This document shows, one piece after another, positions 1-64,000 of a DNA stretch of 64,000 nucleotides. Below the pieces are notes generated by a model. The model did not search any database and had not been told where the DNA came from. It worked only from the letters and a program-made list of their open reading frames with translations. Position numbers and translations under genes: made by a program. Origin of the DNA: Rossellomorea aquimaris TF-12 (lineage in GTDB: Bacteria > Bacillota > Bacilli > Bacillales > Bacillaceae_B); the NCBI RefSeq assembly GCF_001648555.1, contig NZ_LQXM01000027.1, positions 248,001-312,000 of the forward strand, written 5' to 3'. Each line of letters starts with the position of its first letter. The first letter of the stretch is position 1.

Positions 1-2135
1 GTTTCATAAGAATATCCCTTTTGTTTAGAACCTGATACAAAATGTTCTCTTTCTTGATCTAGTACATCCTTTTTCTTTTTCGAGACTGCTCTTCTCAGTA
101 AATCCGCTTCTCCTAATGAAAAACCGGCCATTTTAGAGGCGATTTGCATGATCTGTTCCTGATAAACGATGACCCCGTAGGTCATTTCAAGAATAGACTT
201 TAAATCTGGGTGCGGATATTCTACAGTTTCTTCTCCATGCTTTCGTTTTATATAAAGGGGGATATTCTCCATTGGACCTGGCCTATATAAAGCATTAACC
301 GCTACAATATCTTCAAAAGATGTTGGTTTTAACCTGGTTAATACATTTCTCATTCCTTCTGATTCGAGTTGGAATATCCCGTTGGTTTGACCCTTACTTA
401 ATAGCTCAAATGTCTTTTGGTCTTGAATCGGTATTTCTTTTAATGAAAAGTTTTTCTTGGCACCTCTTTGTACACTCTTCACAATTCCTTCTAGAATACT
501 CAGGTTACGAAGACCAAGAAAGTCCATTTTCAACAACCCGATTTCCTCTAAGGTGTCCATGGGAAATTGAGTGAGGTGAATACCCGTTGCACTGCCTTGA
601 ATGGGAACCCACTGCACTAACGGGCCTTCGCTGATCACCACTCCAGCTGCGTGTGTAGAGGTGTGTCTTGGAAGACCTTCAAGTTTAAGAGCTGTTTGAA
701 ATAGCTTTTTATACAATTCACTGCTTTCAATGATGCCTTTAAACTCTTTTGATCCTTTATAAGCTTCTCGCAAGGTAATACCCAGTTGGTTCGGTACCAG
801 CTTTGAAATTTGCTCCTGCTCCTTCATGTTCAACCCGAATACACGTCCGGTATCTCTTAGGGCAGCTTTGGCTGCGAATGTTCCAAACGTAATAATTTGG
901 GCAACATGTAAAGACCCATATTTCTTTTCTACATATTCAATGACTTCATCCCGTCTATGATCCGGAAAATCGATATCAATATCGGGCATGGATACTCGTT
1001 CAGGATTTAAAAAACGCTCAAATAACAGCTGATGCTTAATGGGGTCTACATCCGTAATACTTAGAGCGTATGAAACAAGAGAACCTGCTGCGGATCCTCT
1101 TCCTGGACCCGTTAAGATTCTTCTCTCTCTCGCAAATCTCATAAAGTCCCAAACAATAAGAAAATAATCAGCAAACCCCATTCTTCCAATAACGTCAAGT
1201 TCATAATCAAGTCGTTCTAAATATTCTTCTGAAACCGTTTCAAGCTTTTCACTTAGTCCTAGTTCGCATAGTCGAGTTAGTTCTCGTAGAGTCGACACAC
1301 CTTGTGGCAATGGGTACTTAGGGAGAAGCTGTTGATGAAAGGGAATGGTGACTTGACACTCTTCAGCAATTTTTATTGTATTTTCCAACTCAGTAACATG
1401 ATCGGAGAAGAGATTCACCATTTGATCCTTTGTCTTAAAGTAATACTCATGAGTCTGTAATACGTCTCGATCATCCTCTGACAGCTTTGCTCCATCTCGA
1501 ATAGCATTTACACATTCATGGGCAAAATGATCTTCCTGGTGTAAATACTGAACATCATTGGTTGCTACTACTCCCGTATCCGTTTTTTCTGCTATTTCTT
1601 TAATTAACGGAATAAGCTCTTCTTCTGAGGATATTCCGTGCTTTTGAATACTTATGTAAAATGAATGTTTCCCGAATATCTTTTGATACGTCTGAATCGT
1701 TTTCTTCGCTTGATCCTGCTCCCCATTTAATAGGAGTTCTTCTATCTCACCCTTCACTCCAGGAGTAATACCAATTAATCCATCACTATATGATTGAAGC
1801 CATTTTAAAGGAATTCCATGTTTAGATTTCGCTCCTATTACACTAGAAATCTTTAAAAGGTTTTGATATCCTGTCTGGTTTCTGACAAGAAGAATGAGGG
1901 GATAGGATTTTTCTCCATCTTCACTGGCTATATCTGCCGTTAATCCGATAATCGGTTTTATGTTTTCTTTTAGACATGCCTTGTAAAAAGGGACAGCAGC
2001 ATACATCATATTTCGATCGGTTAAAGCAACAGCTTTATACCCTAGCTCTTTTGCTCTATGTACTAGTCCATTTATGGATATAGTGCTTGATAGTAGACTA
2101 TAAGCGCTGGCTACTTGTAAATGAACAAACGACAT
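1..2135 (-). CDS. dnaE: DNA polymerase III subunit alpha, DnaE type (3' end outside window)
   Basis: Replicative DNA polymerase of the C family; in Bacillus, DnaE extends RNA primers before handing over to PolC. Only the first ~711 residues are inside the window; the gene runs off the left edge, where the frame is still open. The ATG at 2135 follows an AGGAAAAAGGG-type ribosome site. The N-terminus (MSFVHLQVASAYSLL, then ALTDRNMMYAA) is the PHP domain. MPDIDIDFPD starting near residue 383 carries the catalytic aspartates of the polymerase palm. It is divergent from ytrH, as in B. subtilis. The family is about 1,100 residues long. No disruption is visible. Confidence 0.96.
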   Translation of the reverse strand, partial: MSFVHLQVASAYSLLSSTISINGLVHRAKELGYKAVALTDRNMMYAAVPFYKACLKENIKPIIGLTADIASEDGEKSYPLILLVRNQTGYQNLLKISSVIGAKSKHGIPLKWLQSYSDGLIGITPGVKGEIEELLLNGEQDQAKKTIQTYQKIFGKHSFYISIQKHGISSEEELIPLIKEIAEKTDTGVVATNDVQYLHQEDHFAHECVNAIRDGAKLSEDDRDVLQTHEYYFKTKDQMVNLFSDHVTELENTIKIAEECQVTIPFHQQLLPKYPLPQGVSTLRELTRLCELGLSEKLETVSEEYLERLDYELDVIGRMGFADYFLIVWDFMRFARERRILTGPGRGSAAGSLVSYALSITDVDPIKHQLLFERFLNPERVSMPDIDIDFPDHRRDEVIEYVEKKYGSLHVAQIITFGTFAAKAALRDTGRVFGLNMKEQEQISKLVPNQLGITLREAYKGSKEFKGIIESSELYKKLFQTALKLEGLPRHTSTHAAGVVISEGPLVQWVPIQGSATGIHLTQFPMDTLEEIGLLKMDFLGLRNLSILEGIVKSVQRGAKKNFSLKEIPIQDQKTFELLSKGQTNGIFQLESEGMRNVLTRLKPTSFEDIVAVNALYRPGPMENIPLYIKRKHGEETVEYPHPDLKSILEMTYGVIVYQEQIMQIASKMAGFSLGEADLLRRAVSKKKKDVLDQEREHFVSGSKQKGYSYE

Positions 2136-2272
2136 GTTACGCACACCCTTTTTCCTCAATATACTTTCATTATAGGAAAGAAATCGAAAAAAAGAAAATA
2201 TGTTCTCCCTCATATCTTGTCTTCTGTTTCCATATAGTTATGGTAAAGACAAGGTTAAATGGAGATGATGAA

Positions 2273-2608
2273 ATGGCGGAAGCCTTCTTTCCAGAGTTAT
2301 TTAAAAGTTTTTTTATTGCATTTGGTGTTTTACTAGGAGGGTCTTTGTTAGGAGGATTAGCAGCCTTTGCCATGGGTCAGCCGTTCTTTTTTGAAATGAG
2401 TCGGCTATCAAGGTTTCTTCGTATATGGGCAATCATAGCAGCCATTGGGGGAACCTTTGATACGGTTTACAGCTTTGAAAAAGGATTTCTAAATGGAGAA
2501 ACGAAGGAAGTTTTCAAGCAATTTCTATTAATTCTTTCGGCATTAGGCGGGGCGAATACAGGTGCCATGATTATTACATGGCTGACACAGGAGCATCTTT
2601 CACCATGA
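2273..2608 (+). CDS. ytrH: YtrH-type sporulation membrane protein
   Basis: A 111-residue protein with about three hydrophobic stretches (around 10-32, 50-68 and 85-104), matching the length and character of B. subtilis YtrH, a small membrane protein needed for efficient sporulation. I chose the ATG at 2273 (MAEAFFPELF) because GGAGATG lies just upstream; the open frame extends further but that part is not YtrH-like. The stop overlaps the ytrI start (ATGA), so the two are translationally coupled. The pair sits divergently beside dnaE. The molecular role of the family is not established; the family assignment is from recognition of sequence and context. Confidence 0.88.
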   Translation: MAEAFFPELFKSFFIAFGVLLGGSLLGGLAAFAMGQPFFFEMSRLSRFLRIWAIIAAIGGTFDTVYSFEKGFLNGETKEVFKQFLLILSALGGANTGAMIITWLTQEHLSP

Positions 2609-3108
2609 GAATTCCACCTTATTATCGATTACCATCCTGGCAACGGTTCTTCTCAGGAATGGTCATCGGAGGAATCATCAGTTGGATTATCTTCCTTTTC
2701 ATGTATGGAACGATGCACGAAAAACAATCCACCCTTATAAAAGAACAAAAAAACCATATTAGTAAACTTGAAAATACATTGTCCTATCTTCAAGAGGAGT
2801 ACAAACAATTAAATACAGATAAGCAAGATGAATTAACGATACAGGAAGTAAAAATAAAAATCCTTAATAACACAAAAACCAAAGTGGAGTTATTAAGCAT
2901 TCACGAAACAGAGGATCGAATTAGTCAGGATCTTAGAAGCTTATTAACGAAGGACTTAGAAACCGTTTATCAAAATAAAGAGCTCATTCGAAAAATCATT
3001 GAAAACAAAACAGTGAAAATAGACGATAAAGCTTTCAGCCTGAAAGTAAAGGAAATGTACTTTTTTACGACCACGCAAATAACACTAGAATTGAGATATG
3101 AGAATTAA
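2605..3108 (+). CDS. ytrI: YtrI-type sporulation membrane protein
   Basis: A 167-residue protein with one membrane segment near residues 17-37, followed by a charged, probably coiled-coil region (about 45-120) and a C-terminal domain outside the membrane. The N-terminus MRIPPYYRLPSWQRFFSG is typical of YtrI. The ATG at 2605 overlaps the ytrH stop and has AGGAG at about 2589. In B. subtilis ytrH and ytrI form a sporulation operon; the arrangement is the same here. No clear terminator follows; a palindromic repeat element begins about 80 bases downstream. Confidence 0.88.
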   Translation: MRIPPYYRLPSWQRFFSGMVIGGIISWIIFLFMYGTMHEKQSTLIKEQKNHISKLENTLSYLQEEYKQLNTDKQDELTIQEVKIKILNNTKTKVELLSIHETEDRISQDLRSLLTKDLETVYQNKELIRKIIENKTVKIDDKAFSLKVKEMYFFTTTQITLELRYEN

Positions 3109-3187
3109 GGGGTTGTTGGGCTAGCAAGACAAGCATATGACATCAAGTTATTTAACGGTTTTCATTTCGGAACGATTGATGTTATTT

Positions 3188-3355
3188 AGCTCTGTTCAAT
3201 AAGTATGGAATATTTGATTGTAAGGGAATTCGCTCCCTTTCCGCGGACGAGCGGTCAAGCCTCCTCGCTTCGCTGCGGGGTCTTGCCTTACCCGTTTTTC
3301 CGCAGGAGTCTCGCAAATTCCCTTACAATCACTAGGAGATACCATGAACAGAGCT
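3188..3355. repeat. Dispersed GC-rich palindromic element, copy 1
   Basis: Imperfect long inverted repeat between the convergent ytrI and acetyltransferase genes. Outer arms AGCTCTGTTCA (3188) and TGAACAGAGCT (3345) enclose inner arms GATTGTAAGGGAATT and its near complement ending at 3331. The core has CTTTCCGCGG, GCCTCCTCG and CCGCAGGAGTC, shared with the other copies in this window. No open frame inside is credible. Confidence 0.8.
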
Positions 3356-3558
3356 ACAAGTAAAAAAGCTGATGTTTTACGTAAAGGCTCTACTAATGAT
3401 TATTGTTGATATACTTGGTTGGAAGCTACATGACTCCTGCAAGAATAGAGCGTCTAGAAATCCCTTTAAGAGTGAGCATCTTCTAACTGCAATCTATTTT
3501 TGTTTTTTCTCTAATGCATCAACAAAGTTTTTCAAATTGAGATTTTTACAAAGAACCT

Positions 3559-4107
3559 TTATTTATTCCATTCCTCTTTAAGAATAGCATAGAGGTACTC
3601 ACTTCCCCATTCTTCTTTGAACCAAATGTTTTGGATAAAGTGGCCTTCTCTTCTCATTCCGAGTCTTTCTAATAAGTTGATTGAAGGCTCATTTTTCACA
3701 TCCGTAATGGCGGTAATTCTATGTTTATTGTAGTCATGGAACAAGTGATTGAATAATCTATTCATGGCTTCATAGGCATAGCCTTCTCCTTGGAAACGAG
3801 GGTCTAGAGTAAAACCGATTTCTGCCTGCCTTGAATCATTTTCCAGGGTGTGGACAACGCAATCACCAATTAGTTCATTTGATTCTCTTAATTCTAATGC
3901 GATCTGATAATATCCACCAGGAGTATCAAATGAAGCTTGGGTCATTTCTTGTATGAACGTAACCCCTTGTTCTTTTGTGAAGTTTTCCCAGGATTGATAT
4001 CTTGCCACATTTGGATTTGATCGATATTGTACAAAACGATCCAAATCATCATCTTTAAATGCTCTTAATATTAATCGAGAGCTCTCGATAGTCTTAAATT
4101 TAACCAT
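3559..4107 (-). CDS. GNAT family N-acetyltransferase (RimJ/RimL-like)
   Basis: A 182-residue acetyl-CoA-dependent acetyltransferase of the RimJ/RimL type. The start (SSRLILRAFKDDDLDRF) is the usual first strand and helix. EIGFTLDPRFQGEGYAYEA near residues 96-114 is the acetyl-CoA pyrophosphate-binding motif A (Q/R-x-x-G-x-G/A), and NEPSINLLERLGM (about 140-152) is the motif B region. The ATG at 4107 has GAGGAGTATGAA upstream. It stands alone between two palindromic elements. The substrate cannot be told from sequence: ribosomal protein N-termini, antibiotics and small amines are all known for this group. Confidence 0.88.
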   Translation of the reverse strand: MVKFKTIESSRLILRAFKDDDLDRFVQYRSNPNVARYQSWENFTKEQGVTFIQEMTQASFDTPGGYYQIALELRESNELIGDCVVHTLENDSRQAEIGFTLDPRFQGEGYAYEAMNRLFNHLFHDYNKHRITAITDVKNEPSINLLERLGMRREGHFIQNIWFKEEWGSEYLYAILKEEWNK

Positions 4108-4147
4108 TTCATACTCCTCATTTCGGTTGATTTTTCATTTAAATGAC

Positions 4148-4196
4148 ATGAAAAAAATCGAGAATAAAGCCTTAGGGATTTACTCTCGATTTTTTA
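4148..4196. terminator. Bidirectional intrinsic terminator-like hairpin
   Basis: Arms AAAAATCGAGA and TCTCGATTTTTT with T-runs on both strands. It lies just upstream of the acetyltransferase start, so it would stop transcripts coming from nrnA. Confidence 0.6.
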
Positions 4197-4232
4197 TGCT
4201 ATTTTTAATGACGGCTATTTGAGAGAAGAAAG

Positions 4233-4365
4233 TAGTAGTTAATTTGCGCTCCAGGATGCTCGCTTTCCGCGGGGCGAGTGGTGAGCCTCCTCGGCTACGC
4301 CTGTGGGGTCTCACCTACACGCTTCTCCCACAGGAGTCTCGCACCTTCCGCTCCAATCAACTTTC
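4233..4365. repeat. Dispersed GC-rich palindromic element, copy 2
   Basis: Begins AGTAGTTAATTTGCGCTCC and ends GCTCCAATCAACTTTCT, with the core CTTTCCGCGGGG, GAGCCTCCTCGG, GGGGTCTCACC and CACAGGAGTC. Together with the adjacent AT-rich sequence it fills the gap 4108-4532, where I see no gene. Confidence 0.85.
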
Positions 4366-4532
4366 TAGGCATGGATCCATTTAAACATCTAAATTTAAAT
4401 AGATAGGTGGTATTTTTTTGTTGTGTACTCTAAATTCTGTTTTGTAAAACAGCCACCTTGCAAAAAGAGCGTTATTGATTAAACCCGTTTATCAGAACAG
4501 TTTCTTTTAGAATGATTAGGTTTATCAAAAAA

Positions 4533-5471
4533 TTAATAAGCTCTACAAGCCTCACTTAAGTCTTTTAACACTTCTTCTTTTTCTTCCCAAGAATAGATGG
4601 ATGCTCCAGCTGCCAGCGGGTGTCCTCCACCATTGTATTTTTTGGCAATGGTATTGATGACTGGACCTTTTGAGCGCAAGCGTACTCTGATTTGATCGTC
4701 TTCTTCAATAAAGAATACCCACGCTTTTATTCCTTTTACATTTCCTAATGTACTGACCAATAATGAAGCCTCTGAAGGAACGACATTAAATCTTTCCAGT
4801 ATATCTTTGGTCATGACCATGATGGCACTACCATCGCTATTCATTTCAAAATTTTGAAGAACATATCCATGAAGCTTTATAACATTAGAGTCCACTTCGT
4901 ACATTCTATTGAATAATTCATTTCGATCAAAATCATATTTAATGAGCTCTCCAGCGATATCGAATGTCGTTTGCGTGGTGCTTGGATAGAGAAATCTCCC
5001 TGTATCTCCTACAATTCCTGCGAACAGTAATCGTGCTCCATCATCAGGCAAGACCAAGCCTTTATCTTTTCCAAACTGATAGAATTCATAGATCATCTCA
5101 CTGACTGAGCTTGCAGAAGTATCAATCCACAAATAATCTCCATAAGGGTCTTCGTTAGGATGGTGATCAATTTTTACTAATTTGTCCCCTAATGAATACC
5201 GAGTGTCACAGATTCTTTCTTCATTCGCTGTATCGCAAACAATGATTAATGCTCCATGAAAAGTACTATCGTCAATGACATCTAATCGTTTTAGATAATG
5301 GAGAGTTTCTTCTTCTTTCCCCACAGCGTATATATTCTTTTCTGGAAAAGATGCTTTCAGCATTTCGACCAGACCACCTTGGGAACCGTAAGCATCCGGG
5401 TCAGGACGAACATGTCGGTGTACAATAATGGTTTCATACTGTTTTATTAGATTTAAAATCTGCTCTTTCAT
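4533..5471 (-). CDS. nrnA: Bifunctional oligoribonuclease / pAp phosphatase NrnA
   Basis: DHH-family phosphoesterase of 312 residues that degrades short RNA oligomers and dephosphorylates 3'-phosphoadenosine 5'-phosphate. HRHVRPDPDAYGSQGG near the N-terminus gives the first metal ligands, DTAN the second, KIDHHPNED the DHH motif, and YNGGGHPLAAGAS at the C-terminus is the DHHA1 substrate-binding motif. I chose the ATG at 5471 (MKEQILNLIKQYE) because AAAGGAGA precedes it and the length then fits the family; a longer frame upstream would overlap the ytpI leader. It is divergent from ytpI, as in B. subtilis (ytqI). Confidence 0.94.
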   Translation of the reverse strand: MKEQILNLIKQYETIIVHRHVRPDPDAYGSQGGLVEMLKASFPEKNIYAVGKEEETLHYLKRLDVIDDSTFHGALIIVCDTANEERICDTRYSLGDKLVKIDHHPNEDPYGDYLWIDTSASSVSEMIYEFYQFGKDKGLVLPDDGARLLFAGIVGDTGRFLYPSTTQTTFDIAGELIKYDFDRNELFNRMYEVDSNVIKLHGYVLQNFEMNSDGSAIMVMTKDILERFNVVPSEASLLVSTLGNVKGIKAWVFFIEEDDQIRVRLRSKGPVINTIAKKYNGGGHPLAAGASIYSWEEKEEVLKDLSEACRAY

Positions 5472-5562
5472 GGTATTCTCCTTTAAGTTAGAATTTTCAT
5501 TTGGCATTCTCTGCGTATATCTGTAAAATAGTAGCGAGAGATCAACAATGGAGGACAATTAT

Positions 5563-5868
5563 ATGTATTTTCTCGCTTTTTTCATCGTTCTTGCCTTTAC
5601 TTTTTATATTTTCTATAAGATAAAGCAAGTAAGAACTAGACGACCTATGGAAAAGAAATGGCTATCTGCCAAAGCAAGTATAGCTCTTGGACTTTTTGTA
5701 ACCTTATTTGGTTTAAATCAGTTGCTTCTTTTTCCTTCAACGATTACTTATTTTATAGGTGGACTCTTTATCCTTATCGGATTAGGAAGCTGCTGGGCAG
5801 GCTATAAGATGTACAAGCATGTTCTACCCTATGCTGAAAGAGAAGCAAAGGAACTGGATAATAAGTAA
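5563..5868 (+). CDS. ytpI: YtpI-family small membrane protein
   Basis: A 101-residue integral membrane protein with three hydrophobic segments (about 1-18, 40-58 and 65-85) and a conserved FYIFYKIK stretch after the first. GGAGG at 5550-5554 is placed correctly for the ATG at 5563; the ATG at 5548 overlaps that ribosome site and is rejected. The family is conserved next to nrnA in Bacillus, but its function is unknown. A strong terminator follows immediately. Confidence 0.85.
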   Translation: MYFLAFFIVLAFTFYIFYKIKQVRTRRPMEKKWLSAKASIALGLFVTLFGLNQLLLFPSTITYFIGGLFILIGLGSCWAGYKMYKHVLPYAEREAKELDNK

Positions 5869-5877
5869 GAGCATTTT

Positions 5878-5909
5878 AAGACTAGACTTTATTGATCTAG
5901 TCTTTTTTT
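5878..5909 (+). terminator. Intrinsic terminator of ytpI
   Basis: Stem AGACTAGA / TCTAGTCT followed by TTTTTTTG, ten bases after the ytpI stop. Confidence 0.85.
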
Positions 5910-5914
5910 GTTTG

Positions 5915-6112
5915 GCTCTTTTCGTAGAATTTGTTGCAAAAATAGATGAGAGTGGTTGATTTCCACTCCAGGTGCTCGCTTTCCGCGAGGCGTGAGTTGA
6001 GCCTCCTCGGGCTATGCCCTGCGGGTCTCAACTTTCACGCATTTCCCGCAGGAGTCGAGCACCTTCCGCTCCAATCAACTTAGTGTTAACTCAACAATCT
6101 TTGCGAAAAGAG
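5915..6112. repeat. Dispersed GC-rich palindromic element, copy 3, with outer arms
   Basis: The core at 5952-6080 has the family signature (CTTTCCGCGAGGCG, GAGCCTCCTCGG, CCCGCAGGAGTCGAGC, CCGCTCCAATCAACTT). It is enclosed by a second inverted repeat, GGCTCTTTTCGTAGAATTTG near 5914 and CAACAATCTTTGCGAAAAGAG near 6091. It lies between the convergent ytpI and ytoI. Confidence 0.8.
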
Positions 6113-6125
6113 GCTTCTGTTATGT

Positions 6126-7454
6126 CTAATGTCTATCAATTAGCTGACAGATCATCAGTGACTTTCCTACTAGCACTCCATCACTATAAACCTCTACATC
6201 TACTTTACCAAATTTCCTCCCTACATCGAGTACCTTAGGGTGAATTTCGAGTATGCTTTCCATTTGAACTGGTTTAATGAAATAGATTGTCATATTTTCA
6301 ATAACCAAGTCGCCTTTTTTATACGGCTTTAAGGCTCGATTGGCGGCCTCAGTCATAATCGTGGTGAACACACCATAAGATATGGTCCCGATGCCTGTCG
6401 TCATTTGAGGAGTTACGGCAAATTGATAGATTTCTTTATCTCCTCTTTTTTCACTTAAAACCTCGACTCCGCTACTGATGATATCATCAATGGTTTCTCC
6501 CACTTGAGGCTGTCGTTGAATCATTTGTAGGGCTTTTAAGACGTCCTGGCGGCTAATAATCCCTTGCAGCTTATTCTGATCATTCACAACGGGTAAAACT
6601 TCTATCCCTTCCCAAATCATCATATGAGCTGCAGAGGCAACGCTCGTATTAGGGCTGACGGATATTGGATTCTTCGACATGATTTTATCAATACCTGTGT
6701 ATTTTTCCTGTCCCATAATATCCTTTGAGGTAACCATTCCGTGCACTTTCATATTACGGTCCACTACCGGGAAACGACTGTGATAGGTGTATTGGTTTTT
6801 CTCATACCATTCTTCTAACGTATCATCTAAATGGAGATACACTGTGTTATCTGCTTTCGTTAGAATATCTTCTACTAGTACGATCTCTTTTTTAATTAAC
6901 TGATCATAGATGGCTCTATTAATCATGGTGGCGACTGTAAATGTGTCATATGAAGTAGACAGAATAGGAAGTTCTAATTCATCTGCTAGTTTTTTTACAT
7001 GATCTTCTGTATCGAAGCCACCGGTGATCAGGACTGCTGCTCCTGCTCTTAAGGCGTGCTCTTGTGCTTGTGTTCGATTCCCGATAATTAACAGGTTCCC
7101 GGCTTCGGTGTATCTCATCATTGCCTCAAGCTTCATGGCACCAATGACAAATTTGTTTAGCATTTTGTGTAAGCCTGATCTTCCACCGAGTACTTGTCCA
7201 TCAATAATATTGACGACCTCTGCATAGGTCAGTTTCTCGATATTTTCTTTCTTTTTTTGTTCAATTCGTATGGTTCCGACTCTTTCGATTGTACTGACGT
7301 ATCCTTTTGTTTCCGCGTCTTTTATTGCTCTATAAGCTGTTCCTTCACTAACGTTTAATGCTTTTGCAATTTGGCGAACAGAAATTTTTTCTCCAACCGG
7401 CAAGGTATCTATGTATTCAAGTATTTGTTCATGTTTAGTAGCCAAGCTTTTCAC
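6126..7454 (-). CDS. ytoI: YtoI: HTH-DRTGG-CBS-hotdog multidomain protein
   Basis: A 442-residue cytosolic protein. Residues ~1-60 are a winged helix-turn-helix of GntR type (VRQIAKALNVSEGTAYRAIK); ~75-180 a DRTGG domain; ~195-310 two CBS domains (MSKNPISVSPNTSVASAAHMM belongs to the second), which in other proteins bind adenosine nucleotides; ~315-435 a hotdog thioesterase-like fold. This matches B. subtilis YtoI in length and order. The start is a GTG at 7454 behind AAGAAGGGT. The role is unknown; the layout suggests a DNA-binding regulator or enzyme that senses a nucleotide or an acyl-CoA. That is inference. Confidence 0.9.
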   Translation of the reverse strand: MKSLATKHEQILEYIDTLPVGEKISVRQIAKALNVSEGTAYRAIKDAETKGYVSTIERVGTIRIEQKKKENIEKLTYAEVVNIIDGQVLGGRSGLHKMLNKFVIGAMKLEAMMRYTEAGNLLIIGNRTQAQEHALRAGAAVLITGGFDTEDHVKKLADELELPILSTSYDTFTVATMINRAIYDQLIKKEIVLVEDILTKADNTVYLHLDDTLEEWYEKNQYTYHSRFPVVDRNMKVHGMVTSKDIMGQEKYTGIDKIMSKNPISVSPNTSVASAAHMMIWEGIEVLPVVNDQNKLQGIISRQDVLKALQMIQRQPQVGETIDDIISSGVEVLSEKRGDKEIYQFAVTPQMTTGIGTISYGVFTTIMTEAANRALKPYKKGDLVIENMTIYFIKPVQMESILEIHPKVLDVGRKFGKVDVEVYSDGVLVGKSLMICQLIDRH

Positions 7455-7567
7455 CCTTCTTTATCACGTCCTGCTATATACGTTTATTATAATGTGAAAA
7501 GCCTTGTGTTTCAATTTTATCGGGACCGACAGAGTCGTCAGCCCCTTTGTTTTTTCTTATTTATCCG

Positions 7568-7813
7568 TTAGCCCAAGGAACGTACTTTCTTTTTTCTCGT
7601 TTGATTGATTGCCTTTATCCGGTTCCTTTTTGGGGTTCTTAACGGTGCATAAAGAATGGCAGCTAGGTTTCCAGCTATCACAAAAGTGGCAAGAACGAGC
7701 CAGCTGGCAGCAAACCATCCTTGCAGCCCTTCTGCAAAGATGGATAATCTCGGTGCTGCATAATAAATGAGAGCTCCTGTTATAAGTAAACAAAGAATGT
7801 ATCGTTGTTTCAC
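7568..7813 (-). CDS. Small two-helix membrane protein, unknown function
   Basis: An 81-residue protein with two hydrophobic segments (about 5-24 and 33-57) and a strongly basic tail (RTPKRNRIKAINQTRKKKVR). The start is GTG at 7813, well supported by GGAGGAG eight bases upstream. A competing frame (7557-7793) covers the same DNA but lacks a ribosome site. I do not recognise the family. It lies upstream of ytoI on the same strand, about 110 bases away, and may be cotranscribed with it. Confidence 0.68.
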   Translation of the reverse strand: MKQRYILCLLITGALIYYAAPRLSIFAEGLQGWFAASWLVLATFVIAGNLAAILYAPLRTPKRNRIKAINQTRKKKVRSLG

Positions 7814-7951
7814 ACTACTCCTCCTCTCTAAGCTTGTATTATGTATATGCTGTATGGTTGGAGATATTGTGTGAAATAATGATTTATTGATAATGGGGTT
7901 TATTTTAAGAGCTATCTTCTTAAAAAGTAGCTGCTATTTTAGAGGAGAGAG

Positions 7952-8084
7952 AAGTAGTTGATTTCGCTCCAGGATGCTCGCTTTCCGCGGGGCGGGCGGT
8001 GAGCCTCCTCGGCTGCGCCTGTGGGGTCTCACCTGTCCCGCTTTTCCCGCAGGAGTCGAGCATCTTCCGCTCCAATCAACTTTC
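7952..8084. repeat. Dispersed GC-rich palindromic element, copy 4
   Basis: Starts AGTAGTTGATTTCGCTCC and ends CCGCTCCAATCAACTTTCT, with the core CTTTCCGCGGGGCGGGCGG, GAGCCTCCTCGG and CCCGCAGGAGTCGAGC. It occupies the 547-base gap 7814-8360, which otherwise holds only AT-rich sequence and a terminator. Confidence 0.87.
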
Positions 8085-8309
8085 TCGGCGTATGTTTCTT
8101 AAATCATTCTAAAATAAACACAATAAACATTTAGAAAACTATTTTTCACATGATAGCTGTGGTAGGTTTCTAAATATGAACTAAAACTTCTGATTTGAAT
8201 AAAGGTTTTTTTAATATATAGCTCTGTCACAACTATTCTTATAAGTGGTTGACAGATCCCTTAGCAGAACTCATATGATAAAATAAAACTCCTTGAAATA
8301 AATACTTTT

Positions 8310-8356
8310 AAAAGGGGGGATGGTATAAAGTCCCCCTTTATGCCATCCCCCCCTTT
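8310..8356 (-). terminator. Intrinsic terminator of ytkL
   Basis: Very stable stem: AAAAGGGGGGATGG paired with CCATCCCCCCCTTTT, reading into a T-run on the minus strand just after the ytkL stop. Confidence 0.85.
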
Positions 8357-8360
8357 TCTA

Positions 8361-9038
8361 TTAATATTCGATTACATCTCCTGCGTTCATTACTTGACCT
8401 TCGCATTCTAGTAGTTCAACGAATTTGTTTGGGTCCTGCTTGATTGGCGGGAAGGTGTTATAGTGGATCGGTACCACTTTCTTTGCTTGTAGGAAGCTTG
8501 CAGCAGTGGCTGCATCTTCTGGTCCCATGGTGAAATTATCACCAATAGGTAGGAAAGCTAAATCGATTGGATGACGTTCACCGATTAGTTTCATGTCTGA
8601 AAATAAGCCGGTATCTCCAGCATGGTAGATGGTCTTTCCTTCGATCATTAACAGTAATCCTGCTGGCATTCCCATATAAATAATTTCGTTTCCATCTGTG
8701 ATGAGTCCAGAACCATGAAAGGCTTGAGTGAATTTCACTTTACCGAAATCAAACTCGTAGGCTCCACCGATATGCATAGGGTGGGTTTTGACTAATTGCC
8801 AGCTTAGATAGGTTGCCAATTCATGATTGGCGATAACCAATGAATCATTCTTTTTAGCTAACTCAACAGTGTCACCGACGTGATCATTATGTCCGTGGGT
8901 AAGAATAATCACATCTGGATGCTCATCCTCTACCTTTAGGTCGGTTAATTCATTTCCATTAATAAATGGATCAATTAATATGGTCTGATCTTTCGTTTTA
9001 ATTTTCACAACTGAATGTCCATGATATGAAATCTTCAT
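8361..9038 (-). CDS. ytkL: UPF0173 metal-dependent hydrolase YtkL
   Basis: Metallo-beta-lactamase-fold hydrolase of 225 residues (UPF0173). Metal ligands are visible as [11 protein letters not shown] near residue 46, the AFHGSG histidine in the middle, AGDTGLF and, near the C-terminus, IHYNTFPP. The start [12 protein letters not shown] is typical. GGAGGAGATTAT precedes the ATG at 9038. The physiological substrate is unknown. It has its own terminator, so it is probably monocistronic. Confidence 0.92.
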
Positions 9039-9206
9039 ATAATCTCCTCCAAAAACTTTAGTATCTAGTATAAGCTTCTATTATTTTCTTCTCTTTTTAT
9101 GGTATACCCGAATTTTAGCCATTTAAAAGTAGAAAAGACGATTTTTGTAAAAGGCACCCCTTCGACAATTTAGAAGCATTGATCAAACAAAGACCTGTGA
9201 ACAAAC

Positions 9207-9242
9207 AAAAGCCGACTAGAAGTAAAGCTTTCTAGTCGGCCC
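9207..9242 (-). terminator. Intrinsic terminator of ald
   Basis: Stem GCCGACTAGA / TCTAGTCGGC, followed by a TTTTG run in the minus-strand direction. Confidence 0.85.
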
Positions 9243-9250
9243 TTGGTGTT

Positions 9251-10369
9251 TTATTGTTGTTGTAATTGAGTTCTTGTATCTGAGTAATCTAAAGCATGCG
9301 CTTCAGCTACGGCTTGATAGGTTACATATCCATTTAAGGTGTTGATCCCTTTAAGGAGTGCTTCATTGTCTAAACAAGCTAGCTTATACCCTTTATTGGC
9401 AATTTGGATTGCATATGGCACTGTCACGTTTGTTAACGCAATCGTAGACGTACGAGGAACTGCACCCGGCATATTTGCCACAGCATAATGAACGACTTCA
9501 TGCTTAACATAAGTTGGGTCATCATGTGTTGTAATTCGATCTGTTGTTTCAAAAATCCCACCTTGATCAATGGCGATATCGACTACCACAGAACCTGGTG
9601 TCATCGATTTGATCATATCTTCTGTAACCAGCTTCGGAGCTTTTGCACCTGGAATCAGAACGGCTCCGATAACAAGGTCAGAATCTCTCACTGCTAGTTC
9701 AATATTCAGTGGATTAGACATTAAAGTCGTCACATCACTGCCAAAGATATCATCAAGCTGACGAAGACGGTCAGGATTTAAATCTAAAATGGTGACATTC
9801 GCTCCAAGTCCAACAGCCATTTTCGCAGCATTTGTTCCTGCCACTCCACCGCCAACAATCGTCACTTTACTACGACGAACTCCTGGTACACCTGAAAGTA
9901 AAACACCTTTACCTCCATGATTTTTTTCCAGGAATTGTGCTCCGATTTGAGTAGCCATTCTTCCTGCAACCTCACTCATAGGAGTTAACAATGGAAGAGT
10001 ACGATTTACTTCAACGGTTTCATACGCAATACCGATGACTTTATTGTCAATTAACGCTTTCGTTAATTCCGGTTCTGGCGCCAGATGTAAATATGTAAAT
10101 AAGATAAGCCCTTCGCGGAAATAAGAGTACTCACTTGGAAGTGGCTCTTTTACCTTCATAACCATGTCCATAGACCATGCTTCCGCTGCAGAATCGACGA
10201 TATGTCCACCTGCTACTTTGTAATCTTCATCTGTAAATCCTGAGCCTAATCCAGCTCCTGCTTCAATGTAAACCTCATGTCCATATTGAACCAAATTCAC
10301 AACACCAGCCGGGGTCATGGCAACCCGATTTTCATTATTCTTAATTTCCGTTGGTACACCAATTCGCAT
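9251..10369 (-). CDS. ald: Alanine dehydrogenase
   Basis: NAD-dependent L-alanine dehydrogenase (alanine to pyruvate plus ammonia), 372 residues, used for alanine catabolism and sporulation in Bacillus. The N-terminus [20 protein letters not shown] is the family signature; [12 protein letters not shown] carries the substrate-binding lysine region, and [22 protein letters not shown] (two pieces) is the Rossmann NAD-binding glycine motif. The ATG at 10369 has AGGAGG ten bases upstream; the longer frame upstream would include that ribosome site. A near-consensus cre-like palindrome lies 100 bases upstream, between ald and the divergent permease. Confidence 0.95.
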
Positions 10370-10467
10370 ACTAAGCCAACCTCCTAATTGCACTATTGCT
10401 CCACTAGAGCATTTACTTCATAAATATAACATTATTCATATATAATAGCGAAGGGGAATTTCTCACC

Positions 10468-10484
10468 TTGTAAGCACTTACATT
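10468..10484. promoter_or_regulatory. cre-like palindrome between ald and the permease gene
   Basis: TTGTAAGCACTTACATT matches the CcpA consensus WTGNAARCGNWWWCAWW at all fixed positions except the central G (CA in place of CG). The arms TGTAAG / CTTACA are perfect. Another LacI-type or GntR-type regulator is possible. Confidence 0.5.
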
Positions 10485-10611
10485 CTAACAAATAAATAAG
10501 AAAATATCTCTATTTTTCTTGAAAAAATAAAATGATTATTTCTTCGCTTTTTTTCAAAAATTCTTTAAAATAGAAACCATGCATCCTAGTATACCCAAAG
10601 GAGATTATTTC

Positions 10612-11940
10612 ATGAAACAACCCATGATCGAAAAACTCGGACTCGAAAAAGTTCCAAGTGAATTAAAATCAACCACCTGGATCGAATACTTCATCATACA
10701 GCTCGCCTTCTCCGTGAATGCAGGAAACTTCCTCATCCCGGCACTGGCGGTTCTTGAAGGTGGCCTTTCCTTTCAAGCAGCCTTCATGAGCACGGTGCTT
10801 GGGGCAAGTGTCGCCTTCCTGTTTGTATCCTTTCTGTCTCTTCCTGGCTCCCGTTACGGCCTGCCCGCTCAATACGTCCTACGATCCATCATCGGAACCC
10901 GGCTTTCGATGCTCATCGCATCCCCCATTCGTTCCCTGACGTCCCTCTACTGGTTCAGCGTCCAAACGATTGGCGGAACCTTCGTCGTCATTTCCATGGT
11001 GGAAAAAGTAACACCCTATACGATTCCATTCATACCCGTTGCCATTGGACTCGCCATCATCATGACCCTTCTTGCCTTAATTGGCTTTGAAGCAGTCAAG
11101 AAAGCTACTAAACTATTCATTCCGATTCTAGTAATCGGTCAGGGGATTATTCTGTACTTATTCCTTTCTAAGGGAGGCGGCTCCCTTATGACACTAAACC
11201 AAGGACAGGAACCGTTCTCGGTGGGAACATTTCTATTCTATTCAAGCCTCGTCTTCGTCCAATACATATCAGGCGTGAGCGCATCATCAGACATCACCCG
11301 ATACAGTAAGAGCGACCGTCACGGATTCTGGGGACTTTATGGAGGGAACGTCGTCGGATTCATGATGACGGCACTACTTGGAGGCTTGAGTGCCAGCTTG
11401 TTCAAGGATTTGAATCCATTCGTGGCAGCGAGTCAACTGACCGACTCCAGTCTGCTTCTCATGGTGATCACGGCTTGTGCGATGGTATCGATGATTTCTA
11501 TTAATCTTAGTAATGCGTATACAGGGGGATACAGTCTGCTTAACGCACTGCCATCCCTATCGCGGATTCAAAGTGCACTGTTGTTCAGTGTCGCCGGTAT
11601 TATTTTAAGTTCATTTCCTCAGTTGGTTTATAATGCGCAGGAGTATATTTCTTATCTCGGGATCCTGATCATTCCGATTTCTGCGATTGTGGTGGCTGAT
11701 TATTTGGTTATTAGGAAAGGGAGGATTTCTGAGAGTGCGCTTGTTCGGCTGGCGAGTGGGGAGTCGAATTTTAATCGTGAGGCGTTGTATGTTTTGGTGA
11801 TTGGGATGGTGTTTTATTTGGTGATTCCTGATTCTTTTTCGCCGGGGTTTAGTTGTTTTATTATGACTTCTATTATATATGTTATTAGTAAATTAAGGAG
11901 TAGGGTGGAAGAACAGAAACCTGTTCAAAAACTTGGTTAA
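10612..11940 (+). CDS. NCS1-type permease (cytosine/purine permease family)
   Basis: An integral membrane transporter of 442 residues with about 12 hydrophobic segments. The leader LEKVPSELKSTTWIEYFIIQLAFSVNAGNFL matches the NCS1 family (cytosine, uracil, allantoin, thiamine-precursor permeases), which uses cation symport. ATG at 10612 is preceded by AAAGGAGATTATTTC. It stands alone and divergent from ald. Odd feature: composition changes inside the gene. Up to about 11,560 the coding strand is C-rich; after about 11,640 it becomes G- and T-rich with few C. The protein frame is intact. The substrate cannot be assigned. Confidence 0.8.
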   Translation: MKQPMIEKLGLEKVPSELKSTTWIEYFIIQLAFSVNAGNFLIPALAVLEGGLSFQAAFMSTVLGASVAFLFVSFLSLPGSRYGLPAQYVLRSIIGTRLSMLIASPIRSLTSLYWFSVQTIGGTFVVISMVEKVTPYTIPFIPVAIGLAIIMTLLALIGFEAVKKATKLFIPILVIGQGIILYLFLSKGGGSLMTLNQGQEPFSVGTFLFYSSLVFVQYISGVSASSDITRYSKSDRHGFWGLYGGNVVGFMMTALLGGLSASLFKDLNPFVAASQLTDSSLLLMVITACAMVSMISINLSNAYTGGYSLLNALPSLSRIQSALLFSVAGIILSSFPQLVYNAQEYISYLGILIIPISAIVVADYLVIRKGRISESALVRLASGESNFNREALYVLVIGMVFYLVIPDSFSPGFSCFIMTSIIYVISKLRSRVEEQKPVQKLG

Positions 11941-11990
11941 GTAAAGACCAGGGGACCTGGTTTTAACATTTAAAATACCGTTTAGAAAAC

Positions 11991-12205
11991 TCAGTGAAAG
12001 GTTTCGGCTATCTTCGAAACAATTTCAGGTAGTGGTTTGCCACGGTCAATGAAGAATATCTCACCAATAATAAGAATTAAAAACCCAATCAAGGCAAATA
12101 TACCAAAAAACACTGTCCATATTCTGCTATCATCAACTCTTCTTAATTTATTATTTTTCTACTTTCTATATAAGCTTTGCACAAATCTTTGTCTTTGATT
12201 TCCAT
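11991..12205 (-). pseudogene. Frameshifted small membrane protein gene (candidate)
   Basis: Two overlapping frames on the minus strand read like one protein broken by a single base. The first part starts at an ATG at 12205 (MEIKDKDLCKAYIESRK) and stops in the next frame; the second part (KLRRVDDSRIWTVFFG, then a long hydrophobic helix and DRGKPLPEIVSKIAETFH) runs to a stop at 11991. Adding one A in the A5 run at 12154-12158 would join them into ~72 residues with one membrane segment. No ribosome site is evident. It could be a decayed gene, a sequencing error or chance. Confidence 0.4.
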
Positions 12206-12267
12206 CTTGTTTTTGGTGTTCGCAGTTTCAGTCCTTTCATAAGAAGATCGTTGTAACAACAAATAAA

Positions 12268-12299
12268 GCAGGTCTAATTCCTATGCGAATTAGACCTGC
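12268..12299. terminator. Hairpin, probable terminator
   Basis: Perfect arms GCAGGTCTAATT / AATTAGACCTGC around a short loop. The T-runs are weak on both strands. It would serve the TPR gene ending at 12406. Confidence 0.55.
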
Positions 12300-12405
12300 T
12301 ATTTATCATGCTATTTGTAGTTTTCTCTACCAAAAAGAACCCATTAGTTTTATAATAGATTTCCTTTAAAAATTATAATGAATTAAGTGATTCTATACTC
12401 CAGGT

Positions 12406-13620
12406 CTAGATAACTGAATTTTCTAGTAAGCGTCTAATTTTAATTATTTGAGATTCGGTAGTTTCCCTTTCCCAATTTTGCTTAGAGAGTGACATGGCAA
12501 CTTCTTTAAATTCATCATATTTATCTTTATTTCCTAATCCAAAATATGCTTCTTCTAACGTGGCAACAATCCAATATTGGTCACTTCTATCTTTAAAACT
12601 GTCATCATTATAAAGTGCCGAACAAATTTTGATTATTTTATTTCTAATGCGGTTGGCTATTATGAAATCGGCAATTGCATTATTTTTATCTTGTTCAATA
12701 GTTGATCTGATATTGTACAAGAAAGCTAAGTTTACTCCATTATAATAATCATTCTTAATATAAAATCCTTTCTCATAATAGAAAATAGATTTGTCAAGAT
12801 ACTCTAAATCATCTTGTTCTTCCCAAAGACGTTTATAAATTGCACCTGCTATCCCTAAAGTTTCAGGGTCTGTTGTATTTCGTAAATCAAGAGGTTCAAT
12901 AAATGTTAATGCCTCTCTTAGAGCTTCTACGTGATTGGGATACTTGCTTTTATAGGTTGCTACTGCAAGCTTTTGTAAAATAAAATCATTATTTGGGTCA
13001 ATTGATTTTGCTGCTTGGAGGAGAGTTTTTGCCTTAACAAAATCATCATTATCTAGTGCTAAAATTGCATTTTCAATAATTCCCCCTAATGTTTCTTTTG
13101 GTTCTTCTTCAACACTACTTCCATCTTTTTCTTCTATTGAAGTATCTAGTACAGGCGGCTTTAATTCTTTTATATATGTGTATACCGGACTATCTATTTC
13201 TTCAGAAGCTAGAATAGCATTGATTGTCTCGATAAGCTCTCCTCGAAATCTTAAAACCTCATCAAAACCAATATCTGTCCCTAAATGTTCATATTGGTGG
13301 ATAACAGTGTGGTTTACATCAAATGGGGGTTTAAGCTTACTCTCAGCTATTGCAATAGTTGTTTTAGGTCGTAATGCATGTCTTACTCCTAGTTCATAAA
13401 AAGCATTTGTATTTTGAATAGATAAGTCAGCAATTACTACATCGGCACTTACTAATAAGTTATACATTGGTACATCAATAATTCCAGAATGTTTGACTTC
13501 ATCAGCCCTAACACATTCCAGCCCTGCCTCTTCTGCTGCTGGTTTAATAATATTTTTATATGTTTTATCTAAGTTTAGTTCCCTACCTGTTGATGGGTCA
13601 GTTTTAATACCGTAACCCAT
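12406..13620 (-). CDS. TIR/nucleoside deoxyribosyltransferase-like domain fused to TPR-like repeats
   Basis: A 404-residue cytosolic protein. Residues ~1-115 resemble the TIR-like/nucleoside 2-deoxyribosyltransferase fold; the signature is DVVIADLSIQNTNAFYELG followed by RHAL. Residues ~175-400 are helical with TPR-like repeats (FVKAKTLLQAAKSIDPNND, YLDKSIFYYEKGFYIKND), similar to proteins with a TRAF-binding-type domain. Related domains in other proteins cleave NAD or nucleosides; activity here is inference. Start: codons just before the ATG encode C-F-V-I, the usual first strand of the family, so translation may really begin at ATT 13623, ten bases from AAGGAAG. The gene is AT-rich and apparently monocistronic. 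Confidence 0.72.
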   Translation of the reverse strand: MGYGIKTDPSTGRELNLDKTYKNIIKPAAEEAGLECVRADEVKHSGIIDVPMYNLLVSADVVIADLSIQNTNAFYELGVRHALRPKTTIAIAESKLKPPFDVNHTVIHQYEHLGTDIGFDEVLRFRGELIETINAILASEEIDSPVYTYIKELKPPVLDTSIEEKDGSSVEEEPKETLGGIIENAILALDNDDFVKAKTLLQAAKSIDPNNDFILQKLAVATYKSKYPNHVEALREALTFIEPLDLRNTTDPETLGIAGAIYKRLWEEQDDLEYLDKSIFYYEKGFYIKNDYYNGVNLAFLYNIRSTIEQDKNNAIADFIIANRIRNKIIKICSALYNDDSFKDRSDQYWIVATLEEAYFGLGNKDKYDEFKEVAMSLSKQNWERETTESQIIKIRRLLENSVI

Positions 13621-13746
13621 AATTACAAAACATCTTCCTTATGGGGAGGTAATTTAACAGGTAAAAAGTTTTAACTATTTTGAGATTCTCAAATAACTCT
13701 GCATCATCTAAATTAAAGTATCTAAGTAAGGTGTCCAAAAACCACT

Positions 13747-13778
13747 AAAAGGGACAAGGCGGCCGCCTTGTCCCTTTT
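13747..13778. terminator. Perfect palindrome, bidirectional terminator
   Basis: Arms AAAAGGGACAAGGCGG / CCGCCTTGTCCCTTTT form a perfect 32-base palindrome with no spacer and with T-runs on both strands. It contains a GCGGCCGC (NotI) site. It separates the TPR gene from the gene ending at 13840. Confidence 0.75.
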
Positions 13779-13839
13779 TAACACTATTCGCAGTGAACCT
13801 AACACACCTTATATGTGCGAGTTCCCCCGCTGTTATTAT

Positions 13840-14694
13840 CTAAGCACGCAATAATGCTCCATTTGGCTCTTTTAACTCCTGCTCTACTATTTGATTCACC
13901 TTAGAGAAGTGGTCCAGAAATTGTTGTGCGAGCTCTTGTTCCTCCGTGTCACTTTTCAATGAAACGATATCACGCAAGATCTGAGCCATCCACGAATTAT
14001 CGAAATAACGGTACTTACCTGTATTCCATGTCGTTTTTTGAGGGGATTTTTCATTGACATAGTACTTCCAAAAAGGCATCTGATTCGATTCCTCGTCTGT
14101 AAGTTGGAGTCTGTAATGGGAATGGGCAGGAATGTTTCCATCTTCACAAAGTTTACCGATGAAATTATCCTTCACCATATAGACACCTAATATCCGTCTG
14201 TCTTTTTCAAGCATGCCGGGATCGACCGCTGTCAGCAGGACCGCACTGTTTTGGTGTAAGCGACTGGGCTTGTTTGGCTTCCCCTTATTAGTACCACTTT
14301 TTATTTCACCAGAGGAAACCGTCCAATCTGAAAAGGAGCTATTCTGTTCTTCTGTATCGCACTTGTAAACCATCTGCGATTCGGGATGAAGTTTATGATT
14401 TTTCATAAGTTTTTCGTGACCCACTCGAAGCTCCTGGTATTTTCTTTGCCGTGCCTTTTCCTCTTCCTTCTGCATTTCTTCCTCTTTGCGTTCCATTTCC
14501 TGCTCGTGTAAAATTTTTTCAAGTGAATTGGCAGCACTTTTATCATGTAGTTTCAAGTGCTGTCCAAATACATCCGGGTAAACAAATTTTTTATTTTCCG
14601 AGGCGAAATGTATTTCAACTACCGTATCATTATGTTTAACGATACTTCCCATACCAAACCGCTCATGTGTAACTTTCTTATTGATTAAATTCAA
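13840..14694 (-). CDS. Uncharacterised protein with SH3-like N-terminus and coiled coil
   Basis: A 284-residue soluble protein. Residues ~4-48 (VTHERFGMGSIVKHND) look like a small beta-barrel of the kind seen in UvrD/CarD-type tails; ~55-95 is a highly charged coiled coil (EQEMERKEEEMQKEEEKARQ); ~105-235 is a compact domain with aromatic and DWTVSSGEIKSG, EKDRRILGVYMV and NTGKYRYFDN stretches; the rest is helical. I recall database relatives labelled malate synthase, but no malate synthase motif is visible. The start is TTG at 14694 behind AAGGAGG. A consensus promoter lies ~130 bases upstream. Function unknown; a nucleic-acid-related role is only a guess. Confidence 0.75.
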   Translation of the reverse strand: MNLINKKVTHERFGMGSIVKHNDTVVEIHFASENKKFVYPDVFGQHLKLHDKSAANSLEKILHEQEMERKEEEMQKEEEKARQRKYQELRVGHEKLMKNHKLHPESQMVYKCDTEEQNSSFSDWTVSSGEIKSGTNKGKPNKPSRLHQNSAVLLTAVDPGMLEKDRRILGVYMVKDNFIGKLCEDGNIPAHSHYRLQLTDEESNQMPFWKYYVNEKSPQKTTWNTGKYRYFDNSWMAQILRDIVSLKSDTEEQELAQQFLDHFSKVNQIVEQELKEPNGALLRA

Positions 14695-14823
14695 TATATT
14701 AGTCCTCCTTGTATAATAACTCGGGTACTATTGCCTAAAAAGCTCACAAAACTGTTTGAATTTCCCTACGGAATAAATAAGATATTTAACTAAACGTTCA
14801 ATATAAAAAATCAACAGGTTATT

Positions 14824-14852
14824 ATTATAGCATTTTTTTGATAAAAATACAA
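14824..14852 (-). promoter_or_regulatory. SigA-type promoter of the 13840-14694 gene
   Basis: On the minus strand TTGTAT, 17 bases, TATAAT with an upstream TG (extended -10). It gives a ~120-base leader. Confidence 0.6.
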
Positions 14853-14859
14853 TTTTAGT

Positions 14860-15120
14860 GTTGACAATCTATTTTATTGCGAGTTAAAATGTAGTTTTGT
14901 TCAAATCTTGATGATTGGTACACTCCTGCGTTTTTTGGTTTTTCTCGTCAAAATCCCTAGTTGAAAATCTCTTTGGAGGGGAAAATGAAGAGCAGGTTTG
15001 TTATCTTAAAGATGATTTTGGCTTAATCATCTGAAAAACAGGGCGACACCCAACTCATTTGGAGCAACGCAAGCAAGAAAAGCTGAATTCTTTTCTCCTC
15101 TACTTTTATTAACAAAGGAA
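14860..15120. other. Intergenic stretch without recognisable gene
   Basis: AT-rich sequence between the promoter of the 13840-14694 gene and the rbsB terminator. I see no credible open frame, repeat copy or RNA motif in it. Confidence 0.5.
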
Positions 15121-15157
15121 AAAACCTCATTCGCACAAATGCACGAATGAGGTTTAC
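15121..15157 (-). terminator. Intrinsic terminator of the rbs operon
   Basis: Arms AAACCTCATTCG / CGAATGAGGTTT, reading into TTTTCC on the minus strand just after rbsB. Confidence 0.8.
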
Positions 15158-15166
15158 CACTACAAT

Positions 15167-16105
15167 TTATTCTGAAGAGTCTTCTACGTTCTCCTCCGTC
15201 ACCAACTTCAACGGCACCGGAATCTTCTCCTTCACTCTCTTCCCTGACAACACATCAGCCCCAGCCTGAACGGCCAACTGACCAATCTTCTCAGGCTGCT
15301 GAGCAACTGTCGCTGAAAGGTTACCATTACGAATACTATTCATAGCATCCTCATTTCCATCAAATCCAACGACTAAAACGTCACGACCAGAACTCTGAAT
15401 CGCTTGCAGTGCTCCCAATGCCATTTCATCGTTATGAGCAAACACTGCTTTGATATCTGGATTCCCCTGAATCAGGTTTTCCATCGTATTCAATCCTTCA
15501 GTACGATCAAAGTTCGCCGTCTGCTTGGCCACGACATCAAGCTTTTCATCAGCGATGTTGTGGAATCCTGCTCCACGCTCACGGGTGGCGGATGCTCCAG
15601 GTACACCTTCAAGTTCTGCAACCTTTGCTCCTTCACCAAGCTGTTCGACGAGGTATTTCCCTGCCATTTCTCCGCCTTTTTCATTATCCGAGCTGACGAG
15701 TGTCGCGACGTCTCCTTTTTCCGCTGAACGGTCAAGGGTGACAACCGGAATACCTAGACTGTTGGCAGATTGTACGGCTGTTGAGATCGCCGCTGAATCC
15801 GTCGGGTTGATCAATAGGACGTCGACGCCCTGCTGGATAAGGTCTTCTACGTCATTGATTTGTTTGGCTGCATCGTTTTGGGCATCAACGACAACCACTT
15901 TCATGCCTTGTTTCTTTGCTTCGTCCTGCACGCCGTTTTTCATGGAGACGAAGAATGGGTTATTTAAGGTTGAAACAGATAGTCCGATTTTAATGTCTTC
16001 CGGATCTGTGCTTTTATTTGGCTTTGCCCATTCCGGCGGCTGCAGGGAGCAGGCGCCTAGGAATAGGAGTGATAAACTGATTAGTAGTAACCATGCTTTT
16101 TTCAT
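15167..16105 (-). CDS. rbsB: Ribose ABC transporter substrate-binding lipoprotein
   Basis: A 312-residue periplasmic-binding-protein-fold lipoprotein that captures ribose for the RbsAC transporter. The start MKKAWLLLISLSLLFLGAC gives a signal peptide with lipobox LGAC. The mature part has KIGLSVSTLNNPFFVSM, QGVDVLLINPTDSAAI and NDEMALGALQAI, typical of sugar-binding type 1 family proteins. The ATG at 16105 has AGGAGGG upstream; a longer frame overlapping rbsC is rejected. Last gene of the operon. It is more GC-rich than the chromosomal core genes around it. Confidence 0.95.
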   Translation of the reverse strand: MKKAWLLLISLSLLFLGACSLQPPEWAKPNKSTDPEDIKIGLSVSTLNNPFFVSMKNGVQDEAKKQGMKVVVVDAQNDAAKQINDVEDLIQQGVDVLLINPTDSAAISTAVQSANSLGIPVVTLDRSAEKGDVATLVSSDNEKGGEMAGKYLVEQLGEGAKVAELEGVPGASATRERGAGFHNIADEKLDVVAKQTANFDRTEGLNTMENLIQGNPDIKAVFAHNDEMALGALQAIQSSGRDVLVVGFDGNEDAMNSIRNGNLSATVAQQPEKIGQLAVQAGADVLSGKRVKEKIPVPLKLVTEENVEDSSE

Positions 16106-16115
16106 AGTATCCCTC

Positions 16116-17069
16116 CTACGCTGCTTTCTTTCGGTCAATGAGAACCGCGATGATGATGACGACACCTTTTACGACCATTTGGAAGAAGGATGATACGCCG
16201 AGCAGGTTCAGACCGTTGTTTAACGTTCCGATGATGAGTGCACCGATCAATGTTCCGACGATCAGTCCGCGTCCTCCTGACAGGCTTGTTCCGCCAAGGA
16301 CGACGGCAGCGATGGCATCGAGTTCGTACGATGTACCGGCTGTTGGCTGTGCCGAATTCAGGCGTGACGTCAGGATCGCTCCTGCGAGTGCAGACAGTAA
16401 ACCTGCCAGGGAGTAGATCATCACTTTGATGCGTGGTACTTTGATACCTGAAATAAGGGCTGCTTTTTCATTCCCGCCGATGGCATATGTTTTTCGGCCG
16501 AACGGGGTTTTATGCAGAATCACCCACAGGATAGCAAACGAGAGGATCATTGTAACGGCCGGAACGGGAATTCCAAGGAAATATCCTCTTCCAAACAGCT
16601 GGAATGCATAGCTGTCGCCAAGCCCCGTGATGGGATTTCCGTCGGTGTACACAAGGGTCAAACCACGAAACATCGTCATCGTTGCCAATGTGGCGATGAA
16701 AGGTGCCATTTTTCCTTTTGTGATCAATAATCCGTTGACCATACCCATTACAGCTCCGAGGAGGCAGCCGATCAGAATCGCAAGGATCGGGTCGATTCCT
16801 GATACCATCATCCCTGCCATCAGAGCACTGGATAAAGCGAGGATCGAGCCGACGGATAAATCAATTCCTCCGGTCAAAATGACGAAGGTCATTCCGTAGG
16901 CAATCAGGGCGTTGATTGCGACCTGTCGTAATAGATTCAATAAGTTCAAGGGTTCTAGAAAACTTGGATTAATGATAGATACTGTCGCAACCAGCACAAA
17001 CAGTCCTAGAAGTGGACCGAGCTTTTGCATCAGATTGCCGACGTGATTCGTTTTGAGTGCGTTATTCAT
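16116..17069 (-). CDS. rbsC: Ribose ABC transporter permease
   Basis: A 317-residue inner membrane permease with about eight to ten hydrophobic segments. The family-conserved stretch [14 protein letters not shown] near residues 66-79 and [14 protein letters not shown] near 250 are clear. It moves ribose across the membrane, powered by RbsA. The ATG at 17069 has AGGAGGTCACGCAC upstream, inside the end of rbsA, which overlaps by eight bases. Confidence 0.95.
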
Positions 17070-18552
17070 GTGCGTGACCTCCTGTCGCCAATGTCATGAT
17101 TTTTTCCTGTGTTGCGTCTTCCTTTGAAAGCTCTCCTGCGATGGTCCCTTCATGGACGACGAGGATGCGGTCGCTCATCCCGAGTACTTCTGGCAGCTCG
17201 GATGATACCATCACAATCGCGACGCCCCGGTCGGTGAGCTCGTTCATCAGCTGATAAATTTCTCGCTTCGCCCCGACATCGACTCCCCTCGTCGGTTCAT
17301 CGAGGATCAGCACCTTCGGACCGATTCCAATCCATTTAGCGATGACCACTTTCTGTTGATTCCCACCCGACAGGTTCCGGGCGTGGGTCCGGGCTGATTC
17401 GGTCTTGACCGTCAACCGCTTAATGAGCATTTCGACAAAATCCTGTTCGCTTTTATCGTTGATCAATCCTTTATTTGTAAAACTGTAAAGGCTTGGAAGA
17501 GCGATATTATCCTTCAGTGAAAAGTCGAGGACGAGTCCTTCCTCCTTACGATCCTCGGTGATGAATCCGAGACCGAGATTCACTGCCTGATGGGGTGTTT
17601 TAATGGTGACCGGTTTCCCGTTCATCAGGATTTCGCCTTCGTAACGCCCATCAAGTCCGAAGATCGTTCTCATGATTTCCGTCCTGCCTGCCCCCATCAA
17701 ACCTGACATGCCGACAATCTCTCCTGAGCGGACTTCGAAGCTTACCTTTTCAAACAGCCCCTTTTTCGTCAGGTTCCGCACTTCAAGCATGGTTTCACCT
17801 GGCTTTGGATCCCGTGACGGGAAGCGGTCGGTCAATTCACGTCCAACCATTTTCTTGACGACCTCATCAAAGTTCGTCTCGGGGATTGGCGTCGTATCCA
17901 CCGTGCGTCCGTCCCGCATGACCGTGATACTGTCACAAATTGTGAAGATCTCTTCCATCCGGTGGGAGATGTACACAATTGACACGCCGGCTTTTTTAAG
18001 CGAACGGATGACGGTGAAAAGCGTTTCGATTTCCCGGTCCGTCAATGCCGCTGTCGGCTCATCCATGATGATCACTTTTGCATCCGTCATCAGGGCTTTG
18101 GCGATTTCAATCATTTGCTGCTGCCCGACCGAGCACTGCCCCGCTTCTTTTGTGAGTGGTATTGAAATGTTCAGCTTTTCAAACTGCTCCTTAGCAATCG
18201 CTTTCATTTTTCTCGTATTGATCAGACCGAATTGTGTAACCGGTTCCTTATTGATGAAAAGATTCTCAAGGACCGTCAATTCAGGCCATACATTCAGCTC
18301 CTGATGGATGAAGGCGACTCCGAATTCCTCGGCCTGTTTCGGATTATGAAACGTCTTTTCCTTTCCGTCGATGGTGATTGTTCCCTGATCCTTTTTGTGA
18401 AGTCCCGTCAGTATATTCATCAAGGTCGACTTCCCTGCGCCGTTTTCTCCCATCAGGGCATGGACCTCACCGTGTTGGATCTCCATGTCCACTCCTTCAA
18501 GAACCTTGTTCGAACCAAATGCTTTATGGATATTCTTCATGCTGATCTGCAT
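17062..18552 (-). CDS. rbsA: Ribose ABC transporter, double ATP-binding protein
   Basis: A 496-residue ATPase with two ABC domains in tandem. The first has Walker [10 protein letters not shown], signature SVGQQQ and Walker [12 protein letters not shown]; the second has the degenerate GLMGAGRTE in place of Walker A, signature LSGGNQQK and [10 protein letters not shown]. This asymmetry is normal for sugar importers of the RbsA type. I chose the ATG at 18552 ([13 protein letters not shown]), behind AAAGGGGTGA; the longer frame would run into rbsD. Confidence 0.95.
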
Positions 18553-18569
18553 GCTACTCACCCCTTTGT

Positions 18570-18956
18570 TTAAAAAATGACTCCCGCGTGAAGGATACAA
18601 TTCGCGTACGGAGTGACTTCCCCCGTGCGGATGACGGCCTTCGTTTTATGGGTTTCTTTCTTGAAATCTTCATGGGATACATACTGGATCCCGTCAAACC
18701 ATGAGGTCATTTGCTTATGCACCTCTGCATTGGTTTCAACTTCTTCTGCAAGAGTGACGGCTTCTACGACCATCTCTTCCTTTAACAGTTCGACTACGTC
18801 CAGGAAGGACGGCTCTCCCTGTTTCAATGCCAGGTCGATTTTTACGACGTCTGACGGAATCGGGAGACCGGCATCGGCCACGACAATCGTATCCGTGTGG
18901 CCGAGGTCGGCTAGTATTTTCGCAATGTGACTGTTCAAGATGCCATGTCGTTTCAT
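18570..18956 (-). CDS. rbsD: D-ribose pyranase
   Basis: A 128-residue enzyme that converts beta-pyranose to furanose ribose so that RbsK can use it. The N-terminus [22 protein letters not shown] contains the catalytic histidine, and [21 protein letters not shown] (in two parts) is the conserved C-terminal sequence. It overlaps the end of rbsK by four bases. Confidence 0.95.
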
Positions 18957-19843
18957 TCTGCCAGCTTCCTTTCTACTTCGTCTCTTGTCGGCATTCCGCC
19001 CTGGGCTCCGAATCCGGACACAGAAAGGGATGCGGCCCGATTCGCAAATCGCAGGCTTTCTTCCATTGATTGTCCTTCTGCAACGGCTGTCCCGAATGCG
19101 GCATTGAAGGTATCGCCTGCCCCTGTCGTATCAACAACCTCGACTTCGAAGGAAGGAACAAGGATTTCCTTTGTTCCATTATGGTAGCGAACTCCGGCTG
19201 CCCCTTCGGTGATGATTACTTTCTCAGGGTATTGTTTCAGTGCTTCTGACGGCTTCGCTCCATTAAAAAGCACATCCGCTTCATGTTCATTCGGTGTCAG
19301 GTAGCTCGCTCCATCAATAACTTTCTGTGAAATCTTCCTTGCTGGAGCCGGATTAAGTAGTAGTGGGACTTCAATCTTGTTGCACAGGTCTGCCACGTAT
19401 TCAACCGTTTCCTCCGGGATCTCCTGCTGGATCATGATGAGATCACATGTTTTAAGAAAATCAGCTGTTTTCTCTACGTACTCTGGGGTCACAAGATCAT
19501 TAGCTCCTTTTACAACAACAATGCTGTTATCCCCTTCAGCCAGGATGATATGAGCCGTTCCAGATTTCTCACCTGTAACCGGTTCCACATAGTTTGTATG
19601 AACACCGTTACTCTTAAAGTTTTCTAAAATCTCTTGTCCGTACGGATCATCCCCTATGCATCCGATCATGTAAACGTCAGCCCCAAGCCTTGCTGCTGCT
19701 ACGGCCTGGTTGGCACCTTTCCCGCCAGGTACCGTGTCAAAGCTGTCGCCAAGTACCGTTTCCCCTGCACCGGGGCGTTTGGCTGATGTCACCACCAGAT
19801 CCATGGATGAACTGCCGATTACGGCAATTTTCGCTTTTTTCAT
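18953..19843 (-). CDS. rbsK: Ribokinase
   Basis: PfkB-family kinase of 296 residues that phosphorylates ribose to ribose 5-phosphate. [16 protein letters not shown] near residue 41 is the first family signature and [14 protein letters not shown] near 240 the second, with the catalytic aspartate in GAGD. It follows rbsR by six bases and overlaps rbsD. Confidence 0.95.
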
Positions 19844-19849
19844 CTTTCT

Positions 19850-20830
19850 TCATCCCTTTCGTGTTGTGTTTCGCTGTATGAGTTCAACCGGAAGCTGAAC
19901 ACTTGTATCGATGTCTATCTCTTTTTTTATCAGTTTAATCAGAAGTGCCGCGGCCTGCCTGCCCATTTCGTAAGCCGGCTGCCTGATCGTTGAGAGCGCC
20001 GGATAGGACAGGCTGCTCTGGGGGATGTCATCGTAGCCGATGATCTGTACGTCTTCAGGTATCTTCTTTCCAAGCCTCAAGGCCTCATGGAGAATGGCAA
20101 TCCCGACGATATCATTGCTCGCGATGACCCCATCCGTATCGGGATAAGTGTCAAACAGCTCCTCTGCCCAGCCCTTTGCGTCTTCAAAGGAGAACGAGGT
20201 CGTGGACATCACGGTAAAATCGACGTCCGTCCCGCTTAAGTACTCGACAGCTCCACGGAATCGGTCCTGTGCCGGCTTGACGTTGGCCGGTCCCTTCATG
20301 ACGGTAATCCGCTTCGCCCCTTTTTCCACGAGGGTCTTTGCCGCCAGGCGTCCTCCTTTGCGGCCGTCCGCATAGACAGCCGGATAGTTTTCCGTGGTCC
20401 GGTCAAGGAGAACGAGTGGGAGGTTCAATTCACTATAAAGCTGATCATGCTCCACATGATTGGTCGCAGAAATCATGCCGACGACATTGTTCTGAACGAA
20501 GGTCTGGATATAATCCAGTTCTTTCTGAATGTTCTCGTCACTGTTACCGAGGAGGAGCCTGAATCCAGCCTCACTCACTTCATCCTCGACCCCTCTTGCA
20601 AGCTGTGGGAAATACGGGTTCGTGATATCTGGAAGGAGCAGTCCGATCAACCTCGATCCCCTTTTAAATAGGGAGCGGGCTACCTCGTTCGGGCTATAGT
20701 TGAGCATTTCGATCGCCTGCATCACTTTTTTCCTCGTCTCTGTTCCTACATACCCGTTATCATTGAGCACCCGCGAGACCGTCGCCACTGAAACCCCCGC
20801 TTCACTTGCTACATCCTTGATTGTTGCCAC
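19850..20830 (-). CDS. rbsR: Ribose operon repressor, LacI family
   Basis: A 326-residue regulator: LacI-type helix-turn-helix at the N-terminus (ATIKDVASEAGVSVATVSRV), hinge helix SPNEVARSLF, then a sugar-binding core (LIGLLLPDITNPYFPQLARG). It should repress the operon in the absence of ribose. Start choice: GTG at 20839 abuts AGGAA, whereas the GTG at 20830 is nine bases from it and gives the usual ATIKDV start, so I prefer 20830. Two matching operators lie just upstream. Confidence 0.93.
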   Translation of the reverse strand: MATIKDVASEAGVSVATVSRVLNDNGYVGTETRKKVMQAIEMLNYSPNEVARSLFKRGSRLIGLLLPDITNPYFPQLARGVEDEVSEAGFRLLLGNSDENIQKELDYIQTFVQNNVVGMISATNHVEHDQLYSELNLPLVLLDRTTENYPAVYADGRKGGRLAAKTLVEKGAKRITVMKGPANVKPAQDRFRGAVEYLSGTDVDFTVMSTTSFSFEDAKGWAEELFDTYPDTDGVIASNDIVGIAILHEALRLGKKIPEDVQIIGYDDIPQSSLSYPALSTIRQPAYEMGRQAAALLIKLIKKEIDIDTSVQLPVELIQRNTTRKG

Positions 20831-20862
20831 GTACGTCACTTCCTGTTCGTTTGGTTGGTTTT

Positions 20863-20880
20863 ATGTAACCGGTTACACAT
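20863..20880. promoter_or_regulatory. LacI-type operator 1 upstream of rbsR
   Basis: Near-perfect palindrome ATGTAACCGGTTACACAT, centred on the CG typical of LacI/CcpA-family sites. It is the likely RbsR operator, and CcpA might also use it. Confidence 0.8.
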
Positions 20881-20895
20881 AAATTAACATATGTT

Positions 20896-20909
20896 TGTAA
20901 CCGGTTGCA
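20896..20909. promoter_or_regulatory. LacI-type operator 2 upstream of rbsR
   Basis: TGTAACCGGTTGCA, a second copy of the same palindrome with its centre about 31 bases (three helical turns) from the first. Confidence 0.75.
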
Positions 20910-20957
20910 ACCTTTTCATTAAAAAAAGAGCCCTCCCCATAAGAGTAGAGCTCCACA

Positions 20958-21485
20958 TTATTCTATTTTTTTCTCTTCCTCTTCTTCCTTTTTCTTTCGC
21001 AGCTTTGGTATTCGAACAGTTGTGACCTCCCTGCCTTCGAAGATGTTTCCAATCTTGGTCATGATAGAGGTCACCAGTGTGGCGAAGATGACAATGGAAT
21101 AAAAGCCTGCACCAATGCCTATTCCGATACCACCCACATAGAAAATCATCGCCGCAGAAGTGAGACCTTTCACCCGCAGTCCATCTTTGAGGATCACGCC
21201 TGCTCCTAAGAATCCGAGCCCTGATACGATCTGGGCAGCGAGACGGAAGGGATCCATCATCTTTCCGCTATCTGGTTGACTGAGCATCTCAGCACCTTCG
21301 ATCGAAACGATCGTGATTAACGTACATGCCACCGATACGTACGTATATGTTTTTAAACCCGCGGGCTTATTCTTTGATGTCCTGTCCCATCCGATGATGA
21401 AGCCTAATACCGCACTCACCAAAATTCGAAAATAGACATCATGCTGCCAGAAGAAATCCGTTACTTCATTCATATAATGCGGCAT
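20958..21485 (-). CDS. MgtC/SapB family membrane protein
   Basis: A 175-residue membrane protein with about four to five hydrophobic segments. LVSAVLGFIIGWDRTSKNKPAGLKT (two pieces), VSVACTLITI and GLGFLGAGVILKDG are family signatures. The tail is a run of charged residues (KLRKKKEEEEEKKIE). MgtC relatives are linked to magnesium limitation and F-ATPase control in other bacteria; the role here is open. The ATG at 21485 has GGAGG at good distance. It lies upstream of rbsR on the same strand, separated by the operators. I see no M-box in its leader. Confidence 0.88.
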   Translation of the reverse strand: MPHYMNEVTDFFWQHDVYFRILVSAVLGFIIGWDRTSKNKPAGLKTYTYVSVACTLITIVSIEGAEMLSQPDSGKMMDPFRLAAQIVSGLGFLGAGVILKDGLRVKGLTSAAMIFYVGGIGIGIGAGFYSIVIFATLVTSIMTKIGNIFEGREVTTVRIPKLRKKKEEEEEKKIE

Positions 21486-21747
21486 GTCGCCATCCTCCTT
21501 AAATGAAAAAGAGACCTCGCCACAAAACGAGTGCCTGATTTCTCCACCTGTCGTGAAAAAATCATACCGTTCGCTTTATAGGTGATCCCTTTTACTCTAT
21601 TTACCAAGCTTCGTTCCATAGAATATTCTTTTCATCATATACCAATTTTTTTTACATTTCAATATTTCATCTCTAAATTCTAAGTGTAAAATAAATTTTT
21701 TTGAATGATCTTTTCAATCCCTAGGCACTCAATATCTTTCATTCAAA

Positions 21748-21782
21748 AATATATCCCCTTCAAACGAATTGAAAGGGGATTT
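21748..21782. terminator. Hairpin between the mgtC-like and oxidoreductase genes
   Basis: Arms ATCCCCTTCAA / TTGAAAGGGGAT with A/T-rich flanks. It lies between two divergent genes. The 448-base gap 21486-21933 also holds the ECF-type promoter and otherwise nothing I recognise. Confidence 0.5.
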
Positions 21783-21872
21783 ATATCTAAAAGATGTTTA
21801 TATCCCCAGTTGGGAAAGTACTATAAAATAATTTAAATGCTGTAAAAAATTCATTTAATTTTCTCCCTATCG

Positions 21873-21899
21873 TGTCACAAACCTCTTCCTTCACTCGTC
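21873..21899 (+). promoter_or_regulatory. ECF41-type promoter
   Basis: TGTCACA (21873-21879), 16 bases, CGTC (21896-21899). This is the exact form I know for ECF41 sigma factor targets. It sits 35 bases before the oxidoreductase start, and an ECF41-type sigma factor is the second gene of the operon. The match is seen directly; control by that sigma factor is inference. Confidence 0.82.
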
Positions 21900-21933
21900 T
21901 TTTGGATGAAAACAATTTAAGGAGGTTCATTTA

Positions 21934-23211
21934 ATGACTCAAGATCGATGGGATGTTGTCATTGTAGGAGGCGGTTTAGCCGGTTATGTATCAGCAAATA
22001 TTTTAGGAAAAGCTGGTCTGAAAACTTTACTTGTTGAAAAAGCAAATAAGGTTGGAGGACGTGCCAAAACGGATATTGTTAACAACCAATATTTGAATAT
22101 CGGGCCACATGCCCTATATAAAAAAGGGAGAGCAAGTTCAATTTTGACCGATTTAGGTATCACCATAACAGGGAATGCTCCTAAAAAAAACAGCATAATA
22201 ATTTATCATGACACTCCCTATATAGCCCCTTTTTCACCAAAAGGACTCGTACAGTCAAAATTCCTAAGCTGGAATGAAAAAATAGAATGGATTGGAATTC
22301 TACGGAAAGTACAAAAGTTACAGTCAGGTCTATTCAGCCATAAAACATTTCAACAGTTTGTCGAAGAAACAACCAATTCGTTCAAAATACAACAGCTGCT
22401 TTATACGTTAGGCCGTTTAGCTAGCTATTCTCATGCACCGGAGAAAATAAGTGCAAGCGTCATGCTTACTCATATACAACTCGGTATGGGAGGCGTTGTC
22501 TATGTTGATGGTGGATGGCAATCCATCATTGACCAACTCCACAACCAGGCTGTTACAAACAGTGTACAGATTCAAACCGGTTCATCTGTGAAGCACCTGA
22601 ATGCAATAGAAAGTGGCGAGTGGCAGTTAAAGTTATCCAACCAGGAAACTATCCTTTCCAAATTCATCATTTATACAGGCTCTCCCCAAGCATTGAATGG
22701 TCTGCTAGGTGTCCCTTCCAAAAAGCTCCCTTTCAATCAACTTGAACCCATTAAAGCCGCCACATTAGATGTTGCATTAACTAAGCTTCCAAACCCAAAC
22801 AATTTGTTCGCGTTGGGAATTGATGAACCTTACTATTTTTCTGTACACTCCAACTATGCACGACTATCACATGATGGTAAAAGCAAGGTTCTCCATGTAT
22901 TGAGGTATCATCACCCTAACGCTCATATAAATGGCCCGGATGAAAAATTGAAGCTGGAGGGGTTTTTAGAGACCTTACAACCAGGTTGGAAGAATTACGA
23001 AATTAAAAGTAGATGTTTTCCACAAATCACGGTCAATTGTCGCTTATCAAAGGTGGGAGATGAAACGATTTTCTCTCGCGGTCTTTCTATCGCTCCTGGC
23101 CTCTATATGGCTGGAGACTGGGCTTCACCATATGTCATGTTGTCTGAAGCTGCCGTTGAAAGTGGAAAGCAAGCTGCTTTGGAAGTAATCGATAAAGAAA
23201 CGGGGGTATAA
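21934..23211 (+). CDS. FAD-dependent oxidoreductase (phytoene dehydrogenase-like), ECF41-linked
   Basis: A 425-residue flavoprotein of the NAD(P)/FAD-dependent amine oxidase/phytoene desaturase type. The N-terminal dinucleotide motif is VVIVGGGLAGYVSANILGKAG; GGRAKT follows near residue 43; the C-terminal FAD motif is GLYMAGDWASPYVMLSEAAV. ATG at 21934 has AAGGAGG upstream. It ends two bases before the sigma factor start. The ECF41 group is known for gene linkage with oxidoreductases, carboxymuconolactone decarboxylases or epimerases, so this is probably its dedicated target. The substrate is unknown. Confidence 0.88.
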   Translation: MTQDRWDVVIVGGGLAGYVSANILGKAGLKTLLVEKANKVGGRAKTDIVNNQYLNIGPHALYKKGRASSILTDLGITITGNAPKKNSIIIYHDTPYIAPFSPKGLVQSKFLSWNEKIEWIGILRKVQKLQSGLFSHKTFQQFVEETTNSFKIQQLLYTLGRLASYSHAPEKISASVMLTHIQLGMGGVVYVDGGWQSIIDQLHNQAVTNSVQIQTGSSVKHLNAIESGEWQLKLSNQETILSKFIIYTGSPQALNGLLGVPSKKLPFNQLEPIKAATLDVALTKLPNPNNLFALGIDEPYYFSVHSNYARLSHDGKSKVLHVLRYHHPNAHINGPDEKLKLEGFLETLQPGWKNYEIKSRCFPQITVNCRLSKVGDETIFSRGLSIAPGLYMAGDWASPYVMLSEAAVESGKQAALEVIDKETGV

Positions 23212-23212
23212 C

Positions 23213-24070
23213 ATGCGAATTAGTAATGAAGAATATTTGATGTATAAGCCTTTGTTATTTTCTCTCGGTTATCGCATGACCGGGTCAGTATCCGAAACAG
23301 AAGATCTTGTTCAAGAAACGTTTCTCCGAGCCTATCAAATGGATGAACTAAAGGTGGAGAACAAAAAGGCATATTTATGTAGAATGATGACAAACCGATG
23401 CATTGATTTTTTTAAATCTGCAAAAGTAAAAAGAGAACAGTACATGGGTCCTTGGAATCCAGAACCTTTACTTCAAGCGGAAGACCGTCTCTCTGATCCT
23501 TCTGAAATTCTTATTGAGAAAGAGTTTTTAAGTATAGCCTATTTACGGATGATGGAGCACCTTTCTCCCCATGAACGCGCTGTTCTGTTATTACGAGAGG
23601 CATTCAGATTTTCGTATAAAGAGATTGCCATTATGATTGAAAAAAATGAAGAAAATTGCCGTAAGCTATATAGTCGCTCAAAGAAAAAAATGGCCGCTGT
23701 TGAAGGAGAAAGCTTACATTTTGAGAAAAATAAATCATTAATTCAACGATTTATTCACGCATTTCAAACAGAACATACGGATGAACTTTTAGAAATTATT
23801 TCAGAAAATGTCACACTGTATTCTGATGGTGGCGGAATCGTTAAAGCCGCTATACGACCTATCCTCACTCGCCAAAGAGTATTAGCGTTTTTACTTGGCA
23901 TCAAGAAGAATGTTTCTGAAGACTATAAGTATGACATTACAACCATTAATGGCCAACCAGCCATTTTGAACTACATGAATGGTGTGGTGCATAGTACTAT
24001 TAGCTTTTCTATATTCGATAATCAAATTGTGGAAATTTACATGACTGTGAATCCAGACAAATTACCATGA
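23213..24070 (+). CDS. ECF41-type RNA polymerase sigma factor with SnoaL-like C-terminus
   Basis: A 285-residue sigma factor: region 2 at ~8-75 (ETEDLVQETFLRAYQ), region 4 at ~110-160 (LSPHERAVLLLREAFRFSYKEIA), then a ~110-residue SnoaL-like extension. The extension carries DGGG (about 203-206) and the terminal NPDKL, both hallmarks of the ECF41 group, where this extension replaces a separate anti-sigma factor. Indeed no anti-sigma gene is nearby. The start at 23213 lies one base after the oxidoreductase stop, with GGGGG in the preceding codons, suggesting coupled translation. A matching promoter lies upstream of the operon, so autoregulation is likely. Confidence 0.9.
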   Translation: MRISNEEYLMYKPLLFSLGYRMTGSVSETEDLVQETFLRAYQMDELKVENKKAYLCRMMTNRCIDFFKSAKVKREQYMGPWNPEPLLQAEDRLSDPSEILIEKEFLSIAYLRMMEHLSPHERAVLLLREAFRFSYKEIAIMIEKNEENCRKLYSRSKKKMAAVEGESLHFEKNKSLIQRFIHAFQTEHTDELLEIISENVTLYSDGGGIVKAAIRPILTRQRVLAFLLGIKKNVSEDYKYDITTINGQPAILNYMNGVVHSTISFSIFDNQIVEIYMTVNPDKLP

Positions 24071-24081
24071 AACATGGGACG

Positions 24082-24122
24082 GTTCTCGTGCTTCCTCCTA
24101 ACGAAAAAAGAAGCGTGAGAAC
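24082..24122 (+). terminator. Probable terminator of the sigma factor operon
   Basis: Arms GTTCTCGTGCTTC / GAAGCGTGAGAAC with two imperfect pairs, followed by TTTCATG, twelve bases after the stop. Confidence 0.55.
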
Positions 24123-24233
24123 TTTCATGTGCTTCCGCCACTTCCCATCCCCTACCTAATCCTCAACCAAGAAATGGAATGTCTTCGCCTCCACCTTCAT
24201 AGAATTAAAGTAAACGAAGGGAGCTGGTCCTCA

Positions 24234-24596
24234 ATGCTTGAGTGGAGTGCTGCTATTGCAGCGGTTGCGTTTACCATTCTCGTGATCTATTTGATTTTGA
24301 CATTAAAAAAAGTAATGGCAACACTTGCTGAAACGAAAAAGACTCTGTCTGATACCCGTACAGCCGTGAACGGTATTACAGATGAAGCAGAAGATCTGAT
24401 TCATACAGCTAACGAAATTTCTGATGATGTAAAAGGAAAAATGGATGCCGTTGATCCTTTATTTGAATCAGCTCACGATGTGGGGGATATGATACAAGAT
24501 GTTACAAGCTCCATAAAAAGAACTGCTTTGCATAAGAGCAAACCTAAAACCGTTTATACGCAGGAAAGCAAGCCCGTTCAAATTAAATTGAAGTAA
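24234..24596 (+). CDS. DUF948 domain protein, membrane-anchored
   Basis: A 120-residue protein with one N-terminal membrane segment (MLEWSAAIAAVAFTILVIYL) and an amphipathic coiled-coil region with methyl-accepting-protein-like heptads (TLAETKKTLSDTRTAVNGIT). This is the DUF948 layout, as in B. subtilis YtxG of the general stress regulon. AAGGGAG precedes the ATG at 24234; the frame is open further upstream but that part is unlikely to be translated. Followed by a strong terminator. I found no clear SigB promoter. Function unknown. Confidence 0.82.
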   Translation: MLEWSAAIAAVAFTILVIYLILTLKKVMATLAETKKTLSDTRTAVNGITDEAEDLIHTANEISDDVKGKMDAVDPLFESAHDVGDMIQDVTSSIKRTALHKSKPKTVYTQESKPVQIKLK

Positions 24597-24599
24597 GCA

Positions 24600-24636
24600 A
24601 AAAAAAAGAGGCCGGAAGAACCGGTCTCTTTTTTGT
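24600..24636. terminator. Intrinsic terminator after the DUF948 gene
   Basis: Stem AAAAGAGGCCGG / CCGGTCTCTTTTTT, with T-runs on both strands, serving the converging YozQ-like gene too. Confidence 0.85.
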
Positions 24637-24671
24637 GAAGGTTTTATGTTTCTACAAGCTCTTTTCTCTAC

Positions 24672-24824
24672 TTATTTCTCATACTCTTCGTTTTCATACG
24701 TTCCATACTGACCATTCTCCGTATCAATGACTCCGCTCGTATACGAATCCATAATCTGCTGGCTTACCTGTTGGTTCGCTTTTTCATCATACGTAAACTG
24801 CTCTTTCGGATCCTTCTTCTTCAT
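24672..24824 (-). CDS. Small YozQ-like (DUF4025) protein
   Basis: A 50-residue protein beginning MKKKDPKEQFTYDEKANQQV and ending ENEEYEK. AGGGGG lies seven bases before the ATG at 24824. The sequence EKANQQVSQQIMDSYTSGVID resembles the DUF4025/YozQ family of small Bacillus proteins of unknown role. It is hydrophilic and has no membrane segment. It lies convergent to the DUF948 gene and divergent from the universal stress protein gene. The family call is from recognition and is moderately sure; that this is a gene is well supported by the ribosome site and composition. Confidence 0.7.
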   Translation of the reverse strand: MKKKDPKEQFTYDEKANQQVSQQIMDSYTSGVIDTENGQYGTYENEEYEK

Positions 24825-24933
24825 GTCGATTCCCCCTAAAAAAATTAGTAGTCTATTCTTTAATATTGTTCGAAAATTGGATACAGATATGAGTGGAAAA
24901 ATATAGTATGATAAGGATAAGGAGGGGATAACA

Positions 24934-25383
24934 ATGAGTTTAAAATATCAGAACATATTAATAGCTGTTGATGGATCAAAAGAAGCGGAATGGGCGTTCA
25001 AAAAAGGGATTGCCATCGCTAAACGGAATGATGCAACATTATCTTTGATACACGTAATCGATACTCGTTCCTTCGCGGCAATCGAATCCTACGATCGTAC
25101 AGTAGGAGAAAGAGCTATAAAGTATGCTGAAGAATTGTTAAATGAGTACAAAGCAGAAGCGACAGAAGCTGGTTTAACCAAAGTTAAAACCTATGTTGAG
25201 TACGGCTCCCCGAAAGTGATCATCCCAAGAGAAGCAACGAAGAGCGTCAAGGCAGACCTAGTCATATGCGGCGCAACCGGACTCAACGCAGTCGAACGCT
25301 TCCTCATCGGAAGCGTATCAGAACATATCACAAGAGCTGCACATTGTGACGTACTAGTTGTAAGAACAGAAGATATGGAATAA
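24934..25383 (+). CDS. Universal stress protein UspA family
   Basis: A 149-residue single-domain Usp. NILIAVDGSKEAEWAF at the N-terminus and GATGLNAVERFLIGSVSEHI near residues 110-130 form the ATP-binding motif G-2x-G-9x-G-S, so it belongs to the nucleotide-binding group. AAGGAGGGGATAACA precedes the ATG at 24934. It is probably monocistronic. The specific stress role cannot be read from sequence. Confidence 0.93.
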   Translation: MSLKYQNILIAVDGSKEAEWAFKKGIAIAKRNDATLSLIHVIDTRSFAAIESYDRTVGERAIKYAEELLNEYKAEATEAGLTKVKTYVEYGSPKVIIPREATKSVKADLVICGATGLNAVERFLIGSVSEHITRAAHCDVLVVRTEDME

Positions 25384-25483
25384 AAAAGAAGGGGTGAGGT
25401 AGAATGATTCTATCTCAACCCTTCTTTAATTTTGGCAAGGTGAAAGAAATTTTATTTAGAGAATATACTAGCAAAACTCCATA

Positions 25484-25740
25484 AGTTGATTGAAGCGGAA
25501 GGTGCTCGACTCCTGCGGGAATAGTGGGAAGGTACGAAAAGCGGAGGCGGCTCGCACAGCCCCGACAAGCATAAGATGAATGGGCCTAAGAAGGCGTTTT
25601 TTTGCCTTCTTGGACCATTTAGCTTATGACCTCGAGGGGCTAGCCGCCGGAGCTAGACAGGTGAGACCCCACAGGGCAAAGCTCGAGGAGGCTCACCGCC
25701 CACCCCGCGGAAAGCGAGCACTTGGAGCGAAAATCTACCT
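25484..25740. repeat. Dispersed GC-rich palindromic element, copy 5 (interrupted)
   Basis: Reverse orientation: it starts AGTTGATTGAAGCGGAAGG, continues GCTCGACTCCTGCGGGA, is interrupted at about 25529, resumes ACAGGTGAGACCCCACAGGG at ~25657 and ends CCCCGCGGAAAGCGAGCAC plus TTGGAGCGAAAATC. Lies between the convergent Usp and argH genes. Confidence 0.82.
25529..25656. repeat. Second palindromic element nested inside copy 5
   Basis: About 128 bases that split the copy 5 sequence. It contains GCGGAGGCGGCTCG / CTAGCCGCCGGAGC outer arms and a long central hairpin (GCATAAGATGAATGGGCC to its complement ending CTTATG at 25628, loop GTTTTTTT). Its sequence is unrelated to the host element. Confidence 0.75.
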
Positions 25741-25753
25741 GCACTCTCTTCCT

Positions 25754-27142
25754 TTAAACAGTGACAGTGGATACCAAGTGAGATTTACCCTTCTCAATCT
25801 GCACCTTCACCTGCTCAAACCCCGTACCACCATAAGACTTCCTTCTCTCAACCGCCGAATAAGGAGTCAAAATCGAATAAATATCCTCCTCAATCAATGA
25901 AGAAAACTCACCATACTCCTTAAGCGACACATCCTTCAGGTAACACCCTTTTTCAATACAATAAAGCACAAGCTTCCCGACAATTTCATGAGCTTGTCTA
26001 AACGGAATCCCTTTCGTCGCCAAATAATCCGCAAGCTCCGTCGCATTTGAAAAATCATTCCCTACTGCTTCCTCCATCTGCTCCTTGTTCACTTTCATCG
26101 ATGAAATCATGCCCGTGAATATCTTCAGTGATCCCACCACTGTTTTCACTGTATCGAACATACCTTCCTTGTCTTCCTGCATATCCTTGTTGTAGGCAAG
26201 AGGCAATCCTTTTAAAACCGTAAGAAGAGAAATGAGGTTCCCATTCACTCTTCCAGTCTTCCCTCTAACAAGCTCAGCCATATCCGGGTTTTTCTTTTGC
26301 GGCATGATACTGCTGCCTGTCGTAAAGCTGTCATCAAGCTCGATGAATTGAAACTCTTCCGTTGACCACAGTATCATCTCTTCGGCTAAGCGGGAAAGGT
26401 GTGTCATCATCATCGAGCTGTTGCTCAGAAATTCCAGGATGAAATCCCGATCACTCACGGCATCGAGACTGTTTTCATAGCATGACCCAAATCCAAGAAG
26501 CTCAGCCGAATACTCCCGGTCAATGGGAAACGTCGTACCAGCCAGTGCTCCGGCACCTAATGGGGATATATCGATTCTTTTAAGAGAGTCGATTAGTCGT
26601 TCCTTATCCCGCTCCATCATCCAGAAATAACACATAAGATGATGGGCGAATGAAATCGGCTGAGCACGTTGAAGATGGGTATACCCGGGAATGATTGTCT
26701 CAATATTTTCTTCCGCTTGAAAAAGTATGGTCTGCTGAAGCTCCTCAACAAGCGTAACGATTTCCTCCACTCGTCTTTTCAGAAACAGATGCATGTCCGT
26801 GGCAATCTGATCGTTACGGCTTCTGCCTGTATGAAGCTTACCGCCCACCTCTCCGATTAAATCGATGAGCTGTTTCTCCAAATTTAAGTGAATGTCTTCA
26901 TACTCCACCGAAAACTGAAGTTCATTTTTTTCAGCTTTTCCGTATAGTACTCCAAGTCCATTAAGGATTTGATCGGCTTCACTGGCCGTCAGGATTTCAC
27001 ATTTTTTTAACATCTTCACATGAGCGATGCTGCCTTCAATATCCTCTAGAACCAGCTCTTGATCAAAGGAGATGGATGCATTGAATTCATCCACCCATTC
27101 CTCAGGCTTTTTCGTGAAACGTCCTCCCCAGAGCTTGCTCAT
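25754..27142 (-). CDS. argH: Argininosuccinate lyase
   Basis: A 462-residue enzyme of the fumarase/aspartase superfamily, the last step of arginine synthesis (argininosuccinate to arginine plus fumarate). [20 protein letters not shown] (in the C-terminal half, near residue 274) is the superfamily signature with the catalytic serine loop; [13 protein letters not shown] and [16 protein letters not shown] are the other conserved regions. It overlaps argG by four bases (ATGA), so the two form an operon. Confidence 0.97.
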
Positions 27143-28350
27143 AAAGTCACTTTTTCCTTCTTTTCAGCGTTGACCATGGCTGAAACCTTTGTTGGCAGAC
27201 CCCAAAGTTGAATGAATCCAACGGCAGCATCATGATCGAATTCATCGGCTTTTGTATAGGTCGCGAGCTTCTCATCATACAAGGAATTAGGAGATTTTCT
27301 TCCTTCCACAATGGCATGACCTTTGAATAATTTCACGCGTACGATACCATTTACATACACCTGTGTTTGATCCAGGAATGCTTTCAGTGCTTTATTCAGG
27401 GGTGAAAACCATAAGCCTTCGTAAATCAACTCTGTCATTTTCTTCTCAATCACCGGTTTGTAGTGAGCCAGCTCTTTTACTAGCGTTAGGTCTTCCAATT
27501 CTTTATGGGCTTTTAACAGCGTAACCGCACCAGGACATTCGTACACTTCACGGGACTTGATCCCGATCAGACGATTCTCTACATGGTCGATACGTCCGAC
27601 TCCGTGTTTCCCGGCAACCACATTTAGCTTAGAAATAATCTCATGCAATGGATATGCAACGTGATCCAACTCAACAGGTACACCGTGTGAGAATGTAATC
27701 TCCACCACATCAGCATCATCCGGTGATTCTTCAAGACTTGACGTTAAATCATAAGCATCCTCTGGAGGAGCCGCCCACGGATCTTCCAGCACTCCGCATT
27801 CATTGCTTCTTCCCCATAGATTTTGGTCGATGCTATAAGGGGAATCAAGCTTGATGGGGATCGGAATCCCTTTATCCTTCGCATACTCAATCTCTTCTTC
27901 GCGAGACCATTTCCATTCACGTACTGGAGCAATCACTTCTAAATCTGGATTAAGAGCTGCAATGGACACTTCAAATCTCACCTGGTCATTTCCTTTACCC
28001 GTACAACCATGAGCCACTGCCGTTGCTCCTTCCGCTTCAGCAATTTCAACTAATTTACTAGCAATTAAAGGACGGGAAAGAGCCGATACAAGTGGATACT
28101 TCCCCTCATACATGGCATGACTTTGCAGGGCTAAAAGCGCATAATCTTTCGCGAATTCTTCCTTAGCATCAATCACATAGCTTTTGGAAGCTCCAACCTT
28201 TAACGCTTTTTCCTGAACAAACTCCAAATCCTTCCCTTCTCCAACATCTAAACAACAGGCAATCACATCATAGCCTTTTTCCTTTAACCATTGAACTGCC
28301 ACCGACGTATCCAAACCACCTGAGTATGCTAAAACTACTTTATTATTCAA
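27139..28350 (-). CDS. argG: Argininosuccinate synthase
   Basis: A 403-residue enzyme joining citrulline and aspartate with ATP. The PP-loop [19 protein letters not shown] at the N-terminus and [13 protein letters not shown] near residue 119 are diagnostic. The start is TTG at 28350, nine bases after AGGAGG; no ATG lies in a better position. A consensus promoter with 17-base spacing and an ArgR-type box lie upstream, so expression should fall when arginine is plentiful. Confidence 0.97.
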
Positions 28351-28378
28351 AAGTTGAGCCCTCCTATTTATCGTATGA

Positions 28379-28396
28379 TAATGAATATTTATTCTT
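28379..28396. promoter_or_regulatory. ArgR/AhrC-type box upstream of argG
   Basis: TAATGAATATTTATTCTT matches the ARG-box core TGAATAWWWATTC and lies just downstream of the -10. A weaker related sequence, TTATTCATAAAATT, lies at 28441. Confidence 0.65.
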
Positions 28397-28408
28397 TAAG
28401 TTGAATTT

Positions 28409-28437
28409 ATATTAGCACCTCTTCAATAATACATCAA
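28409..28437 (-). promoter_or_regulatory. SigA promoter of argGH
   Basis: On the minus strand TTGATG (28437-28432), exactly 17 bases, TAATAT (28414-28409). Good position for the TTG start at 28350. Confidence 0.75.
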
Positions 28438-28604
28438 TAGTTATTCATAAAATTGTATAAATATTTCAAATGATGCTTTCGGAGTCGTCTATATAAAAGG
28501 ACCTTGAACAGATTTCAGAGTGAGAAAACAATACTCTTTTAGAAAGAAACCTACATTAATTTTGATTTAGCAAAAGAACTTATACAGATTATTATATAAA
28601 TACA

Positions 28605-28740
28605 AAGTTGATTTTCGCTGCAGGTGCGAGACTCCTGCGGGAGAAGCAGGACAGGTGAGACCCCACAGGAGTAGCCGAGGAGGCTCACCGCCCGCCCCGC
28701 GGAAAGCGAGCAACCTGCACCGAAAATCAACTACTACTTT
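28605..28740. repeat. Dispersed GC-rich palindromic element, copy 6
   Basis: Reverse orientation, intact: AGTTGATTTTCGCTGCAGG at the left, GACTCCTGCGGGAGAAGCAGG, GACAGGTGAGACCCCACAGG, CCCCGCGGAAAGCGAGCAAC and CGAAAATCAACTACTACTT at the right. It is the only copy lying between divergent genes (argG and the 28825 gene). The rest of the 28438-28824 gap is AT-rich with no gene. Confidence 0.87.
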
Positions 28741-28824
28741 CTCCTCCAAAATAAGTTGGAAATTCTACATGTTTAATGTACGATTTATGTTAAATAGATT
28801 TTTTTCGAAAGGAAGGATGAAGAA

Positions 28825-29130
28825 ATGAGGAAAGACTTTTTCGTTTACGATGCACGATTAAAATTAAATCTCCCTCATCCTACAACGGAATGGAATGTAT
28901 ATTCTTCGTCTGAACAAGAAACCATTCTTTTAGAATGGGAAAAAATCAGAGGAAAGATTCCAGATCGAATTGGAGAACTGGATAAGGAAATTGAAGTTTT
29001 GCAAAATGAACTAGGGGTAGAAGAAGATTTCGAAATCTCCTGTAAAATAAATGATGAAATTGCCAGTAAAGCTTCTCGAATAAATGACTTGTGGATCTGG
29101 TACCGAACCAATCCAGCCAAGTCCTCATAA
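28825..29130 (+). CDS. Hypothetical protein, probably coiled coil
   Basis: A 101-residue soluble acidic protein. Residues ~45-85 (DRIGELDKEIEVLQNELGVEED) are strongly heptad-like. AAAGGAAGG lies before the ATG at 28825. It ends at a strong bidirectional terminator and converges on the EcsC-family gene. I do not recognise it and no motif suggests an activity. Confidence 0.72.
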   Translation: MRKDFFVYDARLKLNLPHPTTEWNVYSSSEQETILLEWEKIRGKIPDRIGELDKEIEVLQNELGVEEDFEISCKINDEIASKASRINDLWIWYRTNPAKSS

Positions 29131-29182
29131 AAAAACGTTAGAGACAAAAGATGCATAGCCATCTCCTGCTCTAACGTTTTTT
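29130..29182. terminator. Bidirectional terminator
   Basis: Arms AAAAAACGTTAGAG / CTCTAACGTTTTTTT around a 24-base loop; serves both the 28825 gene and the EcsC-family gene. Confidence 0.8.
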
Positions 29183-30018
29183 TATTGATTCTTCTTTGTT
29201 CGCAAATAACGATATTGATAATACTTTTCTGCAAAATCCGTGATTTTTCTTGAGAGCTGGTAATTGACTCCGGCTCCAATGCCTATGCTGACAAGAGGCA
29301 GTCCAGACCATTTCTTTCCTTTGAACATGGTGATGGCTAACCCTTTCAATGCATGCTTCATTGGTCCTTCTAACCAAGTATAGTCCGTTAATTGTTCTGA
29401 TCCATCGTAAAAATAGTTTGAATCCTTTTTATTTAAGTCATCCATAAGCTCTTCCCAAGCGAGAGCTCTTAATCTAGAAGGAAGAGTCGATGCATGGAAA
29501 ACCTTTAATGATGTCATCATTTCAAATGGAGTTTGGACGTCAAACCCATAGGTAATAGCAATCAGCTGAATAGAACGAAGGTTGATAACTGCCATCGCAG
29601 GTAAATCAGAACCTAAAGCAACCATTCCACCGGTTCCTGTTAGTCCACCTTGGAAAAGTGAATAAATACGGTGACGACCAGCGTGCTGTTCAGCAATGTA
29701 ATGGAGTTGATCGATCGTCAAAAACTGAAGGTCTTCAACCGTTTGAATGTCTGGGTTAAAAGCCCTTGCCGTCACAAGGATACGTTCTCTAGCATCATTC
29801 TGCATCTGAGAACCTTGAATAAGAGAATGAATGTGGAACAACCAACCATCCAGGCGTTGAAAAAATTGATCCTGTAAATGTTCAGGTATGAATTCGAATG
29901 CATAATCTAACCATTTTACATATGTATGCTCTAAATCATTTGCTTCGTATTCGTACAATTCCTCTTTCCAGGCTTTGACTGTTTGCCATACTTGTTTATC
30001 TCTTTCAGACCAGCTCAC
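29182..30018 (-). CDS. EcsC family protein
   Basis: A 278-residue protein with the EcsC fold: DLEHTYVKWLDYAFEFIPEH near the N-terminus, GGLTGTGGMVALGSDLPAMAVINLRSIQLIAITYGFD (in pieces, about residues 125-160) as the hydrophobic glycine-rich signature. The start is GTG at 30018 with TAGGAG upstream. B. subtilis EcsC belongs to the ecsABC exporter operon, but stand-alone paralogues such as this one have no known function; no ecsAB is nearby. Confidence 0.82.
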   Translation of the reverse strand: MSWSERDKQVWQTVKAWKEELYEYEANDLEHTYVKWLDYAFEFIPEHLQDQFFQRLDGWLFHIHSLIQGSQMQNDARERILVTARAFNPDIQTVEDLQFLTIDQLHYIAEQHAGRHRIYSLFQGGLTGTGGMVALGSDLPAMAVINLRSIQLIAITYGFDVQTPFEMMTSLKVFHASTLPSRLRALAWEELMDDLNKKDSNYFYDGSEQLTDYTWLEGPMKHALKGLAITMFKGKKWSGLPLVSIGIGAGVNYQLSRKITDFAEKYYQYRYLRTKKNQ

Positions 30019-30161
30019 TTCACTCCAACTCCTAACATTCTTTCTTTTTCCTTCAGTATATCATATAAACAATTGGATATTCTTGCAGTACAATTCATTC
30101 CGTCGTTAAATTAACTGATTATTTAAACGAATGAAGCCTCTCTATCTTCGATACCTCTCTA

Positions 30162-30194
30162 ATAAAAAAGGATTACCTCAATAGGTAATCCCGT
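30162..30194 (-). terminator. Intrinsic terminator of ackA
   Basis: Stem GGATTACCT / AGGTAATCC with TTTTTT on the minus strand, just after the stop. Confidence 0.85.
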
Positions 30195-30198
30195 TTTA

Positions 30199-31395
30199 TT
30201 AATTAATATTCGCTTTTTCTACTACATCACGTGCAATCATCACTTCTTCATTTGTAGGGATGATCATGACTTTTACAGGTGAGTGTGGATAGTTAACGAA
30301 TGCTTCTTTTCCACGCACTTTATTGCGAGCTGGATCCCAATAGACACCCATGAACTCTAAGCCCTGCAATACACGTTCACGAATGACTGAACTGTTTTCA
30401 CCGATACCGGCAGTGAAGACAATGGCATCTACTCCATACATACGTGAAGCATAAGAACCAATGTATTTGTGGATACGATTTGCAAATACCTCTAAGGCAA
30501 GTTCAGCACGTTCGTTTCCTTCTTCTGCTTGTAATTCGATGTCACGTAAGTCACTCGAGAATCCAGATACTCCAAGCATTCCGGATTTTTTGTTAAGGAT
30601 GTTTAACACTTCATCCGCTGTTGAGCCTGTTTTCTCCATGATAAATGGAATTAAAGCCGGATCAATATTACCTGAACGAGTTCCCATTGCTACACCTGCT
30701 AATGGGGTAAAGCCCATAGATGTATCGATGGACTTTCCTCCTTCAATCGCTGCAATACTAGCTCCATTCCCTAAGTGACAGGAGATAAGACGTACTTGTT
30801 CTTTTGGACGTCCAAGCATCTCAGCTGCACGCTCAGAAACGTACTTATGAGACGTACCATGGAAACCGTATTTACGGATTCCGTAATCTTCATAGTACTC
30901 ATATGGAAGACTATATAAGAAAGAGCTTTCTGGCATTGATTGGTGGAAAGCCGTGTCGAATACAGCTACCGAAGGAACACTTGGAAGTACATTTCTAAAC
31001 GCTTTAATCCCTGTTAAATTAGCTGGGTTGTGAAGTGGAGCTAAATCAGACAGCTCATCAATCTTTTCAATAACCTCATCTGTAATAACAGTTGAATCAT
31101 TAAATACTTCTCCACCGTGGACTACACGATGACCAATTCCATCAATCTCATCAAGTGAAGAGATGATCTCATACCCTGTTAATTTTTCAAGTAGCATTTT
31201 AACTGCTACTTCGTGGTTCGGGATATCCGTCACTTCTTCACGTTTTTCGCCGTTTACCGTTATGTTAAATACTGCATCATTTAATCCAATACGCTCAATA
31301 AGACCTTTCGTAATAACAGTTTCTTCAGGCATATCAAATAGCTGAAACTTTAATGACGAGCTTCCAGCATTAATTGCAATCACTTTTTTAGCCAA
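30199..31395 (-). CDS. ackA: Acetate kinase
   Basis: A 398-residue ASKHA-fold kinase making acetate and ATP from acetyl phosphate in overflow metabolism. [14 protein letters not shown] at the N-terminus and [14 protein letters not shown] near residue 180 are both PROSITE-type signatures; LGNGASIAA and FTAGIGENS are nucleotide-binding parts. The start is TTG at 31395, nine bases after AAGGAG. A cre-type site lies upstream, consistent with the CcpA activation known for ackA in B. subtilis. Confidence 0.97.
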
Positions 31396-31422
31396 GTTGA
31401 ATCGCTCCTTTAAATTCTAGCA

Positions 31423-31450
31423 TCTATATTTATTGTGTTCATTGAACCAA
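31423..31450 (-). promoter_or_regulatory. Possible SigA promoter of ackA
   Basis: On the minus strand TTGGTT, 16 bases, TATAGA. The match is moderate, but the position fits the TTG start at 31395. Confidence 0.45.
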
Positions 31451-31511
31451 TTTTTATCTCTCAATTCCCCATTAAATCACTGACCACTACCTATTTCAAG
31501 AAGAAGGTTGA

Positions 31512-31528
31512 AATGGTATCGTTTACAT
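31512..31528 (-). promoter_or_regulatory. cre site (CcpA) upstream of ackA
   Basis: ATGTAAACGATACCATT on the minus strand fits WTGNAARCGNWWWCAWW at 16 of 17 positions. It lies upstream of the proposed promoter, the arrangement for activation rather than repression. Confidence 0.72.
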
Positions 31529-31579
31529 GATAAATTAAATGTTTTCACAAAATTCGAAAAGAAAGAATCCTAAAAAACA

Positions 31580-31610
31580 AAACGAGACTACCTCTAGATG
31601 GAAGTAGTCT
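31580..31610 (-). terminator. Intrinsic terminator of ytxK
   Basis: Stem GAGACTAC / GTAGTCTC followed by GTTTTGTTTTTT on the minus strand. Confidence 0.8.
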
Positions 31611-31622
31611 CACTGAAGTTTA

Positions 31623-32609
31623 TTACTTGTTATGAAGTAGCCATTGGTCAATTTTAGATAATATATCCTGCAATGCTCTTTGATTTGATAGGCTTGGAAG
31701 TTCTGCAAGCAAAACTTCTTTTGGAGCTTGAATTCCGTCTTTCTTCTTTTGAAGAATCAGGATACTTTTGGCTGAGTTTTTATTTTTAAATAATGATAGG
31801 GGAAGCTGCAGAAATCCTTGAATGTTCGCTTTTTCCTTTAAAAATGATTGCAATTGACCGCTGAACGGAGATTCAAAAAGGCCGTTTGGAACAATAAAGA
31901 ATAGATAGCCACCTTCTTTGGTATGCTTCAAGCTTTGTTCAATAAAAAGGTGATGGGCATAAGAGTGCCCTTCTTCTGCTTGCAATTCATAATCCTGTGC
32001 ACGAAGATCATTTGGATAATAGCCAATTGGCAGATCACAAAGAACTAAATCAACGGGATCGATAAATAGAGGCTCTATGCTGTCTTGATTAAATAGCTCC
32101 AATGGATGCTTTTGAAGATTCGCTCCTACATAAGCTAATTTAATTAACACTTCATCAATTTCTACTCCGATTGACTGGGTCTCTTTGTGAGGCATTTGAT
32201 TTAGAACGGTGGTTAATAAATTTCCTGTTCCGATTGCCGGGTCAAGAATGGTCATTTTTTCCGTTTCTTTCGTAAACTTATTTACGAGGTAACTAATAAA
32301 CAACCCTAATGAGTCAGGAGTCATTTGATGATTCGGCTGTACGTTTTCTTTCATTCCTTTTAAAATCGCAAATTGAAAGGCTTTGCGAATGTCCTCATTC
32401 TCATGTTGCGATACGTTTATTTCCTCATACTTTTTATGTAGACGCTTTTTTGTCAATTCACTTAATTCATCTTGAAGAACTTCTCCTTGAAACAGGTTTT
32501 CTCCCGTTTCAGCTACTGCCTCTAAATAACTGCAAGCAAGCTGTTCTTGAAGTAACAGAGCCGTTTCATCTATGACTCCAAAAAGCGTTTCAACTGGTGA
32601 ATTTATCAT
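31623..32609 (-). CDS. ytxK: YtxK, class I SAM-dependent methyltransferase (N6-adenine type fold)
   Basis: A 328-residue protein of the type I restriction M-subunit/N6-methyltransferase fold. ILDPAIGTGNLLTTVLNQ near residue 120 is motif I (SAM binding), and LVLCDLPIGYYPND near 196 stands where the catalytic NPPY motif lies, with D-L-P in place of N-P-P. The ATG at 32609 has AAGGAAGG upstream. The gene sits between ackA and tpx as in B. subtilis ytxK. No specificity subunit is nearby, so a restriction role is unlikely; the substrate is unknown. Confidence 0.9.
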   Translation of the reverse strand: MINSPVETLFGVIDETALLLQEQLACSYLEAVAETGENLFQGEVLQDELSELTKKRLHKKYEEINVSQHENEDIRKAFQFAILKGMKENVQPNHQMTPDSLGLFISYLVNKFTKETEKMTILDPAIGTGNLLTTVLNQMPHKETQSIGVEIDEVLIKLAYVGANLQKHPLELFNQDSIEPLFIDPVDLVLCDLPIGYYPNDLRAQDYELQAEEGHSYAHHLFIEQSLKHTKEGGYLFFIVPNGLFESPFSGQLQSFLKEKANIQGFLQLPLSLFKNKNSAKSILILQKKKDGIQAPKEVLLAELPSLSNQRALQDILSKIDQWLLHNK

Positions 32610-32670
32610 ATTTATTCCTTCCTTTTTCACATTCTTTTTCATTTATTCTACCGATGATTTTAATGTTTGT

Positions 32671-32712
32671 AAAAAAAACAATGCTGACCATACAAATAGC
32701 AGCAGGTCAGCA
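32671..32712 (-). terminator. Intrinsic terminator of tpx
   Basis: Stem GCTGACC / GGTCAGC and then TTTTTTTT on the minus strand. Confidence 0.8.
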
Positions 32713-32739
32713 TGTTTGTCAGTCTATATGTTTAAAAAC

Positions 32740-33240
32740 TTACTTAGCATTTTTTACGGCTTCAACAGCAGCATCGTAATCTGGATGATTCGTAGCTTCA
32801 CTTACATATTCAACATAAGTAACTTCATCATTGCTGTTTACGACAAATACAGCACGAGCCAGTAATCGTAACTCTTGAATATGAACACCGTACGCTTCAC
32901 CGAAAGATAAATCACGGTGATCAGATAATGTTTGAACATTTTCAATACCGTTTGCTCCACACCAACGTTTTTGAGCAAATGGTAAATCTACTGAAATCGT
33001 TAACACTTCTACATTATCGAATTTAGTAGCTTCTTCATTAAACTTTCTTGTTTGAGCATCACAAACTCCTGTATCAATGGAAGGAACGACACTAATTAAA
33101 CGCACCTTGCCTTTTGAATCCTCAAGAGTTACAGGTGATAAATCATTAGCTAATACTGTGAAATTAGGGGCTTTGTCTCCAACTTGAACCTCATTACCCA
33201 ATAATGTGACAGGATTATTTTTAAATGTAATGTTTGCCAT
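32740..33240 (-). CDS. tpx: Thiol peroxidase Tpx
   Basis: An atypical two-cysteine peroxiredoxin of 166 residues that reduces peroxides with thioredoxin. The peroxidatic cysteine is in [12 protein letters not shown] (about residue 59) and the resolving cysteine in KRWCGANG (about 93). Two ATGs adjoin; the second (33240, [15 protein letters not shown]) has the better eight-base distance to GGAGG and matches the family start. Confidence 0.95.
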
Positions 33241-33327
33241 CATTTGTTCCTCCTTTTTTAAATATGTACATCCTCATAGTACCGAATAAAACGAATGGAA
33301 CGCAAATAATAGGGTCTAATCCATCAA

Positions 33328-33362
33328 AAAAGATGAGCTGCCTCCCGTAATTGGGAAACAGC
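33328..33362 (-). terminator. Intrinsic terminator of the ytfI-ytfJ operon
   Basis: Stem GGGCTGTTTCCC / GGGAGGCAGC and then TTTTTT on the minus strand. Confidence 0.75.
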
Positions 33363-33382
33363 CCCTACCCTCGTATCGGTAC

Positions 33383-33868
33383 TTACAAATCCAGATTTTG
33401 TTTGTGTTGGTTTAATTGGCCATGTTGCTGTTCTTTACTATCATCTTTTTTCATCATACCTTGAATCTTTTCAATGGCACCTGGGGCTAAATCCAGCAGT
33501 CGGTCTATAAGATGAGTACTTTCATCTAGATGAAGCATCTTAATTCCTCTGGAACTTACTATTAAGAAAGCAATTGGGGTAATGGAAACACCACCACCGC
33601 TACCTCCACCAAAAGGTTGCTGTTTTGGAGACGATGAGTCCCCACCATTTGGATTATCCTTGCCGCCTCCACTATCATCCTTGCCTTTTCCATCAATAAT
33701 AAATTCGCTTCCTCCTGCTGCAAATCCGAAACCAACTTTTGAAACAGTAAGAATCACACTTCCATCGGGTGTTTCAACGGGATCACCGATGATGGTATTC
33801 ACATCAATCATTTCTTTTAAATTTTCCATCGCAGTGGTCATTAAACCTTCAATAGGATGTTCAGACAT
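33383..33868 (-). CDS. ytfJ: Sporulation protein YtfJ / GerW family
   Basis: A 161-residue protein. HPIEGLMTTAMENLKEMIDVNTIIGDP at the start, VSKVGFGFAAGGSEF in the middle and SITPIAFLIVSSRGIKML toward the end define the family. Residues ~62-94 are a glycine- and serine-rich low-complexity linker with several GGG runs. B. subtilis GerW is needed for germination of spores with L-alanine. AAGGAGG precedes the ATG at 33868; 19 bases separate it from ytfI. Confidence 0.93.
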   Translation of the reverse strand: MSEHPIEGLMTTAMENLKEMIDVNTIIGDPVETPDGSVILTVSKVGFGFAAGGSEFIIDGKGKDDSGGGKDNPNGGDSSSPKQQPFGGGSGGGVSITPIAFLIVSSRGIKMLHLDESTHLIDRLLDLAPGAIEKIQGMMKKDDSKEQQHGQLNQHKQNLDL

Positions 33869-33887
33869 GGTAAGTCCTCCTTGTTAA

Positions 33888-34601
33888 TTAAACTGACTGT
33901 TTTTCTTCTGAAAAAGTGGAAAGAGGCTTCGTTTTAAATTCACCTTTACCACCTCTCCAGTACCGAAGTATCTTTAAACCTACTAGGATAGCATTCCCAA
34001 TGCGAAACTGGATAATACATGAAAATTGAGTTTGAATAATAGCTTTTTGAAAAGTTGGAATGACTTCTAAATGAGGCATAGACTGAAGTTTCATATAACC
34101 ACTCAATATACCAACGATACTCCCCTTCATTCCCCAGATTATTCCTGTCAACGTACCTGTTGATGCAGCATCTCCTGTTCCAAATAATGTTTTCCATTGC
34201 ACCTTATCTAACTTGACCTTTTTCGTAAATTTTCGAATGATGTGATGAAACGATTGAACATGAACGATCATTTCTTTCGTATCATGTAAACTATTAATAA
34301 ATTCACTTGGTGTAATCTTTGACGTTTTCTTCTTTGAGGGATTGCTTTCATCTCCCTTTTTACTTTCTTCTTCTACTACTATGTTAGGACCGTCATCATC
34401 CAACTTTACTAACGGAATATCGATTGTATATTTTATTAATCCATACCAGGCTCTCATCTTCACTTTAAAATGATCGTTGTCATTTCCATGGTATAAGGAA
34501 AGGGTAATCGTTATTTTCGTTATGAGGATAAGTATAAATATGAATAAAATAAGTCCAATTGCAATGAATAAAACCCACATCCAAACACTCACTATTTTCA
34601 C
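33888..34601 (-). CDS. ytfI: DUF2953 protein YtfI
   Basis: A 237-residue membrane-associated protein: one long hydrophobic N-terminal segment (~8-32), a charged linker with EEESKKGDESNPSKKK near 75-95, and a C-terminal domain including TGTLTGIIWGMKGSI. It matches B. subtilis YtfI (DUF2953), which pairs with ytfJ in sporulation. The start is GTG at 34601 close to GAAGGG; the in-frame GTG three codons later has better spacing and may be the true start. Confidence 0.87.
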   Translation of the reverse strand: MKIVSVWMWVLFIAIGLILFIFILILITKITITLSLYHGNDNDHFKVKMRAWYGLIKYTIDIPLVKLDDDGPNIVVEEESKKGDESNPSKKKTSKITPSEFINSLHDTKEMIVHVQSFHHIIRKFTKKVKLDKVQWKTLFGTGDAASTGTLTGIIWGMKGSIVGILSGYMKLQSMPHLEVIPTFQKAIIQTQFSCIIQFRIGNAILVGLKILRYWRGGKGEFKTKPLSTFSEEKQSV

Positions 34602-34635
34602 AACCCTTCAACCTCTTATTATGCTCTAAGGTAAA

Positions 34636-34668
34636 AAAAATAAACCTGCTATTAAGCAGGTTTATCAT
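34636..34668. terminator. Bidirectional terminator after yteJ
   Basis: Stem AAACCTGC / GCAGGTTT with TTATTTTTTTT on the minus strand. Confidence 0.8.
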
Positions 34669-34670
34669 AA

Positions 34671-35195
34671 TTACAACGCTGGTATAAATACGATTTGTTT
34701 GTTTTCCTTTACAACCGTTGTGTCTGCAAATAGATCATGGATTCCTTGTTTCTTATTAGTGAATGCTACAACAACGTATAAAATGAATATTGTAGTGGAA
34801 ATAAATCGCCCAATTAATTCTCTAAAGATAATCGTGCTCCAAGAAGGCTTATTTCCTTTTAGATCAATCACTTTAATTCCTAACACCATTTTTCCGATTG
34901 TTTGGCTAAAGTATCTTGTCATAAGAATGAAATAACCATAAAAAACGATGCTTGTGATAATCGAAAAAGGAGCAAACATGGATCCCTCTATAACAGGTAG
35001 ACCTAAAAGCTTAAAGATTGGAGTCACGAGGAGTCTAGAGAGACTTCCAATGACTACCAAATCCAATAAATAAGCCCAAAACCTTATCCAAAACCCTGCT
35101 AAGAAATAACCCGAACCCTCATTTGGAACACCAGTCTTTGAATGAATTGTTTCATCATGGTGGTCTCCGTTTACAACATGTTGTGAGTCACTCAT
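34671..35195 (-). CDS. yteJ: RDD family membrane protein YteJ
   Basis: A 174-residue RDD-domain protein with three to four hydrophobic segments: AGFWIRFWAYLLDLVVIGSL holds the R and D of the RDD motif, and SQTIGKMVLGIKVIDLKG is the second conserved block. B. subtilis YteJ works with SppA in resistance to antibacterial peptides (lantibiotics), and the gene order sppA-yteJ is kept here with 15 bases between. I prefer ATG 35195; the GTG at 35204 abuts the AAGGAAGG ribosome site. Confidence 0.88.
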   Translation of the reverse strand: MSDSQHVVNGDHHDETIHSKTGVPNEGSGYFLAGFWIRFWAYLLDLVVIGSLSRLLVTPIFKLLGLPVIEGSMFAPFSIITSIVFYGYFILMTRYFSQTIGKMVLGIKVIDLKGNKPSWSTIIFRELIGRFISTTIFILYVVVAFTNKKQGIHDLFADTTVVKENKQIVFIPAL

Positions 35196-35210
35196 AATGT
35201 TCACCTTCCT

Positions 35211-36221
35211 TTATTCAGAGTATAGATACATTAATCTTGGAGAATTTGGTTGGGAAAGGAGCTTCATTAACGCCGTTGCTTCCATATCCTTCCCAATCAT
35301 TTTCTTAGCGCTCATGCCCAATATCTCTGAGAAAGGATCGGTTGTTTTATATTCAAATACTTGAGCATCTTTTAGCTTTTGATCTTTTTTTAAGGCAGCA
35401 ATGGTATCTTCTACATAACCAAACTCATCAATTAAGTTTACTTCCTTCGCTTGAAGTCCATCATAGATCCGTCCATCCGCAATCTTTTTCACCTCTGCTT
35501 CAGACATCCCTCTTCCTTCTGCAATGACATCCACAAAACCTTCATATGAGTTATCAATCATGGATTGAAGGATCTTTCTTTCTTCCTCTTTCATCTCTCT
35601 TGTTGGACTCATAATATCTTTATAAGGACCACTTTTAATGGTAACAAAATCAACTCCATACTTTTCTGCTAACTTGGAGTAATTAATGTTTTGCATAATA
35701 ACCCCTAAAGAACCCGTTAATGTTTCCTTACTGGCAAAAATCTTGTTTGCAGGTGCTGATATGTAATATCCTCCTGAGGCAGCGATGCTACCCATGGATA
35801 CATAAATAGGCTTTTTGGATTTTTTCTTTATCTCCAATAGCTTCTCATGGATTTGAGCACTTTCAACGACTCCGCCTCCAGGTGAGTTCACTTTCAGAAC
35901 AATTCCTTTTACAGTGTTATCTTCTTGAACTGCATCCAGCTTGTCCATAAATATTTCATGATTATAACCTGGACTTTCAAATAAGGATCCCGCATTTCCT
36001 GTATCCTGAATAACCCCTTCGACTTCTAACACGGCAATTCGTTTCTGTCCATTTCCGTCTTCAATGACTTCTTCAGAAAAGGCTTTCTCTTTTCCTCCAA
36101 GCATATCTTCAAACGCTTTGTTAAAGTCATTCGACAATGTCGTTGTTGCAAAATTCACTACAACAGAAACGAAGAATAACCCTACAGCAATTCCTAGTGC
36201 CGTCCATCTTTTCGCATTCAT
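35211..36221 (-). CDS. sppA: Signal peptide peptidase SppA
   Basis: A 336-residue membrane-anchored serine protease (S49). Membrane anchor at ~8-28. The conserved KVNSPGGGVVESAQIHE, then YVSMGSIAASGGYYISAPANK with the nucleophilic serine, and FVTIKSGPYKDIMSP with the general-base lysine. It degrades leftover signal peptides at the membrane. ATG at 36221 follows AGGGAGGAATATACGA. Length equals B. subtilis SppA. Confidence 0.95.
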   Translation of the reverse strand: MNAKRWTALGIAVGLFFVSVVVNFATTTLSNDFNKAFEDMLGGKEKAFSEEVIEDGNGQKRIAVLEVEGVIQDTGNAGSLFESPGYNHEIFMDKLDAVQEDNTVKGIVLKVNSPGGGVVESAQIHEKLLEIKKKSKKPIYVSMGSIAASGGYYISAPANKIFASKETLTGSLGVIMQNINYSKLAEKYGVDFVTIKSGPYKDIMSPTREMKEEERKILQSMIDNSYEGFVDVIAEGRGMSEAEVKKIADGRIYDGLQAKEVNLIDEFGYVEDTIAALKKDQKLKDAQVFEYKTTDPFSEILGMSAKKMIGKDMEATALMKLLSQPNSPRLMYLYSE

Positions 36222-36384
36222 TCGTATATTCCTCCCTCATTTATCCTATCTTATGTAAGGATATGAATATCATTCACTCAAGGAAACATGATAGAATATT
36301 CACTAAGTTAGATTCTAGCAAATTTTTGAGTTAATGGGAAAAATTATCCTATACTATTTTTCATTTTTCAGGGAGGTACATACA

Positions 36385-37185
36385 ATGAATAACCGCCGAA
36401 ATATTTATTTTTATGCTTTAAAAGAAGAACACATCCAAGACAAATTAGAAAAGCTTTACGATTTAGCTAAACGATATAACTTTAACATTGTGGATTCTCA
36501 CCAGTCTGCCAACATTATTGTAAGTGTAGGAGGGGATGGTACATTCCTTCAGGCTGTACGTCAAACCGGCTTTAGACAGGATGCTCTCTATGCTGGTATT
36601 TCAACCGGCGGGACATTAAGCATGTATTGTGACTTCCATATTGATGACACATCAAAAATGATTGAAGCCATGACAAATGAGCAAATGGAAGTGCGGAAAT
36701 ATCCTACCATTGAAATAACCGTTGATAATCAAACTTCCTTTCATTGTTTAAATGAATTTAGTATCCGTTCAGGAATTATTAAGACCTTTGTGATGGATGT
36801 TTTTATTGATGACCATCATTTTGAAACCTTTAGAGGAGACGGAATGATTATTGCCACACCAACAGGAAGTACGGCTTATAATAAATCTGTAAACGGAGCA
36901 GTAGTCGATCCGATGCTCTCGTGTCTCCAAGTAAGTGAAATGGCTTCTTTAAACAATAATCGTTACCGTACTCTTGGATCTTCTTTTATTTTAAGCGACA
37001 AACGACGTTTAGTATTGAAGATCGTTCAAGACGGAAACGACTACCCGGCAATGGGTATGGATAATGAAGCACTAAGCATTCAGCACGTAGAAAAAGTTGA
37101 AGTGAAATTAAGCGATAAAATCATTAAAACTGTAAAATTAAAAGATAACTCTTTTTGGGAAAAAGTGAAGCGATCGTTTTTATAG
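36385..37185 (+). CDS. NAD kinase (second Bacillus paralogue type)
   Basis: A 266-residue kinase that makes NADP from NAD. Motifs: SVGGDGTFLQAV near residue 48 (GGDG), CLNEFSIRSG (NE/D motif) near 120, and IATPTGSTAYNKSVNGA near 157. It corresponds by position (between sppA and the ytcJ/ytcI genes) to B. subtilis YtdI/NadK2. The ATG at 36385 has GGGAGG upstream; the open frame is longer but that start is not supported. Followed by a strong terminator shared with rarD. Confidence 0.93.
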   Translation: MNNRRNIYFYALKEEHIQDKLEKLYDLAKRYNFNIVDSHQSANIIVSVGGDGTFLQAVRQTGFRQDALYAGISTGGTLSMYCDFHIDDTSKMIEAMTNEQMEVRKYPTIEITVDNQTSFHCLNEFSIRSGIIKTFVMDVFIDDHHFETFRGDGMIIATPTGSTAYNKSVNGAVVDPMLSCLQVSEMASLNNNRYRTLGSSFILSDKRRLVLKIVQDGNDYPAMGMDNEALSIQHVEKVEVKLSDKIIKTVKLKDNSFWEKVKRSFL

Positions 37186-37196
37186 TACCTTCCCAT

Positions 37197-37232
37197 CAAA
37201 AAACGCTCTAGCCGAGGCTAGAGCGTTTTTTA
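37197..37232. terminator. Bidirectional terminator between nadK and rarD
   Basis: Stem AAAAAACGCTCTAGCC / GGCTAGAGCGTTTTTT, perfect, overlapping the rarD stop. Confidence 0.9.
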
Positions 37233-38147
37233 TGCAGATAATCTGGCCTCTCTTCTTCTCTTCCGGGCATACTGAACACGAGAAAGAGTGAAGATCGTTA
37301 AGGCCAGCCATATAAACAGAAAAGAAATGAGATGGACGAAAGAAAACGTTTCTTTATACACCCATATCCCAAGAATCAATGTAAGAGTAGGAGCGATATA
37401 TTGTAAAAATCCTACCATGTAAAGTGGAATTTGCTGAGCTCCTTTGGAGAAAAACATCAATGGAATCGCCGTGGCTGCTCCTGCTCCGATGAGTAGCAGG
37501 TCCGTCCCTACTGAAACTTTAAAGAGTGAAGGTGTACCGCTTAGAAATAAGTAAAGAATGTAGATGAGTGACAAAGGGGCAATGGTCATGGTTTCTAGAG
37601 TTAATCCGATGGCAGAGTCCACTTGGATAAGCTTTTTGGCTAATCCATATAATCCAAAGGAAAAGGCCAGACCGATGGCGATCCAAGGAAATTGTCCATA
37701 CGAAAAGGTTAAGATGAGTACTCCAACCGACGCTAAGATAAAGGATACGATTTGGGCTTTAGACAGGGTTTCCTTTAATATAAACACTCCTAATAATACA
37801 CTCACAAGAGGGTTTATATAATACCCTAAGCTAGCTTCTACCATTTGATTGGTGTTGACCGCCCATATATAGATAAACCAGTTTGTACTGACTAATAGGG
37901 ACGCAAGTAATAACCCAAGCAGCTGCTTCTTTTTCGTAAGAGATGTTTTTAAATATAGATGAAAGTCCTTCCACCTCTTTGTTACAAACAAAAACATAAG
38001 CATGAACCAAAAAGACCAAAAAATTCGATTGGCTAGAATTTCATCAGCAGGTACATGGTTTAAAAATTTCCAATAAATAGGAAGAATTCCCCAAAGGAAA
38101 TAAGAAAAAGCCGTATAGATGATTCCCGCTTGTTCCGTTTGTTTCAA
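37230..38147 (-). CDS. rarD: EamA-type transporter RarD
   Basis: A 305-residue membrane protein with about ten hydrophobic segments in two EamA repeats. GIIYTAFSYFLWGILPIYWKFL at the N-terminus (in pieces) and SLGYYINPLVSVLLGVFILKE near 106-126 are the RarD signature. RarD proteins export unidentified metabolites. The start is TTG at 38147 behind GGGGGTG. The basic tail RVQYARKRRREARLSA ends in the terminator stem. Confidence 0.9.
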   Translation of the reverse strand: MKQTEQAGIIYTAFSYFLWGILPIYWKFLNHVPADEILANRIFWSFWFMLMFLFVTKRWKDFHLYLKTSLTKKKQLLGLLLASLLVSTNWFIYIWAVNTNQMVEASLGYYINPLVSVLLGVFILKETLSKAQIVSFILASVGVLILTFSYGQFPWIAIGLAFSFGLYGLAKKLIQVDSAIGLTLETMTIAPLSLIYILYLFLSGTPSLFKVSVGTDLLLIGAGAATAIPLMFFSKGAQQIPLYMVGFLQYIAPTLTLILGIWVYKETFSFVHLISFLFIWLALTIFTLSRVQYARKRRREARLSA

Positions 38148-38227
38148 AATAAAAACACCCCCAAAACTATTTCTATATCCGAAATAACTTCATTATATCG
38201 GTGAACGGTTTAGGGGGCAATCTTTAT

Positions 38228-39826
38228 TTATTTTTTTTGGTAAACTATTGTTTCATCTACTACTGTCATAGAAACTAATTTTGTAAGTAATTGATCTACA
38301 TCAATCGTAAAAGGATCGCTTTCTAAAACAGTAAAGTCTGCCGTGAATCCTTCCTGAATCATTCCTCTATCCTGTTCATGATGACAGGCATAGGCACTCC
38401 CTTTTGTGAACAAGGAAACAGCCTCATACATGGAAAGTGATTGCTCAGGGCGGTAGGATTCTTTGTTAGGATCTAAAGGATTCGTCCTTGTAACCGCAGC
38501 ATGTATTCCTAGTAGAGGATTAATCGGTTCAATTGGTGCATCAGATCCACCAGCACATGGTATCCCTTCCTGGAGTAGTGTCTTCCAGGCATAGTTATAT
38601 TCCATATTGGCTTCTCCCAACCGATCGACCACCCATGGAAAATCAGATGCTACAAATCTTGGCTGAATATCTAAGATTAATGGCAAACCTTTTATTTGAT
38701 CAATAAGCTCTTTTCTTAAAATTTGAGCATGAATGAAACGGTCTCGTCGTTTTTCATTTGAGGGGTATTGAAGGACCGCTTTCAATACATTTTCAAAAGC
38801 CTGGTCTCCAATGGTATGAACTGCAATCGGTAAATCATATTTCCTTGCCTTTTCAACCAGTTCTAATAGCTTCTCGTTGGAGTGAATGCTGACACCATGA
38901 GTGCTGGGGTCGTCAGCATATGGATAACTTAATAAAGCGGTTCTCCCACCTAAAGCTCCATCAGCAAAAATTTTCATAGCACCGAATTCAATAAATTCAT
39001 TCCCACTTAAGAAATGATGCCCTTCATCCTTCCAATCCTCAATCACTTCATGATGAACGAGAAGATGAGCTCGGAATTTTTTTCGCTCTTCTCCAATGGT
39101 CTGCTTGAAAGCATTAAAGGTTTTATTAAAGTTGCCATAGTAACTTAAGTCCTCTGTATGACCACCTACTAAACCGTTTTGCCAGCAGCTTTCTATCCCT
39201 TTTCCTAATGCTTCCTCCAAGTAAGATGATGAAATATTCGGTAAAGCTTCGATCATAAGATCCTGGGCCTTATCTTTGAGTAAACCGTTTAAAGACCCCT
39301 TCGCATCCTTCTCGATTAAGCCTCCCGCAGGGTTTTCTGTATGCTCGTCAATTCCAGCTTCTTCTAGTGCCAGTGAATTCACAACCATAGCATGTCTACA
39401 AATTCGCTTCAGGAGGACTGGATGATTTGGAACCGCGTTGTCTAACTCTTCCTTCGTCAGCACAGCAGCATCTTCCCAAAGGTTTTCATTCCATCCTTCA
39501 CCAATTACCCACTGTCCTTCTTTAAGCTGAGAGGCTTTCTCCTTTACTGCTTGTAACACATCTTTTTTACTTGTCATATTTGAAAGATCTAACCTCATTA
39601 ACGTTTCACCATGACCTATTAAGTGCATATGACTATCAACGAAGCCTGGAAACATTACCTGTTGATGAAGATCAATACTTTTTTCAATGGATTCTTTCCA
39701 TTTATCTTCTAATTCTTTTGTTGTTCCTAACGCTTTTATAAAACCATTTTCAGTAAATACAGCTTCTACCACATGACCCTCATCTTGCATCGTATAGATT
39801 CTACCGTTCTTCCATAAAGTACCCAT
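38228..39826 (-). CDS. ytcJ: Amidohydrolase YtcJ family
   Basis: A 532-residue metal-dependent hydrolase of the amidohydrolase-3 type. PGFVDSHMHLIGHGETL near residue 59 gives the first metal histidines, AVHTIGDQAFENVL near 335 another, and GGSDAPIEPINPLLG near 440 the catalytic aspartate. It resembles proteins first linked to exoenzyme control (AepA), though a hydrolase is more likely. The substrate is unknown. ATG at 39826 with GAAAGGAAG upstream. Confidence 0.9.
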   Translation of the reverse strand: MGTLWKNGRIYTMQDEGHVVEAVFTENGFIKALGTTKELEDKWKESIEKSIDLHQQVMFPGFVDSHMHLIGHGETLMRLDLSNMTSKKDVLQAVKEKASQLKEGQWVIGEGWNENLWEDAAVLTKEELDNAVPNHPVLLKRICRHAMVVNSLALEEAGIDEHTENPAGGLIEKDAKGSLNGLLKDKAQDLMIEALPNISSSYLEEALGKGIESCWQNGLVGGHTEDLSYYGNFNKTFNAFKQTIGEERKKFRAHLLVHHEVIEDWKDEGHHFLSGNEFIEFGAMKIFADGALGGRTALLSYPYADDPSTHGVSIHSNEKLLELVEKARKYDLPIAVHTIGDQAFENVLKAVLQYPSNEKRRDRFIHAQILRKELIDQIKGLPLILDIQPRFVASDFPWVVDRLGEANMEYNYAWKTLLQEGIPCAGGSDAPIEPINPLLGIHAAVTRTNPLDPNKESYRPEQSLSMYEAVSLFTKGSAYACHHEQDRGMIQEGFTADFTVLESDPFTIDVDQLLTKLVSMTVVDETIVYQKK

Positions 39827-39946
39827 CTGGAAAGCTTCCTTTCTTCATAAAAGTCTGTTTCAAATGTACCATAATATAGGAGGACTCGGAAAGAAAAAAG
39901 CCGAGATGGGTGAGATGTTGTCAAATTTTGTCGGAAAATAGGTAGC

Positions 39947-40039
39947 TCGCAAATATATTTGAAATTTCACTCGATAAAATGAAAGTTTCGCAAATAAAAT
40001 GAAGATTTCACTCGATATATTCAGGATTTCGCAAATAAA
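39947..40039. repeat. 41-bp tandem repeat, about 2.3 units
   Basis: TCGCAAATA recurs at 39947, 39988 and 40029, and TTTCACTCGATA recurs between them (TCG at 39971 and 40012), giving an exact 41-base period. Lies in the gap between ytcJ and ytcI. Confidence 0.75.
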
Positions 40040-40076
40040 AAAAGAGAGAACCAATGATTTGGCTCTCTCCTTCCAT

Positions 40077-41660
40077 TTAATGTTTCATTGAACTCATTTC
40101 TTTTTGTCTCAATTCAATTCTTCTAATTTTTCCTGAGGTTGTTTTCGGTAATTCTTCTACAAACTCAATTTTTCTAGGATATTTATATGGTGCCGTCAAC
40201 TCTTTTACGTGCTGTTGAAGCTGAGGGATTAATTCAGGATCGTCCTGATCAACATCCTCTCTTAATACAACAAACGCCTTCACGATTAAACCTCTTACTT
40301 CGTCTGGACTGCCGACAACGGCACATTCTTTCACATAGGAATGTTTCACGAGAGCATCTTCTACTTCGAAGGGTCCAATCGTATAACCGGAGCTGATAAT
40401 GATATCGTCTCCTCTTCCTTCAAACCAGAAATATCCATCCTCATCCTTTTTCGCTTTGTCACCGGTAATGTAGTAATCTCCTCTAAATTGCATAGCGGTT
40501 CTCTCTGGATCCTTGTAATAATTTTTAAAGAGGGCCGGTGTTTCAACATGAACAGCAATATCACCAACTTCTCCTACCTCACATGGATGTCCTTCTTCAT
40601 TAATGATATCGACTCGATTACCTGGTGTTGGTCTTCCCATTGATCCTGGCTTTAGTTCCATCCCCTTCATGATCCCTACCAGCAATGTGTTTTCTGTTTG
40701 CCCGTATCCATCCCGTACTTCTACATTGAAATGTCTTTTGAAGGCATCAATGACTTCTCGGTTTAAAGGCTCACCGGCAGAGACAGCACTATGTAGATGA
40801 TCAAGCTTGTATGATGCTAGGTTATCCACTTTGGCCATTAATCGATATTCAGTTGGTGTACAGCATAGCACGTTGACCTCATTATCTTGAAGCATTTGAA
40901 GATAGGTATTTGGTTCAAATTTCCCTTGATAGACAAGGCCCGTTGCTCCAGAACCAAGAACGGAAAGAAAAGGGCTCCAAATCCACTTTTGCCAGCCTGG
41001 ACCTGCTGTAGCCCATACGGTATCTCCCTCTTCAATTGCCAACCATTTTTTGGCGGCTGTGCGTAAATGTGCAAATGCCCAGCCATGTGTATGTACAACT
41101 CCCTTAGGGTTTCCAGTTGTCCCGGACGTATAGGATAGGAACGCCATATCATCTCTTGTCGTATTAGCAAATGAAAGTTGATCGCTTGCTTTTTTCATTT
41201 CATCATCAAGAGCAATCCATCCCTCTTGCTTATCACCAACGACGAATTTTTGTAGCTTATCCATTCCTCTTACATTTTCAAATTGTTGTATAAATGGAGA
41301 GTAGGCCACAATCCCTTTTACATCTCCATGATCGATTCTATACTCAAGATCCTTTGCCCGAAGCATTTCTGAACTGGGAATCACGATAAGTCCTGATTTT
41401 AATGCAGCAAGATAGACTGCATAGGCTTCGATCAATCTAGGTACCATTACGAGGATGACATCCCCTTGTTGAAGATTAGAATTTAAGAAAACGTTTCCAA
41501 TTTTATTCGCATTTTTCATTAACTCTTTATACGTAATCTCTTTCTTCGCACCGTCTTCATTTTCCCATTTGATTGCAAGCTTGTCTTCATTACCTGTAAA
41601 TCGTTCTACCTCTTCGACAAGATTATACTTTTCAGGTGCAATTAGTTCTTCTCTCAACAT
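40077..41660 (-). CDS. ytcI: Acyl-CoA synthetase YtcI (AMP-forming, MbcS-like)
   Basis: A 527-residue adenylate-forming enzyme. AFLSYTSGTTGNPKGVVHTHG is the P-loop-like A3 motif (shown in the middle third), DGYGQTENTLLV the A5 motif, YYITGDKAKKDEDGYFWFEGRGDD the A7/A8 region, and KTTSGKIRRIELRQ the A10 lysine. The close match in size and context to B. subtilis YtcI/MbcS suggests branched short-chain acids, such as methylbutyrate, as substrate. ATG at 41660 behind AAGGGGGAG. Confidence 0.9.
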   Translation of the reverse strand: MLREELIAPEKYNLVEEVERFTGNEDKLAIKWENEDGAKKEITYKELMKNANKIGNVFLNSNLQQGDVILVMVPRLIEAYAVYLAALKSGLIVIPSSEMLRAKDLEYRIDHGDVKGIVAYSPFIQQFENVRGMDKLQKFVVGDKQEGWIALDDEMKKASDQLSFANTTRDDMAFLSYTSGTTGNPKGVVHTHGWAFAHLRTAAKKWLAIEEGDTVWATAGPGWQKWIWSPFLSVLGSGATGLVYQGKFEPNTYLQMLQDNEVNVLCCTPTEYRLMAKVDNLASYKLDHLHSAVSAGEPLNREVIDAFKRHFNVEVRDGYGQTENTLLVGIMKGMELKPGSMGRPTPGNRVDIINEEGHPCEVGEVGDIAVHVETPALFKNYYKDPERTAMQFRGDYYITGDKAKKDEDGYFWFEGRGDDIIISSGYTIGPFEVEDALVKHSYVKECAVVGSPDEVRGLIVKAFVVLREDVDQDDPELIPQLQQHVKELTAPYKYPRKIEFVEELPKTTSGKIRRIELRQKEMSSMKH

Positions 41661-41789
41661 TTGAACTCCCCCTTGTATGTACTTACATTTTCCATTATAC
41701 AAAATTATTGAAATATTTTAAATTATTCATTTTCTAATGGGAGAAATGAACTATTTTTTGTTCAGACAAAGGAGGAGAAGAACATAAAT

Positions 41790-41818
41790 AAAAGGAGCGA
41801 GATTCCTCGCTCCTTGTA
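41790..41818 (-). terminator. Terminator of the SASP gene
   Basis: Stem AAGGAGCGAG / CTCGCTCCTT reading into TTTATTTATG on the minus strand. Confidence 0.75.
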
Positions 41819-41832
41819 GCCATTTTATTAAA

Positions 41833-42036
41833 TTATTTTGAGTATCCGCCACCGATTTGTTGTTCAGCCATTTGAACTAAACGCTTAGTGATTTCACCAC
41901 CAACAGAACCGTTAGCACGTGCAGTTGCATCTGGACCAAGTTGAACACCGAATTCTGAAGCGATTTCGTATTTCATTTGGTCGATTGCTTGTTGAGCTCC
42001 TGGAGCTACTAATTGGTTTGAACTTTGGTTTGCCAT
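41833..42036 (-). CDS. Alpha/beta-type small acid-soluble spore protein
   Basis: A 67-residue DNA-coating spore protein. Both family signatures are present: [10 protein letters not shown] (the Gpr protease cleavage site) and [21 protein letters not shown]. It saturates and protects spore DNA. AAGGAGGTGAATACAC precedes the ATG. By position it corresponds to B. subtilis sspA, but alpha/beta SASPs are too similar to fix the orthologue. The SigG-like promoter upstream fits forespore expression. Confidence 0.96.
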
Positions 42037-42059
42037 GTGTATTCACCTCCTTGTGAGTA

Positions 42060-42090
42060 TAGAATGTGCGAAAACACATGGCTTCATGCA
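42060..42090 (-). promoter_or_regulatory. SigG-type promoter of the SASP gene
   Basis: On the minus strand TGCATG, 18 bases, CATTCTA, close to the SigG consensus TGMATA-N17/18-CATWMTA. Confidence 0.7.
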
Positions 42091-42120
42091 GGGAAATCAC
42101 ATGGTAAATGTTCCTAAATT

Positions 42121-43332
42121 TTAAAGTAAATCATCAAAACTTTCATCTAGCTGAGAACTGGTAGCACCATCGATTGTAATGATTTCAGTTTCCTCTACCG
42201 CTTCCTTTATAAGGCTTTCAAAGTCAACAAAACTTTCGTAATATTGAACCTTCTCTTTTTTAGGTCGAGTTTTTGGTGCTGGTGGTGTAAAGATCGTGCA
42301 GCAATCTTCGTACGGTAGAATGGAAATATCATGTGTATCGATTTTCTGTGCAATATCAATAATTTCTAACTTGTCCATTGCAATAAGTGGACGAAGGACC
42401 GGAGTATTTGTTACATCGTTAATCGCTAGCATACTCTCTAATGTCTGACTTGCCACTTGACCAAGACTTTCTCCTGTCACTAAAGCCAGTCCTTCATGCT
42501 TCTGACGAATGGCGTCGGCAATTAAGAGCATCATTCGTCTTGTTGATGTCATAGTATAGTTCTCAGGAACCTGGTCATGGATCGTTTGCTGTATCTTGGT
42601 AAAAGGAACGATATGCAGGTTTACCTTTCCACTAAAAGCAGAGAGCTTCTTTGAGAGGTCAATGACCTTTTGCTTTGCACGTTCACTTGTAAAAGGTGGG
42701 CTGTGGAAATGGACCGCCTCCACTTCAACACCCCTTTTCATCGTCAGGTATCCGGCAACCGGGCTGTCAATTCCACCTGAAAGCATGAGCATAGCTTTTC
42801 CACTAGTTCCTACTGGCATACCAGTTGAACCAGGATAAATTTCAGATGAAAGATACACTCCTTCTTTTCGAACTTCTACATTCAATTTGATATCTGGATT
42901 TTTCACATCCACGGTTAAGCCTTCAACATTTTTTAAAATAAATGATCCTACTTCGTAATTCAGTTCATTTGTATCATATGGGAAATGCTTATCGGCACGA
43001 CGAGCAGACACCTTAAAGGTTTTCCCTTCTTGAAAGCTCTTTTGCACAAGTGATAATCCTGCCTCACAAATTTCCTCTAAATTTCTTTCAACCTTTACAA
43101 CAGGACTAAAGGATTGAATACCGAATATCTTCTCTAGCCTTGGAATCACAGCTTCCGCGTTTTCGTCACCCAACAATATATGTAATCGGTCACGGCTTGC
43201 AGAAACGGATATAGTTGGAAAATCCTTTAATGCTTCAATAATGTTTTCTCGTAACTTGGACGTGAATTTTTTTCGATTTCTTCCTTTGGTTGAAATTTCA
43301 CCATATCTAACTAAAATTCGATTATATTTCAT
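42121..43332 (-). CDS. thiI: tRNA sulfurtransferase ThiI
   Basis: A 403-residue enzyme for 4-thiouridine at position 8 of tRNA. Ferredoxin-like and THUMP domains at ~1-165 (GEISTKGRNRKKF), then the PP-loop ATPase MLMLSGGIDSPVAGYL near residue 182 and PYEDCCTIFTPPAPKTRP near 345 with the conserved cysteine pair. It lacks the C-terminal rhodanese domain of the E. coli enzyme, as expected for Bacillus. Overlaps the desulfurase gene by four bases; that enzyme supplies the sulfur. Confidence 0.96.
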   Translation of the reverse strand: MKYNRILVRYGEISTKGRNRKKFTSKLRENIIEALKDFPTISVSASRDRLHILLGDENAEAVIPRLEKIFGIQSFSPVVKVERNLEEICEAGLSLVQKSFQEGKTFKVSARRADKHFPYDTNELNYEVGSFILKNVEGLTVDVKNPDIKLNVEVRKEGVYLSSEIYPGSTGMPVGTSGKAMLMLSGGIDSPVAGYLTMKRGVEVEAVHFHSPPFTSERAKQKVIDLSKKLSAFSGKVNLHIVPFTKIQQTIHDQVPENYTMTSTRRMMLLIADAIRQKHEGLALVTGESLGQVASQTLESMLAINDVTNTPVLRPLIAMDKLEIIDIAQKIDTHDISILPYEDCCTIFTPPAPKTRPKKEKVQYYESFVDFESLIKEAVEETEIITIDGATSSQLDESFDDLL

Positions 43333-44480
43333 CGTGATCTCCTCATTGTTTTCTGTAATTGTATGATTTCTTTTTTCAAAAGATCTATAAATTCTTCAGC
43401 TTCATTCATTGTATTTTGAAAGGACAAACTGATTCTGATGGAGCTATTTGCGATTTTCTCTGATACACCCATGGATAAGAGAGTACGGCTTGGTTTACTT
43501 TGTTTAGAAGAACATGCACTCGTTGTCGATACATATACATGATGGCGATCCAATGCGTGAATCAACACCTCTGCTTTAAATTGTTCGATTGAAAAATTCA
43601 CTATATGAGGAGCGCTATGGTCAAAAGGTGTATGCACAGTGACATTTTCTATTTTCATTAGCTCTTCTCTTAAAAATTGTTGAATCTCTTTCAAAGCAGA
43701 CAACTGATGTAGACTTTCTTCCGAATGAATCCTCAAGGCTTTTGCAAATGAAACGATTCCACCTGTATTTTCTGTACCGCTTCTAAGGTTACCTTCCTGT
43801 TCGCCCCCTGTAAATAGAGGAGAGAGTTCAAGTCCGTCCCTCACAAATAAGATGCCTGTTCCTTTGATTCCATGAATTTTGTGAGCAGAAATGCTGCATA
43901 AATCAATATGGTCGTTTGAGAGTGCCATTGGAACTTTTCCACATGCTTGAACAGCATCCACGTGGAAGAGTATTTTAGGGTACTGGTTTAGAATCGAACC
44001 AATTTCCTCAATAGGTTGAATCGTTCCTATTTCATTGTTCACATGCATCACAGAGACCAGAATAGTGTCTTTCTGGATGGCTCCCTTTACATCACAGGGT
44101 TGAACTCTCCCACTTGAATCAACGTCAAGGTAGGTAACGGAGTAGCCGAGAGATTCTAACTGTTTACAGGTATTAATGACAGAGGGATGCTCAACCTTCG
44201 TTGTAATAATATGTTTTCCTCTATGACCATATTGCATGGCCGCACCTTTTATCGCTATGTTGTTTGACTCTGTACCTCCAGAAGTAAAATAGACTTCTTT
44301 TGGTTTTATTTTTAACAGTGAAGCCACTTGCTGTCTGGATTGCTGTACTAATTTTTCAACCTGCCCACCAAAGGAGTGAATGGATGAAGGATTTGCATAA
44401 AAGCTTTCATTCACTTTAATAAATGTATCTAACACTTCTTTGTATGGCTTTGTCGTTGCACTATTATCAAAATAGATCAA
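43329..44480 (-). CDS. Cysteine desulfurase (NifZ/IscS-like, ThiI partner)
   Basis: A 383-residue PLP enzyme releasing sulfur from cysteine. The PLP lysine is in SISAHKIHGIKGTG near residue 200, and YFTSGGTESNNIAIKG near 67 binds the cofactor phosphate; the mobile catalytic cysteine is in STTSACSSKQSKPS near 323. In B. subtilis NifZ and ThiI together make 4-thiouridine, and the coupled order is the same here. Start: TTG at 44480 (MIYFDNSATTKP) lies eight bases from AAGAAGG; the GTG at 44489 touches that site. Confidence 0.94.
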   Translation of the reverse strand: MIYFDNSATTKPYKEVLDTFIKVNESFYANPSSIHSFGGQVEKLVQQSRQQVASLLKIKPKEVYFTSGGTESNNIAIKGAAMQYGHRGKHIITTKVEHPSVINTCKQLESLGYSVTYLDVDSSGRVQPCDVKGAIQKDTILVSVMHVNNEIGTIQPIEEIGSILNQYPKILFHVDAVQACGKVPMALSNDHIDLCSISAHKIHGIKGTGILFVRDGLELSPLFTGGEQEGNLRSGTENTGGIVSFAKALRIHSEESLHQLSALKEIQQFLREELMKIENVTVHTPFDHSAPHIVNFSIEQFKAEVLIHALDRHHVYVSTTSACSSKQSKPSRTLLSMGVSEKIANSSIRISLSFQNTMNEAEEFIDLLKKEIIQLQKTMRRSR

Positions 44481-44771
44481 TTTGAACACCTTCTTTAGTT
44501 GTTTCCAATCATTAATCTTAACACATATCTCTCAAATTCCTACATGAAAGTAAAATGGAATCACAAAAAATTATTTAAATCATAATATTTCTTTCTAATA
44601 ACGAATATAGAAATTTGTTGATTTTACGAAAAAAACATTGATAATTAACAGAATCTTTGCGAGAATCATAAAAGAACAAATTCAATATTAATTATTTAAA
44701 TATACTAAATTGTAAGACTATTTTGTTATTCGACAATTTTCAACATTCTTATGATAAGATAGTTTTGCCTT

Positions 44772-44788
44772 ATGTAAACGATTACAAA
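44772..44788 (+). promoter_or_regulatory. Perfect cre site (CcpA) just upstream of brnQ
   Basis: ATGTAAACGATTACAAA matches WTGNAARCGNWWWCAWW at every position and ends directly before the GGAGGGG ribosome site, so bound CcpA would block elongation or initiation. The rest of the 321-base gap is AT-rich; a SigA promoter is likely (TCGACA, GATAAG) but weakly supported. Confidence 0.8.
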
Positions 44789-44801
44789 CGGAGGGGTATA
44801 T

Positions 44802-46139
44802 ATGAATGAAAAAACGCTGTCATTTGGTGGAGTTTTAACGATAGGTCTAATGCTTTTTGCCTTGTTTCTTGGAGCAGGCAATATGATTTTTCCACCATTT
44901 TTGGGTCAACAAGCCGGTGAGCATGTGTGGACTGGAATTATCGGATTTCTCATTACCGGTGTTGGCCTTCCATTATTAGGCGTCATCGCCATTGCTCGTT
45001 CAGGTGGAGACTTACAAACTCTTGCAAATAGAGTGCACCCATTGTATGGTTTGATTTTTACAATTGTTATGTACTTAGCGATTGGACCATTTTTTGGAAT
45101 TCCTCGAACAGGAACTGTAGCGTACGAAATTGGCGTAATACCATTCTTGCCAGAAGGTGCGGCGAAGTACGGATTATCCCTATTGATTTATTCTATCATC
45201 TTTTTTGGTATAACTGCTTGGCTTGCAATGAATCCATCTAAGCTTGTCGATCGAATCGGAAAGGTTTTAACACCTTCTTTAATCGTTATACTAACAATCC
45301 TGGTCGTTAAGAGTATCATTACTCCTATGGGTGAACCTGGTGCCCCAAACCCGGCTTATCAGGATGGTGCTTTATTCAAAGGATTTATTGAAGGCTATCT
45401 GACAATGGATACGATTGCCGCATTAGTATTCGGAATTGTTGTAATAAACTCTATTAAGGAACGTGGGATAACGAGCAAAAAAAGCTTAACTCGAATTACC
45501 ATTAGTGCAGGAGTCATAGCTGCCATTGGATTGGCTCTTGTATATTTATCCTTAAGCTATATTGGAGCGACTAGTACTGATTCGATTGGTACACAAGCAA
45601 ATGGTGGAGCAATCCTTTCTGCCGCTGCCGGTCATTTATTTGGTTCGTTAGGTGCCATCATTTTAGGCTTAGCCATTACCTTTGCCTGTATTACTACGTC
45701 TGTCGGTCTGGTATCTGCATGTTCACAGTATTTTTCTAAAATACTTCCTGTTTCTTATCCAAAGCTGGTTCTAATTATATCTGCTTTTAGTATGATCATT
45801 GCAAACATCGGATTAACACAATTGATTGCAGTATCTTTACCTGTTTTAATTTTCATTTACCCATTAGCGATTGTATTGATCTTACTATCCTTTATGCACA
45901 ATTGGTTTAATGGTTATAACCTGGTATATATTGGTGCGTTACTTCCAACAGGATTGATCAGTTTGATTGATGGATTTAAAACCGCTGGAGTAGATGTGAG
46001 TGGAATTGCTCAAACATTAAGCTTCCTTCCTTTTTACACAGAAGGAATTGGCTGGATTGTACCTGCTATAGTTGGTGCCATCATTGGATTTATTATTGCA
46101 CTGGCAGCAGGACAATCAAAACGAATGATTGAAGCTTAG
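44802..46139 (+). CDS. brnQ: Branched-chain amino acid transport protein BrnQ/BraB
   Basis: A 445-residue LIVCS-family transporter with about 12 hydrophobic segments that takes up leucine, isoleucine and valine with a cation. GLMLFALFLGAGNMIFPPFLGQQAG near the N-terminus (in two parts) is the family hallmark, followed by IGPFFGIPRTGTVAYEIG near 90-107. ATG at 44802, GGAGGGG upstream. It has a perfect cre site in its leader and its own terminator. Position matches B. subtilis braB. Confidence 0.95.
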   Translation: MNEKTLSFGGVLTIGLMLFALFLGAGNMIFPPFLGQQAGEHVWTGIIGFLITGVGLPLLGVIAIARSGGDLQTLANRVHPLYGLIFTIVMYLAIGPFFGIPRTGTVAYEIGVIPFLPEGAAKYGLSLLIYSIIFFGITAWLAMNPSKLVDRIGKVLTPSLIVILTILVVKSIITPMGEPGAPNPAYQDGALFKGFIEGYLTMDTIAALVFGIVVINSIKERGITSKKSLTRITISAGVIAAIGLALVYLSLSYIGATSTDSIGTQANGGAILSAAAGHLFGSLGAIILGLAITFACITTSVGLVSACSQYFSKILPVSYPKLVLIISAFSMIIANIGLTQLIAVSLPVLIFIYPLAIVLILLSFMHNWFNGYNLVYIGALLPTGLISLIDGFKTAGVDVSGIAQTLSFLPFYTEGIGWIVPAIVGAIIGFIIALAAGQSKRMIEA

Positions 46140-46152
46140 TCATTTTATTTTT

Positions 46153-46190
46153 AAACATCTATGAGAGTCTCTCATAGATGTTTTCTTTTT
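46153..46190 (+). terminator. Intrinsic terminator of brnQ
   Basis: Perfect stem AAACATCTATGAGAG / CTCATAGATGTTT followed by TTCTTTTT. Confidence 0.88.
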
Positions 46191-46229
46191 AGCTGGCTGT
46201 TTTCATAAACTTTGTTGCTTTTTAAAAAG

Positions 46230-46307
46230 CGAGTAGTGGTTTATTGCAGCGAAGGGTGCTCGCTTTCCGCGGGGAATGAGTCGAGCACCTTCCGCTCCAA
46301 TCAACTT
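46230..46307. repeat. Dispersed palindromic element, copy 7, internally deleted
   Basis: Has both ends (GAGTAGTGGTTTATTGCAGC at the left; CCGCTCCAATCAACTTTT at the right) and CTTTCCGCGGGGAATGAG, but the middle ~55 bases present in other copies are missing. Confidence 0.78.
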
Positions 46308-46462
46308 TTTTTAGCATGAGTTTCTTGCTAGAGACTTATATAAATACCATCTACGTTTAAAACACATGTAGTAGTGAATTTAACTTGTATTATCGAAAGA
46401 AAGCTTCTTTCGATTTTTTTTTGTCACAATTAAGCTCAGTCAGACAAAACACTATTAGATGA

Positions 46463-46556
46463 TGAGGGGAACTGCGTAGACTCCTGCGGAAAAACGAGCG
46501 TGCCGAGACCCCGGAAGCGAAGCTGAGTAGGCTCGGCTGAACGTCCACCTCAACAT
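46463..46556. repeat. Dispersed palindromic element, copy 8, divergent
   Basis: GTAGACTCCTGCGGAAAAACG, GCCGAGACCCCGGAAGCGAAG and GTAGGCTCGGCTGAACGTC: related core in reverse orientation with diverged arms. Copies 7 and 8 together are bracketed by GGCTGTTTTCATAAACTTTG (46195) and CAACAATCTTTGCGAAAAGAG (46600), the same outer arms as around copy 3. Confidence 0.65.
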
Positions 46557-46636
46557 CCAGCACACACTTGTTGACAGAGACTTGGCCAATCATGTGTATT
46601 CAACAATCTTTGCGAAAAGAGCTTTTTAGCTCTATC

Positions 46637-46681
46637 ATAAAAAAAGACCGATTGAGAAAATAATCTCAATCGGTCTTTTTA
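46637..46681. terminator. Bidirectional terminator
   Basis: Stem AAAGACCGATTGAGA / TCTCAATCGGTCTTT with T-runs on both strands; it overlaps the 3' end of the 46666 gene. Confidence 0.85.
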
Positions 46682-46968
46682 TTTGTAATCCATTCTAGTA
46701 ATACATCAATGCTTACTTTGTCTTCTGTAAGAAAATGTTCAACATCATTTTTTGTAAGTCCCTGGGTGGAGAAATCTTTATCCTTAGTATGAGCATCCAG
46801 CTTAGAGTCCGAGTCCACCTCATCCTGTCTATTCTCTCGAGAATGTTCATGAATCTCAATGTCTTGTGAATAGGTGGGCGTGTCACCTGGGAGAAGTAAC
46901 AGAGCGATAACGGATATCCAAATAATAGAGGATACAATCCCTATTACCCAAATAGCAATTTTCTCCAT
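46666..46968 (-). CDS. Small single-pass membrane protein downstream of ezrA
   Basis: A 100-residue protein: one N-terminal membrane segment (IAIWVIGIVSSIIWISVIALL) and a hydrophilic, acidic tail ending VSIDVLLEWITNKKTD. Its ATG shares a base with the ezrA stop (TAATG), and the ribosome site GAGGAAAATTA is inside the last ezrA codons, so it is translationally coupled to a division regulator. I do not recognise the family. A strong terminator overlaps its last codons. Confidence 0.75.
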   Translation of the reverse strand: MEKIAIWVIGIVSSIIWISVIALLLLPGDTPTYSQDIEIHEHSRENRQDEVDSDSKLDAHTKDKDFSTQGLTKNDVEHFLTEDKVSIDVLLEWITNKKTD

Positions 46969-48662
46969 TAATTTTCCTCTGAATTGATCATTTTCTCAAT
47001 TCTTTTAAGAGCACCTGGCTCAACTTTTTCGATTGTCGTAGCAGCTTCTTCTAGTGCCTTCCTATAATCATATTGACGGAAAGCTTCTTCAGCAGATTCC
47101 AGACCGTCTCTTACTGAGCTATAGCGACTTCGATATCGATTACCGTATTGAATGATTTTCTCAGAAAGAATGACGTTTTCGATTAAATCCTCTGTCTTAT
47201 GGAAGAAATGATTGACTGTATCTTCTGCTCCGAGTAATGTTTCTTGAATGAACTTCATGTTAAGGGGCTTCTCTGTTAGAGCTGCATTTACTTGTTCCAA
47301 CTTTCTATGAACTTCTTCAAGAAGATCTTTGTAGTCAGCTGGAAGCCCTGGTACATTGCTCTTAGAAATCATTCGACTAGCCTCGGCAACCTTTTTCCTA
47401 AGATCATGAATTTTTTCACGAGTTGTTAATTCATCTTTTCTTAGATTTTGAAGGTACAAATTAAAATCACTTTGCTCTTGATTCAGTTCCTCAAGTAACG
47501 TTCGAATCTCTTTTAATTCTTCACTTAAATGAGAGTATGCTGTTTCATTATTTTCTACTTTAATCATGATTTGTTCATGGCGCTTAGAAAGTTGAATGAT
47601 TCTCTTCTCAATTTCTCTTGGTGTTTTCAGATCGGCTTCATTTAAATGATACCCTTGCTGAACAATATTCACTTCAGATTTAATGCTTTCATTTTCTTCT
47701 TTTGTCTTAATCAAACCTTCTGTCGTTTGGTCTTTATATTGCAAGACAAAATGCTTTGCGTGCACTTCTTTTTCTAATAAATCATAAAGTGTTTCTACTT
47801 TCACTTTAAGATCTTGAATACCTTCTTCTACCTCTTCCACTTGAAGATCCTCGAGGTTTTGGTTAAATGTAGACAGGGAGCTCTTCAAAGAGCTGAGTTT
47901 CTTCTCCACTTCAATGTGATCAAGCTTGTACCCCTGGTCTTTCATTTCATAAAATCCCGTTTCTAGCTCTGACAATTGTGATGGTAATAAGGAATCACAA
48001 TCAGATAATAGTCTCGGAACCGTCTCCATTTTATAGGATATTGTTTTCACCTCTTCAGCCAGGCCTAAAACAATCTCTCGTGCATCTAAGTAATTCCCTT
48101 GCTCCGTCAATTCATTAAATTGATTAATTTCCAATGCAAGTTTATCTAGAGTGGCTTCAATTTTTTTAGCCGATTGTCCATATGTATGGCGATAAGCAAG
48201 CAATTGTTTTTTACTATTTCGATGACTTTCTTGAAGAGATTCAATTTCTTCCCGATTCTTCTCTTCGCTGCCAACCAATGTATTTAATTCCTCGAGGATA
48301 CTCTCAATTTTCTCCTCCGTTTGCTTAAGGACTTCCTCTATACGGGATAATGTCTGCTTCGTTTTGCTATAACGAAATTTATCTGTATACTCTTCCGCAT
48401 CAAATAATAATTCTTCTACCTCAGGAAGCTGTACAGCAACAATTTCATCCCATCCTTGTCTCCAAGTTTCAAACAACTCCTCAGTCTGACCGGTCATGTT
48501 CAGTTGCTTCACTTTAGAGAGTTCTTCTGAAACGGGTCGATTCATAATATCAATCTTCCAAGCTTCATATCGATCAATTTCCGTGTAATATTTTTTTCTA
48601 GATATAAATCCAATAAGGAATATTATTAGGATTAGTCCAATTCCAGCGATGACGTATTGCAT
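46968..48662 (-). CDS. ezrA: Septation ring formation regulator EzrA
   Basis: A 564-residue protein: one N-terminal membrane helix (YVIAGIGLILIIFLIGFI) then a long cytoplasmic spectrin-like coiled-coil rod. EAWKIDIMNRPVSEELSKVKQLNMTGQTEELFE (in pieces) is the conserved first block after the membrane; the conserved QYGNRYRSRY patch near the C-terminus is also present. It binds FtsZ and prevents extra Z-rings. ATG at 48662 is better spaced from AGGGGG than ATG 48665; a longer frame is not supported. Confidence 0.95.
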   Translation of the reverse strand: MQYVIAGIGLILIIFLIGFISRKKYYTEIDRYEAWKIDIMNRPVSEELSKVKQLNMTGQTEELFETWRQGWDEIVAVQLPEVEELLFDAEEYTDKFRYSKTKQTLSRIEEVLKQTEEKIESILEELNTLVGSEEKNREEIESLQESHRNSKKQLLAYRHTYGQSAKKIEATLDKLALEINQFNELTEQGNYLDAREIVLGLAEEVKTISYKMETVPRLLSDCDSLLPSQLSELETGFYEMKDQGYKLDHIEVEKKLSSLKSSLSTFNQNLEDLQVEEVEEGIQDLKVKVETLYDLLEKEVHAKHFVLQYKDQTTEGLIKTKEENESIKSEVNIVQQGYHLNEADLKTPREIEKRIIQLSKRHEQIMIKVENNETAYSHLSEELKEIRTLLEELNQEQSDFNLYLQNLRKDELTTREKIHDLRKKVAEASRMISKSNVPGLPADYKDLLEEVHRKLEQVNAALTEKPLNMKFIQETLLGAEDTVNHFFHKTEDLIENVILSEKIIQYGNRYRSRYSSVRDGLESAEEAFRQYDYRKALEEAATTIEKVEPGALKRIEKMINSEEN

Positions 48663-48888
48663 CATAAGCCCCCTGTTCAACTATTCAGTAGACATTTATA
48701 TATATCAAATTGAATGTTTCATTAATAATTTGTCATTGCTATAATAATACCATGTTAGCGACAATTTTTGACTAATAATTTCTAATTTTTCAGAGACAAA
48801 TCATTATTTATTAATAAATTCAAGAAAAAATAGATAATTTCCTATTAAAAACGGAAATTTTCAATAAATATATGAGGAAGTGATTCCC

Positions 48889-49683
48889 ATGATCAAAGTG
48901 GATGGTCATATCCACACCCCTTTTTGTCCACATGGAAGTAATGATTCTTTTGAACTATATGTTGAAAAGGCTCTTAGTCATGATTACACACAGATCACTT
49001 TTACTGAGCATGCTCCTCTTCCACCAGGTTTTAAGGATACAACTCCTGATCAGGACAGTGGAATGAAGGAGAAAAAGCTCTTAGAATACTTTGACACAAT
49101 CAAAGATCTAAAAGAAAAATATAAAGGTGAAATTACAATTCTTGCAGGTTTAGAAGTTGATTATATTGAGAGCTTTGAAAAGGAGACAACTGCTTTTCTC
49201 AATAAATACGGACCTTTACTGGATGACAGTATTCTTTCTGTTCACTTTTTAGTTCATGAAGGAAAATGGGATTGCTTAGATTTTAGTCCAGAGGTGTTCC
49301 ATTCAATGGTAGAGTACTATGGTTCTGTCGATCATGTTTATCAACGTTATTATGAAACGGTCTTACATTCGATTAAAGCAGATTTAGGAGTATTTAAACC
49401 GAAGCGAATTGGTCATATGACTTTGGCACGAAAGTTTCAAAAACTTTATCCACCTTCAAATCCCTTTAAGGAAGAAATTGAAGGTATTCTAAAGGAAGTA
49501 GCTTCAAGAAATTATGAGCTTGATTATAATGGTGCTGGATTCGTAAAACCCTATTGTGGGGAATCATATCCACCATTGGATGTCATTCAAAAAGCCCGTT
49601 CTCTAAATATAAAGACAGTCTATGGCTCTGATGCTCACCAATCGGCTGGAATTGACCAGGGCAGAAAACGTATGAATATTTAA
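48889..49683 (+). CDS. hisJ: Histidinol-phosphatase HisJ (PHP family)
   Basis: A 264-residue PHP-domain phosphatase for histidine synthesis, lying apart from any his operon as in B. subtilis. DGHIHTPFCPHG supplies the first metal ligands, FTEHAPLPP the next, AGLEVDYIE and ILSVHFL further ligands, and VYGSDAHQSAGI the last. GAGGAA lies nine bases before the ATG at 48889; the GTG at 48880 abuts that site. Confidence 0.93.
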   Translation: MIKVDGHIHTPFCPHGSNDSFELYVEKALSHDYTQITFTEHAPLPPGFKDTTPDQDSGMKEKKLLEYFDTIKDLKEKYKGEITILAGLEVDYIESFEKETTAFLNKYGPLLDDSILSVHFLVHEGKWDCLDFSPEVFHSMVEYYGSVDHVYQRYYETVLHSIKADLGVFKPKRIGHMTLARKFQKLYPPSNPFKEEIEGILKEVASRNYELDYNGAGFVKPYCGESYPPLDVIQKARSLNIKTVYGSDAHQSAGIDQGRKRMNI

Positions 49684-49712
49684 TAGTGTATAAATTCAAC
49701 AATAAACTTTTC

Positions 49713-49748
49713 CAAAAAAAATTGACTCCACTTTGAGTCAATTTTTTT
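49713..49748. terminator. Bidirectional terminator between hisJ and refZ
   Basis: Stem AAATTGACTC / GAGTCAATTT with A-run before and T-run after. Confidence 0.85.
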
Positions 49749-49749
49749 G

Positions 49750-50403
49750 CTAAACGATAAGTTCTTTTTTTATAGGATCACGTGATTCGGATACTAGAAG
49801 TAAATCAATCCATTGATCAAGATTTTGATAATACTGATCAATGAAATAATGCTCCTGTGGAAACATCTGCCATACTTCTCGTATGTGCTGGCTGTTTAGA
49901 AAGGGCATGGTCAACATGGACTTTAATTGAATGACGAGAAAGCTGGCCGGCTGTTTCTTGAAGGAATGCTCTATCATGCCATGTTCAAATAATCGTTTCA
50001 AATAATATCGTTCCTTCATTAAATAAGAAGAAATAATTTCACGAACTACCTGTGAATCAATCGATACTTCTCTCCAAATGAATCTGGATAATTGATGATT
50101 TTCACTTTGAAATTTTAATATTTTGTATACAGCTCTTTTTAAGCAAACATCTGCCGAAATGTAGTTTAGCGATTCCACTTCTTCTTCAAGGAATCGTAAA
50201 TACGGTTCAAAAAAATGGGTGAAGCACGCTTCTAATAATCCTTGCTTCCCTTTAAAATAGTAAGAAATGGTCGAAGGATTTGCATTCGCTTTTTTGGCTA
50301 TGTCTCGAACCGAAGTTCCATCATACCCGTGGTCATAAAATAAATAGACAGCTGCTTGAAAAATGGCTTCTTTCGTTGGAATAGAGGACTCAATTCTTTT
50401 CAT
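49750..50403 (-). CDS. refZ: TetR-family regulator RefZ (YttP)
   Basis: A 217-residue TetR-type protein. The helix-turn-helix is at ~10-55 (AAVYLFYDHGYDGTSVRDIAKKANANPSTISYYFKGKQGLLE, in pieces). The rest is the ligand-binding-type helical domain. It matches B. subtilis RefZ in length and position next to ezrA-hisJ; RefZ binds motifs near the origin and affects FtsZ placement during sporulation. An inverted repeat just upstream may be an autoregulatory site. Confidence 0.88.
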   Translation of the reverse strand: MKRIESSIPTKEAIFQAAVYLFYDHGYDGTSVRDIAKKANANPSTISYYFKGKQGLLEACFTHFFEPYLRFLEEEVESLNYISADVCLKRAVYKILKFQSENHQLSRFIWREVSIDSQVVREIISSYLMKERYYLKRLFEHGMIEHSFKKQPASFLVIQLKSMLTMPFLNSQHIREVWQMFPQEHYFIDQYYQNLDQWIDLLLVSESRDPIKKELIV

Positions 50404-50435
50404 ATTTTCCCTCTTTTCTATTTTAATGGCCGCTA

Positions 50436-50479
50436 TGTCTTCAACATAGAGAAGATAAAAAGTCTACTTTGTTGAAGAT
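50436..50479. promoter_or_regulatory. Inverted repeat upstream of refZ
   Basis: TGTCTTCAACA at 50436 and TGTTGAAGA at 50470 form nine-base perfect arms (TCTTCAACA / TGTTGAAGA), about 23 bases apart, ending 33 bases before the refZ start. Possible TetR-type operator. Confidence 0.45.
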
Positions 50480-50662
50480 TGCTTTGAAATATGCTAAAAA
50501 TGGTTCAATAGATATCTTCTTTTAAGTGTATCTAATCATTGAATTCGTGTTTTTAGAGGAATTCCCTCTAAGTATTTCTCGACAGTTTTTCTTATTAAAA
50601 GGGATAAGGTAGAGGATTTCACAAGAAAATAGACTAAAAATGTAGAATCGGGGGAATTGTTG

Positions 50663-51148
50663 ATGTTTAACGCCGAAAATTATCAGGGAACAAAAGAAAA
50701 GAATTTTGATCTAGTAACGAAACAATTAAAAGCCTTACTGGACGGAGAACCAAATCAAATAGCAAATCTTAGTAACGCATCCGCTCTTTTAGGTCAATTT
50801 CTGGACCGTATTAATTGGGTAGGATTCTATTTATATGAAGAAGAGAGCAATCAATTGGTATTAGGACCCTTCCAAGGACTACCTGCTTGTGTCAGAATCC
50901 CTTTAGGCCGAGGCGTATGCGGAACCTCTGCCAGCGAAAGAAAAACCCTTGTGATTGAAGATGTACATCAATTCCCAGGACATATTGCCTGTGACGCTGC
51001 TTCTCAATCAGAAATTGTTATCCCTTTAGTAAAGGATGATAAATTGATTGGTGTATTAGATATCGACAGCCCTGAAAAGTCTCGTTTTGATCAAGAAGAC
51101 CAAAAATATTTGGAAGCATTTGCGAACGAGCTTTTACTTCATTTATAA
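50663..51148 (+). CDS. ytsP: Free methionine-R-sulfoxide reductase (GAF domain, YtsP)
   Basis: A 161-residue single GAF-domain enzyme that reduces free methionine-R-sulfoxide. All three catalytic cysteines of the fRMsr group are visible: LPACVRIP, GRGVCGTSA and HIACDAASQSEIVIP. INWVGFYLYEE is the typical first strand. I chose ATG 50663, eight bases from GGGGG. Position agrees with B. subtilis ytsP. Confidence 0.93.
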   Translation: MFNAENYQGTKEKNFDLVTKQLKALLDGEPNQIANLSNASALLGQFLDRINWVGFYLYEEESNQLVLGPFQGLPACVRIPLGRGVCGTSASERKTLVIEDVHQFPGHIACDAASQSEIVIPLVKDDKLIGVLDIDSPEKSRFDQEDQKYLEAFANELLLHL

Positions 51149-51162
51149 AAAGTTCTTTTTAC

Positions 51163-51195
51163 ATGGATGCTTGCCTTGCCGAGTATCCATTTTGA
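51163..51195 (+). terminator. Probable terminator of ytsP
   Basis: Stem ATGGATGCTTG / CGAGTATCCAT followed by TTTTGATT. The gap from here to 51496 holds only AT-rich sequence, with TTTATAAGCC occurring twice near 51390-51420. Confidence 0.6.
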
Positions 51196-51495
51196 TTACC
51201 ATGAAATCAGGATTCATTCGTCTATATAAGTAAATGCACCCTTATTTCTACTTGATTTTGAATGAAAACGATGAAACTGTTCGATTTTCTGCTTAGATGT
51301 TAGTTAAAACGAATTTCATGTGGACCTTTTTTTGCTCCACACTTTCGTCTATCACTCTCATTATCATTTGATGAGACGGTTTTGGGAATTTATAAGCCAG
51401 AATTCTGATTTATAAGCCTTTGCCCAAAAATAGAAATCAGCCATTCTTTTATTAATATTTTGATTGATCTCATTATTACCAAAACAGCGTAATAA

Positions 51496-51537
51496 TCAGA
51501 AAAAAGGGAAGGACCGTCGATTCGGTTCCTTCCCTTT
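51496..51537 (-). terminator. Intrinsic terminator of megL
   Basis: Stem AAAAGGGAAGGAACCG / CGGTCCTTCCCTTTT just after the stop. Confidence 0.85.
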
Positions 51538-51542
51538 TCTAT

Positions 51543-52760
51543 TCACTTCATTTCTGAAACGGTTGTTAATCCGTGGGAACAAGCTTTATTTAACGCTTGT
51601 TCTAAGTCCTTCCAAATATCCTCTGGTGCCTCTAATCCAACAGATAGTCTTAAGAGATTATCATCAATTCCCATCTTCATTCTGTATTCTTCAGGGACAA
51701 CCGCATGGGTCATTGTTGCCGGATGCTGAATCAATGTCTCTGCATCCCCTAAGCTAACTGCGATTTTAATCATTTGTAAATCGTCCATAACCTTTTGTGC
51801 TTCTTCTTTAGAGCCTTTGATCGTGAAGGAAATCATCCCTCCTGCTTTTTTCATTTGCTTTTTCATAATAGCATGCTGAGGATGATTAGAATGTCCAGGA
51901 TAGATGACCTTTTCTATTGCAGGGTGTTTGACGAGCAAATCAGCAATTTTTTCTGCACTTTCACAATGACGATCCATCCGCACTGCTAATGTTTTTAATC
52001 CCCTTAATAATAACCACGCATCAAACGGGGATATAATACCCCCAATATCTTTTTGGGTTGTCATTCGGATTTCTGACATTTTTTCTTGAGTACCCACTAC
52101 AACTCCTGCAATGACGTCACCATGACCTCCAATGTATTTTGTTGCACTATGAATCACAATATCACAACCTAATTCTAGTGGCCTCTGTAAATACGGAGAA
52201 CAAAAGGTATTATCTACTACAACAGGTATACCTTTTTCATGAGCAACCTTTACCACAACCTCTAAATCTATTAATTGCATCGTGGGATTAATCGGAGTCT
52301 CTACATAAATGCAGCTCGTATTTTCATGAATCCTTGAGCGAATTTCATCTTCAGTGCTCATTGAGGAGAAATCATGTGTGATAGCAAATTTTTCTTCCAA
52401 TAACTGTAGCAATCCAAAGGTACAGCCATATACCCCTTGTGAACAAAGAATATGATCTCCTGTTTTTGTTAATGAGAATAATACAGCAGATACTGCTGCC
52501 ATTCCCGAACCGAATCCAAGTGCCCCTTCCCCTCCTTCTAAGGAAGCCATTCGTTGTTCAAGAATGGAAACTGTTGGATTACCTAATCTAGAATATATAT
52601 ATCCTGCTTCTTCTCCAGCAAATCGATGCTCTCCCTGCTTTGCATTTGCAAAGGTATAAGTGGATGTTTGGTATAATGGTGGTGCTAAACTATCAAAATG
52701 TTGAGTCGATTCGTACCCCTCATGTATGACCCTAGTTTCGAAACGTTTTTCATCTTTCAT
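51543..52760 (-). CDS. megL: Methionine gamma-lyase (Cys/Met metabolism PLP enzyme)
   Basis: A 405-residue PLP enzyme of the gamma-family. The PLP lysine is in DIVIHSATKYIGGHGDVIAG near residue 210, and YIYSRLGNPTVSILE near 55 is conserved. The cysteine in QGVYGCTFGLL near 110 is the residue that marks methionine gamma-lyases among cystathionine enzymes, so methanethiol release from methionine is the best guess; cystathionine or homocysteine lyase activity is the alternative. Confidence 0.87.
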   Translation of the reverse strand: MKDEKRFETRVIHEGYESTQHFDSLAPPLYQTSTYTFANAKQGEHRFAGEEAGYIYSRLGNPTVSILEQRMASLEGGEGALGFGSGMAAVSAVLFSLTKTGDHILCSQGVYGCTFGLLQLLEEKFAITHDFSSMSTEDEIRSRIHENTSCIYVETPINPTMQLIDLEVVVKVAHEKGIPVVVDNTFCSPYLQRPLELGCDIVIHSATKYIGGHGDVIAGVVVGTQEKMSEIRMTTQKDIGGIISPFDAWLLLRGLKTLAVRMDRHCESAEKIADLLVKHPAIEKVIYPGHSNHPQHAIMKKQMKKAGGMISFTIKGSKEEAQKVMDDLQMIKIAVSLGDAETLIQHPATMTHAVVPEEYRMKMGIDDNLLRLSVGLEAPEDIWKDLEQALNKACSHGLTTVSEMK

Positions 52761-52890
52761 CCCATATTCCTCCCAGTAGTCCCCGTATGTTTATAACATT
52801 CTTCTATTCTAGAATATGATAATTCAAGAAAAAAAGAAAGCGTTTACATTAAAGTGATAAAGGAAAATATTGTTTATATCATCATTGCAA

Positions 52891-52924
52891 TAAAAAGCAG
52901 TAACCTTGTGTTCTCAAGGCTACC
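52891..52924 (-). terminator. Terminator of the GAF-GGDEF gene
   Basis: Stem GTAGCCTTG / CAAGGTTAC followed by GCTTTTTA on the minus strand. Confidence 0.7.
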
Positions 52925-52954
52925 GCTCGGATTTCCTGAAGCTTATATTTATCT

Positions 52955-54811
52955 CTACTCTATCACAATTGTTTTATCGCAATCTTCCACCACTTGATTT
53001 TTACCGTTATTCTTTGCTAGATACAGGGCCTCATCTGCTCTTTTTACTAATTCTTTAACAGATTTCGGACACTTTTCTTCATCTTTTCTCCAAGTGGAGA
53101 CACCACAAGACAGAGTCACTCTTGGCTGGGTCTCAGCAGATGTTTGTTCTATGATCCCTTGTGCAATTTCCACTCCCTTTTCCTGAGGAAGAGATGGGAA
53201 ATAGACCGCTATTTCTTCCCCACCCCACCGAGCAACGAGACCATGTGGATCGACCATTTTCTTTATCAGGTTTGCCACTTGAATAATAACTTCATCCCCG
53301 ACTTGATGACCATAGTTATCGTTGATCGCCTTGAAATCATCAATATCAATGAGTAGTAATACTCCTTGATCGTCTTTCTTCATTGAGGTATCCATCGTTT
53401 CGTCTAAGTAATGACGGGCAAATAATTTTGTCATATGGTCTGTAATAACCAAGTGCTCTAACTTCTCTCGTAAGGTTGCGTTTGTAATGGCTAGAGTTGA
53501 ATGGTGAATAAAGGATTGCAATAACTTGTACATATCAAAGGAAAACATGTACGGATCTTCATGAAGGACGATGCAAAAACCGAGTAATGAATTATTTTGC
53601 ACCATCGGAACAGCCATTAATGAAGCAAATTTCTCTCCACCTACTACCCGGTCACTTGCATCCCCAAGGAAAATGGAATCTCTTTCTTTTTCGATACGTT
53701 CTTTCACATATGTAATGTATTTGTTTCCTTCATTTGTAAAGAATAATGATGAGCTTTCCTCCAAGACAATCGTTTTTCCTTTTTCAAATAACACAAATCC
53801 AATTGCAGAGGCATGAAATGAACGTTTTACTTGATTTTTCAAAAAAGTTAACGTTTCAGTTAATCTCAAATTTAAATTTAATTTATGTGAGGTTTCATTA
53901 ATAAGCTGTAGATCTGTTATCAGTCTCTTTGATTGTTCATAAAGTTTGGCATTTTCTAATGCGCTCCCAGCCGTGTAGGCCAGTAGCCGTATAAATTCAA
54001 TTTTTTGTTCTGTAAAGGTTGAATTAGAATTTGAGTTCGAGTTCACTTCTAAAACACCATAAATACCTTGCTTCCCTTTTAGAGGTGCATATAAAATACA
54101 CTCCTGTTCGACCTCGATGCTTCCATTGACAAATGATTGCATGGCAAAAGGATTTGCATTTTCAAAATCAAAATTCTTAATTGGAAGATCTCCAAAATCA
54201 TAGTGGTCATTTGAAAGTAATAAATGATAATCGTCATTCGGAAAGACTTGTTTCAAGGTTTCGATAATTTGAATTAAAAGGGTTTTTACATCTCTTGTAG
54301 AGTGAAAGATTTCAGTTACCTTGAATAATTCTCTGTATCGCCGCTCGTCTTCAAGTACCGTTTGGATTCCTTCAGTATGATGTAAGAATTGATTACTTAC
54401 TTTCCAAAAGCTTTGAAGGTCTTTTTCGTTTAAAGTCTCCTTCAGATTTTTCTTATTTAATAGAAGAAGTGCAAAAGGAGTGCCATCTTCCTTTGGAAAA
54501 CGTAAACCTATGTTATAGGACTCGTCTAGTTCTATTTCATTGTAGAAGAACATTTTTTGAGGATGGAAACTTTCCTTTAAGCTACTTTCCGAAAGTAACG
54601 GCTGAGCTTCTCTTGTTGTTTTTGGCTGAAAAAGATAGTACGAGGAATCATGAAAGAGATATAAAAAAGCACTTTCTACCTTTAAGCATACTTTTACAAT
54701 CTCAAGCCACTTATGTAAATAAAGGTTATGATGTTGTTCAATTGACATTTCTTCATAAATTAAGTCAAATAATTTAGATTTATACGTATCTAATGAATTA
54801 TTAACATACAT
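52955..54811 (-). CDS. dgcP: GAF-domain diguanylate cyclase (DgcP/YtrP-like)
   Basis: A 618-residue cytosolic protein with two GAF-like sensor domains (about 160-310 and 320-455) and a C-terminal GGDEF domain (~460-610): LVITDHMTKLFARHYLDETM, LLIDIDDFKAINDNYGHQVGD and ARWGGEEIAVYFP. The active-site motif is GGEEI in place of GGDEF/GGEEF. Where product-inhibited cyclases have RxxD, this one has KMVD, so feedback inhibition may be absent. Length and place match B. subtilis ytrP/dgcP. ATG 54811 is preferred over the upstream GTG 54826. Confidence 0.85.
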   Translation of the reverse strand: MYVNNSLDTYKSKLFDLIYEEMSIEQHHNLYLHKWLEIVKVCLKVESAFLYLFHDSSYYLFQPKTTREAQPLLSESSLKESFHPQKMFFYNEIELDESYNIGLRFPKEDGTPFALLLLNKKNLKETLNEKDLQSFWKVSNQFLHHTEGIQTVLEDERRYRELFKVTEIFHSTRDVKTLLIQIIETLKQVFPNDDYHLLLSNDHYDFGDLPIKNFDFENANPFAMQSFVNGSIEVEQECILYAPLKGKQGIYGVLEVNSNSNSNSTFTEQKIEFIRLLAYTAGSALENAKLYEQSKRLITDLQLINETSHKLNLNLRLTETLTFLKNQVKRSFHASAIGFVLFEKGKTIVLEESSSLFFTNEGNKYITYVKERIEKERDSIFLGDASDRVVGGEKFASLMAVPMVQNNSLLGFCIVLHEDPYMFSFDMYKLLQSFIHHSTLAITNATLREKLEHLVITDHMTKLFARHYLDETMDTSMKKDDQGVLLLIDIDDFKAINDNYGHQVGDEVIIQVANLIKKMVDPHGLVARWGGEEIAVYFPSLPQEKGVEIAQGIIEQTSAETQPRVTLSCGVSTWRKDEEKCPKSVKELVKRADEALYLAKNNGKNQVVEDCDKTIVIE

Positions 54812-54855
54812 TTCTCTCACCCACACCTAAAAGGTTTGTGACCTAGTATTTTCAT

Positions 54856-55461
54856 TTATTCAGATTTAGCAATGACGACACTTTCTTCAAATAAAACAAG
54901 CCATAAAGAATGATCAACTGCCAAAGGATATATGGAAATGGGTTCCTCTTTCTTTCCTTCTGGTAAATCAAGATGAATCAGACCACTCTCTTTAGTGTCA
55001 ATTCCCACTGACTGTTTGCTTTTATTGTAATGAAACGATTGGGCATTTGAATATGTACTTTTAGGAGCTTTTTTCAATTCTTCAAGCACCTCTAAAGATT
55101 CAGAGAATAATATCCATTGGTTATGATCTAATTGAACTAAAATGCCTCTCTCGTGAAGCATTAGGTTTTTTACGTTTTTTTTCAACGTCACACTGTGCCG
55201 GACTTTAAAGAAATAATCATGTCCTTTGTCAATTTCATATATAATCAATACGGATTGTTCTTGAACTGTTTTACCTATCGCTACTAAGGGATTAGCTCCG
55301 GACTCTAAAGGAGTCAGTACTTGAGCCTGTATTTTTGGTGCATTCTCACTCGTTTTCACTTGCTTTGAAGTGGATGAAAAACCAATCCATACAACTAATA
55401 CACACATTCCAATAAGCAGCAATCGAATGGATTTTTCTCTTGTTGTTTCTTTCAAGAACAT
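54856..55461 (-). CDS. Membrane-anchored protein of unknown function
   Basis: A 201-residue protein with a short cytoplasmic N-terminus, one membrane segment (LLLIGMCVLVVWIGFS) and an external domain that looks beta-rich (VRHSVTLKKNV, GILVQLDHNQWILFSESL, PISIYPLAVDHSLWLVLFEESVVIAKSE in part). The start is either ATG 55461, close to AGGTGA, or the TTG three codons later. It lies 44 bases upstream of the diguanylate cyclase gene on the same strand and may share its transcript. I do not recognise it. Confidence 0.72.
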   Translation of the reverse strand: MFLKETTREKSIRLLLIGMCVLVVWIGFSSTSKQVKTSENAPKIQAQVLTPLESGANPLVAIGKTVQEQSVLIIYEIDKGHDYFFKVRHSVTLKKNVKNLMLHERGILVQLDHNQWILFSESLEVLEELKKAPKSTYSNAQSFHYNKSKQSVGIDTKESGLIHLDLPEGKKEEPISIYPLAVDHSLWLVLFEESVVIAKSE

Positions 55462-55587
55462 TCACCTTTTTTAAAGTATTTTCCATATCCATTATATCAT
55501 AATGGATGACTTATGGACTATTTTGTTTATCTTTCGTTTTTCTTTTGATCAGTTGTAATAGATTAGTGAATACTTTCGATTCATCCC

Positions 55588-55616
55588 TTGACTTATACAT
55601 CCATACATCATATAAT
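55588..55616 (+). promoter_or_regulatory. SigA promoter of rpsD
   Basis: TTGACT (55588-55593), exactly 17 bases, TATAAT (55611-55616). Near-consensus, as expected for a ribosomal protein gene. Confidence 0.85.
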
Positions 55617-55624
55617 GTTCTTTG

Positions 55625-55795
55625 TGTAAAATAATGCGGCTTCAGTGAAATCCTTTATGATCGTATTTTGTTCCTCTATTGAGGTGTATCTTGTAACTCT
55701 CGGCTGCTAGGGCGAAGGTACATGAAAACAAAATGCACATAATTGCTATTCACAGGTGTTTTTATTTTACAACAAAATAAAAACAATAAAGGAGG
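55625..55795 (+). promoter_or_regulatory. Ribosomal protein S4 leader (autoregulatory RNA)
   Basis: A ~170-base untranslated leader between promoter and rpsD, including GAGGTGTATCTTG, CTCTCGGCTGCTAGGGCG and an A/T-rich pairing region (TTTTTATTTTACAAC, then AATAAAAAC). Bacillus S4 represses its own synthesis through such a leader. Position and conserved-looking elements support this; the fold was not computed. Confidence 0.68.
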
Positions 55796-55803
55796 AGTCA
55801 TTC

Positions 55804-56406
55804 ATGGCTCGTTATACTGGTCCAAGCTGGAAATTATCCCGCCGTCTAGGAATCTCTCTTAGCGGAACAGGTAAAGAATTAGAAAAGCGTCCTTACGCTC
55901 CTGGACAACATGGTCCAAACCAACGCAAAAAGATTTCTGAGTACGGTTTACAATTACAAGAGAAGCAAAAGCTTCGTCATATGTATGGAGTGACTGAGCG
56001 TCAATTCCGTAACTTATTTGATCAAGCAGGTAAACTTCAAGGTAAGCACGGTGAAAACTTCATGGCCCTTCTTGAGTGCCGTTTAGATAACGTTGTTTAT
56101 CGTTTAGGTTTAGCTCGTACTCGTCGTCAAGCTCGTCAACTTGTTAACCACGGTCACGTAATGGTTAATGGATCTCGTGTAGATATCCCATCTTTCCGCG
56201 TACTACCTGGTCAAACAATTGGTGTTCGTGAAAAATCTCGTAATCTTGACATCATCAAAGAAGCAATCGAAGTGAACAGCTATGTTCCTGAATTTGTAAC
56301 TTTTGATGCTGACAAATTAGAAGGTACTTTCACTCGCATCCCTGAGCGTTCTGAATTACCAGCTGAAATCAATGAAGCTCTTATCGTTGAGTTCTACTCT
56401 CGTTAA
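55804..56406 (+). CDS. rpsD: 30S ribosomal protein S4
   Basis: A 200-residue primary 16S rRNA-binding protein. [16 protein letters not shown] at the start, then the S4 RNA-binding domain ([32 protein letters not shown], in pieces, about residues 92-125). Codon use is strongly biased, as in highly expressed genes. ATG 55804 with AAAGGAGGAGTCATTC; the longer upstream frame lies in the leader RNA. Confidence 0.98.
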
Positions 56407-56417
56407 TCTTTGTAAAA

Positions 56418-56453
56418 AAAAGACACTGTCCATTTTATGGGCAGTGTTTTTTT
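56418..56453 (+). terminator. Intrinsic terminator of rpsD
   Basis: Stem ACACTGTCC / GGGCAGTGT and TTTTTTT. Confidence 0.85.
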
Positions 56454-56536
56454 GTGGTTTTAGAGGGTTTCACAACTGACAAAATGCTAAAAAGTACATA
56501 GAAAGACCTCTAATAATAAGTAGTATTCCTTTGTCT

Positions 56537-56911
56537 TTACTTTGTTTTAAATAATTCTTTCATTTCTTCTGGTACTACTTTTACATTAACAATTTTATAT
56601 TCATCTTCATTTTCTAGCTTAGGTTTGAACTCTACGAATAGCATTTCTCCGTTGTCGAATGTAAGTAGTTCAAAGTTTTTAAAGTTTGCACCAGCAGTCG
56701 ATATTTCTCCGATTTGTTGAAATGTCTCTTTTGATATAGTGTCCTCAGTCCCCTCACTAAATAAAGACTGAAAAGCACTATAATTTTGATTATCAATCTG
56801 ATACTTCATTAATTGAGTTACATTAGAAGGAGTATCTGGTTGAATCACTTTTTCATTACTGCAACCTACAAGTATAAATACAAAAATCAAAGCAATCATT
56901 CGTTTCTTCAA
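56537..56911 (-). CDS. Small lipoprotein, unknown function
   Basis: A 124-residue secreted lipoprotein. Signal peptide (KKRMIALIFVFILVGC) with lipobox LVGC, then a mostly acidic domain (MKYQIDNQNYSAFQSLFSEG, FVEFKPKLENEDEYKIVNV). The start is TTG at 56911, eight bases after AAAGGGG; an ATG further upstream has no ribosome site. It is convergent with rpsD and isolated. I do not recognise the family; the fold may be of the NTF2 or SnoaL kind, which is a guess. Confidence 0.75.
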   Translation of the reverse strand: MKKRMIALIFVFILVGCSNEKVIQPDTPSNVTQLMKYQIDNQNYSAFQSLFSEGTEDTISKETFQQIGEISTAGANFKNFELLTFDNGEMLFVEFKPKLENEDEYKIVNVKVVPEEMKELFKTK

Positions 56912-57010
56912 AATGTACGCCCCTTTAATTTCACATAAATACACAGTAATTTTACCAGAATATTCAGATTAAACAAACATCTCTAAAATTTTTAGAAATC
57001 ACCTAAACTA

Positions 57011-57058
57011 AAAAGCACGGTATCCGCCCCCTTGGAAGGAAACGGATACCGTGCTGAT
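57011..57058 (-). terminator. Intrinsic terminator of tyrS
   Basis: Perfect stem AGCACGGTATCCG / CGGATACCGTGCT and then TTTTTAG on the minus strand. Confidence 0.88.
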
Positions 57059-57071
57059 ATTTTTTATTATA

Positions 57072-58379
<1,308 letters not shown>

Positions 58380-58397
58380 CTATTCTTTAAATAGACA

Positions 58398-58640
58398 ACA
58401 AAAAAGTCCCTGCATAAATGCAGGGACGCTGTCGCGCGGTACCACCCAAATTAAGGAATAAACATCCTTCACTCATAAACATAACGGTTTTCACCGTTTA
58501 CTGCTACTAGTCATCGTTCACAGTAAAAGCTCCAGGATGTAATTCATCTACTTTTTGTGTCAGTTTACAGCAACCACTGACTCTCTAAGTAACAGGGAAA
58601 GCAGACTACTTATTCCTCTCATTGCGTTTCGTATTTAATT
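58398..58640 (-). promoter_or_regulatory. Tyrosine T-box riboswitch
   Basis: On the minus strand the T-box sequence GGGTGGTACCGCG lies at ~58447-58435, followed by a terminator (GTCCCTGCAT / ATGCAGGGAC, then TTTTTT) at 58427-58400. The stem I region contains AGAGAGTCAGTGG and a probable UAC (Tyr) specifier at 58541-58539. It reads uncharged tRNA-Tyr and opens tyrS transcription. The specifier position is inference; the T-box itself is clear. Confidence 0.92.
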
Positions 58641-58764
58641 TAAATATAAATTAGCTATATAAGGTTTTTATCATATTCCATATTAATAGTCAATAAACTT
58701 TCAAAAAAATGGGTGTCTTAATACCATTTTATTTGACTTTTTACGACAGTTATTTCTCTAATTA

Positions 58765-58773
58765 TGCTATAAT
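58765..58773 (+). promoter_or_regulatory. Extended -10 promoter of the penicillin-binding protein gene
   Basis: TGCTATAAT, an extended -10 with perfect TATAAT, 27 bases before the start. A good -35 is not visible, in keeping with extended -10 promoters. Confidence 0.65.
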
Positions 58774-58799
58774 GGGAATGTTCTAGGGGGAATGATGAT

Positions 58800-61733
58800 A
58801 TGAAGGAAAAATGGAACATGCTACTAGAGAAACTAGATCCTGCAAAGAGGTTCTTTACAAATACGAGATTTCAAAAGCGAGCAAGAATTACATACGGAGT
58901 ATTTTGGAACTTAGCATTGATTCTAATTGTTGTGTTTGTACTTGGTTTTACTTTTGCAGGAGCTGTTGGAGCAGGATATTTTGCTTCCCTTGTAAAAGAA
59001 GAACCTATACGTCCTTATGATCAGATGAAAAAGGACATTTATAATTATGAAGAAACTTCTCAACTTTACTTTGCTGACGATGTGTATCTGGGGAAACTTA
59101 GAACAGACCTGGAGCGCGAAGAAGTTAAACTTGAAGATGTTTCTGAATACCTACGTAATGCTGTCATTGCCACGGAAGATGAATACTTCAAAGAACATAA
59201 CGGTGTCGTACCTAAAGCGATTTTTCGAGCCGTACTACAAGAATTCACAAATTCATCCACACAATCAGGTGGAAGTACTCTTACTCAACAGCTGATCAAG
59301 AATCAAATCCTTACAAATGAAGTCTCCTTTGAAAGAAAGGCAAAAGAAATTCTTTTGGCTCTCCGATTAGAGCGATTTTTTGAGAAGGATGAGATTTTAG
59401 AGGCGTATTTAAATGTTGCTACATTAGGACGTAATTCTTCTGGACGCAATATCGCTGGTGTACAATCAGCTGCACGAGGAATTTTTGGTGTAGATGCTAA
59501 GGATTTAACCTTGCCTCAAGCTGCTTTCATCGCAGGGTTACCACAAGCTCCATTCTCTTACACACCGTTTACGAACGATGGAAAAGTTAAAGAGAATTTG
59601 GAACTGGGAATGGCTCGAAAGAACGTTGTACTCTATCGAATGCACAAAGAAGGCTATATTACGAAAAAGGAACATGATGAAGCAGTCGATTATGACCTGT
59701 CAAAAGATTTCATTAAGCCGAAAGCTTCACCAAACGAACAATATCCATGGTTAACAGCTGAACTTGAAAGAAGAGCTGTCGACATTATGATGGAAGTTTT
59801 GGCAAAAAAAGATGGTTATTCTAAACAAGACATCGAAAATAATGACGAGCTTGAAGAAAAATACCATACATTGGCTGACCGTAATGTACGTCAGAGTGGA
59901 TATGAAATTCACTCTACCATTCATAAAGAAATTTACGACAGCATGCAAAAAACAAAAAATGAATATAAACAATATGGTATTGATCATGTTGATACAGTAA
60001 CGGATCCTGAAACAGGAGAGGAAAAGCAAGTGCCTAGACCTGTTCAGGTCGGAGCCATGATGATTGAAAATAAAACGGGAAGAATCATCAGTTTTATCGG
60101 CGGCCGTAATTTTGAAATTGAACAGATTAATCACGCTACTCAATCTTTAAGATCCAACGGTTCAACAATGAAGCCACTACTTGCTTATGCACCAGCTCTT
60201 GAGTATGGAACCATTTCACCAGGTTCACCAATCCCTGATGTGGAATTCACCATAACCGATGGAAGTGGAGCACAATGGTCACCGGAAAACTATTCACATA
60301 GAGAACGTGGCCTTTATCCAGCAAGATTGTCTTTAGCTGAATCCTTAAATATTCCAGCTATTAGAACCTATATGAATATTATGGACCGCGGTCCGTTCAA
60401 TGAGTTTTTACCGAAGCTTGGATTCACTACTCTAACAAGATCAGATAATAACCCTTCTCTTGTATTAGGGGCCACTACTACTGGCGTATCCGTAGAAGAA
60501 AACGTCAATGCTTATACAACATTCGCCAATGGTGGTAAATTCATCGATGCATTTATGATTGACAAAATTGTTGATCAAGATGGGGAAATTGTCTATGAAC
60601 ATAAGGTAGAACCCGTGGACGTATTCAGTCCAGAAACAGCATTCCTAACCATCGATATGATGCGCGATACACTGAATAATTCTCGTGGTACCGGTCGATA
60701 CGCTAAGACCTATTTGAACTTCTCTGCAGATTGGGCCGGGAAATCCGGAACGAGCCAAGATTACCATGACCATTGGTTTGTCGCTTCAAATCCAAACATT
60801 ACGTTTGGAACATGGTTTGGTTATGACAAGCCTTCTGATCTAAATACACCAAGGTCAATCCAACAGTACGGACATTATGGCTTACGAAATATTCGCTTAT
60901 GGTCGTATTTAATGAATAACTCGAGGGATATTGCTCCTGACTTAATCGACCCGGATGCATCTTTCCAAAGACCTGCAGGAGTCGTCCAACGTTCCTTCTG
61001 TTCTATATCAGGTCTATTGCCATCGGAAGCTTGTAGTCAAGCTGGATTGGTAAAGAGTGATTGGTTTAATGCTAAGTATGTTCCAACAAAAACAGATGAC
61101 AGCTTACTTAAGAGTCGTTATGTTACGATCAATAACAAGAAATACTTAGCGCTTCCAAATACACCTGATGAATTTTCAGAGCCTGGGGTTATCTTAAACC
61201 CGGACTTTGTGAAAAATATGTTTGGCTCCTTACCAGGAGATCCAACTAAATTAATTCCTCAGGACGATGAACGATTTAAAAATGTTCTCATTGCTGAAAA
61301 CAAAATCACTGATGATGGAGCTGCACCTGGATCGGTTAAAGCTTCCGCAAATGGAAATAAGATCAGTTGGACTTCCTCAGCTAGTGGGGACGTGGTCGGC
61401 TATCGTGTTTACAGTAAATCCGGAAGTAAAGTAGGCAGTGTTAAATCTGGTGCTAGCTATTCTGTTTCTGTCGGAAATGGAGAGTACTATGTGGTTGCGG
61501 TTGATGTTGCTGGGAAACAATCAAAGCCTTCTAATACCGTCCAAATAGGAAAACCTGAATCAAAGCCTGAACCAAAGCCTGAACCGAAACCGGAGCCGAA
61601 GCCTCCAAGTGAAAAGCCAAAACCTGATAAGCCAGATAAGCCTGAACCACCGCCTCCTGCTGATGGCGGCGGTGACGGAGGAACCGAACCTCCTACGGAA
61701 CCAGAACCACCTGCTGAGCCTCCTTCTGAATAA
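58800..61733 (+). CDS. Class A penicillin-binding protein (PBP1A family) with FN3 domain
   Basis: A 977-residue bifunctional cell-wall synthase. Membrane helix at ~35-60; GT51 transglycosylase at ~75-250 with ATEDEYFKEHNGV (catalytic glutamate) and GGSTLTQQLIKNQ; transpeptidase at ~400-780 with SNGSTMKPLLAY (active serine and lysine near 455), SLN and AGKSGTSQ (KSG in place of KTG) near 647. Residues ~840-918 are a fibronectin type III-like domain, then a Pro/Glu/Lys-rich tail (PEPKPEPKPEP). ATG 58800 follows AGGGGG. Divergent from tyrS and followed by a strong terminator. Confidence 0.94.
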   Translation: MKEKWNMLLEKLDPAKRFFTNTRFQKRARITYGVFWNLALILIVVFVLGFTFAGAVGAGYFASLVKEEPIRPYDQMKKDIYNYEETSQLYFADDVYLGKLRTDLEREEVKLEDVSEYLRNAVIATEDEYFKEHNGVVPKAIFRAVLQEFTNSSTQSGGSTLTQQLIKNQILTNEVSFERKAKEILLALRLERFFEKDEILEAYLNVATLGRNSSGRNIAGVQSAARGIFGVDAKDLTLPQAAFIAGLPQAPFSYTPFTNDGKVKENLELGMARKNVVLYRMHKEGYITKKEHDEAVDYDLSKDFIKPKASPNEQYPWLTAELERRAVDIMMEVLAKKDGYSKQDIENNDELEEKYHTLADRNVRQSGYEIHSTIHKEIYDSMQKTKNEYKQYGIDHVDTVTDPETGEEKQVPRPVQVGAMMIENKTGRIISFIGGRNFEIEQINHATQSLRSNGSTMKPLLAYAPALEYGTISPGSPIPDVEFTITDGSGAQWSPENYSHRERGLYPARLSLAESLNIPAIRTYMNIMDRGPFNEFLPKLGFTTLTRSDNNPSLVLGATTTGVSVEENVNAYTTFANGGKFIDAFMIDKIVDQDGEIVYEHKVEPVDVFSPETAFLTIDMMRDTLNNSRGTGRYAKTYLNFSADWAGKSGTSQDYHDHWFVASNPNITFGTWFGYDKPSDLNTPRSIQQYGHYGLRNIRLWSYLMNNSRDIAPDLIDPDASFQRPAGVVQRSFCSISGLLPSEACSQAGLVKSDWFNAKYVPTKTDDSLLKSRYVTINNKKYLALPNTPDEFSEPGVILNPDFVKNMFGSLPGDPTKLIPQDDERFKNVLIAENKITDDGAAPGSVKASANGNKISWTSSASGDVVGYRVYSKSGSKVGSVKSGASYSVSVGNGEYYVVAVDVAGKQSKPSNTVQIGKPESKPEPKPEPKPEPKPPSEKPKPDKPDKPEPPPPADGGGDGGTEPPTEPEPPAEPPSE

Positions 61734-61744
61734 AGTTAGATAGA

Positions 61745-61788
61745 TAAAAAACGAGCAAGAGGAAAAATCCTTTTGCTCGTTTTTTGTA
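61745..61788. terminator. Terminator of the penicillin-binding protein gene
   Basis: Stem AAAAACGAGCAAGAGG / CCTTTTGCTCGTTTTTT. Confidence 0.85.
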
Positions 61789-61867
61789 TGGGAATTTAAT
61801 GATTTAAGGTGACATTGAAATATCTATCTGCCATTCCACAAAATACGACACTCCCCCCTGTTCCCCA

Positions 61868-61902
61868 CAAAAAACCCCACTCCATTTAGGAGCAGGGTCT
61901 CT
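61868..61902 (-). terminator. Terminator of acsA
   Basis: Stem ACCCTGCTCC / GGAGTGGGGT with TTTTTTG on the minus strand, eight bases from the stop. Confidence 0.78.
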
Positions 61903-61909
61903 TACACTA

Positions 61910-63628
61910 TTAATCTTCCATCGTACTTAAATCACCCGTTGGCAAGTCTAATTCCCAAGCCTTCAGTACGCGACGCATGATTTTTCCGCTTCGTGTTTTT
62001 GGCAGCTTGTCGCGGAATTCAATTTCTCTAGGTGCTGCATGGGCAGCTAACCCTTTTTTCACAAACTGGCGAATTTCTTCTTTTAATTCATCTGTTACTT
62101 CATAGCCATCACGTAGAGCAATGAACGCTTTGATAATCTCGCCACGAACTGGATCCGGCTTTCCGATTACTCCTGCTTCAGCTACTGCCGGGTGTTCTAC
62201 TAGCTTGCTTTCTACTTCAAAAGGTCCGACTCTTTCTCCTGAAGTCATGATGACATCATCAATTCTACCTTGGAACCAGAAATATCCATCTTCATCCATA
62301 TAAGCTGAATCACCTGAAACATACCAGTCACCCGGCATAAAGTAAGAATCATACTTTTGAGGATTATTCCAGATCTGATGCATCATAGATGGCCAGCCCT
62401 TCTTAATAGCTAAATTCCCCATACGATAAGGTGGAACCTCATTTCCTTGGTCGTCCACAATCGCTGCTTTTACACCTGGAAACGGTTTTCCCATTGATCC
62501 TGGCTTAATTTCCATACTAGGGTAATTACAAATTAACTGACCACCCGTTTCCGTCATCCACCACGTATCATGAATTCTTAGATGAAAGACCTTCATTCCC
62601 CAGCGTACGACCTCTGGATTTAAAGGCTCTCCTACACTTAGGATGTGACGAAGGGAGCTTAAATCAAACTCCTTCACGACTTCATCTCCTGCTCCCATTA
62701 GCATTCTAAATGCCGTTGGAGCACTATACCAAACCGTTACACCGTAGTCTTCGATGGTTTTATACCAATTTTCCGGTTTAAAACGACCTCCCACAATGAC
62801 ATTCGATGCACCCGTCAGCCACGGACCAAAAATTCCATAAGAAGTTCCCGTTACCCAGCCTGGATCTGCTGTGCACCAATAAACATCTTCCTCTTGTAAA
62901 TCAAGGACCCATTTAGACGTTTGATAATGCTGGATCATGGCATTATGGACATGTAGAACTCCTTTAGGCTTTCCTGTGGATCCTGAAGTATAATGAAGAA
63001 TCAATCCATCATTTCGATCCACCCACTCTACTGAAAGTTTATCGCTTGCTTCGTTAAATTTAGATAAGAAATCTATATGAGTATCATCTTCTTCAACGTT
63101 CTCCCCAATTAAAAATACGTGCTTTAAATGTGGGAGCTCGCTTACTGGTACTCTACTTAATAATTCTGGTGTTGTAATTAATACCTTTGCTTCACTGTCC
63201 TCCAGACGATCGCGAACAGCACCTTCCATGAACGCTTCAAAAAGTGGTCCTACAATAGCACCTAGCTTAATGGCTCCGAGCACAGAAAAATAAAGTTCAG
63301 GCGATCTTGGCATAAAGATAAAGACGCGGTCACCTTTCTCAACATCACCGAAACGTTTGAGTACATTTCCAGCTTTATTTGATAATTTTTTCATTTCAGA
63401 GAAGGTGTATTTCTCATTCCGTTCAGAATCTCGATAATAAAGGGCGACCTTATTTTTTCTGTAAGTTTCTGCATGACGATCAATTGCTTCATGGGCTAGA
63501 TTTACTCGTCCAGTTTCATTCCATGAAAATTCCTTCTCTACTTCTTTCCAATCAAATGTTTCATAAGTATCTTCATAGTTTTCTAAATTATAGTTTCCTT
63601 TTGTCACTGGTAGCGCTTCCACTTTCAT
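61910..63628 (-). CDS. acsA: Acetyl-CoA synthetase
   Basis: A 572-residue AMP-forming enzyme that activates acetate. LILHYTSGSTGKPKGVLHVH (~215-235) is the A3 motif, TWWMTETGGQLICNYP the A5 motif, WYVSGDSAYMDEDGYFWFQGR the A7/A8 region, and PKTRSGKIMRRVLKA carries the A10 lysine that acetylation (AcuA) silences in Bacillus. I chose ATG 63628 (MKVEALPVTKGNYNL) behind AAGGGGG; the length then equals that of B. subtilis AcsA. In B. subtilis acuABC is divergent, so it probably begins just beyond the window. Confidence 0.95.
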   Translation of the reverse strand: MKVEALPVTKGNYNLENYEDTYETFDWKEVEKEFSWNETGRVNLAHEAIDRHAETYRKNKVALYYRDSERNEKYTFSEMKKLSNKAGNVLKRFGDVEKGDRVFIFMPRSPELYFSVLGAIKLGAIVGPLFEAFMEGAVRDRLEDSEAKVLITTPELLSRVPVSELPHLKHVFLIGENVEEDDTHIDFLSKFNEASDKLSVEWVDRNDGLILHYTSGSTGKPKGVLHVHNAMIQHYQTSKWVLDLQEEDVYWCTADPGWVTGTSYGIFGPWLTGASNVIVGGRFKPENWYKTIEDYGVTVWYSAPTAFRMLMGAGDEVVKEFDLSSLRHILSVGEPLNPEVVRWGMKVFHLRIHDTWWMTETGGQLICNYPSMEIKPGSMGKPFPGVKAAIVDDQGNEVPPYRMGNLAIKKGWPSMMHQIWNNPQKYDSYFMPGDWYVSGDSAYMDEDGYFWFQGRIDDVIMTSGERVGPFEVESKLVEHPAVAEAGVIGKPDPVRGEIIKAFIALRDGYEVTDELKEEIRQFVKKGLAAHAAPREIEFRDKLPKTRSGKIMRRVLKAWELDLPTGDLSTMED

Positions 63629-63664
63629 ATACAGCATCCCCCTTATGTAAGAAATTACAATCTT

Positions 63665-63693
63665 ATTATAGTACAAAATTGATATTTTCTCAA
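63665..63693 (-). promoter_or_regulatory. SigA promoter of acsA
   Basis: On the minus strand TTGAGA, exactly 17 bases, TATAAT. Confidence 0.8.
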
Positions 63694-63795
63694 TTTTTTA
63701 AAAAATCTGCTATTACAATATGAAGGACATTTATTTACTCACTCTCTTTAGGTAAGGATGTTTTTCCAATAAAATTAATTCAATAATAATATGTG

Positions 63796-63879
63796 ATTGG
63801 GCCAGAATACCTACAAATTGTGCCACTTTACACTGAAATTGGGCTACCTTCAAAGAGAATTGTGCCAAATTGTGAACGC
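63796..63879. repeat. Four 21-bp tandem repeats
   Basis: ATTGGGCCA, ATTGTGCCA, ATTGGGCTA and ATTGTGCCA begin at 63796, 63817, 63838 and 63859, exactly 21 bases apart; the remaining 12 bases of each unit are variable. Lies in the gap upstream of acsA. Confidence 0.8.
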
Positions 63880-63945
63880 CTTGAATTATCATTAAAAAAT
63901 GGAAAACCTACTAATCTATTTCTCCTTTTACCGTCTGAAAATTTC

Positions 63946-63962
63946 GTGAAATCGCTTTAATT
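63946..63962. promoter_or_regulatory. Possible weak cre site near the right edge
   Basis: The minus strand reads AATTAAAGCGATTTCACG, with the cre core AAAGCGATTTCA but a T for the first G. A TATAAT at ~63978 could belong to a divergent gene beyond the edge. Confidence 0.3.
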
Positions 63963-64000
63963 TTTTCTATTTCATGTATAATAGATTTGAGGAATATCAT

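Follow-up and report, generated by a model that had tools for sequence, protein, structure and literature searches.

A two-gene operon of Rossellomorea aquimaris TF-12, lying within the 64,000-nucleotide stretch of DNA analysed here (the window), appears to be a one-operon, self-activating ECF41 sigma-factor system that would drive its own expression and that of one flavin enzyme, gated by a SnoaL-like domain fused to the sigma factor. We give this reading a probability of roughly 0.8. It starts from the observed anatomy, family, promoter conservation and enzyme-sigma linkage of the operon. The operon itself is ordinary, being another member of the ECF41 type described in 2012; what this analysis adds is the closeness with which flavoprotein and sigma factor travel together.

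The ORF list gives a tight pair on the + strand, with a flavoprotein gene (21934-23211) followed by a sigma-factor gene (23213-24070) that begins one base past the flavoprotein stop. A sequence-only reading of this DNA had described such an operon behind TGTCACA, exactly 16 bases and CGTC, and we found both ORFs and the site (21873-21899) in place. The features are as follows.

21873..21879, + strand: predicted ECF41 promoter -35 element, TGTCACA (pattern search, conservation in relatives)
21896..21899, + strand: predicted -10 element, CGTC, after a 16-base spacer (pattern search, conservation in relatives)
21919..21925, + strand: ribosome-binding site AAGGAGG, 8 bases 5' of the flavoprotein ATG (read from the sequence)
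21934..23211, + strand: FAD-dependent oxidoreductase of the Amino_oxidase family, 425 aa (PF01593, predicted structure, Foldseek)
23213..24070, + strand: ECF41 sigma factor, 285 aa (TIGR02957, NF007214, Pfam, SigJ structural match)
23237-23425, + strand: sigma-factor region 2 (Pfam)
23537-23692, + strand: sigma-factor region 4 (Pfam)
about 23720-24067, + strand: SnoaL-like C-terminal domain of the sigma factor (predicted fold, structural matches)
24082..24122, + strand: imperfect 13-bp inverted repeat directly 3' of the sigma-factor gene (read from the sequence)

The inverted repeat at 24082..24122 is a possible transcript end, and it is missing from the output of a terminator scan that permits loops of 3-8 only. 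Short pieces of the surrounding stretch (24059-24144) are also found elsewhere in the genus, in at least 10 other genomes, and a second time in the window's own genome; this stretch with its 13-bp inverted repeat is possibly a short dispersed repeat. The three neighbours scanned beside the operon belong to the MgtC, DUF948 and Usp families in Pfam, and no anti-sigma gene was seen among them. The sole sigma-70-type promoter candidate on the + strand lies at 21651-21679 (9/12 match); the region holds 5 such candidates, below the shuffle mean of 7.4.

The sigma factor belongs to ECF41, as had been proposed from the sequence, because it passes the cut-offs of the SigX4 model TIGR02957 (342 bits against 323.25) and the SigJ model NF007214 (289.7 bits against 271) and has SigJ as its best structural match. 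TIGR02957 presumably corresponds to ECF41. The protein scored 100.7 bits against the SigX5 model TIGR02960, which we take to stand for ECF56-type proteins and which has a cut-off of 264.75. Sigma-70 regions 2 and 4 (PF04542 and PF08281) score above their cut-offs and are the only such regions present, the arrangement of the ECF type. No second ECF41 was seen in the same genome, where six other sigma matches reached E 3.6e-10 or weaker.

The structure prediction that the sequence-only reading had suggested for the C-terminal domain yielded a predicted SnoaL-like fold. The sigma-factor model has a mean pLDDT of 78.5, and the linker at 71-105 lies mostly below 50. Its first structural match was SigJ of Mycobacterium tuberculosis (5xe7), at full length with E 6.6e-14, followed by SigG1 (7qh5), an ECF56 sigma factor from Streptomyces tsukubaensis that likewise carries a SnoaL-like extension. 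SigJ, in which region 2 and region 4 are likewise followed by a SnoaL-like domain, is also the best sequence match (22-23% identity in Foldseek), and it is given as an ECF41 example in the portion of a 2022 review used here (PMC8999054). Further structural matches of about 120 columns were to ketosteroid-isomerase-like folds and presumably cover the C-terminal part of the model. The C-terminal domain has no Pfam match of its own at E 0.1; the predicted fold and the structural matches point to a fused SnoaL-like C-terminal extension.

Relatives were examined at 58 loci from Bacillus-type, Sporosarcina-type, Exiguobacterium and Paenibacillus species. Alignment A1 contains 55 of these 58 (without L062, L064 and L066), and alignment A2 contains 53 (without the same three and L054 and L056). 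DGGGK and NPDKL are conserved motifs of the ECF41 extension. The DGGG and NPDKL noticed earlier in the tail of the sigma factor are confirmed at residues 205-208 and 280-284. DGGG occurs in all 56 aligned sequences, with the window's counted, and is followed by K in 46, I in 7 (including I209 of the window), V in 2 and E in 1. N280, P281, K283 and L284 are each found in 53 of the 56, the other three having gaps. Between regions 2 and 4 the linker carries WNPEP (81-85), sharing 4 of 5 letters with the ECF41 linker motif WLPEP, which SigJ has; W81, P83 and P85 are present in all 56 sequences, with N82 in 53 and L82 in 2. The words DGGGK and NPDKL are absent from the main text of the 2012 ECF41 study (PMC3426412).

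That study, by Wecke et al., covers 373 ECF41 proteins, and its consulted sections report the order COE then ECF in 107 of 373 loci, with a promoter before COE in 97, and list Amino_oxidase among the Pfam domains of ECF41 oxidoreductase partners (PMC3426412). Such loci share the gene order, promoter position and Amino_oxidase partner of the operon, and those sections reveal no difference in kind. Because gene order, promoter and Amino_oxidase partners are already described there, the operon is of a known type. The same source gives the ECF41 motif as TGTCACA-n16-CGTC, reports 5'-RACE mapping of the start sites for two species, and states that B. subtilis has no ECF41. Its accounts of Ecf41Bli/ydfG from Bacillus licheniformis and Ecf41Rsp/RSP_0606 from Rhodobacter sphaeroides likewise describe an ECF41 sigma factor with a C-terminal extension, no anti-sigma gene and a single detectable target, and a partner promoter with -35 TGTCACA and -10 TGTT or CGTC. 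The partner in those two systems is a carboxymuconolactone decarboxylase, whereas the window's partner is an Amino_oxidase flavoprotein. The sequence-only reading had counted oxidoreductases among the usual ECF41 partners, and the upstream gene agrees with this, as judged by its PF01593 score. A search of titles and abstract openings in the open-licence literature found no study of this flavoprotein-ECF41 pairing.

The promoter site matches the predicted ECF41 form exactly, and we regard it as real because 55 of 56 flavoprotein-bearing relatives retain it in the same position. TGTCACA with a fitting -10 element was found within 400 bases in 54 of the 56, and the 55th is the closest relative, Bacillus infantis (L059), which has GGTCACA-N16-CGTC with the first base changed; the own-genome copies L001 and L002 are excluded from both counts. 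The -10 element in these 55 is CGTC (51) or CGTT (4), and the spacer is 16 (46) or 15 (9) bases long. Spacer positions are mostly variable, with C frequent at position 17 (39/46) and T right before the -10 element (43/46). The distance from the end of the -10 element to the flavoprotein start, extrapolated from alignments, is 23-36 bases in 54 of 55 and 243 bases in L030. Several similar short GC-rich units (GCCAGGGGG...CCCTGGC) were seen by eye upstream of the B. infantis operon (L059:3440-3680), and these look like a dispersed palindromic repeat. Paenibacillus camelliae (L045) has the gene pair and no recognisable promoter. By eye, a longer unit is present in two similar copies where its promoter is expected (L045:3251-3730), and they may have displaced it.

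Turning to the flavoprotein, the sequence-only reading had likened it to phytoene desaturases and amine oxidases, a resemblance that stands at the level of fold and of PF01593 (61.4 bits, cut-off 19.8) and goes no further: none of the 25 NCBIfam models listed, of 124 matching, reached its cut-off. The protein scored 63.8 against 580 for CrtD, 53.7 against 283.05 for HpnE, and 37.4 against 560 and 32.5 against 97.85 for two protoporphyrinogen oxidase models. Its structural model (mean pLDDT 92.0) matched monoamine oxidase A with a Foldseek E of 2.3e-24, and the fold matches also include nicotine oxidoreductase, putrescine oxidase, protoporphyrinogen oxidase and phytoene desaturase; identity across the 50 fold matches listed is 14-18%. 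With no cut-off reached among the listed models and identities this low in the listed folds, a specific enzyme name was rejected.

The flavoprotein gene lies directly upstream of the sigma-factor gene in 56 of the 58 relatives. At L064 the match to the sigma factor is divided between two frames and no flavoprotein match occurs in the 1150 bases upstream; the L066 sequence starts 82 bases before a 48-residue match and is hence uninformative on the flavoprotein. Pairwise distances of the sigma factor and the flavoprotein correlate with r 0.90 over 54 pairs, against a maximum of 0.33 in 1000 shuffles, and shared species history alone can also explain this correlation. Across 150 genomes of the order, flavoprotein relatives (E up to 1e-30) number 21 copies in 20 genomes, and each of the 21 precedes a same-strand ECF41-type gene by 5-85 alignment bases. 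Sigma relatives at E 1e-40 number 34 copies in 28 of the 150 genomes, and 13 of the 34 have no such flavoprotein adjoining.

From published ECF41 work we infer that the sigma factor would act on this promoter and be controlled by its extension. The portion of Wecke et al. used here reports that the C-terminal extension controls ECF41 activity, which is altered on truncation (PMC3426412), and the 2022 review agrees in its corresponding section that the SnoaL-like extension inhibits ECF41 (PMC8999054). A basal, low level of sigma factor would bind RNA polymerase and recognise TGTCACA-N16-CGTC upstream of the flavoprotein gene, and the two genes would then be transcribed together, resulting in positive autoregulation. 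The fused SnoaL-like domain would keep sigma activity low until a signal arrives. This signal would most likely be a small molecule in the SnoaL-like pocket, which would alter how region 2, region 4 and the extension are arranged. The output would be a single enzyme, the flavoprotein with its amine-oxidase fold, whose probable role is to oxidise or detoxify a small organic compound. According to the same portion of the 2012 study, the ECF41 signal was not known at that time and no reproducible phenotype was found (PMC3426412).

We considered whether the promoter motif could be a chance match, with another holoenzyme transcribing the operon, or conversely one site of a wider regulon. TGTCACA-N15-17-CGTC matches once in the 64-kb window (shuffle mean 0.04), and a genome scan of the kind suggested by the sequence-only reading returned the operon's site as the only exact TGTCACA-N16-CGTC in the 4.04 Mb genome (reversed control 0). 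Of the 150 genomes of the order, 104 nevertheless contain the exact pattern, namely 26 of the 28 with an ECF41-type gene (E up to 1e-40) and 78 of the 122 without one at E 1e-40, which have at least one match each; because of these 78, a lone match is weak proof. Set against its retention at one place in nearly all flavoprotein-bearing relatives, a chance origin of the motif is very hard to credit. A sigma factor that also governs distant genes, with this operon as just one member, seems improbable, though somewhat less so. In its favour, a spacer of 15-17 with CGTY yields three more sites in the same genome, one of which (L069, spacer 17) lies 72 bases before an ORF. However, the other two fall within ORFs, the L069 site itself overlaps the end of the preceding ORF, and the own-genome counts match those of reversed controls (4 against 3 for this pattern, and 3 against 3). 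Allowing two mismatches gave 516 sites against 619 in the reversed control. Support for a wider regulon from such relaxed patterns was rejected as chance on these three comparisons. The single-target logic put forward by the sequence-only reading is supported by the lone exact site and by the 10 genomes of the order with a sigma match at E below 1e-100. In 9 of these the exact site lies 1340-1350 bases before that match, the site being absent upstream of it in G150, and further exact sites total 14 against 13 in the reversed control. Because the 150-genome set overlaps in species with the 58 relatives, with several sites identical to the letter, the two sets cannot be counted as independent.

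The enzyme-sigma linkage raises another alternative, in which the flavoprotein takes part in signalling by making or removing the ligand of the SnoaL-like domain, and enzyme, sensor and switch form a closed loop. That all 21 flavoprotein copies in the 150 genomes (E up to 1e-30) adjoin an ECF41-type gene would be expected of such a loop, as would the parallel divergence of the two proteins; a regulator and its sole target simply moving together would, however, give the same linkage. The idea is also at odds with the 13 of 34 sigma copies that have no such flavoprotein beside them and with relatives in the genus that adjoin carboxymuconolactone decarboxylase-family or Pyr_redox_2 genes. Moreover, the published partner YdfG, the carboxymuconolactone decarboxylase of B. 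licheniformis, had no effect on its sigma factor, according to the sections of PMC3426412 used here. We therefore consider a closed loop rather unlikely, if the most plausible of these alternatives. A more specific version is more doubtful still: a flavoprotein subfamily found only with ECF41 would make or consume the SnoaL-gating ligand, a patchily distributed two-gene cassette would sense, switch on and convert one compound, and members in which DGGG is followed by I, V or E instead of K may recognise a different ligand. The constant association of the 21 flavoprotein copies with ECF41-type genes nonetheless provides a handle, since finding the substrate of the flavoprotein would offer a candidate ECF41 ligand.

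As for the distribution of the operon, the 36 genomes of the genus yielded its sigma ortholog once, in the window's own genome, and sigma relatives at 35-45% identity in nine others. Four of those nine had their partners scanned, which gave an Amino_oxidase protein with 29% identity to the window's flavoprotein, a Pyr_redox_2 protein and two proteins of the carboxymuconolactone decarboxylase family. Two of the nine sigma factors were scanned; L071 passes the TIGR02957 cut-off and L077 does not. In L072 and L073 a small gene runs divergently from a sigma relative, TGTCACA-N16-CGTT precedes both genes, and the small gene of L073 is of the carboxymuconolactone decarboxylase family. L077 and L078 carry a more distant sigma relative (35% identity) downstream of another gene, and the stretches examined there showed no TGTCACA site. 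In L077 the preceding gene is Pyr_redox_2, and the mechanically called ORFs overlap.

The genes flanking the operon are common to many of the 36 genus genomes yet scattered there, and inside the operon the matches listed include only one 114-base stretch at 79%. Either acquisition by transfer or repeated loss would fit this distribution. The idea that the operon had been inserted into a neighbourhood left intact around it was considered and withdrawn, as the flanking genes are scattered in other genomes and no empty site was shown. The assembly of the window's own genome (G000) is given a contamination value of 9.56%. Pattern matches recur in it between contig C2 and C4, C6, C11, C14 and C20, between C1 and C3, and between C21 and C26, and the assembly may hold duplicated stretches.
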